From Gemmatimonadaceae bacterium (GTDB lineage: Bacteria; Gemmatimonadota; Gemmatimonadetes; Gemmatimonadales; Gemmatimonadaceae): 64,000 nucleotides of DNA. Below are positions 1 through 64,000 of this stretch, piece by piece. Within the stretch, counting starts at the first letter, position 1; each line of letters opens with the position of its first letter. The stretch is from positions 310,001 to 374,000 of the forward strand of contig JAHBVT010000001.1 in assembly GCA_019637355.1 (NCBI GenBank), in the 5' to 3' direction. The notes under the pieces are model-generated. The model searched no databases. It worked only from the letters and a program-made list of their open reading frames with translations, and was not told the DNA's origin. The translations under genes and the position numbers were made by a program.

Positions 1-513
1 GCCGTAGATCATCGCGGCGCCGATGGCCAGTGCCACGCCGCGCCAGTCGAGGCCAGCTGCGCCTGGCATCCCCACCATCACGCCGATGCCGGCGAAGCTC
101 AGCGCCAGCGCGAGGGCGCGCCGTCCGTCCAGTCGCTCGGCGCCACGCACACTCTGCACCAAGGCCACCCACGCGGGATACGTATAGAAGAGAAACGCCA
201 GCGTCGCGGCCGGGATGTACGCCAGCGCGCTTAGCGCGACGAACACGAGCAGCGCCTGTCCGCCGCCGCCCAGCGCCACGAGCTGCAGCATCTCGTTGGG
301 GCGGATGCGCTTGTAGTTGCGCGCGCCCACCCAGGCCACGAGCACCACGGCGGCTAGCGTGTAGCGCCAGGCCAGCACGGTGGCGAGGGTCAGGCCGGCG
401 GCCGTCGCCAGCGACGTGAGGATGGCGACGGCCGCGAAGCCGGCCGCCGCGAGCAAGGTGAAGAAGGTGCCGGCGCCGAGGGCGCCCGCTTCAGGCCGCG
501 TGGGGGAGTTCAT
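1..513 (-). CDS. EamA-family permease, 3' end beyond window
   Basis: Inner-membrane permease of the EamA (DMT) family; substrate cannot be told from sequence. About 170 N-terminal residues are visible from an ATG at 513, with hydrophobic helices at roughly 14-36, 44-62, 82-110 and 128-150. The segment FLFYTYPAWVA near residue 105 is nearly identical to the same position of the next gene, so the two are tandem paralogues. The start lies 23 nt inside the 3' end of that upstream gene. The C-terminal half lies outside the window. EamA membership is confident; substrate unknown. Confidence 0.85.
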   Translation of the reverse strand, partial: MNSPTRPEAGALGAGTFFTLLAAAGFAAVAILTSLATAAGLTLATVLAWRYTLAAVVLVAWVGARNYKRIRPNEMLQLVALGGGGQALLVFVALSALAYIPAATLAFLFYTYPAWVALVQSVRGAERLDGRRALALALSFAGIGVMVGMPGAAGLDWRGVALAIGAAMIYG

Positions 514-1380
514 CGATGGGAGGGGTGGCGCGTTCGAGCACGACGATGGCGGCCACGATGCAACCGCCGCCGAGGAGGGTCGGCACGCCGAGCGGCTGCC
601 GGAGGATGAGCAACGCGAGCACGGCGGTGAACAGCGGCTCGGTGGTGGAGAGGATTGCCGCGCGCACGGGCCCGACGACGGCGAGTCCGCGCAGAAAGGT
701 CAGGAAGGCGACGACCGTGCAGTACAGCGCCAAGATCGCCGCGAAGCCCCAGGCCAGCGGGCTCATCGTGCGCAGCAGCACGCCGTCGAGCGCCGCCGCG
801 ATCGCGAAGATCGTCGCTGCGCCGGCAATGAGGAACGCCGACGCCGTCTCCGGTGCGAGCGTGCCGCGCAGGCGCTGCAACAGCGGGATGTACAGCGCGT
901 AGATCACTGCCGAGAGCAGCGCACGCCAGACACCGGGCCAGGGCAGGGCAAGGTTCCAGGGCGCACCGACCATCATCGTGATGCCCAGCAGCGCGAGCGC
1001 CAGTGCTGCCACGCGCACGGGCGTCAGCCGCTCGAGTCCAGCTACGGCGGCGAATATCGCCACCCAGGCCGGATATGTATAGAAGAGGAAGCCGAGCGAC
1101 GCCGCGGGCAGCCACTGCAGGGCCGACAGCGAGAAGTACGTGACCAGCGACTGCCCGCCGCCGCCGAGCACCATCAGCGCCAGCACGCGTTGCCACGGCA
1201 CGTCGGCAAGCGCGCGCGGCCCGGCGAGCGCGGCCAGCACCGGCGCCGCGAGTGCGTAGCGCCAGGCCATCAGCGTCAGCAGCCCGACGCCGACGCGCGC
1301 CCCGAGCGTCGTGACGATGCTTAGCGCCCCGTATGCGCTCGCCGACGCGATGATCAGCAGTGCGGCCCGGCGGGATGTGG

Positions 1381-1384
<4 letters not shown>
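491..1384 (-). CDS. EamA-family permease, probable CTG start
   Basis: Second EamA (DMT) permease, about 297 residues with some ten predicted helices and two EamA repeats. The first ATG (1270) would remove helix 1. In-frame sequence upstream still encodes a hydrophobic helix (AALLIIASAYG, then SIVTTLGARVG) that aligns with helix 1 of the neighbouring paralogue, and no ATG, GTG or TTG occurs in frame there. A CTG at 1384-1382 overlaps the mgtE stop as CTGA, the same 4-nt geometry (NTGA) used by many gene pairs in this window, so I place the start there. A conservative alternative is 491..1270 (259 aa). Substrate unknown. Confidence 0.75.
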
Positions 1385-2796
<1,412 letters not shown>

Positions 2797-2913
2797 AGGA
2801 GCGGCGGACGGGGATGCCCGAAAGTAAGCCGGGCGGCGGACGGGTGGAACCCGCAGCGGATGGAAGGACGAAACCCTTTGCCGCGTCTGTCTGTCGAAAC
2901 TGGCACGACACCA

Positions 2914-2927
2914 CGGGCGTACGCCCG
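2914..2927. promoter_or_regulatory. 14-bp perfect palindrome, divergent mgtE/DUF5916 region
   Basis: CGGGCGTACGCCCG is a perfect dyad in the 193-nt region between the divergent mgtE and DUF5916 genes, 63 nt before the DUF5916 ATG. It could be an operator, but short palindromes arise by chance in GC-rich DNA and no promoter boxes were clear. Confidence 0.25.
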
Positions 2928-2989
2928 CCTACGCCGTCCCACGCAGGGCCCGTCCCCCACCGGGTACCTCACACACCCGGATCGTTCCG

Positions 2990-5521
2990 ATGTTCGTTGA
3001 GCTCTTGCTCGCCTTTCAGACGGTGGTGGCCACCGGCCCTGCAGCCCCGCCGCGCGAGCGTGCGAAGGATCCGCCGCCCCCGCGCAGCATCCCCGCCCCG
3101 ACTGCCCGCGGCGCCACGGCCGCCCGCGCCGAAGTCCCGCCCGTGCTCGATGGCCTCGACACCGACGAGGTCTGGCGCAGCGCACCGGCCATCACGCAGT
3201 TCCGGCAGTTTGATCCGGTGGAAGACGGTGACCCTCGCTACCGCACCGAGGCTCGCGTCGCCTACGATGCCAAGTACCTCTATGTGTTCGTGCGCGCCTA
3301 TGATCCGGCGCCCGATTCCGTGATGGCCTTCCTCTCGCGCCGCGACGCCCGCACGCAGAGCGACTACATCCACCTGATGGTGGACAGCTACAACGACAAG
3401 CGCACCGGCTTCCGCTTCACCGTCAACCCGATCGGCGTCAAGCGCGACGTCTACATCTCCAACGACGGCAACGAGGACCTCTCCTGGGACGGCGTCTGGG
3501 ATGCCGTGACCAAGGTGGACGAGCAGGGCTGGACGGCGGAGTATCGCATCCCGTTCAGCCAGCTGCGCTTCCCCGAGGCCGAGGCGCACACCTTCGGTTT
3601 CGCCATCTGGCGCGACATCGCGCGGCACAACGAGCGCATCTCGTGGCCGCTGTACCGCCGAACGCAGATGGGTTTCGTCTCGCAGTTCGGCGAGGTGGAC
3701 GGGTTCCGCGGCATCGCGTCGCCGCGCCGCCTCGAGGTGCTGCCGTACTCCGTGACCAGCGACGCACCGCGTCCGACGGCCACCGGCTTCGGCCGCCAGC
3801 AGACCCTCACGCTCGGCGCCGACGTGAAGTACGGCATCACGTCCAACCTGACCCTCGACGCCACCGTGAACCCCGACTTCGGCCAGGTCGAGGCCGACCC
3901 GGCGGTACTGAACCTCGGGGCCTTCGAGCAGTTCTTCGAGGAGCGGCGCCCGTTCTTCCTCGAGGGCGCCGGCATCTTCAACTTCGCCAGCAACCTGTTC
4001 TACTCGCGTCGCGTCGGGCGCGCGCCGCAGCTCGGCGGTACCTACTATCGCGACGACAATCCGCTCAACACCACGATCCTCGGGGCCGCCAAGGTCACCG
4101 GGCGCACCGCGGGCGGATTGAACGTCGGCTTCGTCAATGCCGTGGCCGATCGCGAGCTCGGCGATGCCGGCCGCACGATCGAGCCGCAGACCAACTACGC
4201 CGTGCTGCGCCTCTCGCAGGACCTGCGCAACGGCAACTCCGGCGTCGGCCTGATGGCGACCGCCACGAACCGCTCGCTCGACGATGACACCCGGCGCTTC
4301 CTGCGCGAAGGCGCGTACGCGCTCGGCGTGGACGCCCGTCACCGCTTCGGCCCAAACAACAACTTCCAGGTCTCGGGCTCGGCCGTGGGTTCGCTGGTCA
4401 CCGGCAGCCAAGAGGCGCTGTGGCGCACCCAGCGCAGCGCCGTGCACCAGTTTCAGCGCCCCGACTCGCGCTACGAGGTGGACTCGAGCCTCACGCAGAT
4501 GGCCGGTTCGCGCTTCAACGTGAGCCTCGGGAAGAACGGCGGCGGCATCACCCGCTTCAACACCGGCGTCACGCGGATCAGCGCCGGCTACGAGGTGAAC
4601 GACGCCGGTTTCCAGACCCGTGCCGACATCACGCAGAACGGCAATTGGTTCGGCCTGCAGTTTATGCAGCCCACCAAGCTCTACCGTCGGCTGTTCGTAA
4701 ACTTCAACCAGTGGAACGACTTTACCACCGACGGCTTGCACCTCAACACCGGTGGCAACATCAACATCAACGGTGAACTGCCCAACCAGTGGTGGTTCTG
4801 GACCGGGTTCAACGTCAACGGCATCGGCGAGGTCTACGATGACCGCGTGATGCGCGGCGGCGCCGCGCTGCGGCGCAACCAGCGCGTGAACACGTGGTTC
4901 GGCTTCGAGACCGACCGCCGCAAGTCCGTAGCCTACGTTACCGAACTGTGGGCCGTCTTCAAGGATGTGTCCGGTTCGTACAACTGGGGCGTCGATCCGA
5001 TGCTGCACTTCCGCGCCGGGGGCCGCGTGCAGGGAAGCGTCGCCCTCAACTACTCGGAGTCCGTCAACGACCAGCAGTGGTACAACAATTTCAACACGCC
5101 CGGTGGCGTCGCCTACACTTTCGCGCGGCTTGAGCAGAAGACGGCCGGCGTCACCACGCGTCTCGACTACACGATGACGCCGGCGCTCTCGCTGCAGCTC
5201 TACGCCCAGCCCTTCGTCACGGCCGGCGACTACTCCGACCTCCGCGAGGTCGTCGCCCCGCGCGCGGACCGCTATGAGGACCGCTTCCAGCCCTACACGG
5301 CAGCGGAACCCGACGACTTCAACTTCAAGCAGTTCCGGTCCAACACCGTTCTGCGCTGGGAGTACCGTCCGGGATCGGTGCTGTTCTTCGTCTGGCAGCA
5401 GGGCCGCCAGGACTTCCGGAACCCCGGCAGCTTCGACTTCGGCCGGGATTACGGTGACCTGTTCCGGACACGGTCCGATAACACGTTCCTGATCAAGGCG
5501 AGCTACTGGTTCAGCTTGTAG
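2990..5521 (+). CDS. DUF5916 / CBM9-like outer-membrane protein
   Basis: Secreted or outer-membrane protein of 843 residues. After a short hydrophobic N-terminus (MFVELLLAFQTVVATG) and a Pro-rich linker, residues about 48-215 form a CBM9-like domain (VLDGLDTDEVW; EYRIPFSQLRF). The rest has the DUF5916 pattern, including FEQFFEERRPFFLEGAG near 310 and alternating aromatic/polar strands typical of a beta barrel, ending YWFSL. The family is common in Bacteroidota and Gemmatimonadota; some members sit beside peptidases, but no function is established here. It is monocistronic: a heptad repeat element begins at the last base of its stop codon. Confidence 0.85.
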   Translation: MFVELLLAFQTVVATGPAAPPRERAKDPPPPRSIPAPTARGATAARAEVPPVLDGLDTDEVWRSAPAITQFRQFDPVEDGDPRYRTEARVAYDAKYLYVFVRAYDPAPDSVMAFLSRRDARTQSDYIHLMVDSYNDKRTGFRFTVNPIGVKRDVYISNDGNEDLSWDGVWDAVTKVDEQGWTAEYRIPFSQLRFPEAEAHTFGFAIWRDIARHNERISWPLYRRTQMGFVSQFGEVDGFRGIASPRRLEVLPYSVTSDAPRPTATGFGRQQTLTLGADVKYGITSNLTLDATVNPDFGQVEADPAVLNLGAFEQFFEERRPFFLEGAGIFNFASNLFYSRRVGRAPQLGGTYYRDDNPLNTTILGAAKVTGRTAGGLNVGFVNAVADRELGDAGRTIEPQTNYAVLRLSQDLRNGNSGVGLMATATNRSLDDDTRRFLREGAYALGVDARHRFGPNNNFQVSGSAVGSLVTGSQEALWRTQRSAVHQFQRPDSRYEVDSSLTQMAGSRFNVSLGKNGGGITRFNTGVTRISAGYEVNDAGFQTRADITQNGNWFGLQFMQPTKLYRRLFVNFNQWNDFTTDGLHLNTGGNININGELPNQWWFWTGFNVNGIGEVYDDRVMRGGAALRRNQRVNTWFGFETDRRKSVAYVTELWAVFKDVSGSYNWGVDPMLHFRAGGRVQGSVALNYSESVNDQQWYNNFNTPGGVAYTFARLEQKTAGVTTRLDYTMTPALSLQLYAQPFVTAGDYSDLREVVAPRADRYEDRFQPYTAAEPDDFNFKQFRSNTVLRWEYRPGSVLFFVWQQGRQDFRNPGSFDFGRDYGDLFRTRSDNTFLIKASYWFSL

Positions 5522-5593
5522 GACGGATGACGGAGGACGGAGGACGGAAGACGGAAGGGACCGTCCTCCTTCCGTCTTCAGTCTTCCGTCTTG
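5521..5593. repeat. GACGGAN heptad repeat element with hairpin, copy 1
   Basis: Six tandem heptads of the form GACGGAN in direct orientation, followed by inverted copies (TCCGTCN), so the transcript can fold into a long imperfect hairpin. The first heptad uses the G of the DUF5916 TAG stop. The downstream half carries the variant GACTGAAGACGGAAG, also seen at 28.1 kb and 30.0 kb. The following stretch to 5798 has no convincing gene; it holds a GGGGGG/CCCCCC mini-hairpin near 5690. Confidence 0.8.
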
Positions 5594-5798
5594 AAACCCA
5601 GTAAACCCTCCGGCCGTACCCAGTGTCTGAAGGACTGCAGGACCCGATGGAGAGTGGCAGTGGGGTGCGGGCCGGTGCTGGTGGGGGGCCGGCCGACCCC
5701 CCTGCCCACTCACCAGAAGGGGTTCCACTACGCAACGCGACAACTCAAGGGGCCTCTGGCGATGTTGTGAAGGGCATCGTCGGGGGCCTCTTGGGCGT

Positions 5799-6044
5799 CT
5801 AGGCCAGCGGCAACTCCCGCGGCAGCCGGCGCAGCGTCGTGAGCACGAACCCCGCAGCAGCCACCGCCGCCCCAAGCTCGGCCTCCAGGGCCTCGAGCTC
5901 CGCGTCCCGCCGCTCGCACTCGATCTCGGCGCGCCCCAGCTCCACCTGTGCGCGCAGTACTCCAGGCACCCCCGCGAGCGCGGCAAACACCGCGTGCTTG
6001 GCGTGGACCGCCACCATTCCGGAGATGACCAGTTCAAGGCGCAC
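5799..6044 (-). CDS. Small HMA-like protein lacking the CXXC metal site
   Basis: 81-residue cytosolic protein from a GTG start at 6044. The pattern LELVISGM-(5)-HAVFAALAGVPGV-(3)-VELGRAEI followed by an amphipathic helix and AAVAAAGF resembles the beta-alpha-beta-beta-alpha-beta heavy-metal-associated (HMA) fold. Where HMA proteins carry GMxCxxC, this one has GMVAVHAK, so both copper-binding cysteines are missing. The middle is unusually Glu/Arg rich (ECERRDAELEALEAELG). A role in metal transfer is unlikely; protein-protein interaction is possible. It stands alone, divergent from the dehydrogenase at 6193. Fold assignment is by eye. Confidence 0.6.
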   Translation of the reverse strand: MRLELVISGMVAVHAKHAVFAALAGVPGVLRAQVELGRAEIECERRDAELEALEAELGAAVAAAGFVLTTLRRLPRELPLA

Positions 6045-6123
6045 GCCGGAAACTAAGGGCTCCGCGCGAGGCCGAGGACGGTTGGAGTCCCCGTCCCAGG
6101 CGCCGAACCGAATACCTTGATTC

Positions 6124-6190
6124 ATCTCCCCGCCGCCTCCCATCTCCCGTCTCCCCGCCGTCACCCACCTCCCACCTCCCCTCTCCCCCG
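6124..6190. repeat. Polypyrimidine tract with degenerate CTCCCNN units; G4-forming complement
   Basis: About 67 nt almost free of purines, made of CTCCC-type heptad units (CTCCCAT, CTCCCGT and relatives). The complementary strand has four runs of at least three G with 3-4 nt loops within 6164-6189, a textbook G-quadruplex motif. It ends 3 nt before the ATG at 6193, leaving that gene without a visible Shine-Dalgarno site. Confidence 0.6.
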
Positions 6191-6192
6191 CA

Positions 6193-7080
6193 ATGTCCAT
6201 TGCGTTCCTCGGCCTCGGCGCCATCGGCACCCCGATGGCCCGCCACCTCGCTTCCCGCCCCACGCCGCTGCGCGTCTGGAACCGCACCGCCTCGCGTGCC
6301 GCAGCCTTTGCAGCCGCCCACGGCGCGACCCACGCCGCCACCCCAGCCGACGCCGCCCGCGGCGCCGACATCGTCATCACCTGCTTCCCCGTCTCCCGCG
6401 ACGTGGAAGCGCTGCTCGACGGTCCGGACGGTCTTCTCGCTGGGATGTCGACCGGCAGCACGCTCGTCGACTGCACCTCGGGCGATCCGGCCACGTCGCG
6501 GCGCATCGCGGCGCGACTCGCGGCGCGGGGCATCGGATTTCTCGACGCACCGGTCTCGGGTGGCGTCGCGGGAGCGGAAGCCGGCACGCTCACCGTGATG
6601 GTCGGCGGGGATGCGGCCACGCTGGAACGCGTGCGTCCCGCACTGGAGGCCTTCGGCAAGCGCATCGTGCCCTGCGGCTCTGTGGGAGCCGGCGACGCGG
6701 TGAAGGCCGTCAACAACGCCCTGCTCGCGCAGCACATCATCGGCACGGCCGAGGGCCTGCACGCGCTGGCCGCGATGGGAGTGGATCCAGCCGTCGCGCT
6801 TGAGGTGATCAACAATTCCAGCGGGCGTTCCAACGCCAGCCAGAACCTCTTTCCCGAGCGGGTGCTCACCAAGGCCTATCCGCGCACGTTCCGCCTCGCG
6901 TTGCTGGACAAGGACGTCGGCATCGCTGCCGGCATCGCCAAGGAGGCGGGCGTGCCGGCGCCGTTGCTCGACGCGGCCAGCGCGCTGTACCGCGAGGCGC
7001 ACGCCGCGATGGGCGAGGAGGTGGACCACGTCGAGATAGTGCGCTGGCTCGAACAACGAATCGGCGGTGGGGCTGCGTAA
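6193..7080 (+). CDS. NAD(P)-dependent beta-hydroxyacid dehydrogenase (HIBADH family)
   Basis: 295-residue soluble oxidoreductase of the 3-hydroxyisobutyrate/6-phosphogluconate dehydrogenase family. Rossmann motif GLGAIGTPMA at 7-16, substrate loop DAPVSGGVAGAEAGT at 118-132, catalytic Lys171 in GAGDAVKAVNNAL with Asn175. The C-terminal helical domain is complete. Family members oxidise 3-hydroxyisobutyrate, tartronate semialdehyde, L-serine or small glyoxylates; the substrate cannot be fixed here. It is followed 3 nt later by a class V aminotransferase, so a shared amino-acid or hydroxyacid step is plausible. Its leader is the polypyrimidine tract rather than a normal ribosome site. Confidence 0.9.
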   Translation: MSIAFLGLGAIGTPMARHLASRPTPLRVWNRTASRAAAFAAAHGATHAATPADAARGADIVITCFPVSRDVEALLDGPDGLLAGMSTGSTLVDCTSGDPATSRRIAARLAARGIGFLDAPVSGGVAGAEAGTLTVMVGGDAATLERVRPALEAFGKRIVPCGSVGAGDAVKAVNNALLAQHIIGTAEGLHALAAMGVDPAVALEVINNSSGRSNASQNLFPERVLTKAYPRTFRLALLDKDVGIAAGIAKEAGVPAPLLDAASALYREAHAAMGEEVDHVEIVRWLEQRIGGGAA

Positions 7081-7083
7081 ACC

Positions 7084-8292
7084 GTGCAATCGCTCCGTCA
7101 TCACTTTCCCGCGCTGCAGCGCAGCCACAATCGACTCCCGGTCGCGTACTTCGACGGACCCGGCGGCACGCAGGTCCCGCAGATGGTCGTCGACGCGATG
7201 GCCGACTACCTGCTGCACCACAATGCCAACACGCATTGGGTGTTTCCGAGCAGCGTCGAGACGGACGCGATGCTGATTGCGGCGCGGCAGGCGCTGGCGG
7301 ACTTCCTCAACGCGTCGCCGCGCGAGATCTCGTTCCACAACAATATGACCACCGGGACTTTCCACCTCGCGCGCGCGCTTGGGCGCGCCTGGGGCCCCGG
7401 GGACGAAGTCGTCATCACCGACCTCGACCACCACGCCAACGTCGCGCCGTGGCGCGCGCTTGAGCGGGAGCGCGGCATCACCATCCGCCGCGTGGAGGTG
7501 GACGCGTCCAAGGGCGAGCTCGTGCTCAGCTCGCTCGAGCGCGTGCTCTCGCCCAAGACCAAGCTGCTGGCCATCGGCGCCGGCTCCAACGCCTTGGGCA
7601 CCATCACCGACGTGGCTGCCGCGGCGGCGCTGGCGCACCAGCTCGGCACGCTCGTGTACGTGGACGCCGTGCACTACGCGCCGCACCAGCTCGTGGATGT
7701 GAAGGCCTTCAACTGTGACTTCCTCGGCTGCTCGGCCTACAAGTTCTACGGGCCGCACGTGGGCGTCATCTACGGGAAGGAGCGACTGATCGGCGAACTC
7801 GACGCGCCCAAGCTCGAGCCCGCGCCCAACAACGCGCCGGACCGCCTCGAGACCGGCACACAGAACCACGAGGGCATCGTCGGTGCGGCCGCCGCCGTGG
7901 ACTTTCTCGCGTCACTGGGCTCCGGTAGCACGCGGCGCGACCGCCTCGTCTCGGCGTTCCACCTGCTGCACGAGGACGCCAGCGCGCTGCTGCGTCGCCT
8001 GTGGGAGGGGCTGCACGCGATTCCCGGCGTCACGGTCTACGGCCCGGGCCCCGATCGGCCGCGCACGCCGACGGTCAGCTTTACCGTGGACGGCGTGCCC
8101 AGCGAGCAGGTGGCGCGCGGGCTCGCCGAGCGGGCGGTCTTCGTGAGCAACGGCGATTTCTACGCGTCCACCGTCGTGCGCCTGCTCGGCCACGGTGACG
8201 ACGGGCTCGTGCGCGTCGGGGCAGCCTGCTACACGACGATGGACGAGGTGGAGCGGCTGCTGGCCGGCGTCGGCGAGATCGCGCGGCGTTGA
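7084..8292 (+). CDS. Class V aminotransferase, cysteine desulfurase-like (VC1184 type)
   Basis: 402-residue PLP enzyme from a GTG start. The Schiff-base Lys220 lies in SAYKFYGPH, the PLP-holding Asp194/His197 in VDAVHYAP, and DHHAN at 115-119 stacks on the ring. It matches the cysteine-desulfurase-like subfamily around Vibrio VC1184. The C-terminal loop that carries the active-site Cys in IscS and SufS reads VSNGDFYAST here and has no Cys, so standard desulfurase activity is doubtful; lyase or aminotransferase chemistry is more likely. It begins 3 nt after the dehydrogenase stop and is probably co-transcribed with it. Confidence 0.85.
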   Translation: MQSLRHHFPALQRSHNRLPVAYFDGPGGTQVPQMVVDAMADYLLHHNANTHWVFPSSVETDAMLIAARQALADFLNASPREISFHNNMTTGTFHLARALGRAWGPGDEVVITDLDHHANVAPWRALERERGITIRRVEVDASKGELVLSSLERVLSPKTKLLAIGAGSNALGTITDVAAAAALAHQLGTLVYVDAVHYAPHQLVDVKAFNCDFLGCSAYKFYGPHVGVIYGKERLIGELDAPKLEPAPNNAPDRLETGTQNHEGIVGAAAAVDFLASLGSGSTRRDRLVSAFHLLHEDASALLRRLWEGLHAIPGVTVYGPGPDRPRTPTVSFTVDGVPSEQVARGLAERAVFVSNGDFYASTVVRLLGHGDDGLVRVGAACYTTMDEVERLLAGVGEIARR

Positions 8293-8329
8293 CGGCGCGG
8301 GCTTCGCCTGAGGGCAGGGGCGACGCGGC

Positions 8330-8335
8330 TATATT
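8330..8335 (+). promoter_or_regulatory. Possible -10 box for a leaderless transcript
   Basis: TATATT ends 6 nt before the ATG of the lipoprotein gene, the spacing expected if transcription begins at the start codon. No good -35 hexamer is present and no Shine-Dalgarno site lies in front of the ATG. Confidence 0.25.
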
Positions 8336-8341
8336 CCATCG

Positions 8342-9568
8342 ATGCGCCGTCGCGCCGTCCTCCTCTCGGTCGCCCTCCTTGCGGGTCTCGCCTGCGAGCG
8401 CGTGGACCCGCCCGCGCCCGCGCCGCCGACGGAATTCCTCGTCGTCGCCGGCGACTCCGTGTTCTGGATCCGCTCCGAGGTCGACGGCATCCGTGTGCGC
8501 GGTGCGCCGATGGTCTTGGCTTTGGTGGGCGGACGGCTCGCCGAGCTATACGTCACGGACGAGGACCACTCGTTCTACGACGCCATCTACGTGGGCCAGC
8601 GTTTGTACAAGCGCGACTTGATCACCGGCGATTCGCTGCAGCTCTTTGCGGACACCTTGATGCGCGTCCTGGCGCGCAACTACGCCGCCGCCAATCCTGA
8701 CGAGCAGCCGCTCGGGCCGGACGAGCAGGGCAGCGAGCAGCCGCGCATCGTCGGCAACGCGGAGGTGCTGGTCGTCTCGATGCTCGGTCCCTGGGCGTCG
8801 TATGAGTACCGCACCGACGTCGACGTCATCGGACGACCGTCCTCGCACGGCGTCCGCCGCGGGGTGCTCGACCTGCGCACGGGACTGCCGTCCACGCTCG
8901 AATCGCTCTTCGGCCGCGACGCGGCGCGCACACTGACGGCCGAGGGACAGCGGCAGTGGCGCGAACTCCGCGACTCCACCTTGTCCGCCGCGCGGGCGAC
9001 GGACGGGGAGAAGTCGCTCCGCGCCGAGTACGACCGCCTGCGCTTCGACGCGCGCAGCTTTGGCCTCGACGTCGCCTCGCGCGAGGTGCAGCTGCGTTTC
9101 ACGCTGGCGCAAAGCGGCGCGCTCACGCCGTCGGCCGCGTTCCATCTCTATCCGATTCCCGTCGAAGAGCCGGCGTGGTGGGCGCAGTATCGTGACGACT
9201 ACCCGGTCCACGCCGCGGACGGCAGCCGCGAGTGGCCGCGGCACGAGCACACGATCGTCGCGCGGGCGGCGTCCGGCCCGGTCCCCCGCGTCGCATTTGC
9301 ACTGCGGGATGACGGCGGTGAGGAATGGCCGCTGGGCTTCGTGCCGGCGCCCGTACAGCGTGTGCTCTGGCTGGATGATTCCGTGATGGCCGAAGGCACA
9401 CGCGACGCGCTGCTGCGCGCCTTCGACGAAGCCGCCCTCTACGGCGACGACACGCGCGTGGCCCGTCGGGCCGCACCGCCCACCGGGGCGCGCCTGCTGC
9501 CGGCCGCGGCGGGCGTGCGTCCGTCGCTGCCCGTGCGGCGTCATCGCCCTCCCCGCAAGCGGAGTTGA
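8342..9568 (+). CDS. Predicted lipoprotein of unknown function
   Basis: 408 residues with a lipoprotein signal: basic MRRR, hydrophobic core, and lipobox LAGLAC placing the lipidated Cys at about 19. The mature part has no family I recognise; it mixes beta-strand-like segments (VEDGVYR-type, RDDGGEEWPLGF) with a Pro/Arg-rich basic tail ending PRKRS. DUF3298-like features (AFHLYPIPVEEP, LFADTLMRV) are weak. It is probably anchored in the outer or inner membrane facing the periplasm. The next gene (DUF2203) begins at or 6 nt after its stop, suggesting one transcript. Confidence 0.7.
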   Translation: MRRRAVLLSVALLAGLACERVDPPAPAPPTEFLVVAGDSVFWIRSEVDGIRVRGAPMVLALVGGRLAELYVTDEDHSFYDAIYVGQRLYKRDLITGDSLQLFADTLMRVLARNYAAANPDEQPLGPDEQGSEQPRIVGNAEVLVVSMLGPWASYEYRTDVDVIGRPSSHGVRRGVLDLRTGLPSTLESLFGRDAARTLTAEGQRQWRELRDSTLSAARATDGEKSLRAEYDRLRFDARSFGLDVASREVQLRFTLAQSGALTPSAAFHLYPIPVEEPAWWAQYRDDYPVHAADGSREWPRHEHTIVARAASGPVPRVAFALRDDGGEEWPLGFVPAPVQRVLWLDDSVMAEGTRDALLRAFDEAALYGDDTRVARRAAPPTGARLLPAAAGVRPSLPVRRHRPPRKRS

Positions 9569-9573
9569 CCCCC

Positions 9574-9972
9574 GTGACCGCCACCGACCAAGCCCTCTGG
9601 ACGCCCGAGCGCGCCAACCGCGCGCTCCCGCTGGTGCGCCGCATCGCCGACGATCTCGTCAACGCGTATCGCCGCTGGCAGGAGCTGGTGGAGCGCTACG
9701 AGCTGGCCTCGCTGCGCAGCACCGCGACGTCTGCGGATCCGGAAGCCGAGTTGCTTGCGCGCGGCGTTCAGCAGGCGGCTGCCGAGATCGAGGGCTTCCT
9801 GACCGAACTCACCGAGCTCGGCGTGGAGTGCAAGGGAATGGAGCAGGGGCTGATCGACTTTCCCGGCGAGCGCGAGGGCGAGCCGGTGTACTGGTGCTGG
9901 ATGCGCGGCGAGCCCCGCGTCGCGCACTGGCACGCGCGCGACGCGGGATTCGCAGGCCGTCAGCCGATCTGA
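9574..9972 (+). CDS. DUF2203 family protein
   Basis: 132-residue cytosolic protein of the DUF2203 family, recognised by the N-terminal WTPERANRALPLVRRI helix, a central helical region and C-terminal DFPGEREGEPVYWCWMRGEP then WHARDAGFAGR. Function unknown in the family. I choose GTG 9574 over TTG 9565 because GGAG at 9561-9564 abuts the TTG but lies 9 nt before the GTG. The last 13 nt overlap the 3' end of convergent rnz. Confidence 0.85.
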   Translation: MTATDQALWTPERANRALPLVRRIADDLVNAYRRWQELVERYELASLRSTATSADPEAELLARGVQQAAAEIEGFLTELTELGVECKGMEQGLIDFPGEREGEPVYWCWMRGEPRVAHWHARDAGFAGRQPI

Positions 9973-10886
9973 TCGGCGTAGGGGACGGCCAGCTCCATCC
10001 CGTCCTTGGCGAGAATCACTTCGCCACTAAACACCTCGCGAGCCTCGCGCCCGAGGTCGCTGGGATCGCGCGAATAACGCGCCGAGAAGTGCGTGAGCGC
10101 GAGGCGCTTCACGCCGGCCATCTTGGCGACGGTCGCCGCTTCGCGCGCCGTCGAGTGCATCGTCTCGGCGGCGCGCGCCTGGTCTTCGTCGCCGAAGGTC
10201 GCCTCGTGCACGAGCAGGTCGGCGTCGATGCTGGCTTCGATCGTCGCGGCGCAGGGGCGCGTGTCGCCGGTGATGACCACGCGGCGGCCCGGGCGCTCGG
10301 GGCCGACGAGCTCCGTCGGCGTGACGACGCGGCCGTCCGCGAGCGTGATCGACTCGCCCTTGTGGATGCGGCCCCAGAGCGGGCCCTCGGGAATGCCCAT
10401 CGCGCGGGCGTGCTCGGGGTCGAAGCGGCCGCGGCGGATGTCCTCCACGAGGGCGAAGCCGAGCGCGGCGCCCTTGCGATGCTCCACCTCGAAGGCGCGG
10501 ATCTCGTAGTCCTTGCGGCGCACTACCGCGCCCGACTCGAGGTCGGTCACGGTGAGCGGGAACGTCAGCTTCTCGTTGCCCAGTCCTTCGGCGCGCTTGA
10601 ACAGCGCCTGCGCCCCCTTCGGGCCCCAGATGCGCAGCGGCGCCTCGCGGAGCTGCAGTGCCAGCGTCTTCATCAGGCCGAGCACCCCGAGGAAGTGGTC
10701 GGTGTGGAAGTGCGTGAAGAAGATGTCCTCGAGCGTGAAGCCCACGCCGTAGCGCATCATCTGGCGCTGCGTGCCCTCGCCGCAATCGAACATCAGCGTC
10801 TCGCCCTCGCGCACGAGCGCGAGGGAGGACACGCCACGTTCAACCGTGGGACGGGAGGCGGAGGTGCCGAGGAAGGTGAGATGCAT
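9960..10886 (-). CDS. rnz: Ribonuclease Z (tRNA 3' endonuclease)
   Basis: 308-residue metallo-beta-lactamase-fold RNase that removes tRNA 3' trailers. Zn ligands of HxHxDH are at 59-64 (HFHTDH), with further ligands in GDTRP near 218, HEATFG near 240 and LTHFSARY near 283. The insertion between motifs matches the bacterial exosite region, and the length is typical. The ATG overlaps the stop of the upstream dehydratase by 1 nt (TGATG), implying coupled translation. It converges with DUF2203. Confidence 0.95.
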   Translation of the reverse strand: MHLTFLGTSASRPTVERGVSSLALVREGETLMFDCGEGTQRQMMRYGVGFTLEDIFFTHFHTDHFLGVLGLMKTLALQLREAPLRIWGPKGAQALFKRAEGLGNEKLTFPLTVTDLESGAVVRRKDYEIRAFEVEHRKGAALGFALVEDIRRGRFDPEHARAMGIPEGPLWGRIHKGESITLADGRVVTPTELVGPERPGRRVVITGDTRPCAATIEASIDADLLVHEATFGDEDQARAAETMHSTAREAATVAKMAGVKRLALTHFSARYSRDPSDLGREAREVFSGEVILAKDGMELAVPYADQIG

Positions 10887-11851
10887 CAGGTCAAATCTAA
10901 GGCCGCGAGGGTCGCCGGCTCGATGTTGCCCCCGCTGATGGTCACCACGGCCGGGAATGCCTCCGGCCGCAGTGCACCGCTGCGCAGCGCGGCCACGCCG
11001 ACCGCGCCCGAGCCTTCGACCACGACGCCGTGCGCCCGGTGCAGGTAGCGAATCGCGTCGGCGATGTCGGCCTCCTCGACCGTGGCGATGGCGTCGAGCG
11101 CGGCCTTGCCCTGCCGATACATCTCGTGGTCCACGCGGCCGGCCAGGCCGTCGGCCAAGGTGGGCAGGTCGGGCACGTCCACGGCGTGGCCGGCCGCCAG
11201 CGCGAGGGTCATCGCATTCGTGCGGATGGACTGCGCGCCGAGCACGCGCACCTGCGGCGCGGCCGAGCGCACGAAACCGCCGATGCCGCCCACCAACCCA
11301 CCACCCCCGACGCATACGATGAACGTCGCGGTGCTCGGCAGTTGCTCGAACACCTCGAGCGCCACGGTGCCCGCCCCGGCGAGCAGTGCGCGCCCCGTGC
11401 ACGGGCTCACGAAGGTCGCGCCCTGTGCGCGGGCGAAGGACTTGGCGGCATCCTCGGCCGCGTCGTAGCTCGGCTGTGAGTCGTCGATGCGTGATCCGTA
11501 CGCCGCGATCTTCTCGCGCTTCACGGCGGGCACCGAGCGTGGGACGAATATCGTCGCCGGCACGCCGAGCTGCTGCGCGGCCATCGCGATGCCGATGCCG
11601 TGGTTGCCCGCCGAGGACGCGACGACGCCGGCGCGGCGCGCTTCGTCCGGGAGCGCGAACAGCGCGTACAGTGCGCCCCGCAGCTTGAACGATCCTCCGT
11701 GCTGGGCACATTCCATCTTGAGCCACACGTCGCCGCCAAGCTGCGCCGAGAGCGCGGCGTCGCGCAGCAGCGGCGTGCGCAGCACGTGCGGCGCGATGCG
11801 CGCGTACGCGGCTCGGACTTCCTCGGCGCTCGGCAGGATGCTCGCGGGCAT
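10886..11851 (-). CDS. Threonine/serine dehydratase-like PLP enzyme
   Basis: 321-residue fold-type II PLP enzyme. Lys56 in GGSFKLRGA is the Schiff base, SSAGNHG near 78-84 binds substrate, and CVGGGGLVGG near 180 holds the phosphate. It lacks the C-terminal ACT-like regulatory domain of biosynthetic IlvA, so it resembles catabolic TdcB-type threonine dehydratases or serine racemases. Expected activity is L-threonine to 2-oxobutyrate plus ammonia, or serine racemisation/deamination. Coupled to downstream rnz by TGATG. Confidence 0.9.
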   Translation of the reverse strand: MPASILPSAEEVRAAYARIAPHVLRTPLLRDAALSAQLGGDVWLKMECAQHGGSFKLRGALYALFALPDEARRAGVVASSAGNHGIGIAMAAQQLGVPATIFVPRSVPAVKREKIAAYGSRIDDSQPSYDAAEDAAKSFARAQGATFVSPCTGRALLAGAGTVALEVFEQLPSTATFIVCVGGGGLVGGIGGFVRSAAPQVRVLGAQSIRTNAMTLALAAGHAVDVPDLPTLADGLAGRVDHEMYRQGKAALDAIATVEEADIADAIRYLHRAHGVVVEGSGAVGVAALRSGALRPEAFPAVVTISGGNIEPATLAALDLT

Positions 11852-11879
11852 CCCGAAAGTTACCTGCAGCCGCGCAGCC

Positions 11880-13298
11880 TCAGGCGGGGAACATCCGGAT
11901 GTAGGCCTCGGCGTCGAACTTCTTTCGCGCCCGCTCCAGTGACATCGGCCGGATCACCCCGAACACCGGCTTGTCGAACCACGGCCGGTCGAACTTGCCG
12001 AAGCACCACTGGATGCCGCCGTAGCTCGAGGGGTCGCGGCCGTCGAGTCCGTACTTGTTGTTGAGCAGGATGAGGTGTTCCAGCGCGTGCTTGTAGCGCG
12101 CCGTCCACAGCAGCACCGACTTACCCCAGAGCATCCGCGTGACGTTGTGCATAAAGCCGGTGCGCACGAGCTCGCGCTGCGCGGCGTTCCAGAGTTCGTC
12201 GTGGCTCTCGGCGCGCTCGAGCTGCGCCAGCGTGTAGATGGCCTCGCGCGGGTCGTCCTTGTGCTTCGCCATCGAGCGGTGCACCCAGTCGGGCAGGCCC
12301 TTCAGCTTGCCATACTCGGGATTTCGGACGCAGAAATTGAACGCGAGCTCGCGCCAGGTGACCAGCTCGTCGGCGAACTTTTCGGCGGACGCCTTGTGGC
12401 CCGCCGCGCGCACCGTGCGCAGCACCTCGGCGGCGGAGATCTGTCCGAAGTGCAGGTAGGGAGAGAGCCGCGAGCTGCCGTTGGTGTCGGAGGGCTCGTT
12501 GCGGCGCTCGGCGTAGTCGGCCAAGGCGTCGCCGCAAAAGGCAGCGAGTCGCGCGCGGGCGCCGTCCAGTCCGCTCGCGAAGGGTACCGGCGGCACATCG
12601 TGGTCAATCTCGCAACTGGCCACCGTGGCTGGCAGGTCGAGCGTGTCGAGCGCTAGGCGGTCTACATCCAGCGACGTCCAGAGGGCGTCGGGGAAGCACG
12701 CGCGCGGGCCGCGGTCCTCCACGCGCTCGAGGGCGTGGTCGAGGACCTTGGCGATCTTCGGGCGGATGGTCCGTGCGGCGTACTCTTCCTTCACGAAGGC
12801 CCCGAAGGGCACGATGCAATGCGACTCCACTTCCACCACGCGCACCGGGCAGCGCGCCGCGAAGCGCTGCGTGCGCTCCGCGACGCCGGCGGTGGGAAAG
12901 AGATCGGTGACGACCAGCGCGGCGCGCGCGGCGAGGTGGTCCACGCTGCGGCGATCGTCGTCGCGGCGGCGGCGCAGTACGAACTGGTAGCGCAGCCCGA
13001 GCGCTGCGGCGCGTCGGTGCAGGGCCTTGGCGTTCTCCAGGATGACCGTGTGTATGCGGTCGTTGGCGTGCTCGTAGGTGGGATCCAGGCCTTGGTGCAC
13101 GAGCAGGGGCCTGCCGAGGGCGTCGGCCTGGAGGACGGCGTAGCGCAGGGCCCAGTTGTCCTCGAAGCGATGCGTGGACTGCATCCAGTAGAGCACGTAT
13201 TCGCCGTCCGGGCGGGCAGGCACGGCGTTGGCGTCGCGGCGGCGGAGGGCCAGTTGGCCGCGTACGTATTCGGATTCGAGGCGGTGCGGAGCGGTCAC
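11880..13298 (-). CDS. phr: Class II CPD photolyase
   Basis: 472-residue flavoprotein that repairs cyclobutane pyrimidine dimers with light. Class II features: N-terminal alpha/beta antenna domain beginning VLYWMQSTHRFEDNWALRYA, then the helical FAD domain with SRLSPYLHFGQIS (about 295-307), ELVTWRELAFNFC near 335 and the Trp-rich tail (LWTARYKHALEHLILLNNKYGLDG split over about 410-435; GGIQWCFGKFDRPW near 440). Starts at GTG 13298. Monocistronic; stop is 28 nt from the dehydratase start. Fits a light-exposed environment. Confidence 0.95.
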   Translation of the reverse strand: MTAPHRLESEYVRGQLALRRRDANAVPARPDGEYVLYWMQSTHRFEDNWALRYAVLQADALGRPLLVHQGLDPTYEHANDRIHTVILENAKALHRRAAALGLRYQFVLRRRRDDDRRSVDHLAARAALVVTDLFPTAGVAERTQRFAARCPVRVVEVESHCIVPFGAFVKEEYAARTIRPKIAKVLDHALERVEDRGPRACFPDALWTSLDVDRLALDTLDLPATVASCEIDHDVPPVPFASGLDGARARLAAFCGDALADYAERRNEPSDTNGSSRLSPYLHFGQISAAEVLRTVRAAGHKASAEKFADELVTWRELAFNFCVRNPEYGKLKGLPDWVHRSMAKHKDDPREAIYTLAQLERAESHDELWNAAQRELVRTGFMHNVTRMLWGKSVLLWTARYKHALEHLILLNNKYGLDGRDPSSYGGIQWCFGKFDRPWFDKPVFGVIRPMSLERARKKFDAEAYIRMFPA

Positions 13299-13359
13299 CA
13301 GCGTCCAATGGCAGGGGGTGGCGCCGGGTTCCCGTGGCCACTAGGTTTGAAGCATCGGC

Positions 13360-13389
13360 GGCCTCGCTCCAGTCCCATCGGGCGAGGCC
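13360..13389. other. Hairpin between phr and tRNA-Ala
   Basis: GGCCTCGC and GCGAGGCC form an 8-bp perfect stem with a 14-nt loop in the 166-nt divergent gap between the phr start and tRNA-Ala. No T-run follows on either strand, so it is not called a terminator. Confidence 0.35.
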
Positions 13390-13464
13390 GTATGCGTGAC
13401 CGGGAACTTGGTAGGGTCGTCAGGGGTAGGTACGGACGACGAGGGCCTGACCGGTGCGCGTTCT

Positions 13465-13537
13465 GGGGCTGTAGCTCAGCTGGGAGAGCGCTGCAATCGC
13501 ACTGCAGAGGTCAGGGGTTCGATCCCCCTCAGCTCCA
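13465..13537 (+). tRNA. tRNA-Ala (anticodon CGC)
   Basis: 73-nt cloverleaf. Acceptor GGGGCTG pairs with CAGCTCC, including the G3-U70 wobble that identifies alanine tRNAs. D arm GCTC/GAGC, anticodon stem CTGCA/TGCAG around loop ATCGCAC (anticodon CGC), T arm AGGGG/CCCCT around TTCGATC, discriminator A. CCA is not encoded. It reads GCG codons, which are frequent in this GC-rich genome. Confidence 0.97.
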
Positions 13538-13650
13538 CTGGATGTAACGCTGGTTCCCAATGCAGGACGTAAGCCCGCCGCCGCTCGGTAGGACGTAGAG
13601 TTCCAATGACGGCGAGCGTGGCACCCTGCGGGACCAGCTGAAACGACAAC

Positions 13651-13678
13651 GGCGCGGACCATTGGTCCGCGCCGTTTT
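13651..13678 (+). terminator. Rho-independent terminator downstream of tRNA-Ala
   Basis: Perfect 10-bp stem GGCGCGGACC/GGTCCGCGCC with a 3-nt loop, followed by GTTTTGC. It lies about 113 nt past tRNA-Ala and 10 nt from the end of the convergent lipoprotein gene, so it probably serves the tRNA transcript. The 113 nt between tRNA and stem hold no gene I can support. Confidence 0.8.
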
Positions 13679-13687
13679 GCGTTGGCG

Positions 13688-14164
13688 TCACTCGCTGATT
13701 TCGATCACGACATAGGTCCGTCCGACGATTGTCCACAGCTCCGTGTGAAGCGTTGCCGGCAGCATCATCCGATAGACGCCTGGGGCGAGGCCCTCCGGTG
13801 CCCGCAGGCGAAACGCCACCTCGGCGAACTCCGGAACTTCGATGGCCCGCGCGCCGCAGCCGAGGTCCCACACGGCCTCCGTACCGATCTCGAAGGCCGT
13901 ATCAGGATTGGTGGCCACGTTGTCCGGAAACAACTTGAGGTCGGCACGGACGATGCACCCGGTGAGCTCGTATCGGTGCTGGCCGACATTGATGGCCCGT
14001 ACGTCAAACTCCTCGCCGGCCTTTACGGTCACCTGTTGCGGCGTGAGGCGGAACTCAAGCATCGACGGCTGCGTGACGGCCGTTGCGCCGTCGCAGCCCA
14101 TCGAGACGGTCAGCACGGCGGCCGCGAGAAGTGGGCGCAGGGCTCTCGGTGAACGGATGAACAT
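13688..14164 (-). CDS. Small predicted lipoprotein, Ig-like
   Basis: 158 residues: signal with lipobox SMGC (Cys about 24), then one all-beta domain with alternating hydrophobics. The order of strands (FRLTPQQVTVKAGEEFDV, VAFRLRAPEGLAPGVYRM) recalls BsuPI-like or intracellular-proteinase-inhibitor Ig folds, but this is weak. Two Cys (TGC near 69, DLGC near 103) could form a disulfide. Periplasmic side; function unknown. Confidence 0.65.
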   Translation of the reverse strand: MFIRSPRALRPLLAAAVLTVSMGCDGATAVTQPSMLEFRLTPQQVTVKAGEEFDVRAINVGQHRYELTGCIVRADLKLFPDNVATNPDTAFEIGTEAVWDLGCGARAIEVPEFAEVAFRLRAPEGLAPGVYRMMLPATLHTELWTIVGRTYVVIEISE

Positions 14165-14351
14165 CAGGGTGCTCCAGAATCATGGTGGAGTGTCGTGTGA
14201 CGGTTGCAGGCTACACCGTGTGATACAGCTTCCGCGAGGTCCGCGTCACTGCGAAGTGATGAGCCGTCAGACGTCTTCAATTCGTCACGCCGCAGGAGCG
14301 GTTCGTCACCGTGCCGGCGCCGTGCTGGGGTCGCCAAGGTGACTCTCTTGC

Positions 14352-15659
14352 ATGCATCGCACACCGACGACTTCACACGGCTTCAAGGCACTGGCGCTCG
14401 TCGCGAGCGTGGTCTTCGCAGTTCCGGTCGCGGCGCAGGCACAGGATGCCGCCGTTCGGCGGAGCGTGGCGCCGACGGACGGCACGCTCGCGCGACTCGT
14501 GCGCGAGCACAGTCACGCGCTGCACCTGAGCGACGCCGGGGAGTTGGACGGCCCCGGGGCGCTGTTCCTCCGCGAGGTCTCGGCACGCGCGCAGTTCGTC
14601 GCCCTCGGCGAAGACCACAACATCCGCGAGGTGCCGCTCGTGACGACGGCGCTGTTTCGCCTGCTCAACACGCAGCACGGATTCGAGTACTTCGCGACCG
14701 AGCAGGACCCGCTGATGCTCGAATGGCTGAGTGCGGATGCCGCGCGCGGCGGCCGCGACTCTGTACGCGCGCTGGGTCGCCGCTATCCGTATGGCTTCAC
14801 GTTCGCCACCGACCAAGAGCTGACGATGCTCGCGGACATTGCGGCGCAGAGTCGCGCCGGGCATCGCCCGCTGTGGGGGGCCGAGCAGGCGCCGGGGGCG
14901 ACGCACTACCTCGACGCGCTGCGTCCGTACGCGACGACTCCCGAGGCCGCGCGCCTCCTGGTGTCCCTGCGGGCGTCCGCGCGGGCCTCCGAGGGCGGCG
15001 ATGGCGCGCCCGGCGACGGCTACTTTATGCAGCGCGACCGCGGCAAGCGCAGCGATCTCGAGCGGCTGCGCACGGCGGTCGCGCCCCGTCCGGGATCGCG
15101 AGCGGAGTTCCTGCTCGCGACGCTGCTGATGTCCGACTCGATCTACGCGCTGTACGCTCGCGCCGTGGACGGCGAGCCCACGGGGTTGGCCAGCAACTGG
15201 ACACGCGAGGACTATATGAAGCGGCGTTTTCTCGCGGAGTATCGTCTCGCCGAGGCCGTCGATCGCCGCGAACCCAAGGTCTTGCTCAAGTACGGCGGCT
15301 GGCACATCCGCCGTGGGCGGGGCCCGGGTGGCGTCTTCACGCTCGGGACGCTGATGCACGAACTCGCCATCGCCAACGGGCACGAAGCCCTGACCGTGAG
15401 CCTCGTCGCGTATCCGGAGCGCGCGCTGTTGGAGAAGAGTCTCTTCGGGATGCCTTGGGCGCCGCTCGTGCCTGATTCCGGCTGGATGGTGGTGGACCTC
15501 CGTCCGCTCCGCGCGTACGCGCACGCGGGCCGTCTGCGCGACGAGATCCCGGAACAGGCACGGCAGCAGTTCTACGACACCGTCTTCGGCTACGACCTGA
15601 TGATCTTCGTGGCCGGCGCGACCGACGGGACGTACGAGATCACGCGTCGCACGAGGTAG
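14352..15659 (+). CDS. Secreted EreA/ChaN-like (TIKI superfamily) protein
   Basis: 435 residues with a cleavable signal peptide (VFAVPVAAQAQD, cleavage near 31). The core FVALGEDHNIREVPLVTTAL (about 76-95) and EYFATEQDP (about 115) match the EreA/ChaN-like fold, in which a Glu-His arrangement near the N-terminus is catalytic or metal-binding; later HIRRGRGPGGVFTLG (about 317) carries another conserved His. Relatives include erythromycin esterases and haem-uptake ChaN proteins, but sequence alone does not set a substrate. An AAGGTGA-like site precedes the ATG by about 10 nt. Next gene is a propeller protein 63 nt downstream. Confidence 0.6.
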   Translation: MHRTPTTSHGFKALALVASVVFAVPVAAQAQDAAVRRSVAPTDGTLARLVREHSHALHLSDAGELDGPGALFLREVSARAQFVALGEDHNIREVPLVTTALFRLLNTQHGFEYFATEQDPLMLEWLSADAARGGRDSVRALGRRYPYGFTFATDQELTMLADIAAQSRAGHRPLWGAEQAPGATHYLDALRPYATTPEAARLLVSLRASARASEGGDGAPGDGYFMQRDRGKRSDLERLRTAVAPRPGSRAEFLLATLLMSDSIYALYARAVDGEPTGLASNWTREDYMKRRFLAEYRLAEAVDRREPKVLLKYGGWHIRRGRGPGGVFTLGTLMHELAIANGHEALTVSLVAYPERALLEKSLFGMPWAPLVPDSGWMVVDLRPLRAYAHAGRLRDEIPEQARQQFYDTVFGYDLMIFVAGATDGTYEITRRTR

Positions 15660-15722
15660 CCGTCGCGATCCTGACGTGCTCGCGTGTGCTGCGCGCCCGT
15701 CGATTCCTGAACCGGAGGTCCT

Positions 15723-16919
15723 GTGTCCATCGTCCGTCACTCGCTTCTCGCCGGCATTCTCGCGGCAGCATCCGCTGTCGATGGAATCGCCCAATCCATC
15801 GCGACGTTGCCAAACGCCGAGCTGCGGCTCGCGGAGTCGTTCACCTCGATCACGAGCGGCTCGCTGCGTGAGTTGCAGGATGGCCGCGTGGTGATCGCGG
15901 ATGTCCGCGACCGACTGATTTTCGTTGCCGATCCCCGAACGGGCACCGTCCGGCGGGTGGCACGCGAGGGCAGCGGTCCGCGGGAGTACCGGCTCCCCCT
16001 GCGCCTGCTCGCGGCGCCTGCGGACTCGACGTATGTCTTCGACCCGATGAACCAGCGCTATCTCGTCATCGCGCCGGACGGTGCGCCGTCGCACAGCTTC
16101 CGGATGCAGTTCCCCCAGGGCGGTCCCGGCGCAGAGTTCGCGTCGCTGGCGAGCCCACGTGCGATCGATGCGCAGGGCCGAATCTACAGCGAGGCCGCAG
16201 GCATCGAGATCGGGCCCGGCGGCCCTCGCGCTGCGGATTCCGCGGCCATCGTGCGCTACGACCCTCGATCCCACCGACACGATACCCTGGCGTACGTGCA
16301 ACTGCCCCGGGCACCGGCCTCGTCAGCTGGCGGATCGGGTGCGCGCCCGCTGGTCGGTGGCGCGAATCCCCTGCAACCCCGCGACGAGTGGGTCGTGTTC
16401 CCCGATGGTCGGGTCGCCGTGGTGCGTGCCGAACCGTACCGCCTCGACTGGGTGTCGGCCGACGGGGTGCTGAGGCGCGGGACTCCCATCCCGTTCACGC
16501 GCATCCGCGTGACGGACGCCGATAAGCGCGAGGAGCAGGCGCGGCTTGCACGCGCACTCGGCGGCGCCGTGATGGTGCAGATGCCCGATGCGGCGTCGGG
16601 CAGTCCGCCTCGCGCCAGCGCCGGCCCCGGCCTGAACTTCCCGGTGCCGGGGCTCGATGACTGGCCGGAGACGAAGCCGCCATTCCGGTCCGGCGCGGGG
16701 AGCGTCTTCGCGCGCGGCAACGGCGAGGTCTGGGTGCGCCGGACGGAACCGGCCGGCGCCGAGGGGAGCCTGTATGACATCCTCGACGGCACGGGTGCTG
16801 TCACTCGGCAGGTGCGGCTCGCGCGAGGCTGGACGCTGGTGTCCGTCGGCGAGCAATTTCTCTGGACCACCGTCAGTGACGACGATGACCTGATCTTCCT
16901 GCAGCGCCATCGCTACTGA
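15723..16919 (+). CDS. Secreted six-bladed beta-propeller protein
   Basis: 398 residues from GTG 15723, preceded by a good GGAGG site. Signal peptide (about 1-24, ending DGIAQS). The mature part shows repeated blade motifs of the BF4842-like/NHL type: GSLRELQDGRVVIADVRD, GSGPREYRLP, TYVFDPMNQRYLVI, FARGNGEVWVRR. The GxGPGEY-like motif is typical of secreted propellers abundant in Gemmatimonadota. Role unknown; such proteins may bind peptides or sugars. It is followed 17 nt later by a paralogue. Confidence 0.75.
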   Translation: MSIVRHSLLAGILAAASAVDGIAQSIATLPNAELRLAESFTSITSGSLRELQDGRVVIADVRDRLIFVADPRTGTVRRVAREGSGPREYRLPLRLLAAPADSTYVFDPMNQRYLVIAPDGAPSHSFRMQFPQGGPGAEFASLASPRAIDAQGRIYSEAAGIEIGPGGPRAADSAAIVRYDPRSHRHDTLAYVQLPRAPASSAGGSGARPLVGGANPLQPRDEWVVFPDGRVAVVRAEPYRLDWVSADGVLRRGTPIPFTRIRVTDADKREEQARLARALGGAVMVQMPDAASGSPPRASAGPGLNFPVPGLDDWPETKPPFRSGAGSVFARGNGEVWVRRTEPAGAEGSLYDILDGTGAVTRQVRLARGWTLVSVGEQFLWTTVSDDDDLIFLQRHRY

Positions 16920-16936
16920 CCTAACGAGGTGTCGCG

Positions 16937-18139
16937 ATGCGTGCTCCCGTGCCTATGGCCCTGACGATTGCCGCGTGGGCGATTCGACTGTTTGCGGCTG
17001 ACCCGGCGCGGGCGCAGGAACCACCGCCGCGGCCATTGCCGGCCGTCGCGGACGAGCATCCCGACGGCGTGAGCAGCGTTGCGGGGCTTGCCGAGCTCCC
17101 CGACGGGCGCGTGCTCGTCAGCGATGCGCGGGAGGGAATGCTGCGCCTCTTCTCGTTTGACGACGCGTCGCTGCGCGAGGTCGCCTCCCACGGGCGGGGT
17201 CCCCGCGAGTACCTGAGTGCCGGCGGGCTCTACCGCCAGCGCAATGGCGAAGTCTGGCTACTCGATGCGCTGCAGCGCCGCTACCTCGTGCTGTCGTCGC
17301 GCGGCGACGCGCGGCGCACGCTGCCGTTCGCCGCGCCGCCGACCCTTGGCGTCTCGATGCGCGCCGGCGGGGATCCGCACCGCGTGGACGGTCGGGGCCA
17401 GGAGTACGAGCGCGCGCGTCCCGGCGCCCGTGGGGCCCCGCAGGACTCCGCGGTGCTGCTCCGGCGACGCGGTGCGCGCACGGACACCGTGGCGTGGCTA
17501 CGGAATCCCGAGATGACGACGATCAACGCGCTGGGTGCATCGATCACCACGCTGCAGCGATTCTCGCCGTCCGACGGCTTCGCGGTCGCGGAGGACGGCA
17601 GCGTCGCAGTCGTGCGCGCGGACCCCTACGGCGTGGAATGGCGCGAGGCCGCGGGGCGTATCCAGCGCGGCCCGGTGCTGGCGACGGCGTTGCTGCCGGT
17701 GACGGCAGCCGACCGCGATTCCGCCGAGCTCGCGTCGCGGGAGGCGATGCAGGGCGCGGCGTTGCCGCGCATCACGGAGACGCTTCCCGACGGGACCACG
17801 CGCGATGTCGACCTGCGCAGCCTCGCGCCCAGCGTGCCGTCGGCGACGCACAAGCCGGCGTTTGACGTGCGCCGCGTGTACGTCGACCGGGATGGTCGGC
17901 TCTGGGTGGGCCGGCAGATGCCGCACGGCGCGCCGACGGTGTACGACGTCTTCGATACCGCCGGTGTGCGCATCGATCGCGTGCAGTTGGCGCCAGGCTA
18001 CCGGCTTGTCGGATTCGGGGTCGGACGCGTCTACGTCGCACGCAGCGACGAGGACGGGCTACTCTTTCTCGGACGCGTCCCCTACGCGCCGCCGGCAGCG
18101 CCGGCGGCTACCATCCCTCGCGCTTCCGAAGTTCCGTGA
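16937..18139 (+). CDS. Secreted six-bladed beta-propeller protein, paralogue
   Basis: 400 residues with signal peptide (cleavage after DPARAQ, about 28). Same architecture as the gene before it: GLAELPDGRVLVSDAREG, GRGPREYLSAGG, EVWLLDALQRRYLVL, RVYVDRDGRLWVGR. A GAGGTG site lies 6 nt before the ATG. Tandem duplication followed by divergence is likely. The C-terminus is Pro/Ala rich. The last 32 nt overlap the convergent DinB/BstA-like gene. Confidence 0.75.
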   Translation: MRAPVPMALTIAAWAIRLFAADPARAQEPPPRPLPAVADEHPDGVSSVAGLAELPDGRVLVSDAREGMLRLFSFDDASLREVASHGRGPREYLSAGGLYRQRNGEVWLLDALQRRYLVLSSRGDARRTLPFAAPPTLGVSMRAGGDPHRVDGRGQEYERARPGARGAPQDSAVLLRRRGARTDTVAWLRNPEMTTINALGASITTLQRFSPSDGFAVAEDGSVAVVRADPYGVEWREAAGRIQRGPVLATALLPVTAADRDSAELASREAMQGAALPRITETLPDGTTRDVDLRSLAPSVPSATHKPAFDVRRVYVDRDGRLWVGRQMPHGAPTVYDVFDTAGVRIDRVQLAPGYRLVGFGVGRVYVARSDEDGLLFLGRVPYAPPAAPAATIPRASEVP

Positions 18140-18635
18140 TATGCGCCACGTGATGCCGCCCGTGCCAGCTGTAGTTGCTGAGCGAGCTGTCGAGCGTTTG
18201 CGGGCCGGCATCGGGGTGCAGGTACGACGCGGCAAACCGCTCGGCGGGTAGCGCCAGGAGCAGCGCCGCCCAGCGCTCGTGGATTGCGTCAAGCAGTCGG
18301 AGCGATACACCGATGGGCAGCGTGGCGTCAGGCAGCTCGGCCCAGCGCGCCTCGTCGTACGGCTTGATGGTCGGGTTCGCCTCGGTGAGCGCCAGCTTCT
18401 GGCGCACGTAGCCATTGGCGTGCGAGTCGGCCACGTGATGCACCAGCTGCCGGACGGTCCAGCCACCAGGGCGGTAGGGAGTGTCGAGCTGCGCGTCGCT
18501 GAGCCCCGCCACGGCCGCGTGCATCTGGGCCGGCAGTGCGGCGATGTCGCGGATGTGGTTCGCACGCCACTCAGGCGTCACGGGGCCGGCGGGCGGCCGC
18601 CAAGGGCCGATGGGATAGCGAAGAGCGTCAGTCAC
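18108..18635 (-). CDS. DinB/YfiT-family metal-dependent S-transferase (BstA-like)
   Basis: 175 residues, the usual BstA/YfiT length, from GTG 18635. Four-helix DinB fold with His ligands in RQLVHHVADSH (about 65-75) and WHGRHHVAHI (about 155-164), plus NPTIKPYDEARWAEL, a hallmark of the YfiT/BstA branch. Characterised members conjugate bacillithiol or are putative Zn/Ni hydrolases; which thiol this organism uses is unknown. It stands alone and converges with the propeller gene. Confidence 0.85.
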   Translation of the reverse strand: MTDALRYPIGPWRPPAGPVTPEWRANHIRDIAALPAQMHAAVAGLSDAQLDTPYRPGGWTVRQLVHHVADSHANGYVRQKLALTEANPTIKPYDEARWAELPDATLPIGVSLRLLDAIHERWAALLLALPAERFAASYLHPDAGPQTLDSSLSNYSWHGRHHVAHITELRKREGW

Positions 18636-18751
18636 GGTGGCTCGGGGCCTGCGGCACGGGTGTGAGGGTGAGGCAATCCGTCGGTCACGCGGGATGTGCA
18701 GTCCATCCCGCGGCACGCGACTCAGCGGAATCTGCGTCGCAGACTCCGCGT

Positions 18752-20437
18752 ATGCGACCCATCCTCGCGTTCGCGCTGACGGCCAGCCTTCCGGTGCTCG
18801 GCGGTTGTCTCGGGATCCTCACTGCGGATCAGAGAGTCCCGCGGCTGCCCGGTACGCACAACATCCTGTTCGTCGGCAACTCACACACGTACACGAATAA
18901 TCTGCCGGCGATGGTCCGCACGCTCGCCCGCAGCCTGGGAGACACGGCGCTGCGCGTCGCGAGCATCGCGGAGCCCAATTACGCGCTCGATGATCACTAC
19001 TACCGAGGCGTCGTCCATCAGGCGCTCGAGGGTTCGTCGTGGCGCTGGGTGGTGCTGCAGCAGGGGACGTCAGCGCTGCCCGAGTCGCAACTGCATCTGC
19101 AGGCTTGGACGCGGGTGTTCGCCCCGATGGCGCGCGCAGCGGGCGCGGAGCCCGTGCTCTACCAGATCTGGCCGATGCTTTCGCGCCGTTTCGACGCCGA
19201 GGCGGCACTGCTCAGCTACGCGACGGCGGCGCACGTGGTCGAAGGCATCCTGGCGCCGGCAGGTGACGCGTTCACGGCCGCCCTCGACGCCGAGCCTCCG
19301 CTGAATCCCTACGCCACGGACGGAATGCACGCCAGTCGCGAAGGCACCTACCTCGCCGCGCTGGTGCTGCTCGAGCGGATGCTGGGCATCGCGCCGGAGT
19401 CCCTGGCCCCGGAAATCCCCGGAGGGAGTTCCGACAGCCTGCGTGTGCGGCGCCTGCAAGCGGCCGCACGCGTGGCCTTGGACCGCACGCCAGCGCGGCC
19501 AGGGCAGGGTGCTGAGGTGCTGCGCGCCACCGACTCCGTCCGCGTCGTGCACCCCGACACGATGTTCTTTGCGGAGGGACTCGCGGTCGATTCCCGCGAC
19601 GGCACTCTCCTCGTGACGAGCATTCGGCACCGCAACGTGCTGGTCGTTCCGCCGACCGACGCGGTACGGTGGCTTCTCGGTGGCATTCCGGCGCCGGGCG
19701 TGGGTGCGGTGCTGGGCGCGGTGCTCGACACCGATCGCGCGACGCTCTGGCTCAGCACGGCGCGGCTGCCGCATATGGCGCCTCGGGCTGGTGATGACGC
19801 GGTCACCGCCGAACTGCTGGAGCTCTCGTACCCAGACGGCGCCATTCGTCGCCGATGGCGGCTCGGCGACGGCCAGGGTGTCCCGGGCGAGATTGCCCTC
19901 GCGCCGGACGGTACGGTACTCGTGAGCGATGGCGTGCACGGGGTGCTGTACCGGTTGCGGGCGGGCGCGTCTGCGATCGAGGTCGTCCGGAGCGCGGCGT
20001 TGCGGTCGCCGCAGGGCATCGCGGTGCAACCCGACGGAGGTGCGGCCTACGTCGCGGATTGGTCGCGCGGGCTGATGCGCTGGGATCTGGGCACCGATTC
20101 CGTGACGCCCGTGGCGGCGGCCGACGGTCGCACGCTCCGGGGAGTGGACGGACTGCGGCTCCACGGCGGGGCGCTGCTCGCGATCCAGAACGGCGCGACG
20201 CCGAACCGCGTGCTTCGGGTGCGCCTCGCCGAGGACGGCCGGGTCATCGTCGGTGCCGACGTGCTGGATGCGCCGGAGGCGCTGGAAGGCGAGATGACCG
20301 TGGGCGCGGTGCTCGGCGATCGATTCATCTATGTCGCCTCGAGCGCCTGGCCGTTCTGGACCGAGGAGGGCGCGCGTCGCGCGCCCGAGCGCGCGTTACC
20401 GCCGGTGGTGCTGCGCTCCGTGCCGCTCGCGCCTTAA
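18752..20437 (+). CDS. Lipoprotein: SGNH hydrolase domain fused to beta-propeller
   Basis: 561 residues. Lipobox LGGC (Cys about 19). Residues about 35-235 form an SGNH/GDSL-like domain: block I FVGNSHTYTNNLP holds the Ser, and TDGMHASREG supplies the D-x-x-H pair. Residues about 260-561 form a six-bladed SMP-30/NHL-type propeller (FFAEGLAVDSRDGTLLVTS, GEIALAPDGTVLVSDGVHG, PQGIAVQPDGGAAYVADW). An esterase or deacetylase tethered with a binding propeller on the cell surface is inferred. I start at ATG 18752 because the reading frame further upstream has no signal peptide. It converges with lytS-like, sharing TTAA. Confidence 0.75.
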   Translation: MRPILAFALTASLPVLGGCLGILTADQRVPRLPGTHNILFVGNSHTYTNNLPAMVRTLARSLGDTALRVASIAEPNYALDDHYYRGVVHQALEGSSWRWVVLQQGTSALPESQLHLQAWTRVFAPMARAAGAEPVLYQIWPMLSRRFDAEAALLSYATAAHVVEGILAPAGDAFTAALDAEPPLNPYATDGMHASREGTYLAALVLLERMLGIAPESLAPEIPGGSSDSLRVRRLQAAARVALDRTPARPGQGAEVLRATDSVRVVHPDTMFFAEGLAVDSRDGTLLVTSIRHRNVLVVPPTDAVRWLLGGIPAPGVGAVLGAVLDTDRATLWLSTARLPHMAPRAGDDAVTAELLELSYPDGAIRRRWRLGDGQGVPGEIALAPDGTVLVSDGVHGVLYRLRAGASAIEVVRSAALRSPQGIAVQPDGGAAYVADWSRGLMRWDLGTDSVTPVAAADGRTLRGVDGLRLHGGALLAIQNGATPNRVLRVRLAEDGRVIVGADVLDAPEALEGEMTVGAVLGDRFIYVASSAWPFWTEEGARRAPERALPPVVLRSVPLAP

Positions 20438-21510
20438 GCGACGCGCCGCGGCAGACGCAGGATCGCGTCCATCCCGTGGTCGGCGCGTGGGCGAAGTTCG
20501 AGCGTCGCGGCGTCCCCGTACAGACGGGCGCAGCGTGCCCGCAGGTTGTCGAGGGCGATGCCAGCCCCGCCGCGCGTCGCGGGTGCCTCCCCGGCGTCAT
20601 CGGGTCCGTCATTGCCGACGCGCAGTTCCAGCCGCTCGCCGTCGCGACGCGCGACAATCTCGACCGTACCCGGCGCGCGCCGCCGGGCCAGTCCGTGCCG
20701 CAGCGCGTTCTCCACGAGCGGCTGCAGGGCGAAGGCAGGCACACGCCAGTCGCCGATGCCGTCGTCGACGACCCAGTCGACGCGCAACCGATCGGCGAAA
20801 CGCAACTGCTCAATCTCCAGGTAGCGGCGCGTCAAGTCGAGTTCCTGATCCAGCGTGCTCTCCTGCGCTTCGCCGGCGGTAAGCGTGGCGCGCAGGAGAT
20901 CGGCAAGCCGAACTAGCACGTCGCGCGCAAGCGCCGGGTCGCGCCCGATGAGCGTGACGACGGCATTGAGCGCGTTGAACAGGAAGTGCGGGTTGAGCTG
21001 TGCGCGCAGAGCCTGCAGACTCGCGCGGGCCACATCCTCGCGGAGCTGCGCCGCCTGGAGCGCCTCCAGCTGCCACTGGCGCTGCCAGCGGAGGCCGGCG
21101 AAGGTGCCGACGACGGCGCCGTAGATCACCAGCAGGAGGTCGCCGTACTGCCGGATGCCGATGACGAGCATCGAATCGAGACCGCGGGGCTCGTTCATCC
21201 CGAACGCGACCGTCACCGTCCAGATGACGGCGATCTGCGCGAGCACGACGAAGACGCCGAGCAGCGCGTGCGCGGCCAGCGACCGGATGATTCCCCCACG
21301 CTCGAACGGCAGCCGCTCGCCGAGCGCGGCGATGAGGGCGGACCACAGGCTCCACGGCAGCCAGATGAGCAGTTGCGCCGTGAGGATTGCGCCGAGCCCG
21401 AGGTCCGGATTGAGGCGCGAGGGTACGAGGCGCAGGCCCAGCGTCGCGACCAGCGCCGGCACGACCCACACCGCGACGATGGCGACGCGCAGGCGTCGCG
21501 AGCCGGTCAC
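20434..21510 (-). CDS. LytS-type membrane histidine kinase
   Basis: 358 residues from GTG 21510. Four predicted N-terminal membrane helices (about 8-28, 38-62, 80-103, 118-140), a coiled coil (about 142-170), His_kinase domain with phospho-acceptor His175 in LNPHFLFNALN, then a HATPase_c domain with PLVENALRHG and GGAGIALDNLRARC. This is the LytS/YehU kinase type that pairs with LytTR regulators, as here: GTG overlaps the regulator stop (GTGA). The signal is unknown; there is no extracellular sensor domain. Confidence 0.92.
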   Translation of the reverse strand: MTGSRRLRVAIVAVWVVPALVATLGLRLVPSRLNPDLGLGAILTAQLLIWLPWSLWSALIAALGERLPFERGGIIRSLAAHALLGVFVVLAQIAVIWTVTVAFGMNEPRGLDSMLVIGIRQYGDLLLVIYGAVVGTFAGLRWQRQWQLEALQAAQLREDVARASLQALRAQLNPHFLFNALNAVVTLIGRDPALARDVLVRLADLLRATLTAGEAQESTLDQELDLTRRYLEIEQLRFADRLRVDWVVDDGIGDWRVPAFALQPLVENALRHGLARRRAPGTVEIVARRDGERLELRVGNDGPDDAGEAPATRGGAGIALDNLRARCARLYGDAATLELRPRADHGMDAILRLPRRVA

Positions 21511-22346
21511 CCGCGTCCTTCCAGCCGGGCGAGGACGGCCTCTCGGCGCGTCCGCGAGATGCGCAGCTTGGTACCGTCGCGCAGGATCAGCACCTGGTCG
21601 CCGGCAAACCACGGCTGCAGCTCCTTGATCTCGTCGATGGCGACGATGACGCGGCGGTGCACGCGCACGAAGCGCGAAGGGTCGAGCCGGCGCTCCAGAT
21701 CCTGCAGCGTCTCGCGGACCGTGTGCCGCCCGCTCGCCGTGAACAGGTCCACATAGTTGCCATCGCTCTGCATCCAGCGGATCTCGTGTACCTGCACCGG
21801 ATAGCTGCGCTCGCCGCTGCGCACCACGAGGCGCTCGGCGTATCGTGACGCCGCGGCGTGGCCGGCCTCGCTTGCTGCGCGCGCGGTGCCGGGCGCAGCG
21901 GCGGCCTCCCCCGTGGGAAGGCCGCCGCCCACGGCCGCGAGCAGGGTGCCCAGTCGCTGGGCTTCACCGGCGAGACTCCGCGCCGCGTGCAGCTGCTCCA
22001 GCCGAGCCCAGGCCGCGGCGAACCGCGCGTCATCGAAGGGCTTGAGCACGTAGTCCACGGCGGCGATCTCAAAGGCCTTCAGCGCGTGGGCGTCGTAGGC
22101 CGTGACAAAGCAGGTGGGCGGCATCGTCGCGGCGCCCACCCGCTCGACGACGGCAAACCCGTCGCCGCGAGGCATCTGGATGTCGAGGAACACCGCTTCG
22201 GGCGACCAGTCGCGGATAGCGGCCACGGCGGCCTCGCCGTCGCCGACCTCGCGGACGTCGGCGTCGGGCGCACGCTCGCGCAGCAGCTCGCGGAGCCGCT
22301 CGCGGGCCAGAGGTTCGTCGTCGGCGATCAGGACGCGCACAATCAT
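21507..22346 (-). CDS. LytTR-family response regulator
   Basis: 279 residues. Receiver domain 4-120 with acidic IADDEP, phospho-acceptor Asp55 in FLDIQMP, and Lys in YVLKPFDD near 107. An Ala-rich linker (about 145-170) leads to a LytTR DNA-binding domain (about 175-275): RSYPVQVHEIRWMQSDGNYV, RFVRVHRRVIVAIDEI, LRISRTRREAVLARL. First gene of the two-gene operon with the kinase. Targets unknown; nearby secreted protein genes are candidates by position only. Confidence 0.95.
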   Translation of the reverse strand: MIVRVLIADDEPLARERLRELLRERAPDADVREVGDGEAAVAAIRDWSPEAVFLDIQMPRGDGFAVVERVGAATMPPTCFVTAYDAHALKAFEIAAVDYVLKPFDDARFAAAWARLEQLHAARSLAGEAQRLGTLLAAVGGGLPTGEAAAAPGTARAASEAGHAAASRYAERLVVRSGERSYPVQVHEIRWMQSDGNYVDLFTASGRHTVRETLQDLERRLDPSRFVRVHRRVIVAIDEIKELQPWFAGDQVLILRDGTKLRISRTRREAVLARLEGRG

Positions 22347-22673
22347 CTGGCGAATCTACGGCGGATCGGCCGGGATGGCCTGCCCGCGTGGCACGGTGCG
22401 CACGGCGGCGGGGACGGAAGGCGCCGCGCGCGGGACGAACCGTCGCCGCGCCTCCCGGGGCGAGCCGTCCGCCCTCTATTCGCCACGCCCCTCCACGCAC
22501 GAGGTAGTCCCCGTGGCTTTCTTCCTTGGCGACGTCCACCCCAAGGCCCCGCTCGCCATCCGCGCGTTGGCTACGGCCTGAGCCGGTACCCGGAGTGAGG
22601 GAAGCAGCGTGGGCGAGTGACCTCAGACGCAGGCCAGTCGGTTAGATTCCCTGCGTCTTCAGTCTCCCGCCTC
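22347..22673. other. 327-nt gap between LytTR regulator and glnS
   Basis: Divergent intergenic region. It should contain the promoter of the regulator-kinase operon and that of glnS, but no convincing -35/-10 pair was seen. A 22-codon GTG reading frame at 22513-22581 with a GAGGT just upstream is the only gene-like feature and is not supported further. Confidence 0.5.
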
Positions 22674-24368
<1,695 letters not shown>

Positions 24369-24480
24369 GTGCAGGGCGTGCTGCTGCCGGACGCCACGAA
24401 TGGCGGAACGGCGGGCCGACACACGGCACCTCGCGCTGCAAGTTGCTGCCGCGCAGCGACTTGCGCCGTTCTCGGCGGGG

Positions 24481-24509
24481 TTGCTCAGGGGGGCCCGCCC
24501 GCTTAGGTT
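24481..24509 (+). promoter_or_regulatory. Candidate promoter for tRNA-Gln
   Basis: TTGCTC, 17-nt spacer, TAGGTT, ending 31 nt before the tRNA. Each hexamer matches the sigma-70 consensus at only three positions, so this is weak but correctly spaced. It implies the tRNA need not depend on glnS read-through. Confidence 0.3.
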
Positions 24510-24540
24510 TCGTGTCTCTGCGGAAGCACGCGGAGAGTAC

Positions 24541-24613
24541 TGCCCCTTAGCTCAACTGGCAGAGCGCCTGACTCTGGATCAGGAGGTTCCAGGTTCGAAA
24601 CCTGGAGGGGCAA
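24541..24613 (+). tRNA. tRNA-Gln (anticodon CTG)
   Basis: 73-nt cloverleaf. Acceptor TGCCCCT pairs with AGGGGCA; the weak U1-A72 pair is a known glutamine identity element. D arm GCTC/GAGC, anticodon stem CCTGA/TCAGG around loop CTCTGGA (anticodon CTG), T arm CCAGG/CCTGG around TTCGAAA, discriminator A. CCA is not encoded. It lies directly downstream of glnS, whose product charges it. Confidence 0.97.
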
Positions 24614-24616
24614 CTG

Positions 24617-24637
24617 AGGACGGATGACGGAAGACGA
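24617..24637. repeat. GACGGAN heptad repeat, copy 2
   Basis: Three heptads (GGACGGA, TGACGGA, AGACGAA) directly after tRNA-Gln and before its terminator. Same orientation relative to the upstream gene as copies 1 and 3. Confidence 0.7.
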
Positions 24638-24646
24638 ATGCTTGAC

Positions 24647-24680
24647 GGCGGGTGGATCCTTGGGGATTCGCCCGCCTTCT
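24647..24680 (+). terminator. Rho-independent terminator of tRNA-Gln
   Basis: 13-bp stem (GGCGGGTGGATCC with GGATTCGCCCGCC, two G-T wobbles) closing a TTGG loop, followed by TTCT. Placed 34 nt after the tRNA. The next 115 nt to the DUF1080 gene hold no gene. Confidence 0.7.
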
Positions 24681-24795
24681 GCGTTGGCGGCCTCGCTTGC
24701 GGCCTCGCATCCTTTGCGCTTCCGACTCGGGCTCTTAGGGCGCATCTTCCCCGCGTGGGTTCGTGCGTGGTTTCCCCTCCAGCCCCTGACGCGTG

Positions 24796-25524
24796 ATGCT
24801 TCCCCCCGCTTTCAGTCGCAGCCTGGCTGCGGCCTCACGTTCGTCGCTCGTGGTGCTGGCCGTGCTGCTCGCGGCCTGCGCCCCTGTCCGAAGCGCCGGC
24901 GAGCTTGCCAGTGCCTCCGCCGCGCAACCGGGCGTGTGGATCGACCTCCAGCGCGCCGATGCCTGGCGCGGGTACCGCAGCGAGACACTCCCCGAGGGCT
25001 GGGAGTTCGACGACGCCACCAAGGAGCTCACGCGCCGCCGCGGGACGGACATCATCACGCGGCAGCAGTTCTCCCGCTTCGAGCTTGAGGTCGAATGGAA
25101 GGTCGGGCCGCGCGGCAACAGCGGCATCTTCTACTGGGCCACGGAAGACACGCGGGTGATCTACGAGAACGCTCCGGAGATGCAGATCCTCGACAACGGC
25201 GGCCACCGGGACGGCAGCACCCCGGCCACCAGCGCCGGCGCCAACTATGCACTGCACGCGCCCGTCCGCGACGTGACGCGGCCGGTGGGTGAGTGGAACG
25301 CGGCTCGCGTCGTCGCGCGCGGCGATACCGTCGAGCACTGGCTGAATGGCGTCAAGCTGCTCGAGTACGTCGCTGGCTCGCCGGAGTGGCAGCGGCTCGT
25401 CGCGGACTCGAAGTTCAACGCCTGGCCGTCCTACGGAAAGGCGCGGCGCGGGCACATCGGGCTGCAGGACCACGGCGACGTAGTATCGTTCCGCCGGATG
25501 CGCGTGCGGGAGCTGGCCCCGTGA
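24796..25524 (+). CDS. DUF1080 lipoprotein, 3-keto-disaccharide hydrolase family
   Basis: 242 residues. Lipobox LAAC (Cys about 28), then a LamG-like jelly roll of the DUF1080/3-keto-disaccharide hydrolase family: [87 protein letters not shown]. Characterised members cleave glycosides whose sugar carries a 3-keto group. The GTG of the next gene overlaps its stop (GTGA). With the transporter and oxidoreductase that follow it forms a sugar-use operon. Confidence 0.85.
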
Positions 25525-26732
25525 TCAAGTCCCGTCTCGCGGTGATGATGTTCCTCCAGTACTTCGTCTGGGGCAGCTGGTTCGTGACGATGGGCACCTA
25601 CCTCGGCCAGACGCTGCGCTTCAGCGACCAGCAGATCGGCTTGGCCTACGGCGCGACGGCCATCGCGGCGTTGATCTCGCCGTTCTTTATGGGAATGGTC
25701 GCCGACCGCTTCGTGAATTCGGAGAAGCTGCTCGGCGTGCTGCACCTGGCCGGCGGGGCGTTGATGTGGTTCGTCGCGCAGCAGGCGGACTTCAGCACGT
25801 TCTATCCGGTGCTGATCGTGTACGCGGTCTGCTATATGCCCACGCTGTCGCTGTCGAATGCAGTGGCCTTCCACCACATCAAGGATCCGGCCAAGGAGTT
25901 CCCGGCCATCCGTGTGCTCGGCACCATCGGTTGGATCGCCGCGGGCATCGTGGTGGGCAAGGTGCTGAAGGCCGACGCGATGGCCCTGCCGATGCAGCTG
26001 GCCGCCGGCGCGAGCCTCGCGCTGGGCCTGTTCTCCTTCGCGCTGCCGGCCACGCCGCCCAAGGGGGCGGGCCGCGCCTTCAGCGCCCGCGACGCCTTCG
26101 GGCTCGACGCCCTCAAGCTGCTGCGACACCACGACTTTTTCGTGTTCGTGCTCGCGAGCTTCCTGCTCTGCGTGCCGCTGCAGTTCTACTACACCTTCAC
26201 GAACCTCTACCTGAACGAGATCGGCGCGCCGGACCCGGCCTTCATCCAGACCTTCGGGCAGATGAGCGAGATCTTCTTCCTCATCGCGCTGCCGGTGTTC
26301 CTGATGCGCTTCGGCATCAAGACGGTGCTGATGGTGGGGATGCTGGCGTGGGCGGCGCGCTACTTCGCCTTCGCCGGTGGCGACGCTGGCCCGGGGATGT
26401 GGATGGTGTACGTCGGCATCCTGCTGCACGGCGTGTGCTACGACTTCTTCTTCGTGGCTGGCCAGATCTACACCGACCAGCGCGCCGGCGAGAGCATCCG
26501 CGGCGCGGCGCAGGGCTTCTTCAACTTCGTCACTAACGGCCTCGGCTACTTCGTGGGCGCGATGATCTCGGGCTGGGTCGTGAACCGCTACGCGACCATC
26601 GACGACGTCGGTGGCGTGACGCTGCACGACTGGTCCAAGATCTGGCCGATTCCGGCGTATATGGCCCTGGCCGTCGCCGTGTTGTTCCTCCTGCGCTTCA
26701 AGAGTCCGTCCAAGTCTCCCGCCACCAACTGA
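25521..26732 (+). CDS. MFS transporter, nucleoside/sugar symporter type
   Basis: 403 residues from GTG 25521, twelve predicted helices. The start [28 protein letters not shown] (shown in part by [10 protein letters not shown]) is characteristic of NupG/XapB-type nucleoside:H+ symporters; later FAGQIYTDQ-like [20 protein letters not shown] supports it. In Bacteroidota and Planctomycetota such genes travel with Gfo/Idh and DUF1080 genes and probably import sugars or keto-glycosides. Coupled to the DUF1080 gene by GTGA; the oxidoreductase starts 8 nt after its stop. Confidence 0.85.
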
Positions 26733-26740
26733 GGATCACG

Positions 26741-28087
26741 ATGTCTCGTGAACGAACCGTGGACCGCCGTACCGTCGTGGGCGGCCTCGCCGCCGCCGGC
26801 GCACTCGCCGCCATCCCGCGGCCGCTGCAGGCGCTAGGCGAACGCAGCGCGCAGCCGAACCAGAAGCTGCGCATCGCCTGCATCGGTGTGGGCGGGATGG
26901 GTCACTCTGACGTACGCGGAGTCAGCGGCGAGCAGTTGGTGGCCTTCGCCGACGTGGACTGGCGGGCCGCCGAACGCGCCTTCCGGGAGTTCCCGAATGC
27001 CAAGCGCTACAAGGACTTCCGCGAGATGCTCGAGAAGGAGCGCAACAACATCGATGCGGTGACGGTCTCGACGCCGGACCACACGCACGCCGTGGCCGCG
27101 ATGATGGCGCTCAAGATGGGCAAGCACGTGTACTGCCAGAAGCCGCTGGCGCGCCTCATCGGCGAGTGCCGCGCGCTCTCCGCCGAGGCCGCGCGGCGCC
27201 CGCGGCAGGCGACGCAGATGGGCAACCAGGGCCACGCGCAGGAGGGCATCCGCCTCATCCGCGAGTGGGTGGAGGCCGGCGTCATCGGCGACGTGGAGAA
27301 GATCGACTACTGGACCAATCGCCCGATTTGGCCGCAGGCGCTGAACCGGCCGACGCAGGCGCACAACGTGCCGCCGACGATGGACTGGAATCTCTGGCTC
27401 GGCCCCGCCGCCGAGCGGCCGTACAGCCCGGCCTACGCGCCCTTCAACTGGCGCGGCTGGTGGGATTTCGGTACCGGCGCGATGGGCGATATGGCCTGCC
27501 ACATTATGGACGCGGCGTACTGGGTGCTGGGGCTCAAGTATCCCTCGCGCGTGACGCCGGAGGCGACGCAGCTCTTCGCCGAGACGGCGCCGGCGTCGGA
27601 GCGCATCACCTATGAGTTCCCGGCGATCGGCGCGCGCAAGGCGGTGACGCTGGTGTGGCGCGACGGCGGCATCCTGCCGCCGAAGCCGGCGGGTTGGCCC
27701 GATTCACTCGACTGGCCCTACTCGGCCACGGGCGGCCAACTCTGGTATGGCAGCAAGGGAATGATCGTCGCGGGCACGTACTCGGAGAACCCGCGCCTCG
27801 TGAACGACCAGGCCTGGGCGGACCTGCGCGCGAACCCCGTGCCGCAGAAGTATCCGCGCACGGGCGGCGTGTACCAGGAGTGGATCGAGGCCTGCAAGAA
27901 CGGGACGCAGCCGGGCTCGAGCTTCGCCGGCTACGCGGCGCCGATGACGGAGATGATCCTCGTCGGCTGCCTCGCGGCGCGGATGGGACAGGTGCTGGAG
28001 ATCAACCCGGACACGGGCGCGATCACCAACGTCACGCCGCCGAGCGAGTGGGTGAATCCAGTGTATCGGGCGGGGTGGGCGCTGTAG
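26741..28087 (+). CDS. Gfo/Idh/MocA oxidoreductase with Tat-like signal
   Basis: 448 residues. N-terminus VDRRTVVGGLAAAGALAAIP is a twin-arginine-type signal. Rossmann motif IACIGVGGMGHSDV near 44, CEKP-type motif VYCQKPLAR near 130 (Lys essential in the family), then the C-terminal alpha/beta domain with WWDFGTGAMGDMACHIMD near 246. NAD(P)-dependent sugar oxidoreductase, exported folded with its cofactor. Third gene of the DUF1080-MFS operon; a 3-keto-sugar redox role is inferred. Confidence 0.88.
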   Translation: MSRERTVDRRTVVGGLAAAGALAAIPRPLQALGERSAQPNQKLRIACIGVGGMGHSDVRGVSGEQLVAFADVDWRAAERAFREFPNAKRYKDFREMLEKERNNIDAVTVSTPDHTHAVAAMMALKMGKHVYCQKPLARLIGECRALSAEAARRPRQATQMGNQGHAQEGIRLIREWVEAGVIGDVEKIDYWTNRPIWPQALNRPTQAHNVPPTMDWNLWLGPAAERPYSPAYAPFNWRGWWDFGTGAMGDMACHIMDAAYWVLGLKYPSRVTPEATQLFAETAPASERITYEFPAIGARKAVTLVWRDGGILPPKPAGWPDSLDWPYSATGGQLWYGSKGMIVAGTYSENPRLVNDQAWADLRANPVPQKYPRTGGVYQEWIEACKNGTQPGSSFAGYAAPMTEMILVGCLAARMGQVLEINPDTGAITNVTPPSEWVNPVYRAGWAL

Positions 28088-28090
28088 AGC

Positions 28091-28123
28091 AAGACGGAAG
28101 ACGGAAGACTGAAGGCGGAAGAG
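28091..28123. repeat. GACGGAN heptad repeat, copy 3, in cutC leader
   Basis: Heptads AGACGGA, AGACGGA, AGACTGA, AGGCGGA fill the 38-nt gap between the oxidoreductase stop and the cutC GTG. The GGAAGAG at the end is the only Shine-Dalgarno-like sequence available to cutC, so the element seems to supply it. Confidence 0.75.
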
Positions 28124-28125
28124 AC

Positions 28126-28785
28126 GTGGAACTGCGACGTCCGTTCATCGAGGCCTACGTCGAGACATCGGCGCAGGCCTCGGCTGCTGTAGCGGCGGGG
28201 GCGAATCGGATTGAGCTCTGTGGGGCTGGTGAGGGTGGGGTGACGCCTTCGGTTGCGACGCTGGATGCCGTGGTGCGGGAGGTAGTTGTGCCGGTGCACG
28301 CGATGGTCCGACCGCGTGCGGGGGACTTCGTATACTCTGCGGACGAGTTTGAGGCGATGCGGCGCGCGCTACCGCGATTGCGGGAGCACGGAGCGCGTGG
28401 GGTCGTGTTCGGTGTGTTGCGCGAGGACGGGCGTCTCGATGCCGAACGGATGGGAGAACTCGTCGCGCTCTGCGATGGGTTGCGCGTGGTCTGCCACCGC
28501 GCCTTCGACGCCACGCCCGGCGCAGACGAGTCACTCGAGCAACTCGTCGCGCTGGGTGTGCACGAAGTGCTCACGAGCGGGCAGGCGCCGACCGCACTGG
28601 AAGGTGCGGCTACGCTACAGCGTCTGCTGGTGCGCGCGGCGGGGCGCATCGAGATTCTCGCGGGCGGCGGTGTACGGCCGCACAATGTGCGCGAGCTGCT
28701 TACGCAAACGGGCGTGCACCGTGTGCACGCCCGCGCGTTCGACGCTCAGGTCATCGCGGGAATCAGGGCTTCCACGTCCCCTTAG
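28126..28785 (+). CDS. cutC: CutC family protein
   Basis: 219 residues, TIM-barrel CutC family. FIEAYVETSAQASAAVAAGANRIELC at the N-terminus (key residues E, C), VHAMVRPRAGDFVYS near 58, VVCHRAFDATPGAD near 125, LTSGQAPTALEGAATL near 150, and ILAGGGVRPHNV near 182 are all family motifs. Historically linked to copper homeostasis in E. coli, but that role is disputed. Start is GTG 28126. It converges with, and overlaps by 23 nt, the oxidoreductase on the other strand. Confidence 0.9.
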   Translation: MELRRPFIEAYVETSAQASAAVAAGANRIELCGAGEGGVTPSVATLDAVVREVVVPVHAMVRPRAGDFVYSADEFEAMRRALPRLREHGARGVVFGVLREDGRLDAERMGELVALCDGLRVVCHRAFDATPGADESLEQLVALGVHEVLTSGQAPTALEGAATLQRLLVRAAGRIEILAGGGVRPHNVRELLTQTGVHRVHARAFDAQVIAGIRASTSP

Positions 28786-30001
28786 CGACCTTCGGGACGT
28801 AGCGGTCGATGCCGCGGTTGGGATACGCCAGCGTCTGGCCCTGCTCGGCCGAGCGATACGCCGTCATCAGCATCTTCACGACCTCCACGCCATCGGCGAA
28901 GTCCAGCATCGCCTTCTCCTTGCCCTGGAAGACGCGCACGAAGTGGCGGTCCTCGGCGGTGTAGCCGTAGGCCGCGTACTCCTCGGGCACCACCGGCATC
29001 ACGCCCTGTTCGGCGTTCTGCTTCTCGACCAAGTCCTCGCCGGCGCGGCCGGTGACCTCGCGAGAGAAGAAGAGGTTGAGGCCGGAATCCAACGAATTCC
29101 ACTTCATCGAGTACTCGGGGCCGAGGAGCTCGGCCGAGAGGCGCAGGCCCGCGCCGACGAAGCTCCACGACGTGGACGCTTCGCCGATGACCTTGTAACC
29201 ATCGCTGGTCTTGAACTCGATGAGGATGCTGGCGTAGTCCTCGCTGGGGCGCTTGTTGTAGTCAATGCTGCGGCCCATCTCCCGCTGGAGCTTCTTGGCG
29301 TAGGCAGGCCGTGACCACTTGAGCGAGGCGATGTGGCCGGTGACGCGCACGGGCTTCACGCTGGAGAGCGGCTTGCCTGGCTCGGTGAGCAGGTGGCGCA
29401 CGACCAGCGCTGAGTGGCACATCATATCGTTGAGCACCCCGCCGCCTTGCAGCACGCCGTTCCAGAACCAAGGCGCGTGCGGGCCACTGTGCTCCTCGGC
29501 GGCGCGGGCGAGGTAGGGGCGGCCGGTGGTGGCGGCGCCGCGGGCCCAAATCAGCTTCTTGCCTGCCTCGACGTGCGGTGCGAAGAGCTGGTTCTCGAGG
29601 TAGCCCGTCTTGAGGCCGACGCTCTTCACGAGGCGGTGCACCTCCTCGGCCTCGGCGACGTTGCGGGCCAGCGGCTTCTCGCAGGCAATGCCCTTGAGCG
29701 AGCCCTTGCCCGACTTGATGGCGTGGACGATCTCTTCGACGTTCTCGAGGCGGGCTTGGTTGGGGCCGCAGAGCCAGAGGGCATCGATGCGCGGGTCGGC
29801 GACCATCGCCGTGATGCTCTTGTAGGCCTTGGCCTGGCCGACGTCGAGCTCACGGGCCAGCTTGGCTGCGCTGGCGGCGTTGCTGCCGTTGGGCGACCAG
29901 ACGCCGAGCACGTCGGCATCGCGGACGCCCTGCCAGCCTTGGATGTGGAAGCGGGTGTTGAAGCCCGAGCCGATGAAGCCGACGCCGAGGGGAGCGCTCA
30001 T
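28763..30001 (-). CDS. Gfo/Idh/MocA oxidoreductase, cytosolic
   Basis: 412 residues, no export signal. Rossmann motif VGFIGSGFNTRFHI near 7-20, CEKPLARNVAEA near 110 (Lys of the CEKP motif), GGGVLNDMMCHSALVVRHLL near 185. The C-terminal half is longer than average, with SWSFVGAGLRLSAELLGPEYS. NAD(P)-dependent sugar or inositol-type oxidoreductase. It lies divergent to ctaA and convergent with cutC; the heptad repeat copy 4 sits just upstream of its ATG. Confidence 0.88.
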   Translation of the reverse strand: MSAPLGVGFIGSGFNTRFHIQGWQGVRDADVLGVWSPNGSNAASAAKLARELDVGQAKAYKSITAMVADPRIDALWLCGPNQARLENVEEIVHAIKSGKGSLKGIACEKPLARNVAEAEEVHRLVKSVGLKTGYLENQLFAPHVEAGKKLIWARGAATTGRPYLARAAEEHSGPHAPWFWNGVLQGGGVLNDMMCHSALVVRHLLTEPGKPLSSVKPVRVTGHIASLKWSRPAYAKKLQREMGRSIDYNKRPSEDYASILIEFKTSDGYKVIGEASTSWSFVGAGLRLSAELLGPEYSMKWNSLDSGLNLFFSREVTGRAGEDLVEKQNAEQGVMPVVPEEYAAYGYTAEDRHFVRVFQGKEKAMLDFADGVEVVKMLMTAYRSAEQGQTLAYPNRGIDRYVPKVAKGTWKP

Positions 30002-30011
30002 AAGTTGGACA

Positions 30012-30040
30012 AGGACTGAAGACGGAGGAGGGAAGGTGGA
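30012..30040. repeat. GACGGAN heptad repeat, copy 4
   Basis: GGACTGA, AGACGGA, GGAGGGA, AGG: same variant order (GACTGAAGACGGA) as the inverted half of copy 1. It lies 10 nt upstream of the minus-strand oxidoreductase ATG, within the divergent 94-nt gap to ctaA. Confidence 0.7.
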
Positions 30041-30095
30041 CGAGTATTAGAGATAGCACCGACGCGGCCTCCTGACTATCGTCAAGGCACCCCCG

Positions 30096-31151
30096 ATGAC
30101 CGCTGATCTCGCCCCCGCCGTGCCGCAGGTCGCGCTCCGCCGCTGGATGCTCGTGAGCATCGCGGCGGTGTTTCTCGCCGTGAGCGTGGGCGGGATCACG
30201 CGGCTGACCGAGAGCGGACTCTCGATCACCGAGTGGAAGCCGGTGAGCGGTGTGCTCCCGCCGATGAACGACGCGGCCTGGGAACGTGAGCTCGAACTGT
30301 TCCGGCAGATTCCGCAGGCGCAGACGACGCACGCCGGCATCACGATGGGCGAGTTCAAGTTCATCTACTGGTGGGAGTGGTTCCACCGGATCGTGGCGCG
30401 CGGTGTGGGACTGGTGTTCGCCGTGCCGTTCCTCTGGTTCTGGGTACGGAAGCAATTGCCGCGGCACCTCTTCTGGCGCCTCTCGTGGCTGCCCGTGCTG
30501 ACGTTGGCTCAGGGTTTCCTCGGTTGGTATATGGTGCAGAGCGGGCTCGCCCAGCGCACCGAGGTGAGCGCCGTGCGCCTGGCGATGCACCTCACGCTGG
30601 CGCTGGCAATCCTCGTCGTGGCGCTCTGGACCTGGGCGGACCTGCGTGAGCGGCCGGCCATCGACGTCCCGGATCCGCGCTGGGAGCGCGCGTCCCGCTG
30701 GCTCACCACGCTTATCGCGTTCACCATCGTCACCGGTGCCTTCGTGGCCGGCCTGCGCGGGGGCAAGGTGTACAACACCTGGCCGCTGATGGGCGAGAGC
30801 TGGTTCCCGCAGGGCTACGCGCAGTTCTCGAGCTGGTGGTACAACGCGGTGGAGAATCCCATCGCGGCGCAGTTCCACCACCGGATGCTGGCGTACTTCA
30901 CGACGGCCGCGGCGTTCGTGTTCGGCCTGGTGGCGGAACGTCAGCTGCGCGGGGACGCGCGGCGCGCGACGCGGCTGGTCGCGGCCGCCGTGTTGCTGCA
31001 GGTGAAGGTGGGGATCGTGACGCTGCTGCTGGCCGTGCCGGTGTGGCTCGGGGCGCTGCACCAGTTCGTGGGCGTGGCGACGCTTAGCGTGGCGGTGCTG
31101 GCCGTGCATCGGCTGCGGTACCCTGACGGAGTCCCGTCAGGGAGCGTCTAG
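30096..31151 (+). CDS. ctaA: Haem A synthase, COX15/CtaA type 2
   Basis: 351-residue inner-membrane enzyme converting haem O to haem A for aa3-type oxidase. Eight predicted helices in two four-helix halves. Haem-ligand histidines in EWFHRIVARG (about 96), RLAMHLTLAL (about 165), QFHHRMLAY (about 263) and ALHQFVGVA (about 322). SVGGITRLTESGLSITEWKP at 30-49 is the signature of alphaproteobacterial/mitochondrial-type enzymes. No oxidase subunits are nearby. Implies a haem A-containing terminal oxidase elsewhere in the genome. Confidence 0.95.
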   Translation: MTADLAPAVPQVALRRWMLVSIAAVFLAVSVGGITRLTESGLSITEWKPVSGVLPPMNDAAWERELELFRQIPQAQTTHAGITMGEFKFIYWWEWFHRIVARGVGLVFAVPFLWFWVRKQLPRHLFWRLSWLPVLTLAQGFLGWYMVQSGLAQRTEVSAVRLAMHLTLALAILVVALWTWADLRERPAIDVPDPRWERASRWLTTLIAFTIVTGAFVAGLRGGKVYNTWPLMGESWFPQGYAQFSSWWYNAVENPIAAQFHHRMLAYFTTAAAFVFGLVAERQLRGDARRATRLVAAAVLLQVKVGIVTLLLAVPVWLGALHQFVGVATLSVAVLAVHRLRYPDGVPSGSV

Positions 31152-31168
31152 GGCTCGCCGGCGCCGCG

Positions 31169-31771
31169 TCAGCGGTTGCGCTCCAACCAGGCGACGACGT
31201 TCGGCGGCGTCCCCACCCATTCGGCCACCGGCCGATTCCCGATGAAGCCGAGATCGGCGATGCCGATGCGGCTGGTCCAGAAGCCGCTCGACGTCAGGTT
31301 GCGGAAGCGCGTGAAGAACTCGACGCCGGGCCGGTCCTGCGCACGGGCGCGCCGCGGGTAGGCGATGGCGTCGAGCACCTCGCGGCGCTGGACATCGGTG
31401 CAGGAGATGAAGCCCGCGTTGAAGCGTCGCCGGCACTCGGCGTTCACCCACGCGAGGCCGTCCTTCATCCAGGTGCGGTTGCTCGCGTACTCGCCGAGGA
31501 TGAAGTCCATAAACTGCGGCACGCCGGCCTCGCTCGCGGAGCCCGAACGGCCGTCGCGAGGGATCACGTAGTCCACGAGCAACCGCACGAGGCGGTATTC
31601 GTCGACGGTGAATTGCTGCGGGACGTACTGCCGCCCCTGTTGCTGCTGCTCGGCTGCGACCGCGTCGTGCGCGTGCGCGGCGGCGGCCTCGAGTCCTTCG
31701 CGCGGGATGGCCAACGCGGCGGCGCCGGCGGCCACGCTGGCGAGCATTTCCCGACGGTTGAAGTCGCTCAT
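31169..31771 (-). CDS. Gluconate 2-dehydrogenase subunit 3-like small subunit
   Basis: 200 residues. Twin-arginine-type signal (NRREMLASVAAGAAALAIP) at the N-terminus, then the gluconate-2-dehydrogenase subunit 3 domain (FTVDEYRLVRLLVDYVIPRD, FMDFILGEY, FFTRFRNLTSSGFWTSRIG). In GMC-type sugar dehydrogenases this subunit carries the Tat signal and brings the signal-less catalytic subunit across the membrane. It begins 1 nt after the GMC gene with GGGAGG 7 nt before its ATG. Confidence 0.92.
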   Translation of the reverse strand: MSDFNRREMLASVAAGAAALAIPREGLEAAAAHAHDAVAAEQQQQGRQYVPQQFTVDEYRLVRLLVDYVIPRDGRSGSASEAGVPQFMDFILGEYASNRTWMKDGLAWVNAECRRRFNAGFISCTDVQRREVLDAIAYPRRARAQDRPGVEFFTRFRNLTSSGFWTSRIGIADLGFIGNRPVAEWVGTPPNVVAWLERNR

Positions 31772-31772
31772 C

Positions 31773-33485
31773 CTAGAGCCTCCCCGCACGGCGCTGTTCG
31801 GTGATGTAGGCGCTGGTGCGCATCGCCAGGGCCATAATGGTCCAGGTCGGATTCTTGTCCGCTTGGGATACGAAGGGTCCACCGTCGGCAAGGAACAGGT
31901 TGTCGCAGTCCCAGGCCTGGCAGTTGCGGTTGAGCGCGGAGTCGCGCTCGCTGTTGCCCATCCGCACGCCGCCGAGTTCGTGGATGATGGCGCCGCCGTT
32001 GGCGATGCCGTAGCCCTGCTCGCGCGTCGGCATCGCGCTCCAGACCTCGCCGCCCATCTCGGCGATCAAGGCGCGGAAGGTCTCCTGCATATGCTTGACC
32101 TGCAGGTACTCCGAGTCGCGCCACTCCCAGTGAAACCTCAGCACCGGAATGCCCCACTTGTCGGTGACGACGGGGTCGAGCTCGCAGAAGGTCTTGTCGT
32201 TGGCCACCATCTCGCCGCGGCCGGAGAAGCCGACCGTCGCGCCCCAGTACTTGCGGTATTGCTGCTTGAGCTCGGGTCCGTAGCCGCCGCCTTCGGGGTA
32301 GCGCTCGATGCCGCCCATAAAGCCGTAGGTCGGCATTCCCAGCCCGCCCCAGACCTCGATGTGGTAGCCGCGCGGGAAGTCGAGCTTCGCGTTGTCCAGC
32401 CACCACGGCATCATAATGTGGTTGCCGCCCACGCCGTCGGCGTTGTGGCGCGGCACGTCCACCAGCGACGGGATGAATCCGGCGACGTCCGTGCCGGTGG
32501 TGTCGGTGATGTACTTGCCGAGTACGCCGCTCGAATTGGCCAGGCCCTGCGGATGCCGCGAGGACTTGGAGTTCATCAGGATGCGCGCGCTCTCGAGCGC
32601 GCTCGCCGCGAGCACGACGATGCGGCCGCGGATGTGCTTGTCTTCGCCGGTGGTCTTGTCGATGTAGCTGACGCCGGTGGCGCGACCGTCCTCGCCCGTG
32701 GTGACCTCGCGTGCCATCGCGTCGGTGATCAGCGTGAGCCGCCCCGTGCGCAGGGCGGGGAAGATCAGCACGTTGCCCGAAGAGAAGTTGCTGTTGGTCA
32801 TACAGCCGCGATTGCACTGCCCGCAGTAGTGGCAGGGCGCGCGGCCGTTGTGCGGCTTGGTGATGATCGAGAGCCGCGCCGGGATGCAGGTGATGCCCAT
32901 CCGGTCGCAGGCTTCCTTGACGCGGCGCTCGTAGTAGCGCGGTGCCGGCGCGGGGTGGAAGATGCCGTCCGGTTCGTTCGGCAGGCCCTCGACCGAGCCG
33001 AAGATGCCGATCAGGCGATCGACCTCGTCGTACCAGGGCTTGACGTCCTCGTAGGTGATGGGCCAGTCGTCGCCCATCCCGTCAATGGACTTGCGGCGGA
33101 AGTCGTCCGGCCCGAAGCGCAGCGAGATGCGGCCCCAGTGGTTCGTGCGGCCGCCGACCATCCGCGCGCGCCACCAATCGAAGCGCGTGCCCTCGGCCTT
33201 GGTGTAGGGCTCGCCCGGGATCTGCCAGCCGCCGATGCAGGCGTCCCACTCGCCGAACGGTCGGTCCGGCGTGGACGCGCCGCGGCGCGGCGAGTCGTAG
33301 GGCATCTTGAGCATCGCCGAGTACTGGGAGCTGGTATTGTCCCAGTGGCCACCGGCTTCGAGGAGGGCGACGCGGGCGCCGGCCTTGGTGAGTTCGTAGG
33401 CGGCCATTCCGCCGCCGGCGCCGGAGCCGACGATCACGACGTCGTAGGGCTCGGGCTGCCGCGTTTGCGAGGGGGATTGAGGCAT
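31773..33485 (-). CDS. GMC-family FAD sugar dehydrogenase, large subunit
   Basis: 570 residues from ATG 33485 (TTG 33503 and GTG 33500 are also open). FAD motif VVIVGSGAGGGMAAYEL at 16-32, GMC motifs GGRTNHWGR near 110, and catalytic His in NGGAIIHELGGVRMG and DNLFLADGGPF, NPTWTIMALAMRTS near the C-terminus. CHYCGQCNRGC near 225 is a cysteine cluster like the one that holds a 3Fe-4S centre in related FAD glucose dehydrogenases. No signal peptide; export is expected with the small subunit. Likely oxidises a sugar (C1 or C3) in the periplasm and passes electrons to cytochrome c. Confidence 0.92.
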   Translation of the reverse strand: MPQSPSQTRQPEPYDVVIVGSGAGGGMAAYELTKAGARVALLEAGGHWDNTSSQYSAMLKMPYDSPRRGASTPDRPFGEWDACIGGWQIPGEPYTKAEGTRFDWWRARMVGGRTNHWGRISLRFGPDDFRRKSIDGMGDDWPITYEDVKPWYDEVDRLIGIFGSVEGLPNEPDGIFHPAPAPRYYERRVKEACDRMGITCIPARLSIITKPHNGRAPCHYCGQCNRGCMTNSNFSSGNVLIFPALRTGRLTLITDAMAREVTTGEDGRATGVSYIDKTTGEDKHIRGRIVVLAASALESARILMNSKSSRHPQGLANSSGVLGKYITDTTGTDVAGFIPSLVDVPRHNADGVGGNHIMMPWWLDNAKLDFPRGYHIEVWGGLGMPTYGFMGGIERYPEGGGYGPELKQQYRKYWGATVGFSGRGEMVANDKTFCELDPVVTDKWGIPVLRFHWEWRDSEYLQVKHMQETFRALIAEMGGEVWSAMPTREQGYGIANGGAIIHELGGVRMGNSERDSALNRNCQAWDCDNLFLADGGPFVSQADKNPTWTIMALAMRTSAYITEQRRAGRL

Positions 33486-33630
33486 AGGTATAGAATGCAC
33501 CAATCGCTCGGCGCGCGTCAGGGGAGTCGCCTACGGGGAGTGCCCTAGGGGCGAGAATCCAGCAATGCCTGACGCCAGTTGCGTCCGGCACCCGACAGCG
33601 TGGCGAGGAATGCGTGCGCATCGTATGGGC

Positions 33631-33647
33631 ACTCCAACGGAGGGAGT
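33631..33647 (+). promoter_or_regulatory. Hairpin over hsp20 ribosome site
   Basis: ACTCC and GGAGT form a 5-bp stem enclosing AACGGAG; the Shine-Dalgarno run GGAGGGAG (33639-33646) is split between loop and stem, 4-11 nt before the ATG. A short weak hairpin at this place could act as an RNA thermometer, as known for many small heat-shock genes. No CIRCE sequence is present. Confidence 0.3.
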
Positions 33648-33650
33648 ACG

Positions 33651-34136
33651 ATGTCACCACTCATCAAGGATGCGCCCGCGTCGCCGACCCGGGAGCTTGC
33701 GACGATGCGGAACCGGATCCGCCGGTTCTTCGAGGAACCGTTCGGGCTTGACTTCGCGATGAGCCCACGCGCCGATCGGCGCTTCGACGTGCTGGCTTGG
33801 TCGCCGGCAGTCGAGGCCTCGGAGACCCCGACGGAGTATGTCCTCACCGCCGAGCTTCCCGGCCTCTCACCGGAGAACGTCGAGGTGGCGATGGCGGAAG
33901 GGGTGCTCACGCTGAAGGGCAAGAAGGAGGAGGAGCGCCGCTCACAAGATGCGGAGCGGACGTATCACCTCTGGGAGCGTGAGTACGGCAGTTTCGAGCG
34001 GATCTTCCGGTTCCCGCTCGAGGTCGCGGAGGACAAGGTCTCCGCAGAATTCGCGAACGGCGTGCTGACGGTGAAGGTGCCGAAGCTGCAGCAGCAGAAG
34101 GCGCCGCCGCGCACGGTGCCGATCGCGAAGCGGTAG
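33651..34136 (+). CDS. Hsp20 small heat-shock protein
   Basis: 161 residues. N-terminal arm (RIRRFFEEPFGLDF), alpha-crystallin domain about 48-150 (VEASETPTEYVLTAELPG, VEVAMAEGVLTLKGKK, FRFPLEVAEDKVSAEFANGVLTVKVPK), then a short tail. The C-terminal VPIAKR contains an I-x-I/V-like anchor (VPI). ATP-independent holdase that keeps unfolded proteins soluble. Strong ribosome site GGAGGGAG. Monocistronic, ended by a long hairpin. Confidence 0.95.
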   Translation: MSPLIKDAPASPTRELATMRNRIRRFFEEPFGLDFAMSPRADRRFDVLAWSPAVEASETPTEYVLTAELPGLSPENVEVAMAEGVLTLKGKKEEERRSQDAERTYHLWEREYGSFERIFRFPLEVAEDKVSAEFANGVLTVKVPKLQQQKAPPRTVPIAKR

Positions 34137-34147
34137 GAGCGGAGCGC

Positions 34148-34187
34148 CGAAGCGTCGGACGCGCAGGAATGCGCGTCCGACGCTTCG
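34148..34187. terminator. Bidirectional terminator hairpin
   Basis: An 18-bp perfect stem (CGAAGCGTCGGACGCGCA and complement) with a GGAA loop between convergent hsp20 and the DUF1801 gene. T-runs are poor (GTCCTTACTT on the plus side), so it may act as a strong stem barrier rather than a classic intrinsic terminator. Confidence 0.6.
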
Positions 34188-34194
34188 CGCGTCC

Positions 34195-34587
34195 TTACTT
34201 CAGCCGCGCGAGCTTGCCCTTGCTGCGCACGAGGTTCTTGTAGTCCCACTGGATCGCCGCGGCCTTCTTGAGCCAGCGGCGCAGCACCGTCGGCTTGACC
34301 TCTGCCGCCGCGTTGAAGAACACCGAGGCGTCCTTGAACTTCCCGCCGATCACGTCGAGGCCCGGCTCGCCAAAGTCGGCGCCGCTCCAGAACATCAGGC
34401 GGATGCCGGGCTTCTGCTTGCTGAAGCCGACGATGGGGTTCCCGTCGAGGAACCACACCGGATGCCGATGCCAGATCTTGGACTCGGCGCCAGCCAGCCT
34501 GGCGTCGATCTCCTTGGCGAGCAGCGTGCAGACGGCACGATGCGCGGGGTCCTGGTGCTTGATGTAGGCGGCGATGTCCTTGTGCAT
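34195..34587 (-). CDS. DUF1801 (YdhG-like) protein
   Basis: 130 residues of the DUF1801 family: AHRAVCTLLAKEIDARLAG, IWHRHPVWFLDGNPIVGFS, GIRLMFWSGADF, LKKAAAIQWDYKNL. Cytosolic. Some relatives are iron chaperone-like (Fra/YdhG), but most have no known function. Last gene of a minus-strand run: DUF1801, cytochrome c, membrane protein, DUF1801. Its ATG lies 1 nt after the membrane-protein stop. Confidence 0.88.
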   Translation of the reverse strand: MHKDIAAYIKHQDPAHRAVCTLLAKEIDARLAGAESKIWHRHPVWFLDGNPIVGFSKQKPGIRLMFWSGADFGEPGLDVIGGKFKDASVFFNAAAEVKPTVLRRWLKKAAAIQWDYKNLVRSKGKLARLK

Positions 34588-34588
34588 C

Positions 34589-34963
34589 CTAGTCCTGTGG
34601 GGCGCGCGCCGCTGCGAGGAACACGAGGGCGAACGCGAGGTCGGGGAGGGCGCTGATGGCCATCTGCGCCGGGAGCTGCCCGGCGATGGCGTAGGCGAGA
34701 GTCAACGCGAAGAACCCAAGTTTGCCGAGGCCGCCGACGACAAGCAACGGGGCCGGGACGACGCGCTGACGTGCCATCCAGGCGTAGACGCCGCCGAAGA
34801 GCGCGATGGTGAAGCCGACTTGGGCGGCGAAGAAGGGACTGACATCGACCGGCACGAACGGTGACGGGCGCCCGAAGGCCAGCGGCGCAAAGATCGCGAC
34901 GCCCAACCCGTTGAGCCCGACGCTCGCCCACAGCGCGCCGCGGAGCAAGCGGCTACGGTGCAC
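34589..34963 (-). CDS. Small four-helix membrane protein
   Basis: 124 residues from GTG 34963, which lies 11 nt inside the cytochrome c gene. Four hydrophobic helices (about 9-30, 42-62, 68-90, 98-118). No family recognised; loosely like DoxX-type or DUF4149-type small membrane proteins. Tight spacing on both sides places it in the cytochrome operon. Confidence 0.7.
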   Translation of the reverse strand: MHRSRLLRGALWASVGLNGLGVAIFAPLAFGRPSPFVPVDVSPFFAAQVGFTIALFGGVYAWMARQRVVPAPLLVVGGLGKLGFFALTLAYAIAGQLPAQMAISALPDLAFALVFLAAARAPQD

Positions 34964-35810
34964 CCGAGCTCTCACCCAGCGCCCGAAGATAGCGGAAGAG
35001 CCCTTCCATCTCATCGGCGGTCAGGTGGGCGAAGCGGTTGCGCGAGACGCCGCTCATCATTGGGAGCTCACGTCCGCCCTTGGCCTCGCCGGAGCGCATC
35101 AAGTGCGTGAACTCCTCCAACGTGTAGGCCGGCAGGATGCCCGGCAGCGACGGGGAGCCATCGACGCCTTGCATCTCGTGGCCGTGGCATTCCGTGCACA
35201 TCGTGATGGCGGCGTAGTGCCCGGTGCGCAGCGTGGTGTCGCTGGGCGGGGGCAGCGGCGTCTCCGTCTCGACGTAGTAGCGCGACGGGCGGAACTGCCC
35301 AAGCGCGACACCGACGCGTCCGAGCGGACCGAGTTGGAGTGCGCCGTCCATCCCGTCCGTGCTCGGCAACGATCGCAGGAAGGCCAGCAGGCGCGCGAGG
35401 TCGTCGTCGGTGAGCGAGCGGAGCATCTCCGCGGGCATCGTGAAGAGCGACGTCGAATCGCCCCGGACGCCGTGGCGCAGCGCCCGCTCCAGCTCGGCGT
35501 CCGAGCGCGTGGGCACGAGGCGGGTCAGGTTCGGTGCGACCACCGTGGCGACATTCGGCTCGGAGAAGAACACGCCGCCCTGCAACGCGTCGCCGTGGCA
35601 GGCGAAGCAACCACGGGTGCGCGCGATGCGTTCGCCTTCGGCGATGGTCGCCGAATCGTTCGGCAGCGGTTGTGCGAACAGGGGCGCATCGATTGTGTAT
35701 CGCGCACGAATCGTCCGCTCTGACATCGCGTAGGCTGCCGTCGCCGCGACCAGCACGAGCACGGTCAACGATGCGGCGGCGTAGCCGATCCACTTCAGCA
35801 GACGGTTCAC
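34953..35810 (-). CDS. Diheme c-type cytochrome
   Basis: 285 residues. N-terminal membrane anchor (about 7-29), then two c-type haem sites: CFACHG (about 68) and CTECHG (about 207), with likely distal Met in FTMPAEM and LPMMSG. Periplasmic electron carrier. Similar cytochromes accept electrons from GMC/gluconate-type dehydrogenases, and one such pair lies 1.5 kb away, but on a separate transcript, so partnership is an inference. Confidence 0.9.
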   Translation of the reverse strand: MNRLLKWIGYAAASLTVLVLVAATAAYAMSERTIRARYTIDAPLFAQPLPNDSATIAEGERIARTRGCFACHGDALQGGVFFSEPNVATVVAPNLTRLVPTRSDAELERALRHGVRGDSTSLFTMPAEMLRSLTDDDLARLLAFLRSLPSTDGMDGALQLGPLGRVGVALGQFRPSRYYVETETPLPPPSDTTLRTGHYAAITMCTECHGHEMQGVDGSPSLPGILPAYTLEEFTHLMRSGEAKGGRELPMMSGVSRNRFAHLTADEMEGLFRYLRALGESSGAP

Positions 35811-35823
35811 GCGGTACCCCGGG

Positions 35824-36240
35824 TTATGGATAGCGACGCTTGAGCTCGGCCACCGACTCGGCCACGATGCGCTCGAGCACGGTGAGATTCACGTCGGTCA
35901 ACTGCTTGAAATACAGGCAAGACTTACCGATCCGGTACTTGCCGAGCTTGGGCAGAAGTGCCCGGTTCTTCGCGGTCTCGGCCATCACGTAGACCACGAG
36001 GTCCTTTCCGCGGATGGCGAATCCCGCCACCGGCCAGTCGCCCGTGCGCCCCGTGGCATAGGTGTACGTGTACACGCCGAACCCGACGATGCTCGGCCCC
36101 CACATCTTCGGGGACTTCCCGGTGACGCGGCGGAGCATCGCGGTGAGCTGCTTGCAGTCCTTCGCCTGCTGGGGCGTCGCTCGGGACTTGATGTACTGCG
36201 CGACGCTGGCGTTGGTGGGTTTGGTCTTGGCTTCGGCCAT
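35824..36240 (-). CDS. DUF1801 domain protein
   Basis: 138 residues from ATG 36240. N-terminal AKTKPTNASVAQYI and DCKQLTAMLRRVTGKSPKMWG, then SIVGFGVYTYTYATGRTGDWPVAGF and GKYRIGKSCLYFKQL, the DUF1801 branch with an added KSCLY motif. Cytosolic, unknown function. First gene of the four-gene minus run that ends with a second, distant DUF1801 protein. Confidence 0.88.
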   Translation of the reverse strand: MAEAKTKPTNASVAQYIKSRATPQQAKDCKQLTAMLRRVTGKSPKMWGPSIVGFGVYTYTYATGRTGDWPVAGFAIRGKDLVVYVMAETAKNRALLPKLGKYRIGKSCLYFKQLTDVNLTVLERIVAESVAELKRRYP

Positions 36241-36349
36241 TGGGAGGGGACGTTGGCGGGTGCGGGATAGGACCTCGGCCACCAATAGAACGCCCGAGCA
36301 TCGCGCCCGCCACTGCCCGCCACTGCCTGCCGCTCTCAGCGCGTACGCG

Positions 36350-37507
36350 TCACTGCGGCTCCAGCGCGGACGCCGGCACCCGGTACGCGACGATTGTCGG
36401 CACGTCATCCTCGTCCCGCTCGATGCTGATCATCGTGCCGTTGCGCAGGAACAGGACGGGACGTGCCGTGCCGAGCGTGACGGTTCGGATGAAGCCCGAA
36501 TCGAGATGGAAGACGTCGGCCACGGTCGGCTCGTCGCTCAGGACGTCGCGCGTCGCCCAGACGTAGCCGCGCGCGTCGAGCGTCAGGTCGGTGTACGCGG
36601 GCATCCGCGGCTCGATGTGCGCCACTTCGAGCAGCCGGTCGGTCGGGATCGTGCAGGGCTTTCGTCCCTGGAGCTGGATGCTGCGTCCCGGACCGAGCTC
36701 GCGTGCGGCGAGGGCGCGATCGGTGGGGCGACGGAGCGTGTCACGCGACAGCGCGCGCGGTGCCGCCCGTGGTGTCCGCACGACGATGGTGAACTCGCCA
36801 GTCGACGAGACGATGGTGTCGCCGCGCGCGTCCCAGGCAAGGACCGGCTGGAAGACCGGCTCCACGGAGTACCCGATGACGTTGCAGACGGACTCGATCA
36901 TCCCGGTCTTGGCGGACGGAACGGAGTCGAGGACCTGCCAGGCGTCGGCTGCTTCGGCGAGGAGGCGTGCTCCCCCGCCGCTGCGAGGAGCCGAGCTGCC
37001 GACGATTGTTGCGTCGGAGCGAAAGCGAAATCGGAACGGACGTCCCGACGTCGCGACATACTCCTCGCGAAACTGACCCGCTTGGTCGAACACCACGAGC
37101 CGACTCTTCTCGGCGTCGAACACGTGCACGGCGCCGTCCGGCGCGACGGCGAGCGTCAAGGGAAACGTGAGCTCCCCGGGACCCGGACCGCGGCGACCCC
37201 AGCTCGCGCGCAGCACGCCGCTGGAGTCGAGCACGGCGATGCGCCCGGCGGTCCGGTCGATGACGAAGAGACGGTCCTGCGCGTCGGCGACGACGTCGTT
37301 GCGCGTGAGCGTCTCGAAGACCAAGGCCGTGTCATCGACACCGCCGATCTGCCAGAGGCGCTGGATCGGCGATTCTACGAGCGCGTCGGGGTTCGGGGGC
37401 TTCGAACCGGAGTCGGCACAGGCGACTAGCAGGCCCGCAGCGCAGATGTGAGCGAGGTAACGCGGCGCATCGGCGAGGCGATCGGTATCCATTCGTGGAG
37501 TCGGCAT
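36350..37507 (-). CDS. Six-bladed beta-propeller lipoprotein
   Basis: 385 residues; ATG 37507 or 37492 (380 aa). Lipobox LVAC about residue 30. Blades of the BF4842-like type: VVADAQDRLFVIDRTAGRIAVLDSSG, GRRGPGPGELTFPLTLAVAPDGAVHVFD, YTDLTLDARGYVWATRD. Last gene of the export operon, 19 nt after the TolC-like stop. A periplasmic or surface binding role is inferred; homologous in form to the proteins at 15.7-18.1 kb. Confidence 0.78.
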   Translation of the reverse strand: MPTPRMDTDRLADAPRYLAHICAAGLLVACADSGSKPPNPDALVESPIQRLWQIGGVDDTALVFETLTRNDVVADAQDRLFVIDRTAGRIAVLDSSGVLRASWGRRGPGPGELTFPLTLAVAPDGAVHVFDAEKSRLVVFDQAGQFREEYVATSGRPFRFRFRSDATIVGSSAPRSGGGARLLAEAADAWQVLDSVPSAKTGMIESVCNVIGYSVEPVFQPVLAWDARGDTIVSSTGEFTIVVRTPRAAPRALSRDTLRRPTDRALAARELGPGRSIQLQGRKPCTIPTDRLLEVAHIEPRMPAYTDLTLDARGYVWATRDVLSDEPTVADVFHLDSGFIRTVTLGTARPVLFLRNGTMISIERDEDDVPTIVAYRVPASALEPQ

Positions 37508-37526
37508 CGTAGTCGTCGCAGCGGCG

Positions 37527-38987
37527 TCAGCGAATCGGACGCTCGGCGACGAAATCATACATCGTGACGCGCCGGAGCCGATAGTACGCCACCCAGTATC
37601 CGCGCAATGACTGCAGGTACTGCAGCAGGGCCTGGTCCTTCTCCGTCTGCGCTTGGTACAGGATGTCCGGCCCGATGCGCCCGATGACATAGCGGTTCTT
37701 GGCCACGTCGAAGCGCTTGGCGCCGACCGTGTCAGCCTTCGCCGCAATAGCCAGTTGCCGGCGTGTGAGCGCGAGCTGGAGGGCGGCGAAATGTGCCTCC
37801 TGTGCGGTCTGTTCGCGGGTCTGACGCCCGGCGTGCTCAACGCGCTCGCCGTCGAGCTTGGCCGCTTGCATCTGCGCGGTGCGACCGCCCCACTGTACCA
37901 GGGGCACGGACACGGCGAGTGTGACGCGCTGCGCTTCGCCGAGGTCGCGATACACGTCGCCGACGCCGCCTAGTGAAGTCTGATTGAACCCCATCGACGC
38001 TTGCAGGGTGGCGCCGGCACCGGTGCCGTAGCGCGCTTCCGCAACGCGCCGGTCCGCCTGCGTCTCCTGCAGGTGCAAGTCGGCGATGGTCGCACGATTC
38101 CGAAGGGCCTGTTGCACGGCGAGCGTCGTATCAGCACGCAGTTCGGGAACGTCCGCATCCACGACGACCTCGAGCGCCGTACCGACTGGCAGGTTCAGCG
38201 CGAGACGCAAGGCCGCCAAGGTCCGGTCCCGCTCCAACCGGGCGCCGTCGAGCGCCACCTGCGCGCGCAGCAGCGCGAGTTCGCTCTGTAGGAGCTCGTT
38301 CTCTCCGAGGCGCCCGACCTCGAAGCGCCCGCGGTTGAGCGTATATAGGGTGTCGTTCACTGCCGCGTTCGTTTCGGCGTTCACCAACTGCAGTTGTGCC
38401 GTGTAGTAGTCGAAGAACGTATTGGTCGCCTGCACGGCGATATCTTCCATCGCCTCGAGGTACGCGCGCTCGGCGATGTCGGCCCGCAGGTCCTGCTCCC
38501 GGGAGTCCCATCGCAGGCGATTCGGCCGGAAAATATCCTGCCGGATGCCCAGCAAGAGCGGCGTCGAGTTCCAAAGCCGGTCGTTGATGCTGCCACCTCG
38601 ATCGAGGCGCGAGAGGGCGGAGCTCACGAACAGGTCTCCGCCCAACACGGGCAGGCGCTGCGTCAGCGCCATATTCGCCGAGGCCTCGTTCTGCTCCTGC
38701 TCACGGTAGACCGTCTGGCCCGTGACCGGGTCAATGACGGGGATGATGGAGCGGTTGTAGGAGGGCGCGTTCCCGGTCAGCGCGAGCTGGGGCAGCAGGC
38801 CGGCACCGAATGCGCGGTCCCGAGCCCGCGCCGCGTCCCGCGTCGCCGCCGCCGCCTTGGCCGCGTGGCTCTCGCGCTGCGCCCGCGCCACCGCATCCGC
38901 GAGAGAGAATCGCAACGGGGCCTGCGCCCATAGCGGCACGGCCCAGAGCAGCAGGACGGCCGCCACCGGCCGAATCGCTCGTGTCAT
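37527..38987 (-). CDS. TolC-family outer-membrane efflux protein
   Basis: 486 residues. Signal peptide (cleavage after PLWAQA, about 23). Two OEP repeats with long coiled-coil helices (about 30-90, 165-270, 290-340, 380-470) and amphipathic strands; NTFFDYYTAQLQLVNAE and AYYRLRRVTMYDFV are typical. Forms the outer-membrane channel for the HlyD-MacB type exporter encoded just upstream (4-nt gap). Confidence 0.92.
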   Translation of the reverse strand: MTRAIRPVAAVLLLWAVPLWAQAPLRFSLADAVARAQRESHAAKAAAATRDAARARDRAFGAGLLPQLALTGNAPSYNRSIIPVIDPVTGQTVYREQEQNEASANMALTQRLPVLGGDLFVSSALSRLDRGGSINDRLWNSTPLLLGIRQDIFRPNRLRWDSREQDLRADIAERAYLEAMEDIAVQATNTFFDYYTAQLQLVNAETNAAVNDTLYTLNRGRFEVGRLGENELLQSELALLRAQVALDGARLERDRTLAALRLALNLPVGTALEVVVDADVPELRADTTLAVQQALRNRATIADLHLQETQADRRVAEARYGTGAGATLQASMGFNQTSLGGVGDVYRDLGEAQRVTLAVSVPLVQWGGRTAQMQAAKLDGERVEHAGRQTREQTAQEAHFAALQLALTRRQLAIAAKADTVGAKRFDVAKNRYVIGRIGPDILYQAQTEKDQALLQYLQSLRGYWVAYYRLRRVTMYDFVAERPIR

Positions 38988-38991
38988 CGGT

Positions 38992-40386
38992 TCACTCGTA
39001 TCGAAGGCAGACCACCGGGTCCTGCCGCGCCGCGCGCCAAGCAGGGACGATGCCGAACACCAACCCCACCGTCAGCGAGACCCCGAAGGCCACCGCCACG
39101 GAGACGCCCGACACCATCGTCCGGATCCCGGCGAGGTGCTGGATGCCGACGCTGAGCGCCGTGCCGACCGCGATTCCCGCCACCCCGCCGGCGACGCTGA
39201 TCAACACCGCCTCGGCAAGGAACTGCGCAAGGATGTCCCGTTGCGTCGCGCCCATCGCGCGGCGCACGCCAATCTCCCGGATCCGCTCGAGGATCGAGGC
39301 CAGCATAATGTTCATAATGCCGATGCCGCCAACGATCAGGGAGATGCTCGCGATGGCGCCGAGTACCACGTTGAAGATGGTCTTGGCGCGCTGCTCCTGC
39401 TTGAGCAGCAGCTCCGGCACGGTCACCTCGAAGTCCACGACGCCGTTGTGGCGGCGCGTCAGCATCCGGCGCACGACGTCGGCAACCTGCGGTACCTGCC
39501 GCGAGTCCGCCACGCGCACCACGATTCGGTCCAACTGGTTCTGGTTTGAGCGCTCGGCGCGCACTTCGGCGGGCGGTTCCTCTGTCTCGGCCGTGGGGGC
39601 GCCCGCCGGGCGACTGGCCAACTCGATCTGCGCCTGGGTCACAAGGGCGCGGTTACGGTAGCGCAGCAGCAGCGATTGGACCGGGACGAAGACGTCCATT
39701 CCGATGTCGCGGAGGCCGAGCCGCTCGGTGTTCTCGCCGGCCACTTGTCGGTCCGCCAGCACGCCCACCACCGTGAGCCAGGTCTCTCCGACTTTGATGG
39801 GCCTGCCAATGGGGTCCTCGGTCGTGAAGAAGCGAGTACGGACGCCGTGGCCGATGATGGCGACGGGCCGCCCCTGCGCCATCTGCTCGGCCGTAAAGTG
39901 GCTGCCGCGGGCCAACTGCATATTGAGCAGGCGGAAGTACGCGCTGTCAACGCCGACGACGCGCCCCGACCGGCGGCGGCCTTCGCGCGTGATGGACGTG
40001 TTGAGGACGATCTCCGCACTGACCGCATCGACGCCCGGCACGTGGGCACGAATCGCTTCGGCATCGAGGTACGTGAGTCCCGGTGTGAAGCGCTTCGCCT
40101 GTCGCGCGTCCTCCTCCTCAGCGGCGCCCTCCTGCTGTTCGACATAGGGCGCGACGAGCACGTTGTTGGCGCCCAATAGCTTCATCTGCTCCAGAATCTC
40201 GGCTTCGGCGCCGCGTCCGATCGCGAGCATCGCGATGACGGAGGCCACGCCGAACAGGATGCCGAGCGAGGTCAGGCCGGCGCGCAGGCGATTGTGCGCC
40301 ACGGCCTCGAGGGCCGTGCGCAACGCAAACAGCGCGTGCGCGGCGAATGCCTGGCCGCGCGCCGTCCAGCGGCCGCCCTCAGGCAC
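38992..40386 (-). CDS. MacB-type ABC transporter permease
   Basis: 464 residues from GTG 40386. Four helices with a large periplasmic MacB_PCD domain: TM1 about 30-52 (RAGLTSLGILFGVASVIAML), periplasmic domain 55-335, then FtsX helices about 345-370, 395-420 and 430-450. IREIGVRRAMGAT near 378 is the coupling motif. No ATP-binding domain is present in this protein or in the operon, so the cognate ATPase must be elsewhere. Overlaps the HlyD gene by 8 nt. Confidence 0.92.
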   Translation of the reverse strand: MPEGGRWTARGQAFAAHALFALRTALEAVAHNRLRAGLTSLGILFGVASVIAMLAIGRGAEAEILEQMKLLGANNVLVAPYVEQQEGAAEEEDARQAKRFTPGLTYLDAEAIRAHVPGVDAVSAEIVLNTSITREGRRRSGRVVGVDSAYFRLLNMQLARGSHFTAEQMAQGRPVAIIGHGVRTRFFTTEDPIGRPIKVGETWLTVVGVLADRQVAGENTERLGLRDIGMDVFVPVQSLLLRYRNRALVTQAQIELASRPAGAPTAETEEPPAEVRAERSNQNQLDRIVVRVADSRQVPQVADVVRRMLTRRHNGVVDFEVTVPELLLKQEQRAKTIFNVVLGAIASISLIVGGIGIMNIMLASILERIREIGVRRAMGATQRDILAQFLAEAVLISVAGGVAGIAVGTALSVGIQHLAGIRTMVSGVSVAVAFGVSLTVGLVFGIVPAWRAARQDPVVCLRYE

Positions 40387-41707
40387 CGGGCGGAACGGAT
40401 CGCGTCGTGGTCGCCGTGTCGCCTGCGGCGGCTGGCGCGCCGCGAGTCGACCCTGGCAAGCGCACGGCCGAGAGCCGATCCGGATTCGGCGGTGGCACCA
40501 GCAGCACTTGATCCCCGGCCGACACACCCCGCAGCACGACGACCTCGTTGTCATTCATCACACCGGTCTCGACTTCCTGCCGGATGACGCGCACTCCGCT
40601 GCGGCGGAACACGTAGGGCACGTCGTCGATGGTCGTCACGGCCTCGAGCGGCACGGAGAGCGCGTCCGCGAGCCGTGCGGTCCGTACCGCGTTGCTCGTG
40701 GTCATCCCGGGCCGCAACGTGGTGTCCGCCCCCGACACCGTGATGCGCACTTCGAAGACCTTGGCATCGGTGTTGGGTCGCTGCTCCCCGACATTGGCGA
40801 CGCCCGCCACCACGCCTGCGAGCCGCTTCGTCGGATCGGAGTCCAGCGAGATCGTCACCTGCTGCCCGACAGCGACTCGCCGCACGTCGATTTCATTGAC
40901 GTAGGTGATCGACTCCATTTTCGAGAGGTCCGGAAGCGTCGCCACGTTCGGATCCCAGGGGCCGATCTGCGAGCCCGCGGTGCGCTTCTTGCCGTTCCAC
41001 TCCTTGACGTAGATCACCATTCCTTCGGATGGCGCGCGGATCGTGAAGCCCTGCGTGACTTGGTCCACGATGGTCAAGAGGTTGCGCTGCCGCTGCACGT
41101 CGGCACCGACCTCGTTCATCTTGGCTCGCGCTTGCTCCACCCTCGTCACGTAATCGAGCCGAGCCTGCGCCAGCGCCCGTTGCGCGCGCTCCAGGTCGAT
41201 CTCCGCCTGCCGCTGCACCGTGGGGGCCTCGTACACCGCCTGCTCACGCGCCAGCCGCCGCTCCTCAAGTGCGAGCTCCATCCCGCGGATGTCTTCCCGC
41301 GCTTTCGAGAGATTGAGTGTCGAGTCGAGCATCGCCTGCTCGAACTGCGCCTCCGCCTTCTGCAGCGCCAGCGATACGTCCGAGCGGCGCTGCGCCAGCG
41401 AGGAACGATCGAGTTCCGCCACGAAGTCGCCAGCCTTCACGATCGTCCCTTCGGGCACGAGCGTCTGGATGCGGATGTTGAAGGCGTTGGCCTGTTGCAT
41501 TCCGGGCGGCCCGGCGATCTGCACGAAGGACTGGGCGCGGAGCTCTCCCGCAGTGGTCACCAGCACCGTGAACTCGCCTTGGCGCACCGAAGCCACCAGC
41601 GAACTGCCGTCGTCGACCGCAGGGCGTGCCAGCAGCCACGCGCTGGGGACGCCCAGCAGGAGCAGCACCAGCACGATCATCGTCTTGCGGGACTTCGGAA
41701 GTCGCAC
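40379..41707 (-). CDS. HlyD-family periplasmic adaptor
   Basis: 442 residues from GTG 41707. Membrane anchor about 10-28, lipoyl/barrel halves (GEFTVLVTTAGELRAQS; PEGTIVKAGDFVAELD), a long coiled-coil hairpin about 110-220, and C-terminal membrane-proximal domain. Links the MacB-like permease to the TolC-like channel. First gene of the operon HlyD-permease-TolC-propeller. Upstream lies an 11-bp inverted repeat. Confidence 0.9.
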   Translation of the reverse strand: MRLPKSRKTMIVLVLLLLGVPSAWLLARPAVDDGSSLVASVRQGEFTVLVTTAGELRAQSFVQIAGPPGMQQANAFNIRIQTLVPEGTIVKAGDFVAELDRSSLAQRRSDVSLALQKAEAQFEQAMLDSTLNLSKAREDIRGMELALEERRLAREQAVYEAPTVQRQAEIDLERAQRALAQARLDYVTRVEQARAKMNEVGADVQRQRNLLTIVDQVTQGFTIRAPSEGMVIYVKEWNGKKRTAGSQIGPWDPNVATLPDLSKMESITYVNEIDVRRVAVGQQVTISLDSDPTKRLAGVVAGVANVGEQRPNTDAKVFEVRITVSGADTTLRPGMTTSNAVRTARLADALSVPLEAVTTIDDVPYVFRRSGVRVIRQEVETGVMNDNEVVVLRGVSAGDQVLLVPPPNPDRLSAVRLPGSTRGAPAAAGDTATTTRSVPPGA

Positions 41708-41785
41708 GGATCGCGTCTCGAGAGAGGGGTGGGAGTCCTGCAGGGGGCGGCGCGAATCACCCGCTCCCCTTAGACGTCTGGAGCG

Positions 41786-41845
41786 CGCCAAGGGTTGCAC
41801 TGCCCTCCGCTCGCCGCCAGCGACGATGCGGGGGAACCCTTGGCG
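41786..41845. promoter_or_regulatory. Long inverted repeat upstream of export operon
   Basis: CGCCAAGGGTT and AACCCTTGGCG, 11-nt perfect arms 38 nt apart, 79 nt upstream of the HlyD GTG. Could be a leader stem-loop or a two-site operator. The remainder of the 233-nt gap shows no gene. Confidence 0.4.
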
Positions 41846-41940
41846 GCGCATCCCCCTTCACGGACTCTTAATGAAGTGCTAATGCCGCGGCGTGGATTGG
41901 CTGACCAGCCCCAGTCCACGCGAAGGCTGACCATCGCCCG

Positions 41941-42786
41941 TCAGTACCCGAGCCGTCGCAAATACTCGCGCCCCGCCGCCACCGTCGCCCACGCATCCGC
42001 CGGCTCGTCGTGCTCCACGAACACGTTGCGCACCCGCCCCTCCAACGCCACCGACAGCAGCCGTCGCCAGTCGATCACACCGTGCCCGACGTCCATCTGC
42101 CGGTGATCCGGCGGGCCCGCGGAATCCTTCAGGTGCAGGTGCGTGATGCGATCGCGATGCCGCTGCAGCAACTGGACCGGGTCGTGCCCGGCCTTGAACG
42201 CCCAGAAGCAGTCGAGCTCGATGTCCACGTACGCGGGATCGCTGGTCGCGAGCAGCAGGTCCCAGCGCGTCTGCTCGCCGATGCGCTCGAACTCAAAGTC
42301 GTGATTGTGGTATCCGGTGCGGATCCCGTGGGCGCTGGCCTGACGGCCGGCGGCGCTGAGGAGGGCGCCGAGTCGCCCAAAGCCCTCGGCGCTGCGCTGG
42401 GCAGGTGCGGTCCACGCGACAATCAGATGCTTGTGGCCCATCGCCTGCGCCGTCGCGATCGTGGCATCAATACGCTCAGGCTGCAGCGCCTCGACAGGTA
42501 CGTGCCACGCCGGCGCCTTGAGGCTGAGGGCGTCGAGCTGCGAGCGCAGCACAGAAGGCGAGCGGCCCCAGTCGCCCCACCACTCGATCTCCTGGTACCC
42601 GAGTCTTGCGATTTCGCGCAGCGTCCCTTCCGGATCCGCCCGCATCTCGTTGCGCAGCGTGTACAACTGCACGCCCACGCCGTCGAGCGCCCGCGAAGCC
42701 GGGAAGGCGCGCAGCGCGCGGGGGAGGGCGCTGGCGGCAAGCGCCGCGGCACCGAGGGAACGAAGCATCGAGCGGCGGGTCGTCAC
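41941..42786 (-). CDS. Sugar phosphate isomerase/epimerase (TIM barrel), Tat-like signal
   Basis: 281 residues from GTG 42786. TTRRSMLRSLGAAALAASAL is a twin-arginine-type export signal. AP-endonuclease-2/xylose-isomerase-like TIM barrel: VGVQLYTLRNEMRADP, GYQEIEWWGDW, GYHNHDFEFE, VDIELDCFWAFKAGHDP, THLHLKD, VFVEHDEP; these His/Glu/Asp form the metal site. Exported members occur in 3-keto-glycoside pathways. GTGA overlap with the MFS-acyltransferase gene; last of four genes. Confidence 0.88.
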   Translation of the reverse strand: MTTRRSMLRSLGAAALAASALPRALRAFPASRALDGVGVQLYTLRNEMRADPEGTLREIARLGYQEIEWWGDWGRSPSVLRSQLDALSLKAPAWHVPVEALQPERIDATIATAQAMGHKHLIVAWTAPAQRSAEGFGRLGALLSAAGRQASAHGIRTGYHNHDFEFERIGEQTRWDLLLATSDPAYVDIELDCFWAFKAGHDPVQLLQRHRDRITHLHLKDSAGPPDHRQMDVGHGVIDWRRLLSVALEGRVRNVFVEHDEPADAWATVAAGREYLRRLGY

Positions 42787-44585
42787 GGGATGTACTTCCT
42801 CGGGTCGAAGGCCATCTGCGGTGTGTAGAGCGCGCGCAGCGTCTGGATGTCGCGGTCGGGGTCGCCGGTGGTCGCGAACGGCGGATGGATATGAATAGAG
42901 CGCGTGGAGAAGTCGAACGCCACCGGCACGATGGGTATCTGGGCCTTGTGCGCGATCCACCAGAAGCCGGAGCGCCAGCGCGGCGTGGCTTTGCGCGTGC
43001 CCTCGGGCGAGAGCGCGATGGTCACGCGCTCGCGCTGCTGCACGAGCTCGGCGGTCTGGGTCACGACGTCCTGCTTGCTGAAACGGTCCACCGGGATACC
43101 GCCCAGCCAGCGCATCAACAGGCCCAGCGGAAAACGGAACAGCGTGTCCTTGCCGAGGAATGTACCGCGCAGGCCGATGGCGTATTTGGCCATCACGCCG
43201 ACGCAGAAGTCCCAGTTGGAGGTGTGCGGCGCGACGATGAGCACCATCTTCTTCACGTCGGGGATGGGCTCGCCGGTGAACCTCCACCCGAAGATCCGCA
43301 TCAGCCCAGTGGCGACGGTGCGCGTGAAGGCATTGCCGCGCGAGTCCACGCTCGGCGCGAGCACGGGGACGTTGACCACGCCCCCGCGGCGTCCGGGCGG
43401 GTCGGGCAGGCGGTCGCTGCGCGCGATGGGGCCGAGCACGCGCCAGCTGAACAGGCCGAACGCCGAGAGCAACAGGCCGACGCCGGTGAAGATCGTCGAC
43501 CAGGCCGGCGCGCCGTCGGCGCGTCGCAGCACTTCCACCAGCGTGCCGCCGACGAGCGGGCCGGTGAGGAAGCCGAACGAGCCCGCCACCTGGAAGCTGC
43601 CGAAGAGGCCTTCCCCTGCGCCGCGCTTCGCGAAGTCGCTGACGAGCACGAGGCTCGGGGCGAACATCAGCGCGCTGAGTACGCCGCTGGCGATCATCGC
43701 CCAAGGCAGCAGTGACATCGGCAGGAAGCCATACAGCGCGTACACGCCGCCGAAGGCCACGTTGGCGCCGATGAGTGGCCAGAACCAGCCGACGCGGTCA
43801 GCGAGCTTGCCGGCCGGCCAACTCAGCACGGCGAAGGGCAGCAGGAACAAGGACATCAGCATTCCGCGCGTGGCGGCACCGACGCCGTGCACCTCGGTCA
43901 GGAACAGCGTGAACGTCGAGACGAAGATGCCGATCAAGAAGCGGTCGGCGAAGCCATACGCCAGCGGCATCCAGCTCACGAGGCGGCGGCGGTCCCAGCG
44001 ATACCGCGCCTGCGGGTCGCGCGCGGGCGCGGCAGACTCGGGGACGAACGCGCCGGTCACGGACGCGAGCAGCAGCAGCACCGCGCCGACGCGATACACG
44101 CTGAGCGGATCGCGGTCGATCAAGAGGCCGCCCAACGGTGCGCCGACACCGACGCCGACCATCAGCGCGCCGGCCACCAAACCCAGCGACGCCCCGCGAC
44201 GCTCCCCGCCGCTGCGGTTGGCGGCAATCATCAGGAAGGTCACCGCCGGCAGGTGCGCGATGCCGTCGAGCGCGCGCCAGGCGAAGAGCCCCGCCAGCGT
44301 CGTCGACGCGCCCATCCCGACGAACGAGACGGCGTCGAGCGCCAGCAGGCCCATCACCCAGCGCCGCGTCTGCGGCCAGCGACGGTGCAGGGCCATCGCG
44401 ACGGGCACGGCGACGATGCCGGCCAACTGGTTGAGCGAGACGAACAGGTGCGCCTGGAACCGCGTCCCGCCGTGCCGGTCGACCACGAGCTCGGTGAGCC
44501 CGGGGACCAGCAGCGTGATGGGGACCAGCGTCAGGAACGTCGCGAGCGCGATAGCGCCCAGCGCCGGGGTATTCGAGCGCGTCAC
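42783..44585 (-). CDS. MFS transporter fused to PlsC-type acyltransferase
   Basis: 600 residues from GTG 44585. Residues about 10-395 form a twelve-helix MFS domain. Residues about 420-600 form a lysophospholipid-type acyltransferase: APHTSNWDF supplies the H-x4-D site, RGTFLGKDTLFRFP and GGIPVDRF bind the glycerophosphate, PEGTRK is block III. The layout recalls LplT-Aas fusions that flip and re-acylate lysophospholipids, but the MFS half looks closer to drug/sugar exporters. One uninterrupted frame links the halves, so the fusion is real. Confidence 0.88.
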   Translation of the reverse strand: MTRSNTPALGAIALATFLTLVPITLLVPGLTELVVDRHGGTRFQAHLFVSLNQLAGIVAVPVAMALHRRWPQTRRWVMGLLALDAVSFVGMGASTTLAGLFAWRALDGIAHLPAVTFLMIAANRSGGERRGASLGLVAGALMVGVGVGAPLGGLLIDRDPLSVYRVGAVLLLLASVTGAFVPESAAPARDPQARYRWDRRRLVSWMPLAYGFADRFLIGIFVSTFTLFLTEVHGVGAATRGMLMSLFLLPFAVLSWPAGKLADRVGWFWPLIGANVAFGGVYALYGFLPMSLLPWAMIASGVLSALMFAPSLVLVSDFAKRGAGEGLFGSFQVAGSFGFLTGPLVGGTLVEVLRRADGAPAWSTIFTGVGLLLSAFGLFSWRVLGPIARSDRLPDPPGRRGGVVNVPVLAPSVDSRGNAFTRTVATGLMRIFGWRFTGEPIPDVKKMVLIVAPHTSNWDFCVGVMAKYAIGLRGTFLGKDTLFRFPLGLLMRWLGGIPVDRFSKQDVVTQTAELVQQRERVTIALSPEGTRKATPRWRSGFWWIAHKAQIPIVPVAFDFSTRSIHIHPPFATTGDPDRDIQTLRALYTPQMAFDPRKYIP

Positions 44586-44594
44586 GCCCGAAAT

Positions 44595-45416
44595 CTACTT
44601 GAAGCCATCCTCATAAAGGTCGGCCAGCCGGCCCAGCGAGCTACCAAAATCCCCAGTGGACTCGGCCACCTGCAGCGCCGCATCGAGCTCCGGCGTGAGA
44701 ATCGGGCTGCCGCGCAGCGTCACGCTCAGCGGCTGCGAGGCCAAGGCCCGCTCGCCGAATCGCCGCACGTGCGCGTACAGCTGCGGGTCCCCCGACGATT
44801 CGGCTGCCAGCATTGCCGCGCGTGGCAGTGGCAGGCCGGCCTCGATGCATAGGGCCAGCGTGCGCGCAAATCGCGCCCGCACGAACTGCGACCGCCGCTG
44901 GTATCGTTGTGCCAGCCCGGCCAGCACGACCCCGCCGCCGGCGAACCAACCCACCAAGCCGAGCGCCACGATCGTGAAGTACGCCTTTACCTGGCCGTAG
45001 AAGATCAAGGGCAGCGGCGCGACCCACACCGCGAACAGCGTGAGGAACATCGGGTAGGTCATCCACTTCTTCACCTGCAGGATCATCCGGTACTGCCGCT
45101 GGTGAAAGTCGGCGAGATGCGTGAGCATTTCCGCCAACTGTCCGGATTCTTCGCCCATTCGCAGCAGCGCGGCCTCGAAGGGCTCGAACAGCTTCGGCGC
45201 GGCACGCACCAGGCTGGCGATGTCCTTGCCCTTCGACGTGCCGGCGAGGAGATGATCGCGGATCGCGCCGGTCGCCCCGCCGCGCGCGACGGTCTTGGAG
45301 AGGATCGCTGGGTGGGTCAGCCCGGCGCTGAGCCCCATCCGCCAGCCACGATAGAACTCGGAGCGGTCGCGCCCGTCGTCGAAGGCGCGCATCACCGCGG
45401 CGATCGACGTCTTCAC
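44595..45416 (-). CDS. Lone type II secretion F (T2SSF) domain protein
   Basis: 273 residues from GTG 45416, overlapping the MFS stop (GTGA). Looks like a GspF/PilC membrane platform protein: SAGLTHPAILSKTVARGGATG, LFEPFEAALLRMGEESGQLAEML, TM about 135-160 and 165-185, then the second repeat with LCIEAGLPLPRAAMLAAE and ALQVAESTGDFGSSLGRLADLYED. No ATPase, pilin or secretin gene is near. Sits between two MFS genes in one operon, which is odd. Confidence 0.85.
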   Translation of the reverse strand: MKTSIAAVMRAFDDGRDRSEFYRGWRMGLSAGLTHPAILSKTVARGGATGAIRDHLLAGTSKGKDIASLVRAAPKLFEPFEAALLRMGEESGQLAEMLTHLADFHQRQYRMILQVKKWMTYPMFLTLFAVWVAPLPLIFYGQVKAYFTIVALGLVGWFAGGGVVLAGLAQRYQRRSQFVRARFARTLALCIEAGLPLPRAAMLAAESSGDPQLYAHVRRFGERALASQPLSVTLRGSPILTPELDAALQVAESTGDFGSSLGRLADLYEDGFK

Positions 45417-46597
45417 GCCACGGCCCTCGCCGCGCGTTCTTCGCGCACCAAGTGGCGCAGCGCCCACACGCCCAATGCCGGCCCCACGGCCAGCAGAGCG
45501 AAAGCACCTTCCCAGCCCACGCGCGCCACGGCCGGCGGAATGAGTTGGATGGTGAGCGTCGTGAGCAGGAAGCCCAGCGACACCTGCACCGTCAGCGCCG
45601 TGCCCACCGCGTGCGCCGGCACCGACTCCGTCACCAACGCCGAGAACTGCGCCGAGTCGGCGATGATGAAAAAGCCCCAAGCCAATGCGAGGATGGCGAC
45701 AAGCCACGGAGCGCGCCCAAAGGCGAAGCCGATCGCCAGCGCCAGCGCCCCGCTGGCGAGCATCGCACGTGAGGCCACGCGGGCGCGTCCGATGCGATCG
45801 CCCACGACACCGCCCCAGAGGCAGCCGAAGCCGCCGATGGCGATCGTCGCGAAGGCCAGCACGCCCACCCAGGGCGCCGCCGCCGATTCAGCGCGGCCAC
45901 TCGACGCCACGGCACTCGCGGCCAGGAACGCCGGAATCCAGGTCCAGTAGGAGTAGAGCTCGGCCATATGCCCAAGGTAGCCGCCGGTGGCCTGCCGCCA
46001 ACGGGCACTGCGCAGCACTTCGCCCACCAAGCCCCACGAGAACGGGCGCGCCGGGAACGCGAAGGGGCCGTCGAACCAGCGCCAGTGGATGAGCGCGGCG
46101 GCCAGCAACGCTGAGCACGAGGCGGCGATGATGGGGACGGCGAAGGGCAGGGCCGGAATCGCGTGCCACAGGTACGGCGAGGCCTTGCCGACGGTGAGCG
46201 CCCCGACGACGAAGGCGATCGCGATGCCGCGGCGGGCGAGAAACCAAGTCGCCGCCATCTTCATCGCGGGCGGATACACACCAGCGAGCATCGCACCGGT
46301 GAGGGCGCGGCCGAGCAGGGCGGTGCCGTATCCCGGCGCGACCAAGAGCAGGAGGTTGGCGGCAGCGCCGAGCACCGCGCAGACAGCGAAGAGCCGACGG
46401 GCCGGAATGACGTCGGCGAGGTTGAGCAGGGCCGAGACAGCTGTGCCGGCGACGAAGCCCAGCTGGACGGCCGTGGAGAGCCCACCGACTTGGGCGGGCG
46501 ACAGCTCCCAGCGCAGGGTCAGGGCCGGCGCCGCGGCGCTACCGGCGAACCACAGGCTCATCCCCAGCAGCTCGGCCACGGCCACCAGCGCGAGCAT
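45413..46597 (-). CDS. MFS transporter
   Basis: 394 residues from ATG 46597; ATG 46675 would add 26 polar residues but leave only 3 nt to the divergent AAA gene. Twelve predicted helices; AELLGMSLWFAGSAAAPAL and LGRALTGAMLAGVYPPAMKM are typical of the CynX/NimT-like or nitrate-type MFS branch. Substrate unknown. First gene of the four-gene minus operon MFS, T2SSF, MFS-PlsC, TIM barrel. Confidence 0.85.
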   Translation of the reverse strand: MLALVAVAELLGMSLWFAGSAAAPALTLRWELSPAQVGGLSTAVQLGFVAGTAVSALLNLADVIPARRLFAVCAVLGAAANLLLLVAPGYGTALLGRALTGAMLAGVYPPAMKMAATWFLARRGIAIAFVVGALTVGKASPYLWHAIPALPFAVPIIAASCSALLAAALIHWRWFDGPFAFPARPFSWGLVGEVLRSARWRQATGGYLGHMAELYSYWTWIPAFLAASAVASSGRAESAAAPWVGVLAFATIAIGGFGCLWGGVVGDRIGRARVASRAMLASGALALAIGFAFGRAPWLVAILALAWGFFIIADSAQFSALVTESVPAHAVGTALTVQVSLGFLLTTLTIQLIPPAVARVGWEGAFALLAVGPALGVWALRHLVREERAARAVA

Positions 46598-46678
46598 CCG
46601 CCAGGCTTGGGCGGGTGGGTGCGAAGTGTCGTCCGGCGCGGTAACTTGGCGCCCATCTCCCGCAGAGGCGTGCATCGC

Positions 46679-48166
46679 GTGAAAGATACGGCGGCCGAAC
46701 TCGAGCTGCTCATCCGTTCCAAGTACGCGCTCCTGCTCCTCGACACACCGGAGCTCGAGCGCGCCGACCAGTTGCTGGCAACCATCGCCTCGCAGCAGTC
46801 GCTGCTGTTCTTCTCCTGGAGCCGCTCGCGGGGCATTCGCCGGGGCGCACAGCCGGGCGACCCGATCATCGAGAAGACGGCCGAGCCCGCCGCGGCGTTG
46901 GCGCGCATCCCGCAGGAGGGTGTCGGCGTCTTTCACTTTCGCGGCCTCGGTGCGTTTCTCGACGATCCGGTGGTGGCCAGCCACGTCACCGACGTGGTGG
47001 CGCACTTCGGCAACCGTCGCGGTGCGCTGGTGATTTCCGGGCACGGCGTGCACCTGCCGGACTCACTGCGACCGCACGCGGTGACGCTCGAGCTGCCGCC
47101 GCCGAGCTTCAACGACCATCGCCAGTTGCTCGAGCGCGTCATCCGCGAGCTCTCGGCCAAGATGCCGGTGCGCGTCGAGATCACGCACGAGGAACGCACG
47201 CGCCTCGTGAACAACCTCGTAGGCCTCACGCACACCGAGGCCGAGAAGGTCATCACCAAGCTGATAATGGAAGACGGCGCCCTGCGCGCCAACGACGTGA
47301 AGCGCGTGGCCGAGGCTAAGCGGCAGGTGGTGGAGCAGGACGGCCTGCTGGAATACTGGCCGGCCGAGCAATCGCTGGGCGAGGTCGCGGGGCTGCACGG
47401 CTTCAAGGCCTGGTTGGCCAAACGTCGCGCCGTGGTCCACGACCCGCAGCGGGCGGCGCAGTTCGGTCTCGGGTTCCCGCGCGGTGTGTTGCTCCTGGGC
47501 GTGCCGGGCTGCGGGAAGTCGCTCTGCGCCAAGGCCGTGGCCAGCGAATGGGGCCTGCCGCTGCTGAAGCTCGACCCGGCCAACCTCTACGACAAGTACA
47601 TCGGCGACAGCGAGAAGAACTTCAAGCGCGCGATGCGCACCGCCGAGCGGATGGCGCCGATCGTGCTGTGGATTGACGAGCTCGAGAAGGCCTTCGCCAG
47701 TGGCGGCGACTCTGACGGCGGCGTCTCCAAGCGTGTGTTCGGCACCTTCCTGAGCTGGTTGCAGGAGCGCCAGGGCGACGTCTTCGTGATGGCGACGTCC
47801 AACGACATCGCCAAGCTGCCGCCGGAGTTCATCCGCAAAGGGCGCTTCGACGAAGTGTTCTTCGTGGACCTGCCCAAGGTGGCGGCGCGCTCCGAGATCT
47901 TCCGGATCCATCTGCAGCGCCGCAACCAGGATCCGGCCCGCTTCGACCTCCCCGCGCTCGCGCAGGCCAGTGAGGGCTTCAGCGGCGCCGAGATCGAGCA
48001 GGTGGTGGTGGGCGGCCTCTACGGCGCCTTCTCGGGCAACACCGCGCTCGACACCGGCGCGCTCCTGCACGAGATTTCGTCCACCCGACCGCTGTCAGGC
48101 ACGATGTGGGAGCGGATCGCCGAGTTGCGGGAATGGGCCTCGACGCGCACCGTCGCGGCCGACTGA
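46679..48166 (+). CDS. Ycf46-family AAA ATPase
   Basis: 495 residues from GTG 46679 (GTG 46670 also possible; AGAGG at 46664-46668). N-domain about 5-230 (LELLIRSKYALLLLDTPE), then one AAA module: Walker A GVPGCGKS 274-281, Walker B VLWIDE 329-334, sensor MATSNDIAKLPPE near 371, and FIRKGRFDEVFFVDLP near 384 with the arginine finger. This arrangement is that of chloroplast/cyanobacterial Ycf46, linked to inorganic-carbon use in cyanobacteria. Role in a heterotroph is unknown. A small lipoprotein gene follows 46 nt later. Confidence 0.9.
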   Translation: MKDTAAELELLIRSKYALLLLDTPELERADQLLATIASQQSLLFFSWSRSRGIRRGAQPGDPIIEKTAEPAAALARIPQEGVGVFHFRGLGAFLDDPVVASHVTDVVAHFGNRRGALVISGHGVHLPDSLRPHAVTLELPPPSFNDHRQLLERVIRELSAKMPVRVEITHEERTRLVNNLVGLTHTEAEKVITKLIMEDGALRANDVKRVAEAKRQVVEQDGLLEYWPAEQSLGEVAGLHGFKAWLAKRRAVVHDPQRAAQFGLGFPRGVLLLGVPGCGKSLCAKAVASEWGLPLLKLDPANLYDKYIGDSEKNFKRAMRTAERMAPIVLWIDELEKAFASGGDSDGGVSKRVFGTFLSWLQERQGDVFVMATSNDIAKLPPEFIRKGRFDEVFFVDLPKVAARSEIFRIHLQRRNQDPARFDLPALAQASEGFSGAEIEQVVVGGLYGAFSGNTALDTGALLHEISSTRPLSGTMWERIAELREWASTRTVAAD

Positions 48167-48212
48167 GAGCCGATTCACCCACCGTCGCACCCACCCTTAC
48201 GAGGCACTGCCG

Positions 48213-48653
48213 ATGCGCATCAGACTCGCCGCCACCCTCGCCGGCCTCGCGCTGGCATCCACCGCCTGCGCCAGCTCGTCCTCGACGCCTGCGGCTTCCG
48301 CGCCGGCGCCTGCCGCGGCTCCCGCCGCCGTCGCCCAGCCGGCCCCTGCCGCGGTCAACCCGGTGGGCCGTTGGACCATCGCCCTCACGGCACAAGGGCA
48401 GGCCTTCGACTTCGTGATGGACCTGCGCCACGTCTCCGGCGACGACTACTCGGGCGTCATCTCCAGCCAGGCCTTCCCGCCGATGTCCACCAACTCGGCC
48501 AAGCGCAGCGGCAACTCGATGATCATCAAGGTCACCGCGCCCACGGGGGACGAGGCCACGTTCAACATCATCTTCGAGGGCGACGTCCTCAGCGGCGAAT
48601 GGTCGATGCCGGGGGATGGGTCGCGGGTGAGCGGGAGACGGGTGGCGCAGTAA
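48213..48653 (+). CDS. Small Ala/Pro-linker lipoprotein
   Basis: 146 residues. Lipobox STAC (Cys about 20), then an Ala/Pro-rich linker (about 25-49) and a compact all-beta domain (VGRWTIALTAQGQAFDFVMDL, IIFEGDVLSGEWSMPGDGSRVSGRRV). The GEW-plus-G-x-G end resembles lipocalin-like or DUF-type beta sandwiches. Function unknown. GAGG lies 9 nt before the ATG. The palindromic repeat element starts about 18 nt after its stop. Confidence 0.75.
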   Translation: MRIRLAATLAGLALASTACASSSSTPAASAPAPAAAPAAVAQPAPAAVNPVGRWTIALTAQGQAFDFVMDLRHVSGDDYSGVISSQAFPPMSTNSAKRSGNSMIIKVTAPTGDEATFNIIFEGDVLSGEWSMPGDGSRVSGRRVAQ

Positions 48654-48670
48654 GGTTCGGTCCGGACTGC

Positions 48671-48905
48671 GTTTCACCACAGAGGGCACAGAGGGCACAG
48701 AGGGCACAGAGAACGGCAACTGCGAACTGCTCCTAACGCAGAGGCGCAGAGCTCGCAGAGAACAGCAACTGCTTTTTTAGGGGGCTCGCACCGATAACTC
48801 GGTACGAGCCCCCAAGAATTTGCAGTTGCGGTTGTAGTTCTCTGCGAACTCTGCGCCTCTGCGTTGAACAAGCAGTGCAGTTCTCTGTGCCCTCTGTGGT
48901 GAATA
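48671..48905. repeat. Nested palindromic element of CACAGAGGG / CGCAGAGGC units
   Basis: A 235-nt inverted repeat. Left arm: TTTCACCACAGAGGG, three CACAGAGGG-type units, a GAACTGC spacer, then AACGCAGAGGCGCAGAG. The right arm is the reverse complement with the units reduced to about 80 nt. The core (48780-48813) is itself a hairpin: GGGGGCTCG/CGAGCCCCC and ACCGA/TCGGT round TAAC. Reading frames through it give repeats like LCPLCPLCPL, which are spurious. No gene is present. Outer ends share ACTGC and TTCACCAC; its right end reaches the stop codon of the exporter gene. Confidence 0.85.
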
Positions 48906-48910
48906 GCAGT

Positions 48911-50740
48911 TCAGCCCGTGACGTCGAGCGGAACCACCTCCTCCCCGGGGTTCACGAACAAATCCTGCTCCACCGCGTGCTGCGTGTCGTGCAGGACCTT
49001 GTACCGCCCTCCGAGCGCCATCAGCTCGCGGTGCGACCCGCGCTCGATGATCTGCCCCTCCTCGAGCACGAGGATCTGGTCCGCTGAGCGGATCGTCGAG
49101 AGCCGGTGCGCGATGACGAAGGTCGTGCGTCCGGCGCGCAGTTGGCGCAGGGCCTCGCGGATCTCGCGCTCGCTCTCGGAGTCCAGCGAGCTCGTGGCCT
49201 CGTCGAGGATCAGCACCTGCGGGTCGGCGAGGATGGCGCGGGCGATCGCGACGCGCTGCCGCTGCCCGCCGGAGAGCTTCACGCCGCGCTCGCCGACGAT
49301 GGTCTCGTAGCCGTCGGGGAAGCCCTTCACGAACTCGTCGCAGTTGGCGATGCGCGCCGCCGCGATGATCTCGTCGCGCGTGGCCCCTGGCCGCGAGAAC
49401 GCGATGTTCTCGGCCACCGTGCCGTCGAAGAGGAAGTTGTCCTGCAGCACCACGCCTAGCGTGCTGCGATAGTCGCGCAGGCGGAGCGTGGCGAGGTCCT
49501 GCCCGCCGATCGTGATGCGGCCGCGCAGCGGACGGTTGAACGCCAGGATCAGCGAGATCAACGTGCTCTTGCCCGAGCCGCTGGAGCCCACCAGCGCCGT
49601 GGTCGTGCCGGCCTTGGCGGTGAAGGTGACGTCCTTGAGCACGGGAATGCCCGGACGGTACTCGAACCACACGCCCTCGAACGCGACGTCGCCGTTAGCG
49701 TCGTTCAGCAGATGCCGAGCGCGGTCGTCCTCGTCCTCGGTGGGCGTCTCGAAGATCTCGCGGATGCGGTCGAGGCCGGCGAAGGCCTCCGTGATCTGCG
49801 TGCCGATGTTGGCCATCTGCACCACCGGGAAGCTGACGAGGCCGACGAAGAACACGTAGCTGATGAGGTCGCCGAGCGTCATCTGGCCCGCGGCCACCGC
49901 GCGGCCGCCGACGACGAGGATCAGCACGCCCACCGCACCGATGATCACCGTCGCCATCGCGCCGACGGCGCTGGTGCCGGTGATGGTGCTGGCGATGTTC
50001 CGGAACAGCCGATGTGCGCCGCGCGTGAAGACGATCTCCTCGCGCTTTTCGGCGGTGTACACCTTCACCACGCGCGCGCCGCCCATCGCCTGGCCGAGCC
50101 GTCCGCTGACCTCGGCCTGGATCTTGGAACGCTCGCGGAAGATCGGCCGCAGCTTCACGAAGGCGTAGGCCATCACGCCGCCGAACACCGCCAGGAACAC
50201 CAGCGTGACGACGGTGAGGAACCAGTTGAGATAGAACAGGTAGCCCAGCGCCAGCGAGGCCGTGAGCATCCCGCCCACCAGTTGGATGATGCCCGTGCCG
50301 ATGAGGTTGCGGATGCCTTCGGCGTCGTTCATCACGCGGTTGATGAGGATGCCGCTCTGCGTCGCGTCGAAGAAGCTCACCGGGAGGCGCAGCACACGCG
50401 CCTGCACCTTGCGGCGCAGTTCGGTGATGGCGCGCTGGGCGGCCACCGAGATCACCTGCGAGAGCGCGAAGGAGCTCGAGGCTTGCAGCAGCGTGGCCAC
50501 GCCGGCGGCGACGGCGATCGGCGTGAGCAGCTCGATGCGTCCCTTGCCGAGCACCTCGTCGACGATCCACTTCACGCTGCCGGGGAGGACGAGGCCCGAG
50601 AGGCGATTGACGAGCATCAACACGAGGCCGATGCCGAGGGCGCCGCGGTGCTGCCACATCAGGCGCCGGGTCTCGGCCCAGGCGGCCTTGTAGTTGGTGG
50701 GCTTCTTCTCTGGCTTGGCGGGCTGGGTTGGTGCGGTCAC
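48911..50740 (-). CDS. ABC exporter, MsbA/MDR-like half transporter
   Basis: 609 residues from GTG 50740. Six-helix ABC membrane domain (about 30-330), then the ATPase: Walker A GSSGSGKST near 400, Q-loop VLQDNFLFD, signature LSGGQ, Walker B VLILDEATSSLDS, H-loop IAHRLSTI. Works as a homodimer, exporting lipid or drug-like substrates; MsbA-like lipid A export is possible but not shown. GTGA overlap with the downstream GDPD gene. Confidence 0.93.
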   Translation of the reverse strand: MTAPTQPAKPEKKPTNYKAAWAETRRLMWQHRGALGIGLVLMLVNRLSGLVLPGSVKWIVDEVLGKGRIELLTPIAVAAGVATLLQASSSFALSQVISVAAQRAITELRRKVQARVLRLPVSFFDATQSGILINRVMNDAEGIRNLIGTGIIQLVGGMLTASLALGYLFYLNWFLTVVTLVFLAVFGGVMAYAFVKLRPIFRERSKIQAEVSGRLGQAMGGARVVKVYTAEKREEIVFTRGAHRLFRNIASTITGTSAVGAMATVIIGAVGVLILVVGGRAVAAGQMTLGDLISYVFFVGLVSFPVVQMANIGTQITEAFAGLDRIREIFETPTEDEDDRARHLLNDANGDVAFEGVWFEYRPGIPVLKDVTFTAKAGTTTALVGSSGSGKSTLISLILAFNRPLRGRITIGGQDLATLRLRDYRSTLGVVLQDNFLFDGTVAENIAFSRPGATRDEIIAAARIANCDEFVKGFPDGYETIVGERGVKLSGGQRQRVAIARAILADPQVLILDEATSSLDSESEREIREALRQLRAGRTTFVIAHRLSTIRSADQILVLEEGQIIERGSHRELMALGGRYKVLHDTQHAVEQDLFVNPGEEVVPLDVTG

Positions 50741-51513
50741 CGAAGGGTCTCGCGGATCCGGAGCATCGGCTCCGGGTCGTCGGTAATGATGCCGTTGATG
50801 CCAGCGCGCCACAGGCCTGCGGCGCGGGCAGGGTCATTGATGGTCCAGACGTGCGTCGGGCCGCCGGCGGCGCGCATCATCTGCGCAAAGCGCTCGACGG
50901 GCAGGGGGATGATGCGGTGGAACGGCGGGATGCAGAGCGCTTGGTACGGGAGGCGCGTGGGCCGCGCACCGGCAAGGGCCGGAAGGTACTGCCTCGTGAG
51001 CGTGCCGGAGCCGGGGCTGACCGGCACGCCCGCCTCCTGAAAAGGAATCAGCGCCTCGTCCAGAAAGCTCCCGACGAGCACGCGGTGCAGGTTCTGCGTC
51101 TCGCGGAGGACGGCGAGGGCAGGGCGGGCGACCTCCACCGACTTCATCTCGATGATCAGCGGCAGGTCGGGGATGGCCGCCAGCGCCTCGCGCAACGAGG
51201 GGACGGGCTCGGGACGGTCGCGGAAGGCAAAGCTGCGTCCGCCGTCCGTACTGAACCGGTACGCGGCGTTGACCTGCGCCAACTCGGCGCTGCTGCGCTC
51301 GCGGATGGGGCCCCGGGCGTCGGTGGTGCGGTCCAGGGTGGGGTCGTGGTGCAGCACCGGTTCGCCGTCGCGGGCGAGGTGCAGGTCGAATTCCAGCGCA
51401 TCCACGCCGAGCGCTGCCGCGTGGCGCAGCGAGGCGAGGGTGTTCTCGGGCCGCACGGCGCGGGCGCCGCGGTGGCCGATGACGAGGCGGCGCGAGGGGT
51501 CGAGCAGGAGCAC
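50737..51513 (-). CDS. Glycerophosphodiester phosphodiesterase
   Basis: 258 residues, GDPD TIM barrel, no signal peptide, so cytosolic (UgpQ-like). Catalytic IGHRGARAVRPENT at 12-25, EFDLHLARDGEPVLHHDPTLDRTT (Glu, Asp, His) near 40-63, IIEMKS near 120, and C-terminal TINDPARAAGLWRAGINGIITDDP. Cleaves glycerophosphodiesters to glycerol 3-phosphate and alcohol. GTGA overlap with the ABC exporter gene downstream in transcription suggests linked lipid turnover and export. Confidence 0.95.
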   Translation of the reverse strand: MLLLDPSRRLVIGHRGARAVRPENTLASLRHAAALGVDALEFDLHLARDGEPVLHHDPTLDRTTDARGPIRERSSAELAQVNAAYRFSTDGGRSFAFRDRPEPVPSLREALAAIPDLPLIIEMKSVEVARPALAVLRETQNLHRVLVGSFLDEALIPFQEAGVPVSPGSGTLTRQYLPALAGARPTRLPYQALCIPPFHRIIPLPVERFAQMMRAAGGPTHVWTINDPARAAGLWRAGINGIITDDPEPMLRIRETLR

Positions 51514-51527
51514 CCTGCAAAATACAC

Positions 51528-51561
51528 GGCGGGGGGTGGGCCGCTTGGCCCACCCCCCGCC
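51528..51561 (-). terminator. Rho-independent terminator after TonB receptor gene
   Basis: 15-bp perfect stem GGCGGGGGGTGGGCC with a 4-nt loop, then TGTATTTTGC on the minus strand. It ends the TonB receptor transcript 17 nt after the stop and separates it from GDPD. Confidence 0.8.
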
Positions 51562-51578
51562 GGTCCTGCAGGTGTCGC

Positions 51579-54461
51579 TTAGAAGTTGTACGAGACGCGG
51601 GTCGTGGCGAACCGGCCGACCGGGGCGACGCCGATGAACGACGGCACCTGGTTGTCGAGCAGGTTCTGGATGTTGAGCGACCAGCGGATGTTCTGGGCCA
51701 CCGGGAGCTTCCAGGAGAAGCCGGCGTCCAGGAAGGCGTTGACCGGGACGCGGTCGTAGCGCACCGGCGTACCGACGTTGTAGCTGTTGAACACGCCCGA
51801 GTTGACCGGGAAGGCGTCCATATACCGACCGCGGATCTCGTAGCTCATATTGCGCGTCTCGTCCGAACGGCGGACGGTCAGCGAGCCCCGGTGCTTCGGC
51901 GTGTTGGCGGCGAGCGGGTTGGCCGCCGTGGCGCCGCGCGCGTCAGCGAAGACGTTGCGGCTCAGGTTGGAGTAGGTGGCCTCGACTGCCCAGCCACCGT
52001 CGAGCAGGTAGTCGACGGCGAGGTCGATGCCGCGGACGTCCACGTGGCCTTCGGCGTTCTGGTACGTGAACACGAAGTACGAGCGGTCGTACAGCGGCGA
52101 ATCGAAGGCCAGCGTGCCCGTCGGGATGCTCGCGAGCGTGGTGATGATGGTCGACATCGCCGCCGGTACGGCGGGCGCCGGCACACCATTGGCCACCAAC
52201 GCGCCCTGCAACGTGGCATTGCCGCCGACGAAGCCCGTGAGGCCGTTCGGGCTGGTGCCGGAGCCCGGATCGAAGAACACGGCGTCGTCGAAGTTCACGA
52301 CCTGGGTGGTCGGATCGGCGGGCCGGATCTGGTACCAGTAGTCCGCCGAGAAGCGCAGGCGGTCACCGATGATGCCCTTGTAGCCGATTTCCCAGGTGTT
52401 GGAGAAGTTGGCACCCAGCGGGGCGAGGTCCTGCACGGTGTTGAAGTTCACCAGCGGCGAGCCGAGGCCCGGCGTCAGGTTGCGCAGGACCAACGGCATC
52501 TGCGTGTTGGTCGGCGTCAGACCGTTGAGGGCCGCAGCGATGTTGTCGCGCTGGGTCGTGTTCAGGCCGAATGCCGCGGCCAATCCGGCCGCAATCTGCG
52601 CACCGACGCCGGCGTTGAGCACCGCAGGGAACATCTGGGCGCCCGCCACTGGGGTGCGGTTGTTCCCGGTGAAGTTGGACTGCATGCACAGGCCGTTGGC
52701 CGTGGTCTGCGCCGTGGCGCAGCTGCGGTCATAGCGCCAGCCGTCCTTGGCCGGGTTGCCGAAGATGCGCACTTCCGTATTCCCGGTGGCCGGGTTGTTG
52801 AAGCCCGGGCCGGCGTCCACCGACTGTCCCGACCACTGGTCGAGGAAGAAGGCGAACGACGCCGGCGAACCGAACGCGCGGTTGAACGTGAAGCGGAAGT
52901 TGTGGTTCGGCGCGGCCTTGTAGAGCAGCGCGGCGCGGGGCGAGAACTGCGTGCCTTCGATGCGCGAGTTCATATCGCCGCGCACGGCGCCGAGCAGGTC
53001 CAGCTTGTCGGTCAGCGGCTGCGTGAACTGCAGGTAACCGCCCATCTCATTGATGTTGTCGTCGTTCTCGTTGCGACCCATAATCGTCCCCTTGGTCTCC
53101 GGGGTGGTCGCGATGTAATCGATGCCGCCGACGAGGCGCGTGCTGCCGAGCGTGTACGCCTGCTGCGCCTGGAACACCAGCACCGAGGACTGGTCCACGA
53201 CCGGGATGCCGGAGCGGAGGTAGAAGGTGCCGTTCGGGTCGTTGGCGTCGTTGTTGCCGGAGTTCGACGCGTTGTAGAACACCTGCGCGAAGAAGTCCTT
53301 GTGGCGGAAGCGCTGCTGGAAGTTGGTGTAGCTCCAGTTCTGCACCTGCGCCGCGCCGAAGGTCGTCGTGATTTCGAGTGCGCTGCCGGCCATCGTGTAG
53401 CCGAAGGTCGTGATGGCCTCGGTGTCCTCGTTCGGGCGCCAGTCGAGGCGGGCCTCGGTGCTGTAGCGCTCGAGGCCGAAGTTGCGCGTCACCGGCTGGC
53501 CCTGGCGGCTGGCGGGCACGCGCGCATCGGTGGCCGACCAGGTGGCCGGCTCGTTGGGGTCGTTGTACTGCCAGTCGTCGGCGCGGAAGTACTCGCCCGA
53601 GAGCTTGAAGGCGAACTGGTCGTTGATGCGCTGCGCGTGGCGGCCGGCGAGGCGGAACATCGAGCGCTCACCGCCGTCCAGCGTCAGCGAGGTGCCGCGC
53701 GAATCGAACGGCGACTTCGTGATCACGTGGAGCACGCCGGCGCCGGAGTTCGGGCCATACAGCGCCGAGGCCGGACCCTGCAGCACCTCGATGCGGTCGA
53801 TGTCCTCGCCGGTGCCGGTGAACAGGAACGGCACGTTGACGCGCAGCGAGGGCACGCCGGCGAAGCGGTAGTCCTGCAGCATCAGCATCGACGTCGAGAA
53901 CGCGTTGTTGAAGCCGCGCGAGACGATGTTCGCCTGCACGATGCCGCCGTTCGAGATCGACAGGCCCGGCTGACCCTTGAGGTGGTCGGTGACCGTGACC
54001 GCCGGACGTTCGGCGATGCGCTCCGAGGTGATCATCGAGATCGCGTTGGGCGACTCGAGGATCTTCTCGCCGCCGACGCCGCGCACGCCCGTCGAGACCA
54101 CCGGGTTGAGGATGGCGGCGACCTGCGTCAGCGCGACGTTGAGGGTCACCGTCGCGCCGGCCGCTACCGTCACGCCCTCGATGCGGCGCTTGGAGTAGCC
54201 GATGGACGTGACCTCGACCGCGTACGTGCCGGCCGGGACGGTGAGGCGGTACGAACCGTCCTCCCCGGAACCGACGGGCATCCCGGCGGGCGTGGCGCCG
54301 GTGAAAGCCTGCACGCGAGCGCCCGGGAGCGCAGCGCCCCCTTCCTCCTGCGTGACGCGGCCACTGATCGTGCCGTTCTGGGCGTCGGCGGCGCCAGCGG
54401 CCGCAACGAAGCCAAGGACCGCGAGCAACCTGCTGACGAGACGGATGCGCATACGAGACAT
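51579..54461 (-). CDS. TonB-dependent receptor with CarboxypepD-reg-like N-domain
   Basis: 960 residues from ATG 54461 (ATG 54452 has better spacing to the CGAGG site). Signal peptide about 1-28 (AAGAADAQN). Carboxypeptidase-regulatory-like domain about 30-113 (GTISGRVTQEEGGAALPGARVQ), plug about 125-240 (VTDHLKGQPGLSISNGG, DRIEVLQGPASALYGPNSGAGV), 22-strand barrel to the terminal RVSYNF with the final Phe used for outer-membrane insertion. Ligand unknown. The leader has two dyads; the gene stands alone. Confidence 0.95.
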   Translation of the reverse strand: MSRMRIRLVSRLLAVLGFVAAAGAADAQNGTISGRVTQEEGGAALPGARVQAFTGATPAGMPVGSGEDGSYRLTVPAGTYAVEVTSIGYSKRRIEGVTVAAGATVTLNVALTQVAAILNPVVSTGVRGVGGEKILESPNAISMITSERIAERPAVTVTDHLKGQPGLSISNGGIVQANIVSRGFNNAFSTSMLMLQDYRFAGVPSLRVNVPFLFTGTGEDIDRIEVLQGPASALYGPNSGAGVLHVITKSPFDSRGTSLTLDGGERSMFRLAGRHAQRINDQFAFKLSGEYFRADDWQYNDPNEPATWSATDARVPASRQGQPVTRNFGLERYSTEARLDWRPNEDTEAITTFGYTMAGSALEITTTFGAAQVQNWSYTNFQQRFRHKDFFAQVFYNASNSGNNDANDPNGTFYLRSGIPVVDQSSVLVFQAQQAYTLGSTRLVGGIDYIATTPETKGTIMGRNENDDNINEMGGYLQFTQPLTDKLDLLGAVRGDMNSRIEGTQFSPRAALLYKAAPNHNFRFTFNRAFGSPASFAFFLDQWSGQSVDAGPGFNNPATGNTEVRIFGNPAKDGWRYDRSCATAQTTANGLCMQSNFTGNNRTPVAGAQMFPAVLNAGVGAQIAAGLAAAFGLNTTQRDNIAAALNGLTPTNTQMPLVLRNLTPGLGSPLVNFNTVQDLAPLGANFSNTWEIGYKGIIGDRLRFSADYWYQIRPADPTTQVVNFDDAVFFDPGSGTSPNGLTGFVGGNATLQGALVANGVPAPAVPAAMSTIITTLASIPTGTLAFDSPLYDRSYFVFTYQNAEGHVDVRGIDLAVDYLLDGGWAVEATYSNLSRNVFADARGATAANPLAANTPKHRGSLTVRRSDETRNMSYEIRGRYMDAFPVNSGVFNSYNVGTPVRYDRVPVNAFLDAGFSWKLPVAQNIRWSLNIQNLLDNQVPSFIGVAPVGRFATTRVSYNF

Positions 54462-54509
54462 ACCTCGAAGCGGTGGGATGTGAGGTCCACTCGGACCCAG
54501 CCTGGCCTT

Positions 54510-54525
54510 GGTGACGGAAATCACC
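54510..54525 (-). promoter_or_regulatory. CRP/FNR-like dyad in TonB receptor leader
   Basis: GGTGA-N6-TCACC is a perfect 5-6-5 dyad, the shape of a CRP/FNR-family site (consensus TGTGA-N6-TCACA), 49 nt upstream of the receptor ATG. Being close to the start it would repress if the promoter lies further out. Confidence 0.35.
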
Positions 54526-54533
54526 CCGGCGGA

Positions 54534-54566
54534 GGACACCCTAACTTCCTCTGCCGACGGGTGTCC
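54534..54566 (-). promoter_or_regulatory. 8-bp inverted repeat and -35-like TTGACG, TonB receptor leader
   Basis: GGACACCC and GGGTGTCC, 17 nt apart. On the minus strand a TTGACG (54571-54566) shares its last base with the outer arm, but no good -10 box follows. The repeat is either an operator or a leader stem-loop. No riboswitch was recognised. Confidence 0.35.
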
Positions 54567-54639
54567 GTCAACCTTTATAGGCGGGCCGCCCGCCCCACCC
54601 GGACGGGGCGCGGGCCGCGCTGGTCCCGCCCTGCCGCCC

Positions 54640-55269
54640 TCAACGGATGCCGAGCGCCTTATGCGTCTGGACCGACAGGTGCCACTGGGGGTGCGCCAGG
54701 CAGTAGGCCACGGCCCCAGCCGTGGCCTCGGCAATCCCCGGTCCGTCCATCGGCTGCAGGTAGAAGTGCCGGAAGCTCATCCTCGCAAAACGCTCGGGCG
54801 GCGCCTTGTCCTGAGGATACACGAGCTTGAGCTCGTCCCCCCCGCTGACGGCAAGGGGTGCATCGGCCTTGGGACTCACACAGACCCAGTCGATCCCTGC
54901 CGGCACCGGCTGGGTGCCGTTGGTCTCCACCGCCACCTCGAATCCGCGGGCGTGCAGCGCAGCCACGGCCGGCGCATCGAGCTGGAGCAGCGGCTCCCCG
55001 CCGGTGCAGACCACAAACGGTCGCCCCCCGGCATCGGCCGGCCAGCGGGCCGCCACGGCCTCAGCCAGCGCCTCCGCCGTCGCGAACTTCCCGCCGTCGG
55101 GCCCGACACCCACGAAGTCCGTGTCGCAGAAGCTGCACACTGCCGTCGCCCGATCCCGCTCACGTCCGGTCCAGAGGTTGCACCCGGAAAACCGGCAGAA
55201 CACGGCCGGCCGACCGGCGTGAAAGCCTTCGCCTTGAAGAGTGTAGAAGATTTCCTTGACGGAATACAT
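54640..55269 (-). CDS. queE: 7-carboxy-7-deazaguanine synthase
   Basis: 209 residues. Radical SAM enzyme converting 6-carboxy-tetrahydropterin to 7-carboxy-7-deazaguanine in queuosine/preQ0 synthesis. N-terminal SVKEIFYTLQGEGFHAGRPAVF, cysteine motif C-x14-C-x2-C (CNLWTG to CSFCD), the E. coli-type spacing, then VVCTGGEPLLQLD, VAVETNGT and VCVSPKA. Starts at ATG 55269. The sequence before the ATG is the heptad palindrome and has no Shine-Dalgarno site. Co-transcribed with queC. Confidence 0.95.
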   Translation of the reverse strand: MYSVKEIFYTLQGEGFHAGRPAVFCRFSGCNLWTGRERDRATAVCSFCDTDFVGVGPDGGKFATAEALAEAVAARWPADAGGRPFVVCTGGEPLLQLDAPAVAALHARGFEVAVETNGTQPVPAGIDWVCVSPKADAPLAVSGGDELKLVYPQDKAPPERFARMSFRHFYLQPMDGPGIAEATAGAVAYCLAHPQWHLSVQTHKALGIR

Positions 55270-55344
55270 CGGGACGGATGACGGATGACGGAGGACGGAG
55301 GCTACAGTCCAATGTAGCATCCGTCCTCCGTCATCCGTCCCGAT
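55268..55344. repeat. GACGGAN heptad palindrome, copy 5, between queC and queE
   Basis: 77-nt near-perfect palindrome ATCGGGACGGATGACGGA... folding on GCTACA-GTCCAA-TGTAGC. The left arm has one extra TGACGGA unit. It covers the whole 61-nt queC-queE gap, the last queC codons plus its TGA, and the queE ATG. No other sequence separates the two genes. Confidence 0.9.
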
Positions 55345-56029
55345 CCGCTTCCTCAAACCCCTTCGCCCGCAACAAGCACGCATCACAGCGCCCGCAGGCC
55401 TCGCCCGTGGGAGCGGGGTCGTAACAGCTCGTCGTCATCGCGTAGTCCACGCCGAGGGCGCGGCCGCAGCGGATGATCTCGGCCTTGGTCATCGCGATCA
55501 ACGGCGTCAGCACGCGCAGTCGCTGCTGGCCTTCCACGCCGGCCTTCGTCGCGAGGTTGGCCATCTGCGCGAACGCGGCGATGTACTCGGGACGACAGTC
55601 CGGATAGCCGGAGTAATCGAGGGCGTTCACGCCGATCAGGATGTCGTTGGCGCCCAAGGTCTCAGCCCAGGCGAGCGCGAAGGACAGGAAGATCGTGTTG
55701 CGCGCCGGCACATACGTCACCGGGATGCCCTCGCCGACGCCGCTGAGGTCGTCGTGCTTGGGCACGGCGATGTCAGCGGTCAACGCGCTGCCGCCGAAGA
55801 GGCGCAGGTCAATGTCGACGACGACGTGCCGCGCCACCTTCCATTGCGCGGCCAGCGCCCGGGCCCGTTCGATCTCCAGGCCGTGCCGCTGGCCGTAGCG
55901 AAACGTGAGCGCGTTGACCGCGTAGCCGGCATCGGTGGCCATCGCCAGCACGGTGGCGGAGTCGAGGCCTCCGCTGAGCAGCACCACGGCCGGCGTGCCC
56001 GGTGCGACCTTCGCCAGCACGTCGCTCAT
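55331..56029 (-). CDS. queC: 7-cyano-7-deazaguanine synthase
   Basis: 232 residues. ATP-dependent conversion of 7-carboxy-7-deazaguanine to preQ0. PP-loop SGGLDS near 19-24, [15 protein letters not shown] near 42, [17 protein letters not shown] near 105, [17 protein letters not shown] near 132, and Zn site SCYDP-(7)[10 protein letters not shown] near 205-222. The final residues EADRDG and the TGA are encoded by the heptad repeat. ATG overlaps the MCP stop (ATGA). Confidence 0.95.
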
Positions 56030-57723
56030 CCCGTGCGCAGGCTGGCGACGATCTCGCGCAGGCGCACCGAACCCTTGAGCAGGGCGTTGGCCGCGCCGGA
56101 CATCTCCTCGCAGGCCGCGCTCTGTTCCTGCGTGGACGCCGAGACCTGCTGTGCCGCCGCGGCGTGGCCCTCGGCCGCGCGCGCCGCCGCCGAGATATTG
56201 GACGCGGCCTCGTTCACCGCCGCGACGTTCTGGTCTGCGACGCTGCCGAGTCCGTCGGCCGCGCCGCGAGTGCGTTCGGCCGACTGGCTGATGTCGCCGA
56301 GGGCCGCATCGATGCCCTGCGACGCCGCCTCGATGTCCGCGACGCGCGCGGCCCCGGTCGCCATCGCCTGCGTCGTCGTGCCTACCCGCCGCGTGACCAC
56401 GGCGGTCAACTGAATCACGTCCTCGGCCGCCTGCTGTGCTTGGTCGGCGAGCTTGCGCACCTCGTCGGCGACGACGGCAAAGCCGCGCCCCGCCGCGCCG
56501 GCGCGCGCCGCCTCGATCGCCGCATTCAACGAGAGCAGGTTGGTCTGCTCGGCGATGCGGCTCACGATCGCGACGAACTGGTTGATGCTCTCGGCGGTGG
56601 CGTTGAGCTCCTTCACTTCGAGCGCAGCGTGATCCACCGACTGGCGGATCTCGGCGAGCATCGTGCGCGACCGCGCGATCTCCTGGCGCTTCTCGCGCGA
56701 GAGGCGTTCGATCTCGCTGGCGAGGTCGGCGACCTCCTCGGCGCCGGCCTTCACCTCGTGGGCGCGCTGCCGCACGCCGCCGAGCGCGCTGTCGGCGTCG
56801 CGCAGGGCCGAGACCTGGACCTCGGCGCCCTCGGTCACTTCGGACATCGCGGTGGCCGTCTGCGTCGCGGCGAGCGATACCTGCTCGGCGGCCGAGGTGA
56901 GCTGGTGGGCGGAGGTCGCGACTTCGTCGGAGGTCGCGCTGGCCACCTCGGCTACGCGGGCGAGGTTGGCCGCCGAGGTGTTCATCGCCTCGGCGAGTTC
57001 GCGGAACTCGCCCGGCAGGTCGGTGTCGGTGCGGACGTCGAGCTCGCCGCGGCTGAGTGCGCGGGCGTGTGCCACGAGTTGGCTGAGTGGCGTGCCGATC
57101 GACCGGCCGACGGTCGTCACGATGCCCAAGCCCAACGCGATGGCCCCGAGGACCACGAAGAGCAGGAAGCGCTGTTGCCGCGCCGCCGACTCTTGCAGCG
57201 CGGCGGTGGTGCGCTCGAGGCTGGTGGCGCGCTGTGCGTCGAGGCGTTCGATATCCGAGGCCAAGGCGGTCTCGAGCTCCCGCGTCTCGGCGATGCGCGC
57301 CTGGGCGGCCGTCGTGCGTCCGAGGTCGGCGAGGCGGTGCGCCGCGGCGAAGGCCGTCTCGAGGGCGGAGAGGCGCTCATCGATGGTCGCCACGAGCACG
57401 ACTTCGTGCGAGCTGAGCCCGCTGCTGGCGTTCAAGGCGCGTTGCGCGGCGTGCGCGCTCCACCCGGCGTCGCGGAAGGCGCGGAGGTCGGCCGCGTCGC
57501 CGCGTTCGAGGTAGCGCCGCCCGGCCGTGATCTGCAGCGCGATGTTGGTGGAGAGCGTGGCGCTGAGTGTGGACTCGCGGCGTACCGAGCCGAGGGTGCG
57601 GCCCATCTCCTCGCTGAGACTCCCGATGGCGGCACGGCCCACGGCTCCGGCCAGCACGAGCAGGCCGACGACGATGGTCAGGCCGAGCGTGAGCCGGCTG
57701 CGGATGGTATCGAGGCGGATCAT
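56026..57723 (-). CDS. Methyl-accepting chemotaxis protein
   Basis: 565 residues. TM1 about 11-28, periplasmic helical sensor about 30-185, TM2 about 186-204, HAMP about 206-258, then a coiled-coil signalling domain with the tip motif [19 protein letters not shown] and [15 protein letters not shown] near 385-425. It overlaps the binding-protein stop by ATGA and queC by ATGA. The periplasmic part is 4-helix-bundle-like and may dock the upstream binding protein. No che genes are in the window. Confidence 0.95.
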
Positions 57724-58817
57724 CGGGACTCCTCCACCGGCACCAAGGCCCCGCCGCGCACACGGGTCATCGTCAAGCTCTTCCCGATGGGATCGCCGGT
57801 GAGCTGGAAGGCGATGGCGCCGGTGACGCCGCGGAGGGGGTCGCGCGTGGTGCGCGCTCCGAGCCAATCGCGCAGCTTGGCGCGGTCCGGGCCCACGGCG
57901 CGCAGGCCGGCCGCCATCACCTGCACGGCATCGTAGGCGAGCGCGGCGTTGCCGTCAGGATCTTCGTTGTACTTGGCGCGGAAGGCCTCGACGAAGCGTT
58001 GCGCCTCCGGGCGAGGATCCAGTGAGGTAAACGGCGCGCCCACGAGCGCACCCTCCGACGCCGCGCGATCGGCCACGACACCGGTCCAGCCGTCACCGCC
58101 GAGGAAGTCCGCCGTGAGTCCTTGCGCCCGCGCCTGCCGTAGCAAGGCCATCCCCGAGCGCTCGGTGCCCGCGACGAAGACTAGGTCTGCACGGCGGGCC
58201 AGCGCCCAGGCGACGAAGGCTTCGGCGTCACCGCCGCTGCCGTCGATCGGATCGAAGCCCAGCACCTCGCCGCGGAAGGTGCTGCGGAACGCGTCGGCGA
58301 GCCCGCGGCCATAGGCGTCATTCTCGTAGAGCACCAGCGCCCGCCGCTTGCCCATCCGGTCGGCGAAGCGCGCCAGGTCGGCACCGTTGGCCGAGTCGCT
58401 GGAGATGACGCGGAACACCCAGCGCGAGATGCCCGTGAGTTCCGCCGAGGACGCCGTCGTCGCCAAGGCGGTGAGCTGGCCGTCGTACACCTTGGAGGCC
58501 GCGACCATCGCGCCGGAGGTGACGTGCCCGACCACGGCAGCGATGCGCTCGTCGTCGACGAACTCCTGCGCGATCGTCGCGGCTCGCGAGCCGTCGCCGC
58601 CATCGTCACGGAACTCGATGACCAACTGCTGGCCGTCGATGCCGCCGCCGGCGTTGATCTGCTCGAGCGCTAGCTCCGCGCCCCGCTTGTTGGCGATGCC
58701 GAAACCCTCCTCGAAGGGGCCGGCCATCCCGAGCCGATATTCGGCGGCGGAGTCACCGCAGGCCAGGAGCATTGCGGCGGGGGCGAGGAACGACAAGTAG
58801 CGACGGAGATTGCGCAT
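57720..58817 (-). CDS. ABC-type substrate-binding lipoprotein (Peripla_BP_6)
   Basis: 365 residues. Lipobox LLAC (Cys about 20). Type I periplasmic binding fold of the branched-chain amino-acid/amide group: [85 protein letters not shown]. No permease or ATPase genes accompany it; instead the MCP gene overlaps it by ATGA. Probably senses an amino-acid-like ligand for chemotaxis rather than transport. Confidence 0.9.
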
Positions 58818-58822
58818 CAGGG

Positions 58823-58838
58823 GGACGGAAGACGGAGG
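58823..58838. repeat. GACGGAN heptad repeat, copy 6
   Basis: GGACGGA, AGACGGA plus GGGG, 5 nt upstream of the binding-protein ATG and inside its predicted leader. Shortest copy, inverted relative to the gene. Confidence 0.6.
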
Positions 58839-58857
58839 GGGAGCCGTCTGCGAGACA

Positions 58858-58885
58858 TCTATATCTATGCTCCCGCGACTGTCAG
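58858..58885 (-). promoter_or_regulatory. Promoter of binding protein-MCP-queC-queE operon
   Basis: On the minus strand CTGACA (5/6 to the -35 consensus), 16-nt spacer, TATAGA (4/6 to -10). Transcription would start near 58850, giving a leader of about 33 nt that includes heptad copy 6. Confidence 0.5.
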
Positions 58886-58916
58886 TAATCTGGACAGTTC
58901 CGAGTCGATTCGGAAC
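58878..58916 (-). promoter_or_regulatory. Two adjacent dyads at the -35 region
   Basis: ACTGTC-N9-GACAGT (58878-58898) covers the -35 box, and GTTCCGA-N6-TCGGAAC (58897-58916) abuts it upstream. Their place suggests a repressor site and an activator or second repressor site. It lies just past the kinase stop, so a termination role is an alternative, though no T-run follows. Confidence 0.4.
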
Positions 58917-58928
58917 GGCCGAGGGCGC

Positions 58929-61900
58929 TCAGCTTGCTGAGTCGCGGAGGGCGGCGAGGCGCTGCCGGGCAAGCTGCCGGAGTGGTTCGATAGCTTGGTC
59001 GCCGAGCGAAGTGCGGCGGAGGAACTCCTCGTACGCCGACATCGCCTTCTGCCGGTCCCCGACGCGCTCGTAGAGCGCGGCCCTCGTGAGGAAGGAGCGC
59101 GTGTAGACGACGAATCCCGGCTCACTGAGCGCCTGTGCGTTGAAACGGCCGGGATCCAGCGCCTCGAGATACCGGATCGCCCAGTCCGTGTTGCCGACCG
59201 CTGCCAGCACCTCCGCGCGGCCGTAGGCCCGCTGGCCGGCGAAGCCGAAGCGCGCGGTACGCAGGCTGTCGGGTGGCGTGAAACGCTGGGCGATGTTGCG
59301 CGCCGTGGCGGTGTCGCCGCGGCTGAGGGCCTCGAGCGCGTCGAGGTCGGTGTGCTGCACCGTCCCGCCGCCGGGCAGGCGGCGGATCGCGTTGGAGTAG
59401 AGCGTGTCGCGCGTCGCGAGATAGGCGGCGTACATCACGCCACCGGAGGTCGCCGCGACCTGGGCGAGGACGCCCTCCGCGCCGCCCGCGACGCGGCGGG
59501 TACCCTCCGCGAGCAGTCGGCGGTCCGCGGCCGACACGCTGCCCGTGATGCCGGCGCGCAGGCCGGCGGCGTACCAGCCGAGCACCTGGCCCGTCGGCGT
59601 GCTGGTGAAGGGAAAGACCGGGTCAACCTCCTCGACGTAGGCCAGCACGCGCGCGACTTCCGTCGCGTTGCCGACTGCGGCGGCGGCATTGAGTGCCGTC
59701 GCGATCGCGATGATGCGCTCGTTGGCGGGCACGCGCCGGAACTCGGCCGGCGACGTGCCGCCGAGGACATCCCGCATCTCGGTGAAGGCCTCGAGCGGTT
59801 GGTCGGCGAGCAGGCGGAACGTGATACGCTGCATTCGCATGCCGGGCGTGCGGAGCCCGGGCCGCTGCATCGCTCGCTCCATCGTGAGCAGTGCGGAGTC
59901 GACCATTCCGGCCACGAAGAAGCTGTTGGCCAGCGAGAGGTGCGGAGTGGATGCGTCGGGGTCGGCACGCACCCAGCCGCGCGCCATCTCGAGTCCGATC
60001 TCCTGCGCCTGCATCCGTCGGCGTTCATATCCGGCTGGCCCACCGATGGCCTGTAGCTGCTCGGGGCTGGCGAGAATGAGGACCGTATCGCCATCCAGCA
60101 CGGCCTGCCGTTGTGGGCTCGCGAGGCCCTGATACTGTTGCACCAGATGGCTGTAGGCGAGGTGGAAGGTCGAATCGATTTCGATGGCGCGCCGGAAACC
60201 CGCGATGCTGCGGTTTACGCGCTCCGAGATGCGGGCGACGGACTCGTTCGGTGCCCCGACGTCGTGGAAGTACGAGTCGGCGAGGCCGTACCACCCCTCG
60301 GCCACCAGCGAGTCCGTCGAGAGCAACTCAGCATAGATGCGCTGGGCGTCGAGGAGGCGTTTCCGGGAGTCGTCTTGGCCGGCGAGTACAGCCGAGAGGC
60401 CCTCGACCAGCGCGAGATGGCCTTGTACCAGCAGTTGCTGGCGGCGGGGCAGGCGGTCCGCCAGCTCAGCGGCGCGCCGCGCAGAGTTCACATACTCGGC
60501 CGACGCGCCGTCGCCCCAGCCCAGCGCCAGCGCGCGCCTGTGCCAGGCCAGTGCGAAGGTGGAGTCGGCGGCGATCGCGACCTGGAAGGCGGAATCGGCT
60601 TGCTGCAGGCGCCACGAGTTGAGGTAGCGGACGCCGTCGAGATACGCGCGGTAGGCCGTCAGCGAGGTGGTGGTCTGCCGAGCGACGTCCACGCTGGCCG
60701 AGGTCGCGCCGCCGGCGACGTTGAGCAGGTAGCGTGCGAGGTCATCGAACAGCGACCGCGGATCGGCGCTGAGCGCTGCGGCGCGCGTGACCGTGTTGAG
60801 CGCGCGACCGCCGCGCACGTCGTACAGCCGCGCCGTGACGAGCAACGAATCGGCGGTGGTGGACACCTGGCCCATCACCAGCGTCCCGGCGCCGCCGCGC
60901 CGCGCCATCTCCTGCGCGCGGTCGAGGTCCACGCGTCGGTCCTCGGCGCCGGCCTCGCGCACGTATTTCATCGTGCGCTCGTAATCCATCACCTGCAGGT
61001 CGGTCCACTGCGCCAGTGCCAGCGTGAGCATATTCACGGCGCCGTCCCGCAGCCACTGCACGTCGGGGTTGCCGCTCTGGATCTCGAAGGGCACGACGGC
61101 GTAGCTCTTGCGCGGGTCGCCGCCGCCGTCGCGCGAGCCGAAGGCCGCGTAGGCGCCGAAACCCAGCGCCAGCACCGCGACGCTGATGGCGGCCCAGAGA
61201 CGTCGGCGCCCCGCCGGGGGACGGAGCGCACCGAGCGCGCGCGTCGCGCCCGAGCCTGGCGTCGGTGTCCACGAGGCGGCGATCATCTCCGCCATCTCGC
61301 GCCCGGTAGTCCAGCGCTGCGTGCGGTCCTTCGCCAGCGCGCGGTCGATCGCCACCGCCGCGCCCTCCGGCACCTGCGCCGCCGCTTCGGCCACCGGCTT
61401 CGGCGTCTCCGTGAGGTGCTTCACCAGCATCCCGGCCACGTTGCCGCTCTCGACCACGGGCTTGCCGGTGAACATCTCGTACCCGACGAGGGCCAGCGCG
61501 TACAGGTCGCTGCGACCATCGATCGTCTGCTCGCCGGTGGCCTGCTCGGGGCTCATATACCGCGGCGAGCCGAGGATCATCCCGGTGCCGGTCATATTGC
61601 CGCTGCCCTCGAGCGCGCGTGCCACGCCGAAGTCGGTGAGCATCGCGCGACCGGTCTCGCGGTCGATCAGGATGTTCTCCGGCTTCACGTCGCGGTGCAC
61701 GATGCCGTTGGCGTGGGCATAGTCCAGCGCCATCGCCAGTTCGTGCAGGATGCGCTCGCCGTGCTCCGCCGAGACCTTGCCCTCGCGGCCGAGCAGGTCG
61801 CGCAGCGACTCGCCCGGCACGAGCTCCATCACGAAGTACAGCAGCCCGTCGGCTTCCCCCGCGCTGTACACGGCCACGATGTTCGGGTGGCGCAGCTTGG

Positions 61901-62111
61901 CGACGGTGCGCGCCTCAAGGAGGAAGCGCTCCTTCAGCTCGGGGTTCAACGCCACGTCGCCGCTGATGACCTTGATTGCCACGGCGCGGTGCAGCGTGCG
62001 ATCGGTCGCACGGAACACGCTGCCCATCCCCCCTTGGCCGAGCAGGGACTCGATCTCGTACTGCGAGCCGAGCCGGGCCTCGAGGGCGCTGCGCAGTGCG
62101 TCGCTGTTCAT
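58929..62111 (-). CDS. Transmembrane Ser/Thr kinase with TolB-like and TPR half
   Basis: 1060 residues. Pkn2-type kinase 18-285: Gly loop GQGGMGSVF, Lys47 in AIKV, HRDVKPEN with Asp141, DFG 160-162, SPRYMSPEQA. TM about 305-324. Outside: a TolB/FlgO-like domain about 338-470 (YAVVPFEIQSGNPDVQWLRDGAVN), then TPR-like helices to the end. This kinase-TolB-TPR form is common in Gemmatimonadota and Acidobacteriota. ATG overlaps the agmatine deiminase stop (ATGA), so the kinase lies downstream in the polyamine operon. Confidence 0.93.
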   Translation of the reverse strand: MNSDALRSALEARLGSQYEIESLLGQGGMGSVFRATDRTLHRAVAIKVISGDVALNPELKERFLLEARTVAKLRHPNIVAVYSAGEADGLLYFVMELVPGESLRDLLGREGKVSAEHGERILHELAMALDYAHANGIVHRDVKPENILIDRETGRAMLTDFGVARALEGSGNMTGTGMILGSPRYMSPEQATGEQTIDGRSDLYALALVGYEMFTGKPVVESGNVAGMLVKHLTETPKPVAEAAAQVPEGAAVAIDRALAKDRTQRWTTGREMAEMIAASWTPTPGSGATRALGALRPPAGRRRLWAAISVAVLALGFGAYAAFGSRDGGGDPRKSYAVVPFEIQSGNPDVQWLRDGAVNMLTLALAQWTDLQVMDYERTMKYVREAGAEDRRVDLDRAQEMARRGGAGTLVMGQVSTTADSLLVTARLYDVRGGRALNTVTRAAALSADPRSLFDDLARYLLNVAGGATSASVDVARQTTTSLTAYRAYLDGVRYLNSWRLQQADSAFQVAIAADSTFALAWHRRALALGWGDGASAEYVNSARRAAELADRLPRRQQLLVQGHLALVEGLSAVLAGQDDSRKRLLDAQRIYAELLSTDSLVAEGWYGLADSYFHDVGAPNESVARISERVNRSIAGFRRAIEIDSTFHLAYSHLVQQYQGLASPQRQAVLDGDTVLILASPEQLQAIGGPAGYERRRMQAQEIGLEMARGWVRADPDASTPHLSLANSFFVAGMVDSALLTMERAMQRPGLRTPGMRMQRITFRLLADQPLEAFTEMRDVLGGTSPAEFRRVPANERIIAIATALNAAAAVGNATEVARVLAYVEEVDPVFPFTSTPTGQVLGWYAAGLRAGITGSVSAADRRLLAEGTRRVAGGAEGVLAQVAATSGGVMYAAYLATRDTLYSNAIRRLPGGGTVQHTDLDALEALSRGDTATARNIAQRFTPPDSLRTARFGFAGQRAYGRAEVLAAVGNTDWAIRYLEALDPGRFNAQALSEPGFVVYTRSFLTRAALYERVGDRQKAMSAYEEFLRRTSLGDQAIEPLRQLARQRLAALRDSAS

Positions 62112-63211
62112 CCGGTCGCCTTGCCGCGGCCGTGGCGCGCCGCCGGCTGTTGCTGCGTGAGGCAGTGCAGGGTGCCGAGACCCCAGACGAGGTCCACGGC
62201 GTGGATGCCTACAATCTGCCGCGACGGCATCAGCTCGGCGAGCGTGTTGAGCGCCACACGGTCGTTGGCGTCGTTGAACGTCGGCACCAGTACCACGCCG
62301 TTGGCGATGTAGAAGTTGGCGTAGCTCGCCGGCAGCCGCGTGCCGTCCATCACGACGGGTCGCGGGTACGGCAGGGTCACGACGCGGATCGCATTGCCCT
62401 CGGCGTCCGTCGCGCCCTCGAGCCGCGTGAGGTTGTCCAGCGAACGCGCGTGGTTCTCGTCGGACGGGTCCTCTTCGTGCGCCAGCACCATCACGCCCGG
62501 CGCCACGAAGCGCGCGATGTCGTCCACGTGGCCGTGCGTGTCGTCACCGACGCAGCCCTCGCCGAGCCAGATGGTCTTGGTGATGCCCAGCGTCTCAGCG
62601 AAGATCCGCTCGTAATCGGCGCGCGTGAAGCCGGGGTTCCGCACCTGCACGTCGCTGAGCAGCCACTCCTCGGTCACGAGCATCGTGCCGCGGCCGTCGG
62701 TCTCGATGCCGCCGCCTTCCAGCACCACACGGCCCTCGCCGTCGTGCCGCTGCGGTTGCGTGAGCGGGAGGCCGGTGTGGTCGGCGATGAACGCGCCGAT
62801 CTTGTTGTCGCGTTCGAAATTCTCGTATTTGGCCCAGGCGTTGAAATCCCAATTCACCGCGTGCACGACGCCGGCGGCGTCGTGCACGAAGGTCGGGGCC
62901 GAGTCGCGCAGCCACACGCGGTCCGTCGGGCACTGCATCAGGTGGATCCGGCCCTGCTTCACCTCGTGCATCCGCAGGCAGTGCCAGGCCGCTTCTTCCG
63001 TCTTCTCGTCGTGCACGAGGATGTTCACGCGCTCGTGCTCGGCGAGCGCACGCGCGATCTCGGCGTACACCCAGGGGATCGGACCGAACTTGCCCGGCCA
63101 ATCGGGTTCGTGGTGCGGCCACGCGATCCAGGTCGCGTCGTGCCGCTCCCACTCCGCGGGCCAGCGCACGCCACCCGCTGCCGCGCGCGGCGCCGCCTTC
63201 CGCGCGGCCAT
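62108..63211 (-). CDS. aguA: Agmatine deiminase
   Basis: 367 residues from ATG 63211. Hydrolyses agmatine to N-carbamoylputrescine and ammonia. Guanidine-modifying fold: WPHHEPDWPGKFG near 31, DSAPTFV near 100 (RD-SAP substrate loop), EGGGIETDG near 168, GDDTHGHVDDIARF near 225, catalytic Cys in LGTLHCLTQQQP near 351. Overlaps the amidase stop (TGATG) upstream and the kinase start downstream. Confidence 0.95.
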   Translation of the reverse strand: MAARKAAPRAAAGGVRWPAEWERHDATWIAWPHHEPDWPGKFGPIPWVYAEIARALAEHERVNILVHDEKTEEAAWHCLRMHEVKQGRIHLMQCPTDRVWLRDSAPTFVHDAAGVVHAVNWDFNAWAKYENFERDNKIGAFIADHTGLPLTQPQRHDGEGRVVLEGGGIETDGRGTMLVTEEWLLSDVQVRNPGFTRADYERIFAETLGITKTIWLGEGCVGDDTHGHVDDIARFVAPGVMVLAHEEDPSDENHARSLDNLTRLEGATDAEGNAIRVVTLPYPRPVVMDGTRLPASYANFYIANGVVLVPTFNDANDRVALNTLAELMPSRQIVGIHAVDLVWGLGTLHCLTQQQPAARHGRGKATG

Positions 63212-64000
63212 CAGTGCCCGATCCAGCGCGAGAGGATCGGTTCGTAGGCGTCCACGCGGCGGTCGCGCAGGAAGGGCCAGTTGCGCCGCGTGTACTCGAT
63301 CAGCGCCGGGTCGCAGCTGGCGATCAGCGTGTCCTCGTCGGTGCCCGCCTGCGCGAGATAGCGGCCGTAGGGATCCACGATGAAGCTGTGCCCGAAGAAC
63401 TCGATGCCGTCCGTGCCGGCCTCGGGCTCGAGGCCCACGCGGTTGGGTGCGGCGACGAACACGCCGTTGGCGATCGCGTGCGCGCGCTGCGCGGTGCGCC
63501 AGGCGTCGGTCTGCGCCGCACCCCACTCGGCCTTCTCGGCCGGATGCCAGCCGATCGCCGTCGGATAGAACAGGATGTCCGCGCCGAGCAGCGACGTGAT
63601 GCGCGCACCCTCCGGATACCACTGGTCCCAGCAGATGAGCACGCCGATCGTGGCGTAGCGCGTCTTCCAGACCATAAAGCCGCCGGCCTCGCCGCTGGGG
63701 CCGCGCATCCCGGCGGGCTGCACCGGATGGTCGCTCTCGCCCGGGGCGAAGTAGTACTTCTCCTCGAACATCGGGTCGTGCGGGATGTGCATCTTGCGGT
63801 ACACGCCCAGCGGCGTGCCATCGGCGTCGATCACGACGGCGCTGTTGCGGTACACGCCCGCCGCCTGCTTCTCATAGATGGGCACGACGAGCACGACCTG
63901 CAGTTCCTTCGCGACCCTCGCCAGCGTCGTCACGGTCGGACCATCCACCGGTTCGGCCAGGTCGAAGCGCGAGGCGTCGAGCTTCTTGCAGAAGTAGGGC
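63211..64000 (-). CDS. aguB: N-carbamoylputrescine amidase, 5' end beyond window
   Basis: About 263 C-terminal residues of a nitrilase-superfamily amidase making putrescine, CO2 and ammonia. The visible part begins in PYFCKKLDASRFDLAEPVDGPT, matching AguB. Active-site Glu in PIYEK, Lys in YRKMHIPHD, Cys in ICWDQWYPE. Then FGHSFIVDPYGRYLAQ and the C-terminal RRNWPFLRDRRVDAYEPI. The N-terminus lies past 64000. Couples to aguA by TGATG, giving the agmatine-to-putrescine route. Confidence 0.95.
   Translation of the reverse strand, partial: PYFCKKLDASRFDLAEPVDGPTVTTLARVAKELQVVLVVPIYEKQAAGVYRNSAVVIDADGTPLGVYRKMHIPHDPMFEEKYYFAPGESDHPVQPAGMRGPSGEAGGFMVWKTRYATIGVLICWDQWYPEGARITSLLGADILFYPTAIGWHPAEKAEWGAAQTDAWRTAQRAHAIANGVFVAAPNRVGLEPEAGTDGIEFFGHSFIVDPYGRYLAQAGTDEDTLIASCDPALIEYTRRNWPFLRDRRVDAYEPILSRWIGH

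Follow-up and report, generated by a model that had tools for sequence, protein, structure and literature searches.

Dispersed hairpin-forming palindromes in a Gemmatimonadaceae genome share their ends with an element encoding a predicted GxxExxY nuclease

The window, a stretch of 64,000 nucleotides from a Gemmatimonadaceae bacterium, contains a nested, hairpin-forming palindrome of about 250 bp located between two convergent genes. We propose, with a probability of roughly 0.6, that it belongs, as a non-autonomous element, to a dispersed family of mobile inverted repeats, and that the coding member of this family carries a GxxExxY gene in its loop. The best reading of the data is that the non-autonomous palindromes are dispersed or maintained in trans by the GxxExxY protein: the association between the two is directly visible in many genomes, and mobilisation of one by the other is what this association suggests.

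Results

Architecture of the window palindrome

The features of the element and of its two neighbours are as follows.

48665..48912, no strand: whole palindromic element, ACTGC...GCAGTT tips included; bounds from comparison with other copies and with the GxxExxY copy
48678..48713, + strand: left outer arm, three CACAGAGGG units and CACAGAGAA, 9-bp period
48735..48772, + strand: left inner arm, CGCAGAGGCGCAGAGCTCGCAGAG; optional module, missing in six other copies
48780..48813, no strand: core hairpin, GGGGGCTCGCACCGA-TAAC-TCGGTACGAGCCCCC; covaries among copies
48828..48865, - strand: right inner arm
48876..48911, - strand: right outer arm and tip (CTCTGTGCCCTCTGTGGTGAATAGCAGTT); inside the 42-bp identity with the GxxExxY-carrying copy
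48883-48903: CTCTGTGCCCTCTGTGGTGAA of the right outer arm
48213..48653, + strand: upstream neighbour, a lipoprotein-like ORF; stop codon 48651-48653, start inferred; orthologues at the matching site in relatives
48911..50812, - strand: convergent downstream neighbour, an ABC exporter; stop codon TCA at 48911-48913; orthologues in 15 of the 17 genomes of the genus

A nested palindrome had been reported here by the first-pass annotation, and the sequence bears it out: folded as single-stranded DNA, the element reaches -98.8 kcal/mol, compared with -40.9 ± 3.7 kcal/mol for dinucleotide shuffles (z = -15.7), which is far above chance. Its ends are slightly wider than first stated (about 48665-48912) because the ACTGC/GCAGTT tips are also inverted. 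From the outside in, the element consists of these tips, outer arms made of CACAGAGGG units, AACTGC-like spacers, CGCAGAG inner arms, and the core, the inverted arms being formed by C[A/G]C-purine-rich units of 8-9 bp. A 16-nt outer unit has four matches in the window, all inside the element, for 0.02 expected. The inner arms (CGCAGAGGCGCAGAG..; 48735-48772 and 48828-48865) are 38 nt long and 89% complementary. The second hairpin, which had been described as perfect, is present but only near-perfect: its halves (48780-48794 and 48799-48813) pair at 14 of 15 positions, with one C-A mismatch, around a TAAC loop. On the right, the element does extend to the exporter gene, as first noted, and overlaps its stop codon; it occupies the gap between the two convergent genes.

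Dispersed copies in the genome

Far from being single-copy with no similar sites, the window element gave 81 matches in its own genome (3.15 Mb), corresponding to about 27 dispersed loci, and tens of copies were found in several relatives. Nearly all copies have TTCACCACAGAGGGCACAGAG...CTCTGTGCCCTCTGTGGTGAA in common, and the outer CACAGAG arms, the AACTGC spacers, and a core hairpin that covaries recur across the family. A GGGG...CCCC core is recognisable in 21 of the 24 tabulated copies. The CGCAGAG inner arms are wholly missing from six of the tabulated copies, and the inner pair is therefore an optional module. According to rough gene calls, the distance from the upstream stop codon to the start of the element is at most about 12 bp in most cases. 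In its terminal inverted repeats and its multiple non-coding copies, the family resembles MITEs.

Comparison of 17 cores revealed that 95% of the stem pairs are kept and that both partners vary at 5 of the 14 pairs. The number of cells changed on both sides is 14, for 6.3 in shuffles, and none of 500 shuffles reaches 14. Selection for pairing and hairpin-templated copying would both give this covariation, either one being sufficient.

A second dispersed palindrome family, with GACGGAAGA / GACGGAGGAC units and inverted arms about 23 nt long, was observed at window positions 5521-5590, at C1:1446790-1446851 (L018, 3591-3652), at C1:1585566-1585641, and at C1:1014561, as well as in two relatives (G010 and G016). 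Its plan is like that of the main family and its unit sequence is different.

A coding copy carrying a GxxExxY gene

One copy (C1:2757028-2757537), outside the window and about 2.4 Mb from the window element, has an intact GxxExxY open reading frame in place of the hairpin loop. The left arm of this copy is that of the window element up to AACGGCAACTGCTCTTGGGGG and its right end is the same from CCCCCCAAAGCGG. The right ends of the two elements are identical over 42 bp (query 227-268, 100%), and a GGGGG/CCCCC stem base flanks the gene. The product matches TIGR04256 'GxxExxY protein' (E 3.6e-40) and PF13366 PDDEXK_3 (E 3e-39), and the gene is the sole GxxExxY gene of this genome. The ends of the window element are shared with an element whose product is a predicted nuclease and not a known transposase.

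In 52 GxxExxY proteins, D64, E74, and K76, the predicted catalytic residues, are invariant, as are the GxxExxY motif (G21, E24, Y27), H15, H85, and Q88. The structure model of the protein is confident (pLDDT 95) and its top structural match is Cas4 SSO0001 (VIA Z 10.0, 100 residues, rmsd 4.3), ahead of Hjc, a Holliday-junction resolvase of archaea (Z 7.0), and of further PD-(D/E)XK nucleases; the Foldseek E-values of the model are weak, 3e-3 at best. A sequence search of solved structures returned none at E <= 1, and a PHROG search gave no match. Both the D and (D/E)xK residues and the restriction-endonuclease-like fold that characterise PD-(D/E)XK members are present in the model, and GxxExxY is predicted to be a small PD-(D/E)XK nuclease of Cas4/RecB-like fold. 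The likeness to Cas4/RecB nucleases (e.g. SSO0001, PDB 4ic1) lies in the predicted fold and in D..ExK, and the Q88..Y92 spacing resembles the QxxxY motif of that family. In contrast to those enzymes, GxxExxY has about 120 aa and is found in palindromes rather than in CRISPR adaptation or recombination operons.

Two other assignments for GxxExxY were considered and set aside, namely a defence system (no PADLOC match) and phage or plasmid cargo (0 matches in 50,697 phage records and 8 in 72,556 plasmid records). Plasmids are otherwise nearly devoid of GxxExxY, yet a single megaplasmid, the Gemmatirosa kalamazoonensis replicon NZ_CP007129.1, has three GxxExxY places.

The arms form read-through N-terminal extensions of the GxxExxY open frames. 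At three loci (L143, L160, and L165), the frame extends into the upstream arm, with N-terminal peptides such as HRDTE or TEHTESTE, and annotated GxxExxY start codons inside arms may be wrong.

Association of palindromes with GxxExxY genes

Seven of the 17 genomes of the genus have a GxxExxY gene, one each, and six of these genes are tightly enclosed by inverted arrays; the left array matches the right one, and the arrays differ between genomes. The arm units are CACGAAG in G016, CACGGAG in G002 and G005, CACAGAG in G000 and G007, and mixed in G010, while the locus of G013 shows no clear arms. As a control, we looked at the genes of the four-helix-bundle protein TIGR02436 in the genus, none of which (0/21) lies between such arms (p 2e-5 against 6/7, calculated by hand); this protein was accordingly rejected as a partner of the palindromes. 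The pattern CCACRRAGN{1,2}CACRRAG occurs 37-129 times per genome in six genomes of the genus and no more than twice (0-2) in any of the remaining eleven; the six rich genomes coincide exactly with the set that has an arm-flanked GxxExxY gene.

The association extends to the phylum, where, among 298 genomes, GxxExxY was detected in 28 of the 32 palindrome-rich genomes (at least 8 pattern hits) and in 68 of the 266 others (Fisher p 9e-12, a value that is only indicative because the genomes are related). The palindrome-rich genomes of the phylum with no detectable GxxExxY are G063, G184, G224, and G250; in the genus, G009 (92% complete) has CACCGAG / CACCGAGG-type palindromes (L108 and L036) and no detectable GxxExxY. 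Gene loss or assembly gaps may account for these five cases.

Palindromes built on CACAGAG, CACGAAG, CACGGAG, or CGCAAAG units are present in the intergenic DNA of many environmental bacteria. We collected 80 GxxExxY loci from GTDB, with one genome per species, from many phyla and including two archaeal loci (L176 and L202), and scored the inverted repeats between the upstream and downstream flanks, with a threshold of 14 or more. This score was reached for 51 of 78 genes and for none of 68 when flanks more than 1 kb away were used; mismatched flank pairs from these loci reached it in 10.7% of cases, a rate raised by the ACC-C(A/G)C-purine plan that is common to the arms of different loci. About a third of the GTDB-wide loci have no clear arms. 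At least 8 dispersed pattern hits were found in 24 of 40 genomes behind these loci, and in 1 with the reversed control pattern.

Unit period follows the GxxExxY protein

The arrays have a unit period of either 8 or 9 bp. Judging by the fraction of 8-bp-type hits, G000 (0/51) and G007 (1/57) are 9-bp genomes, whereas G002 (76/78), G005 (129/129), G010 (35/37), and G016 (88/90) are 8-bp genomes. In the species tree, G000 groups with G002 and G016, whereas its GxxExxY protein groups with those of G007 and G013, and the genes of these three genomes occupy a common locus beside the dihydrolipoamide dehydrogenase gene; in the 8-bp genomes, GxxExxY is at a second common locus. The unit period therefore follows the protein and not the species. 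At a larger scale, the period beside the gene predicts the one seen in the scattered copies (Spearman 0.70, p 1.8e-5, n = 30 loci), and on a poorly resolved tree of 69 GxxExxY proteins the period needs 13 changes compared with 23 after shuffling (0/500 shuffles, also with shuffling within phyla).

Filled and empty sites

The gap between sucD and ndk is 35-62 bp long and free of palindromes in nine genomes of the genus, and it holds a palindrome in six. In each case the arms match each other: they are made of CACAGAGGG in G000, CACAGAGG in G016 and G002, CACGGAGA in G005, CACGAAGG in G010, and CACCGAGG in G009. Since G009 branches outside the clade that the five remaining filled genomes form, at least two independent insertions in this gap are the simplest reading. 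The gap orthologous to the window site likewise has a CACGAAGG palindrome in G016 and is empty in G005 and others. Empty sites, which the first-pass annotation had proposed to look for along with duplicated flanks, thus exist in relatives, and together with the dispersed copies they support its suggestion of a non-autonomous mobile element. No clear target-site duplication was evident between filled and empty sites, in relatives about 80-88% identical for which the boundaries are uncertain. The unit sequence of a given site varies from one relative to another, which either local change or re-insertion could explain.

Two arrangements at particular sites were also observed. At the exporter site of G010 (L124), a tandem array of CGCGCGCGGATCCAAGCCGACTGAC-like units adjoins the exporter gene. 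On three contigs of G002 (C52, C69, and C247), CACGAAGG arms are found outside CACAGAGG/CACGGAGG arms at one place, apparently through insertion of one palindrome type into the other or through stacking of the two; the window copy, with its nested CACAGAG and CGCAGAG arms, has a similar design.

Discussion

In the mechanism that we propose, GxxExxY would recognise arrays of 8-9-bp units, probably as hairpin arms extruded in single-stranded DNA, and would cut at them. Replication or repair could then place copies of the hairpin at other intergenic positions, and hairpin-templated correction or gene conversion would keep both arms alike. The window element would be one such trans-mobilised copy, which landed between two convergent genes. 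We give even odds to the broader claim that GxxExxY is a palindrome dispersal system across Bacteria and also in Archaea, in which a lone nuclease, with no known transposase, recognises the unit arrays and both spreads and homogenises non-coding copies in trans while its specificity co-evolves with their unit and period.

A variant of this explanation differs in the copying step. GxxExxY could be a homing endonuclease acting on lookalike sites, so that palindromes would spread from existing ones by double-strand-break repair, mainly through gene conversion and not transposition. The predicted PD-(D/E)XK fold would suit such an enzyme, no target-site duplication was seen, and arms at orthologous sites differ in their units yet match each other, as they would under gene conversion. 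We nevertheless regard this variant as possible but unlikely, given that the empty sites have no visible unit array to cut and that non-coding copies exceed the coding one about 26 to 1. The present data cannot separate transposition from homing-type repair.

Passenger genes are known in MITE-like elements in general, and GxxExxY could be a passenger or accessory gene in the loop of palindromes that are moved by another transposase. That it has no known nuclease activity and that some palindrome-rich genomes are devoid of it would fit this idea. However, GxxExxY is what the arms enclose in many phyla, and their unit sequences vary; the unit period tracks both the GxxExxY tree and the copies of the genome; and the genus has no Y1 transposase, all of which makes a passenger role improbable. 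The elements resemble MITEs in being short, intergenic, multi-copy, and non-coding, with terminal inverted repeats and a coding relative with matching ends; they differ from MITEs by the lack of a transposase of known family and of a clear target-site duplication, and by arms made of tandem short units of variable sequence and period.

Alternatively, the palindromes could belong to the host and serve a structural or RNA function at the ends of genes (protection of mRNA 3' ends, a barrier to transcription, or folding of the chromosome), with GxxExxY as a host nuclease that processes them. The position of most copies close to a stop codon and the covariation of the core agree with this view. It is nevertheless very doubtful: within a single genus the palindromes are distributed patchily and most relatives have empty sites, the palindromes belong to no Rfam family, and the core has no U-tract terminator. 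On this last point the first-pass annotation was right to place the A/T run on the wrong side for a terminator. The T run precedes the core stem and a terminator scan had no match at the core, the single terminator-like match in the element being weak and in the right arm, so an intrinsic terminator was rejected. A structured RNA of known family was also rejected, as an Rfam search of the window at the gathering threshold returned two tRNAs only and nothing for the palindrome. The covariation of the core would suit a structured RNA, the other suggestion of the first-pass annotation, but the GxxExxY link and the lack of an Rfam match make a DNA element more likely.

Intervening sequences of 23S rRNA that contain the four-helix-bundle ORF (TIGR02436) are another case of a gene in the loop of an inverted-repeat element. 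The present elements share this arrangement, but they are not in rRNA, and the TIGR02436 genes of the genus are not in such palindromes. The closest analogue in behaviour is the REPIN-RAYT system, in which a vertically inherited transposase, present as a single copy, replicates non-autonomous hairpin elements (PMC8049555) and REPs occur in the DNA flanking RAYT genes (PMC3116915). Both systems combine dispersed extragenic hairpin palindromes with one gene per genome flanked by matching repeats; in both, the repeats are commoner in genomes that hold the gene, the gene is retained vertically at fixed loci, and the repeat sequence varies from species to species. They differ in the enzyme, GxxExxY being a predicted PD-(D/E)XK Cas4/RecB-like nuclease and not a Y1/HUH protein, and in the repeats, which here are tandem units of 8-9 bp that form inverted arms of 25-40 nt, nested in some copies. 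No Y1 (HUH) RAYT gene (PF01797) was detected in any of the 17 genomes of the genus, the control genomes being positive, and the palindromes are therefore not members of the REPIN-RAYT family.

In the open-access literature, we found no paper linking GxxExxY or CACAGAG-type units to mobile palindromes. The exact unit strings match unrelated primers only, PF13366 appears in an unrelated context, one paper names GxxExxY in passing beside a reverse transcriptase, and the name also occurs in a paper on an algal virus genome. The placing of GxxExxY genes between matching inverted repeats in many bacteria and some archaea suggests a family of spreading DNA palindromes for which that literature has no description.

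If GxxExxY is tied to these palindromes, a protein family that has only an uncharacterised name (TIGR04256/PF13366) would acquire a substrate; the biochemical prediction is that every GxxExxY protein acts on its cognate unit arrays. If true, REPIN-RAYT would be joined by a second, independent example of an enzyme that is kept vertically together with an intragenomic population of palindromes.
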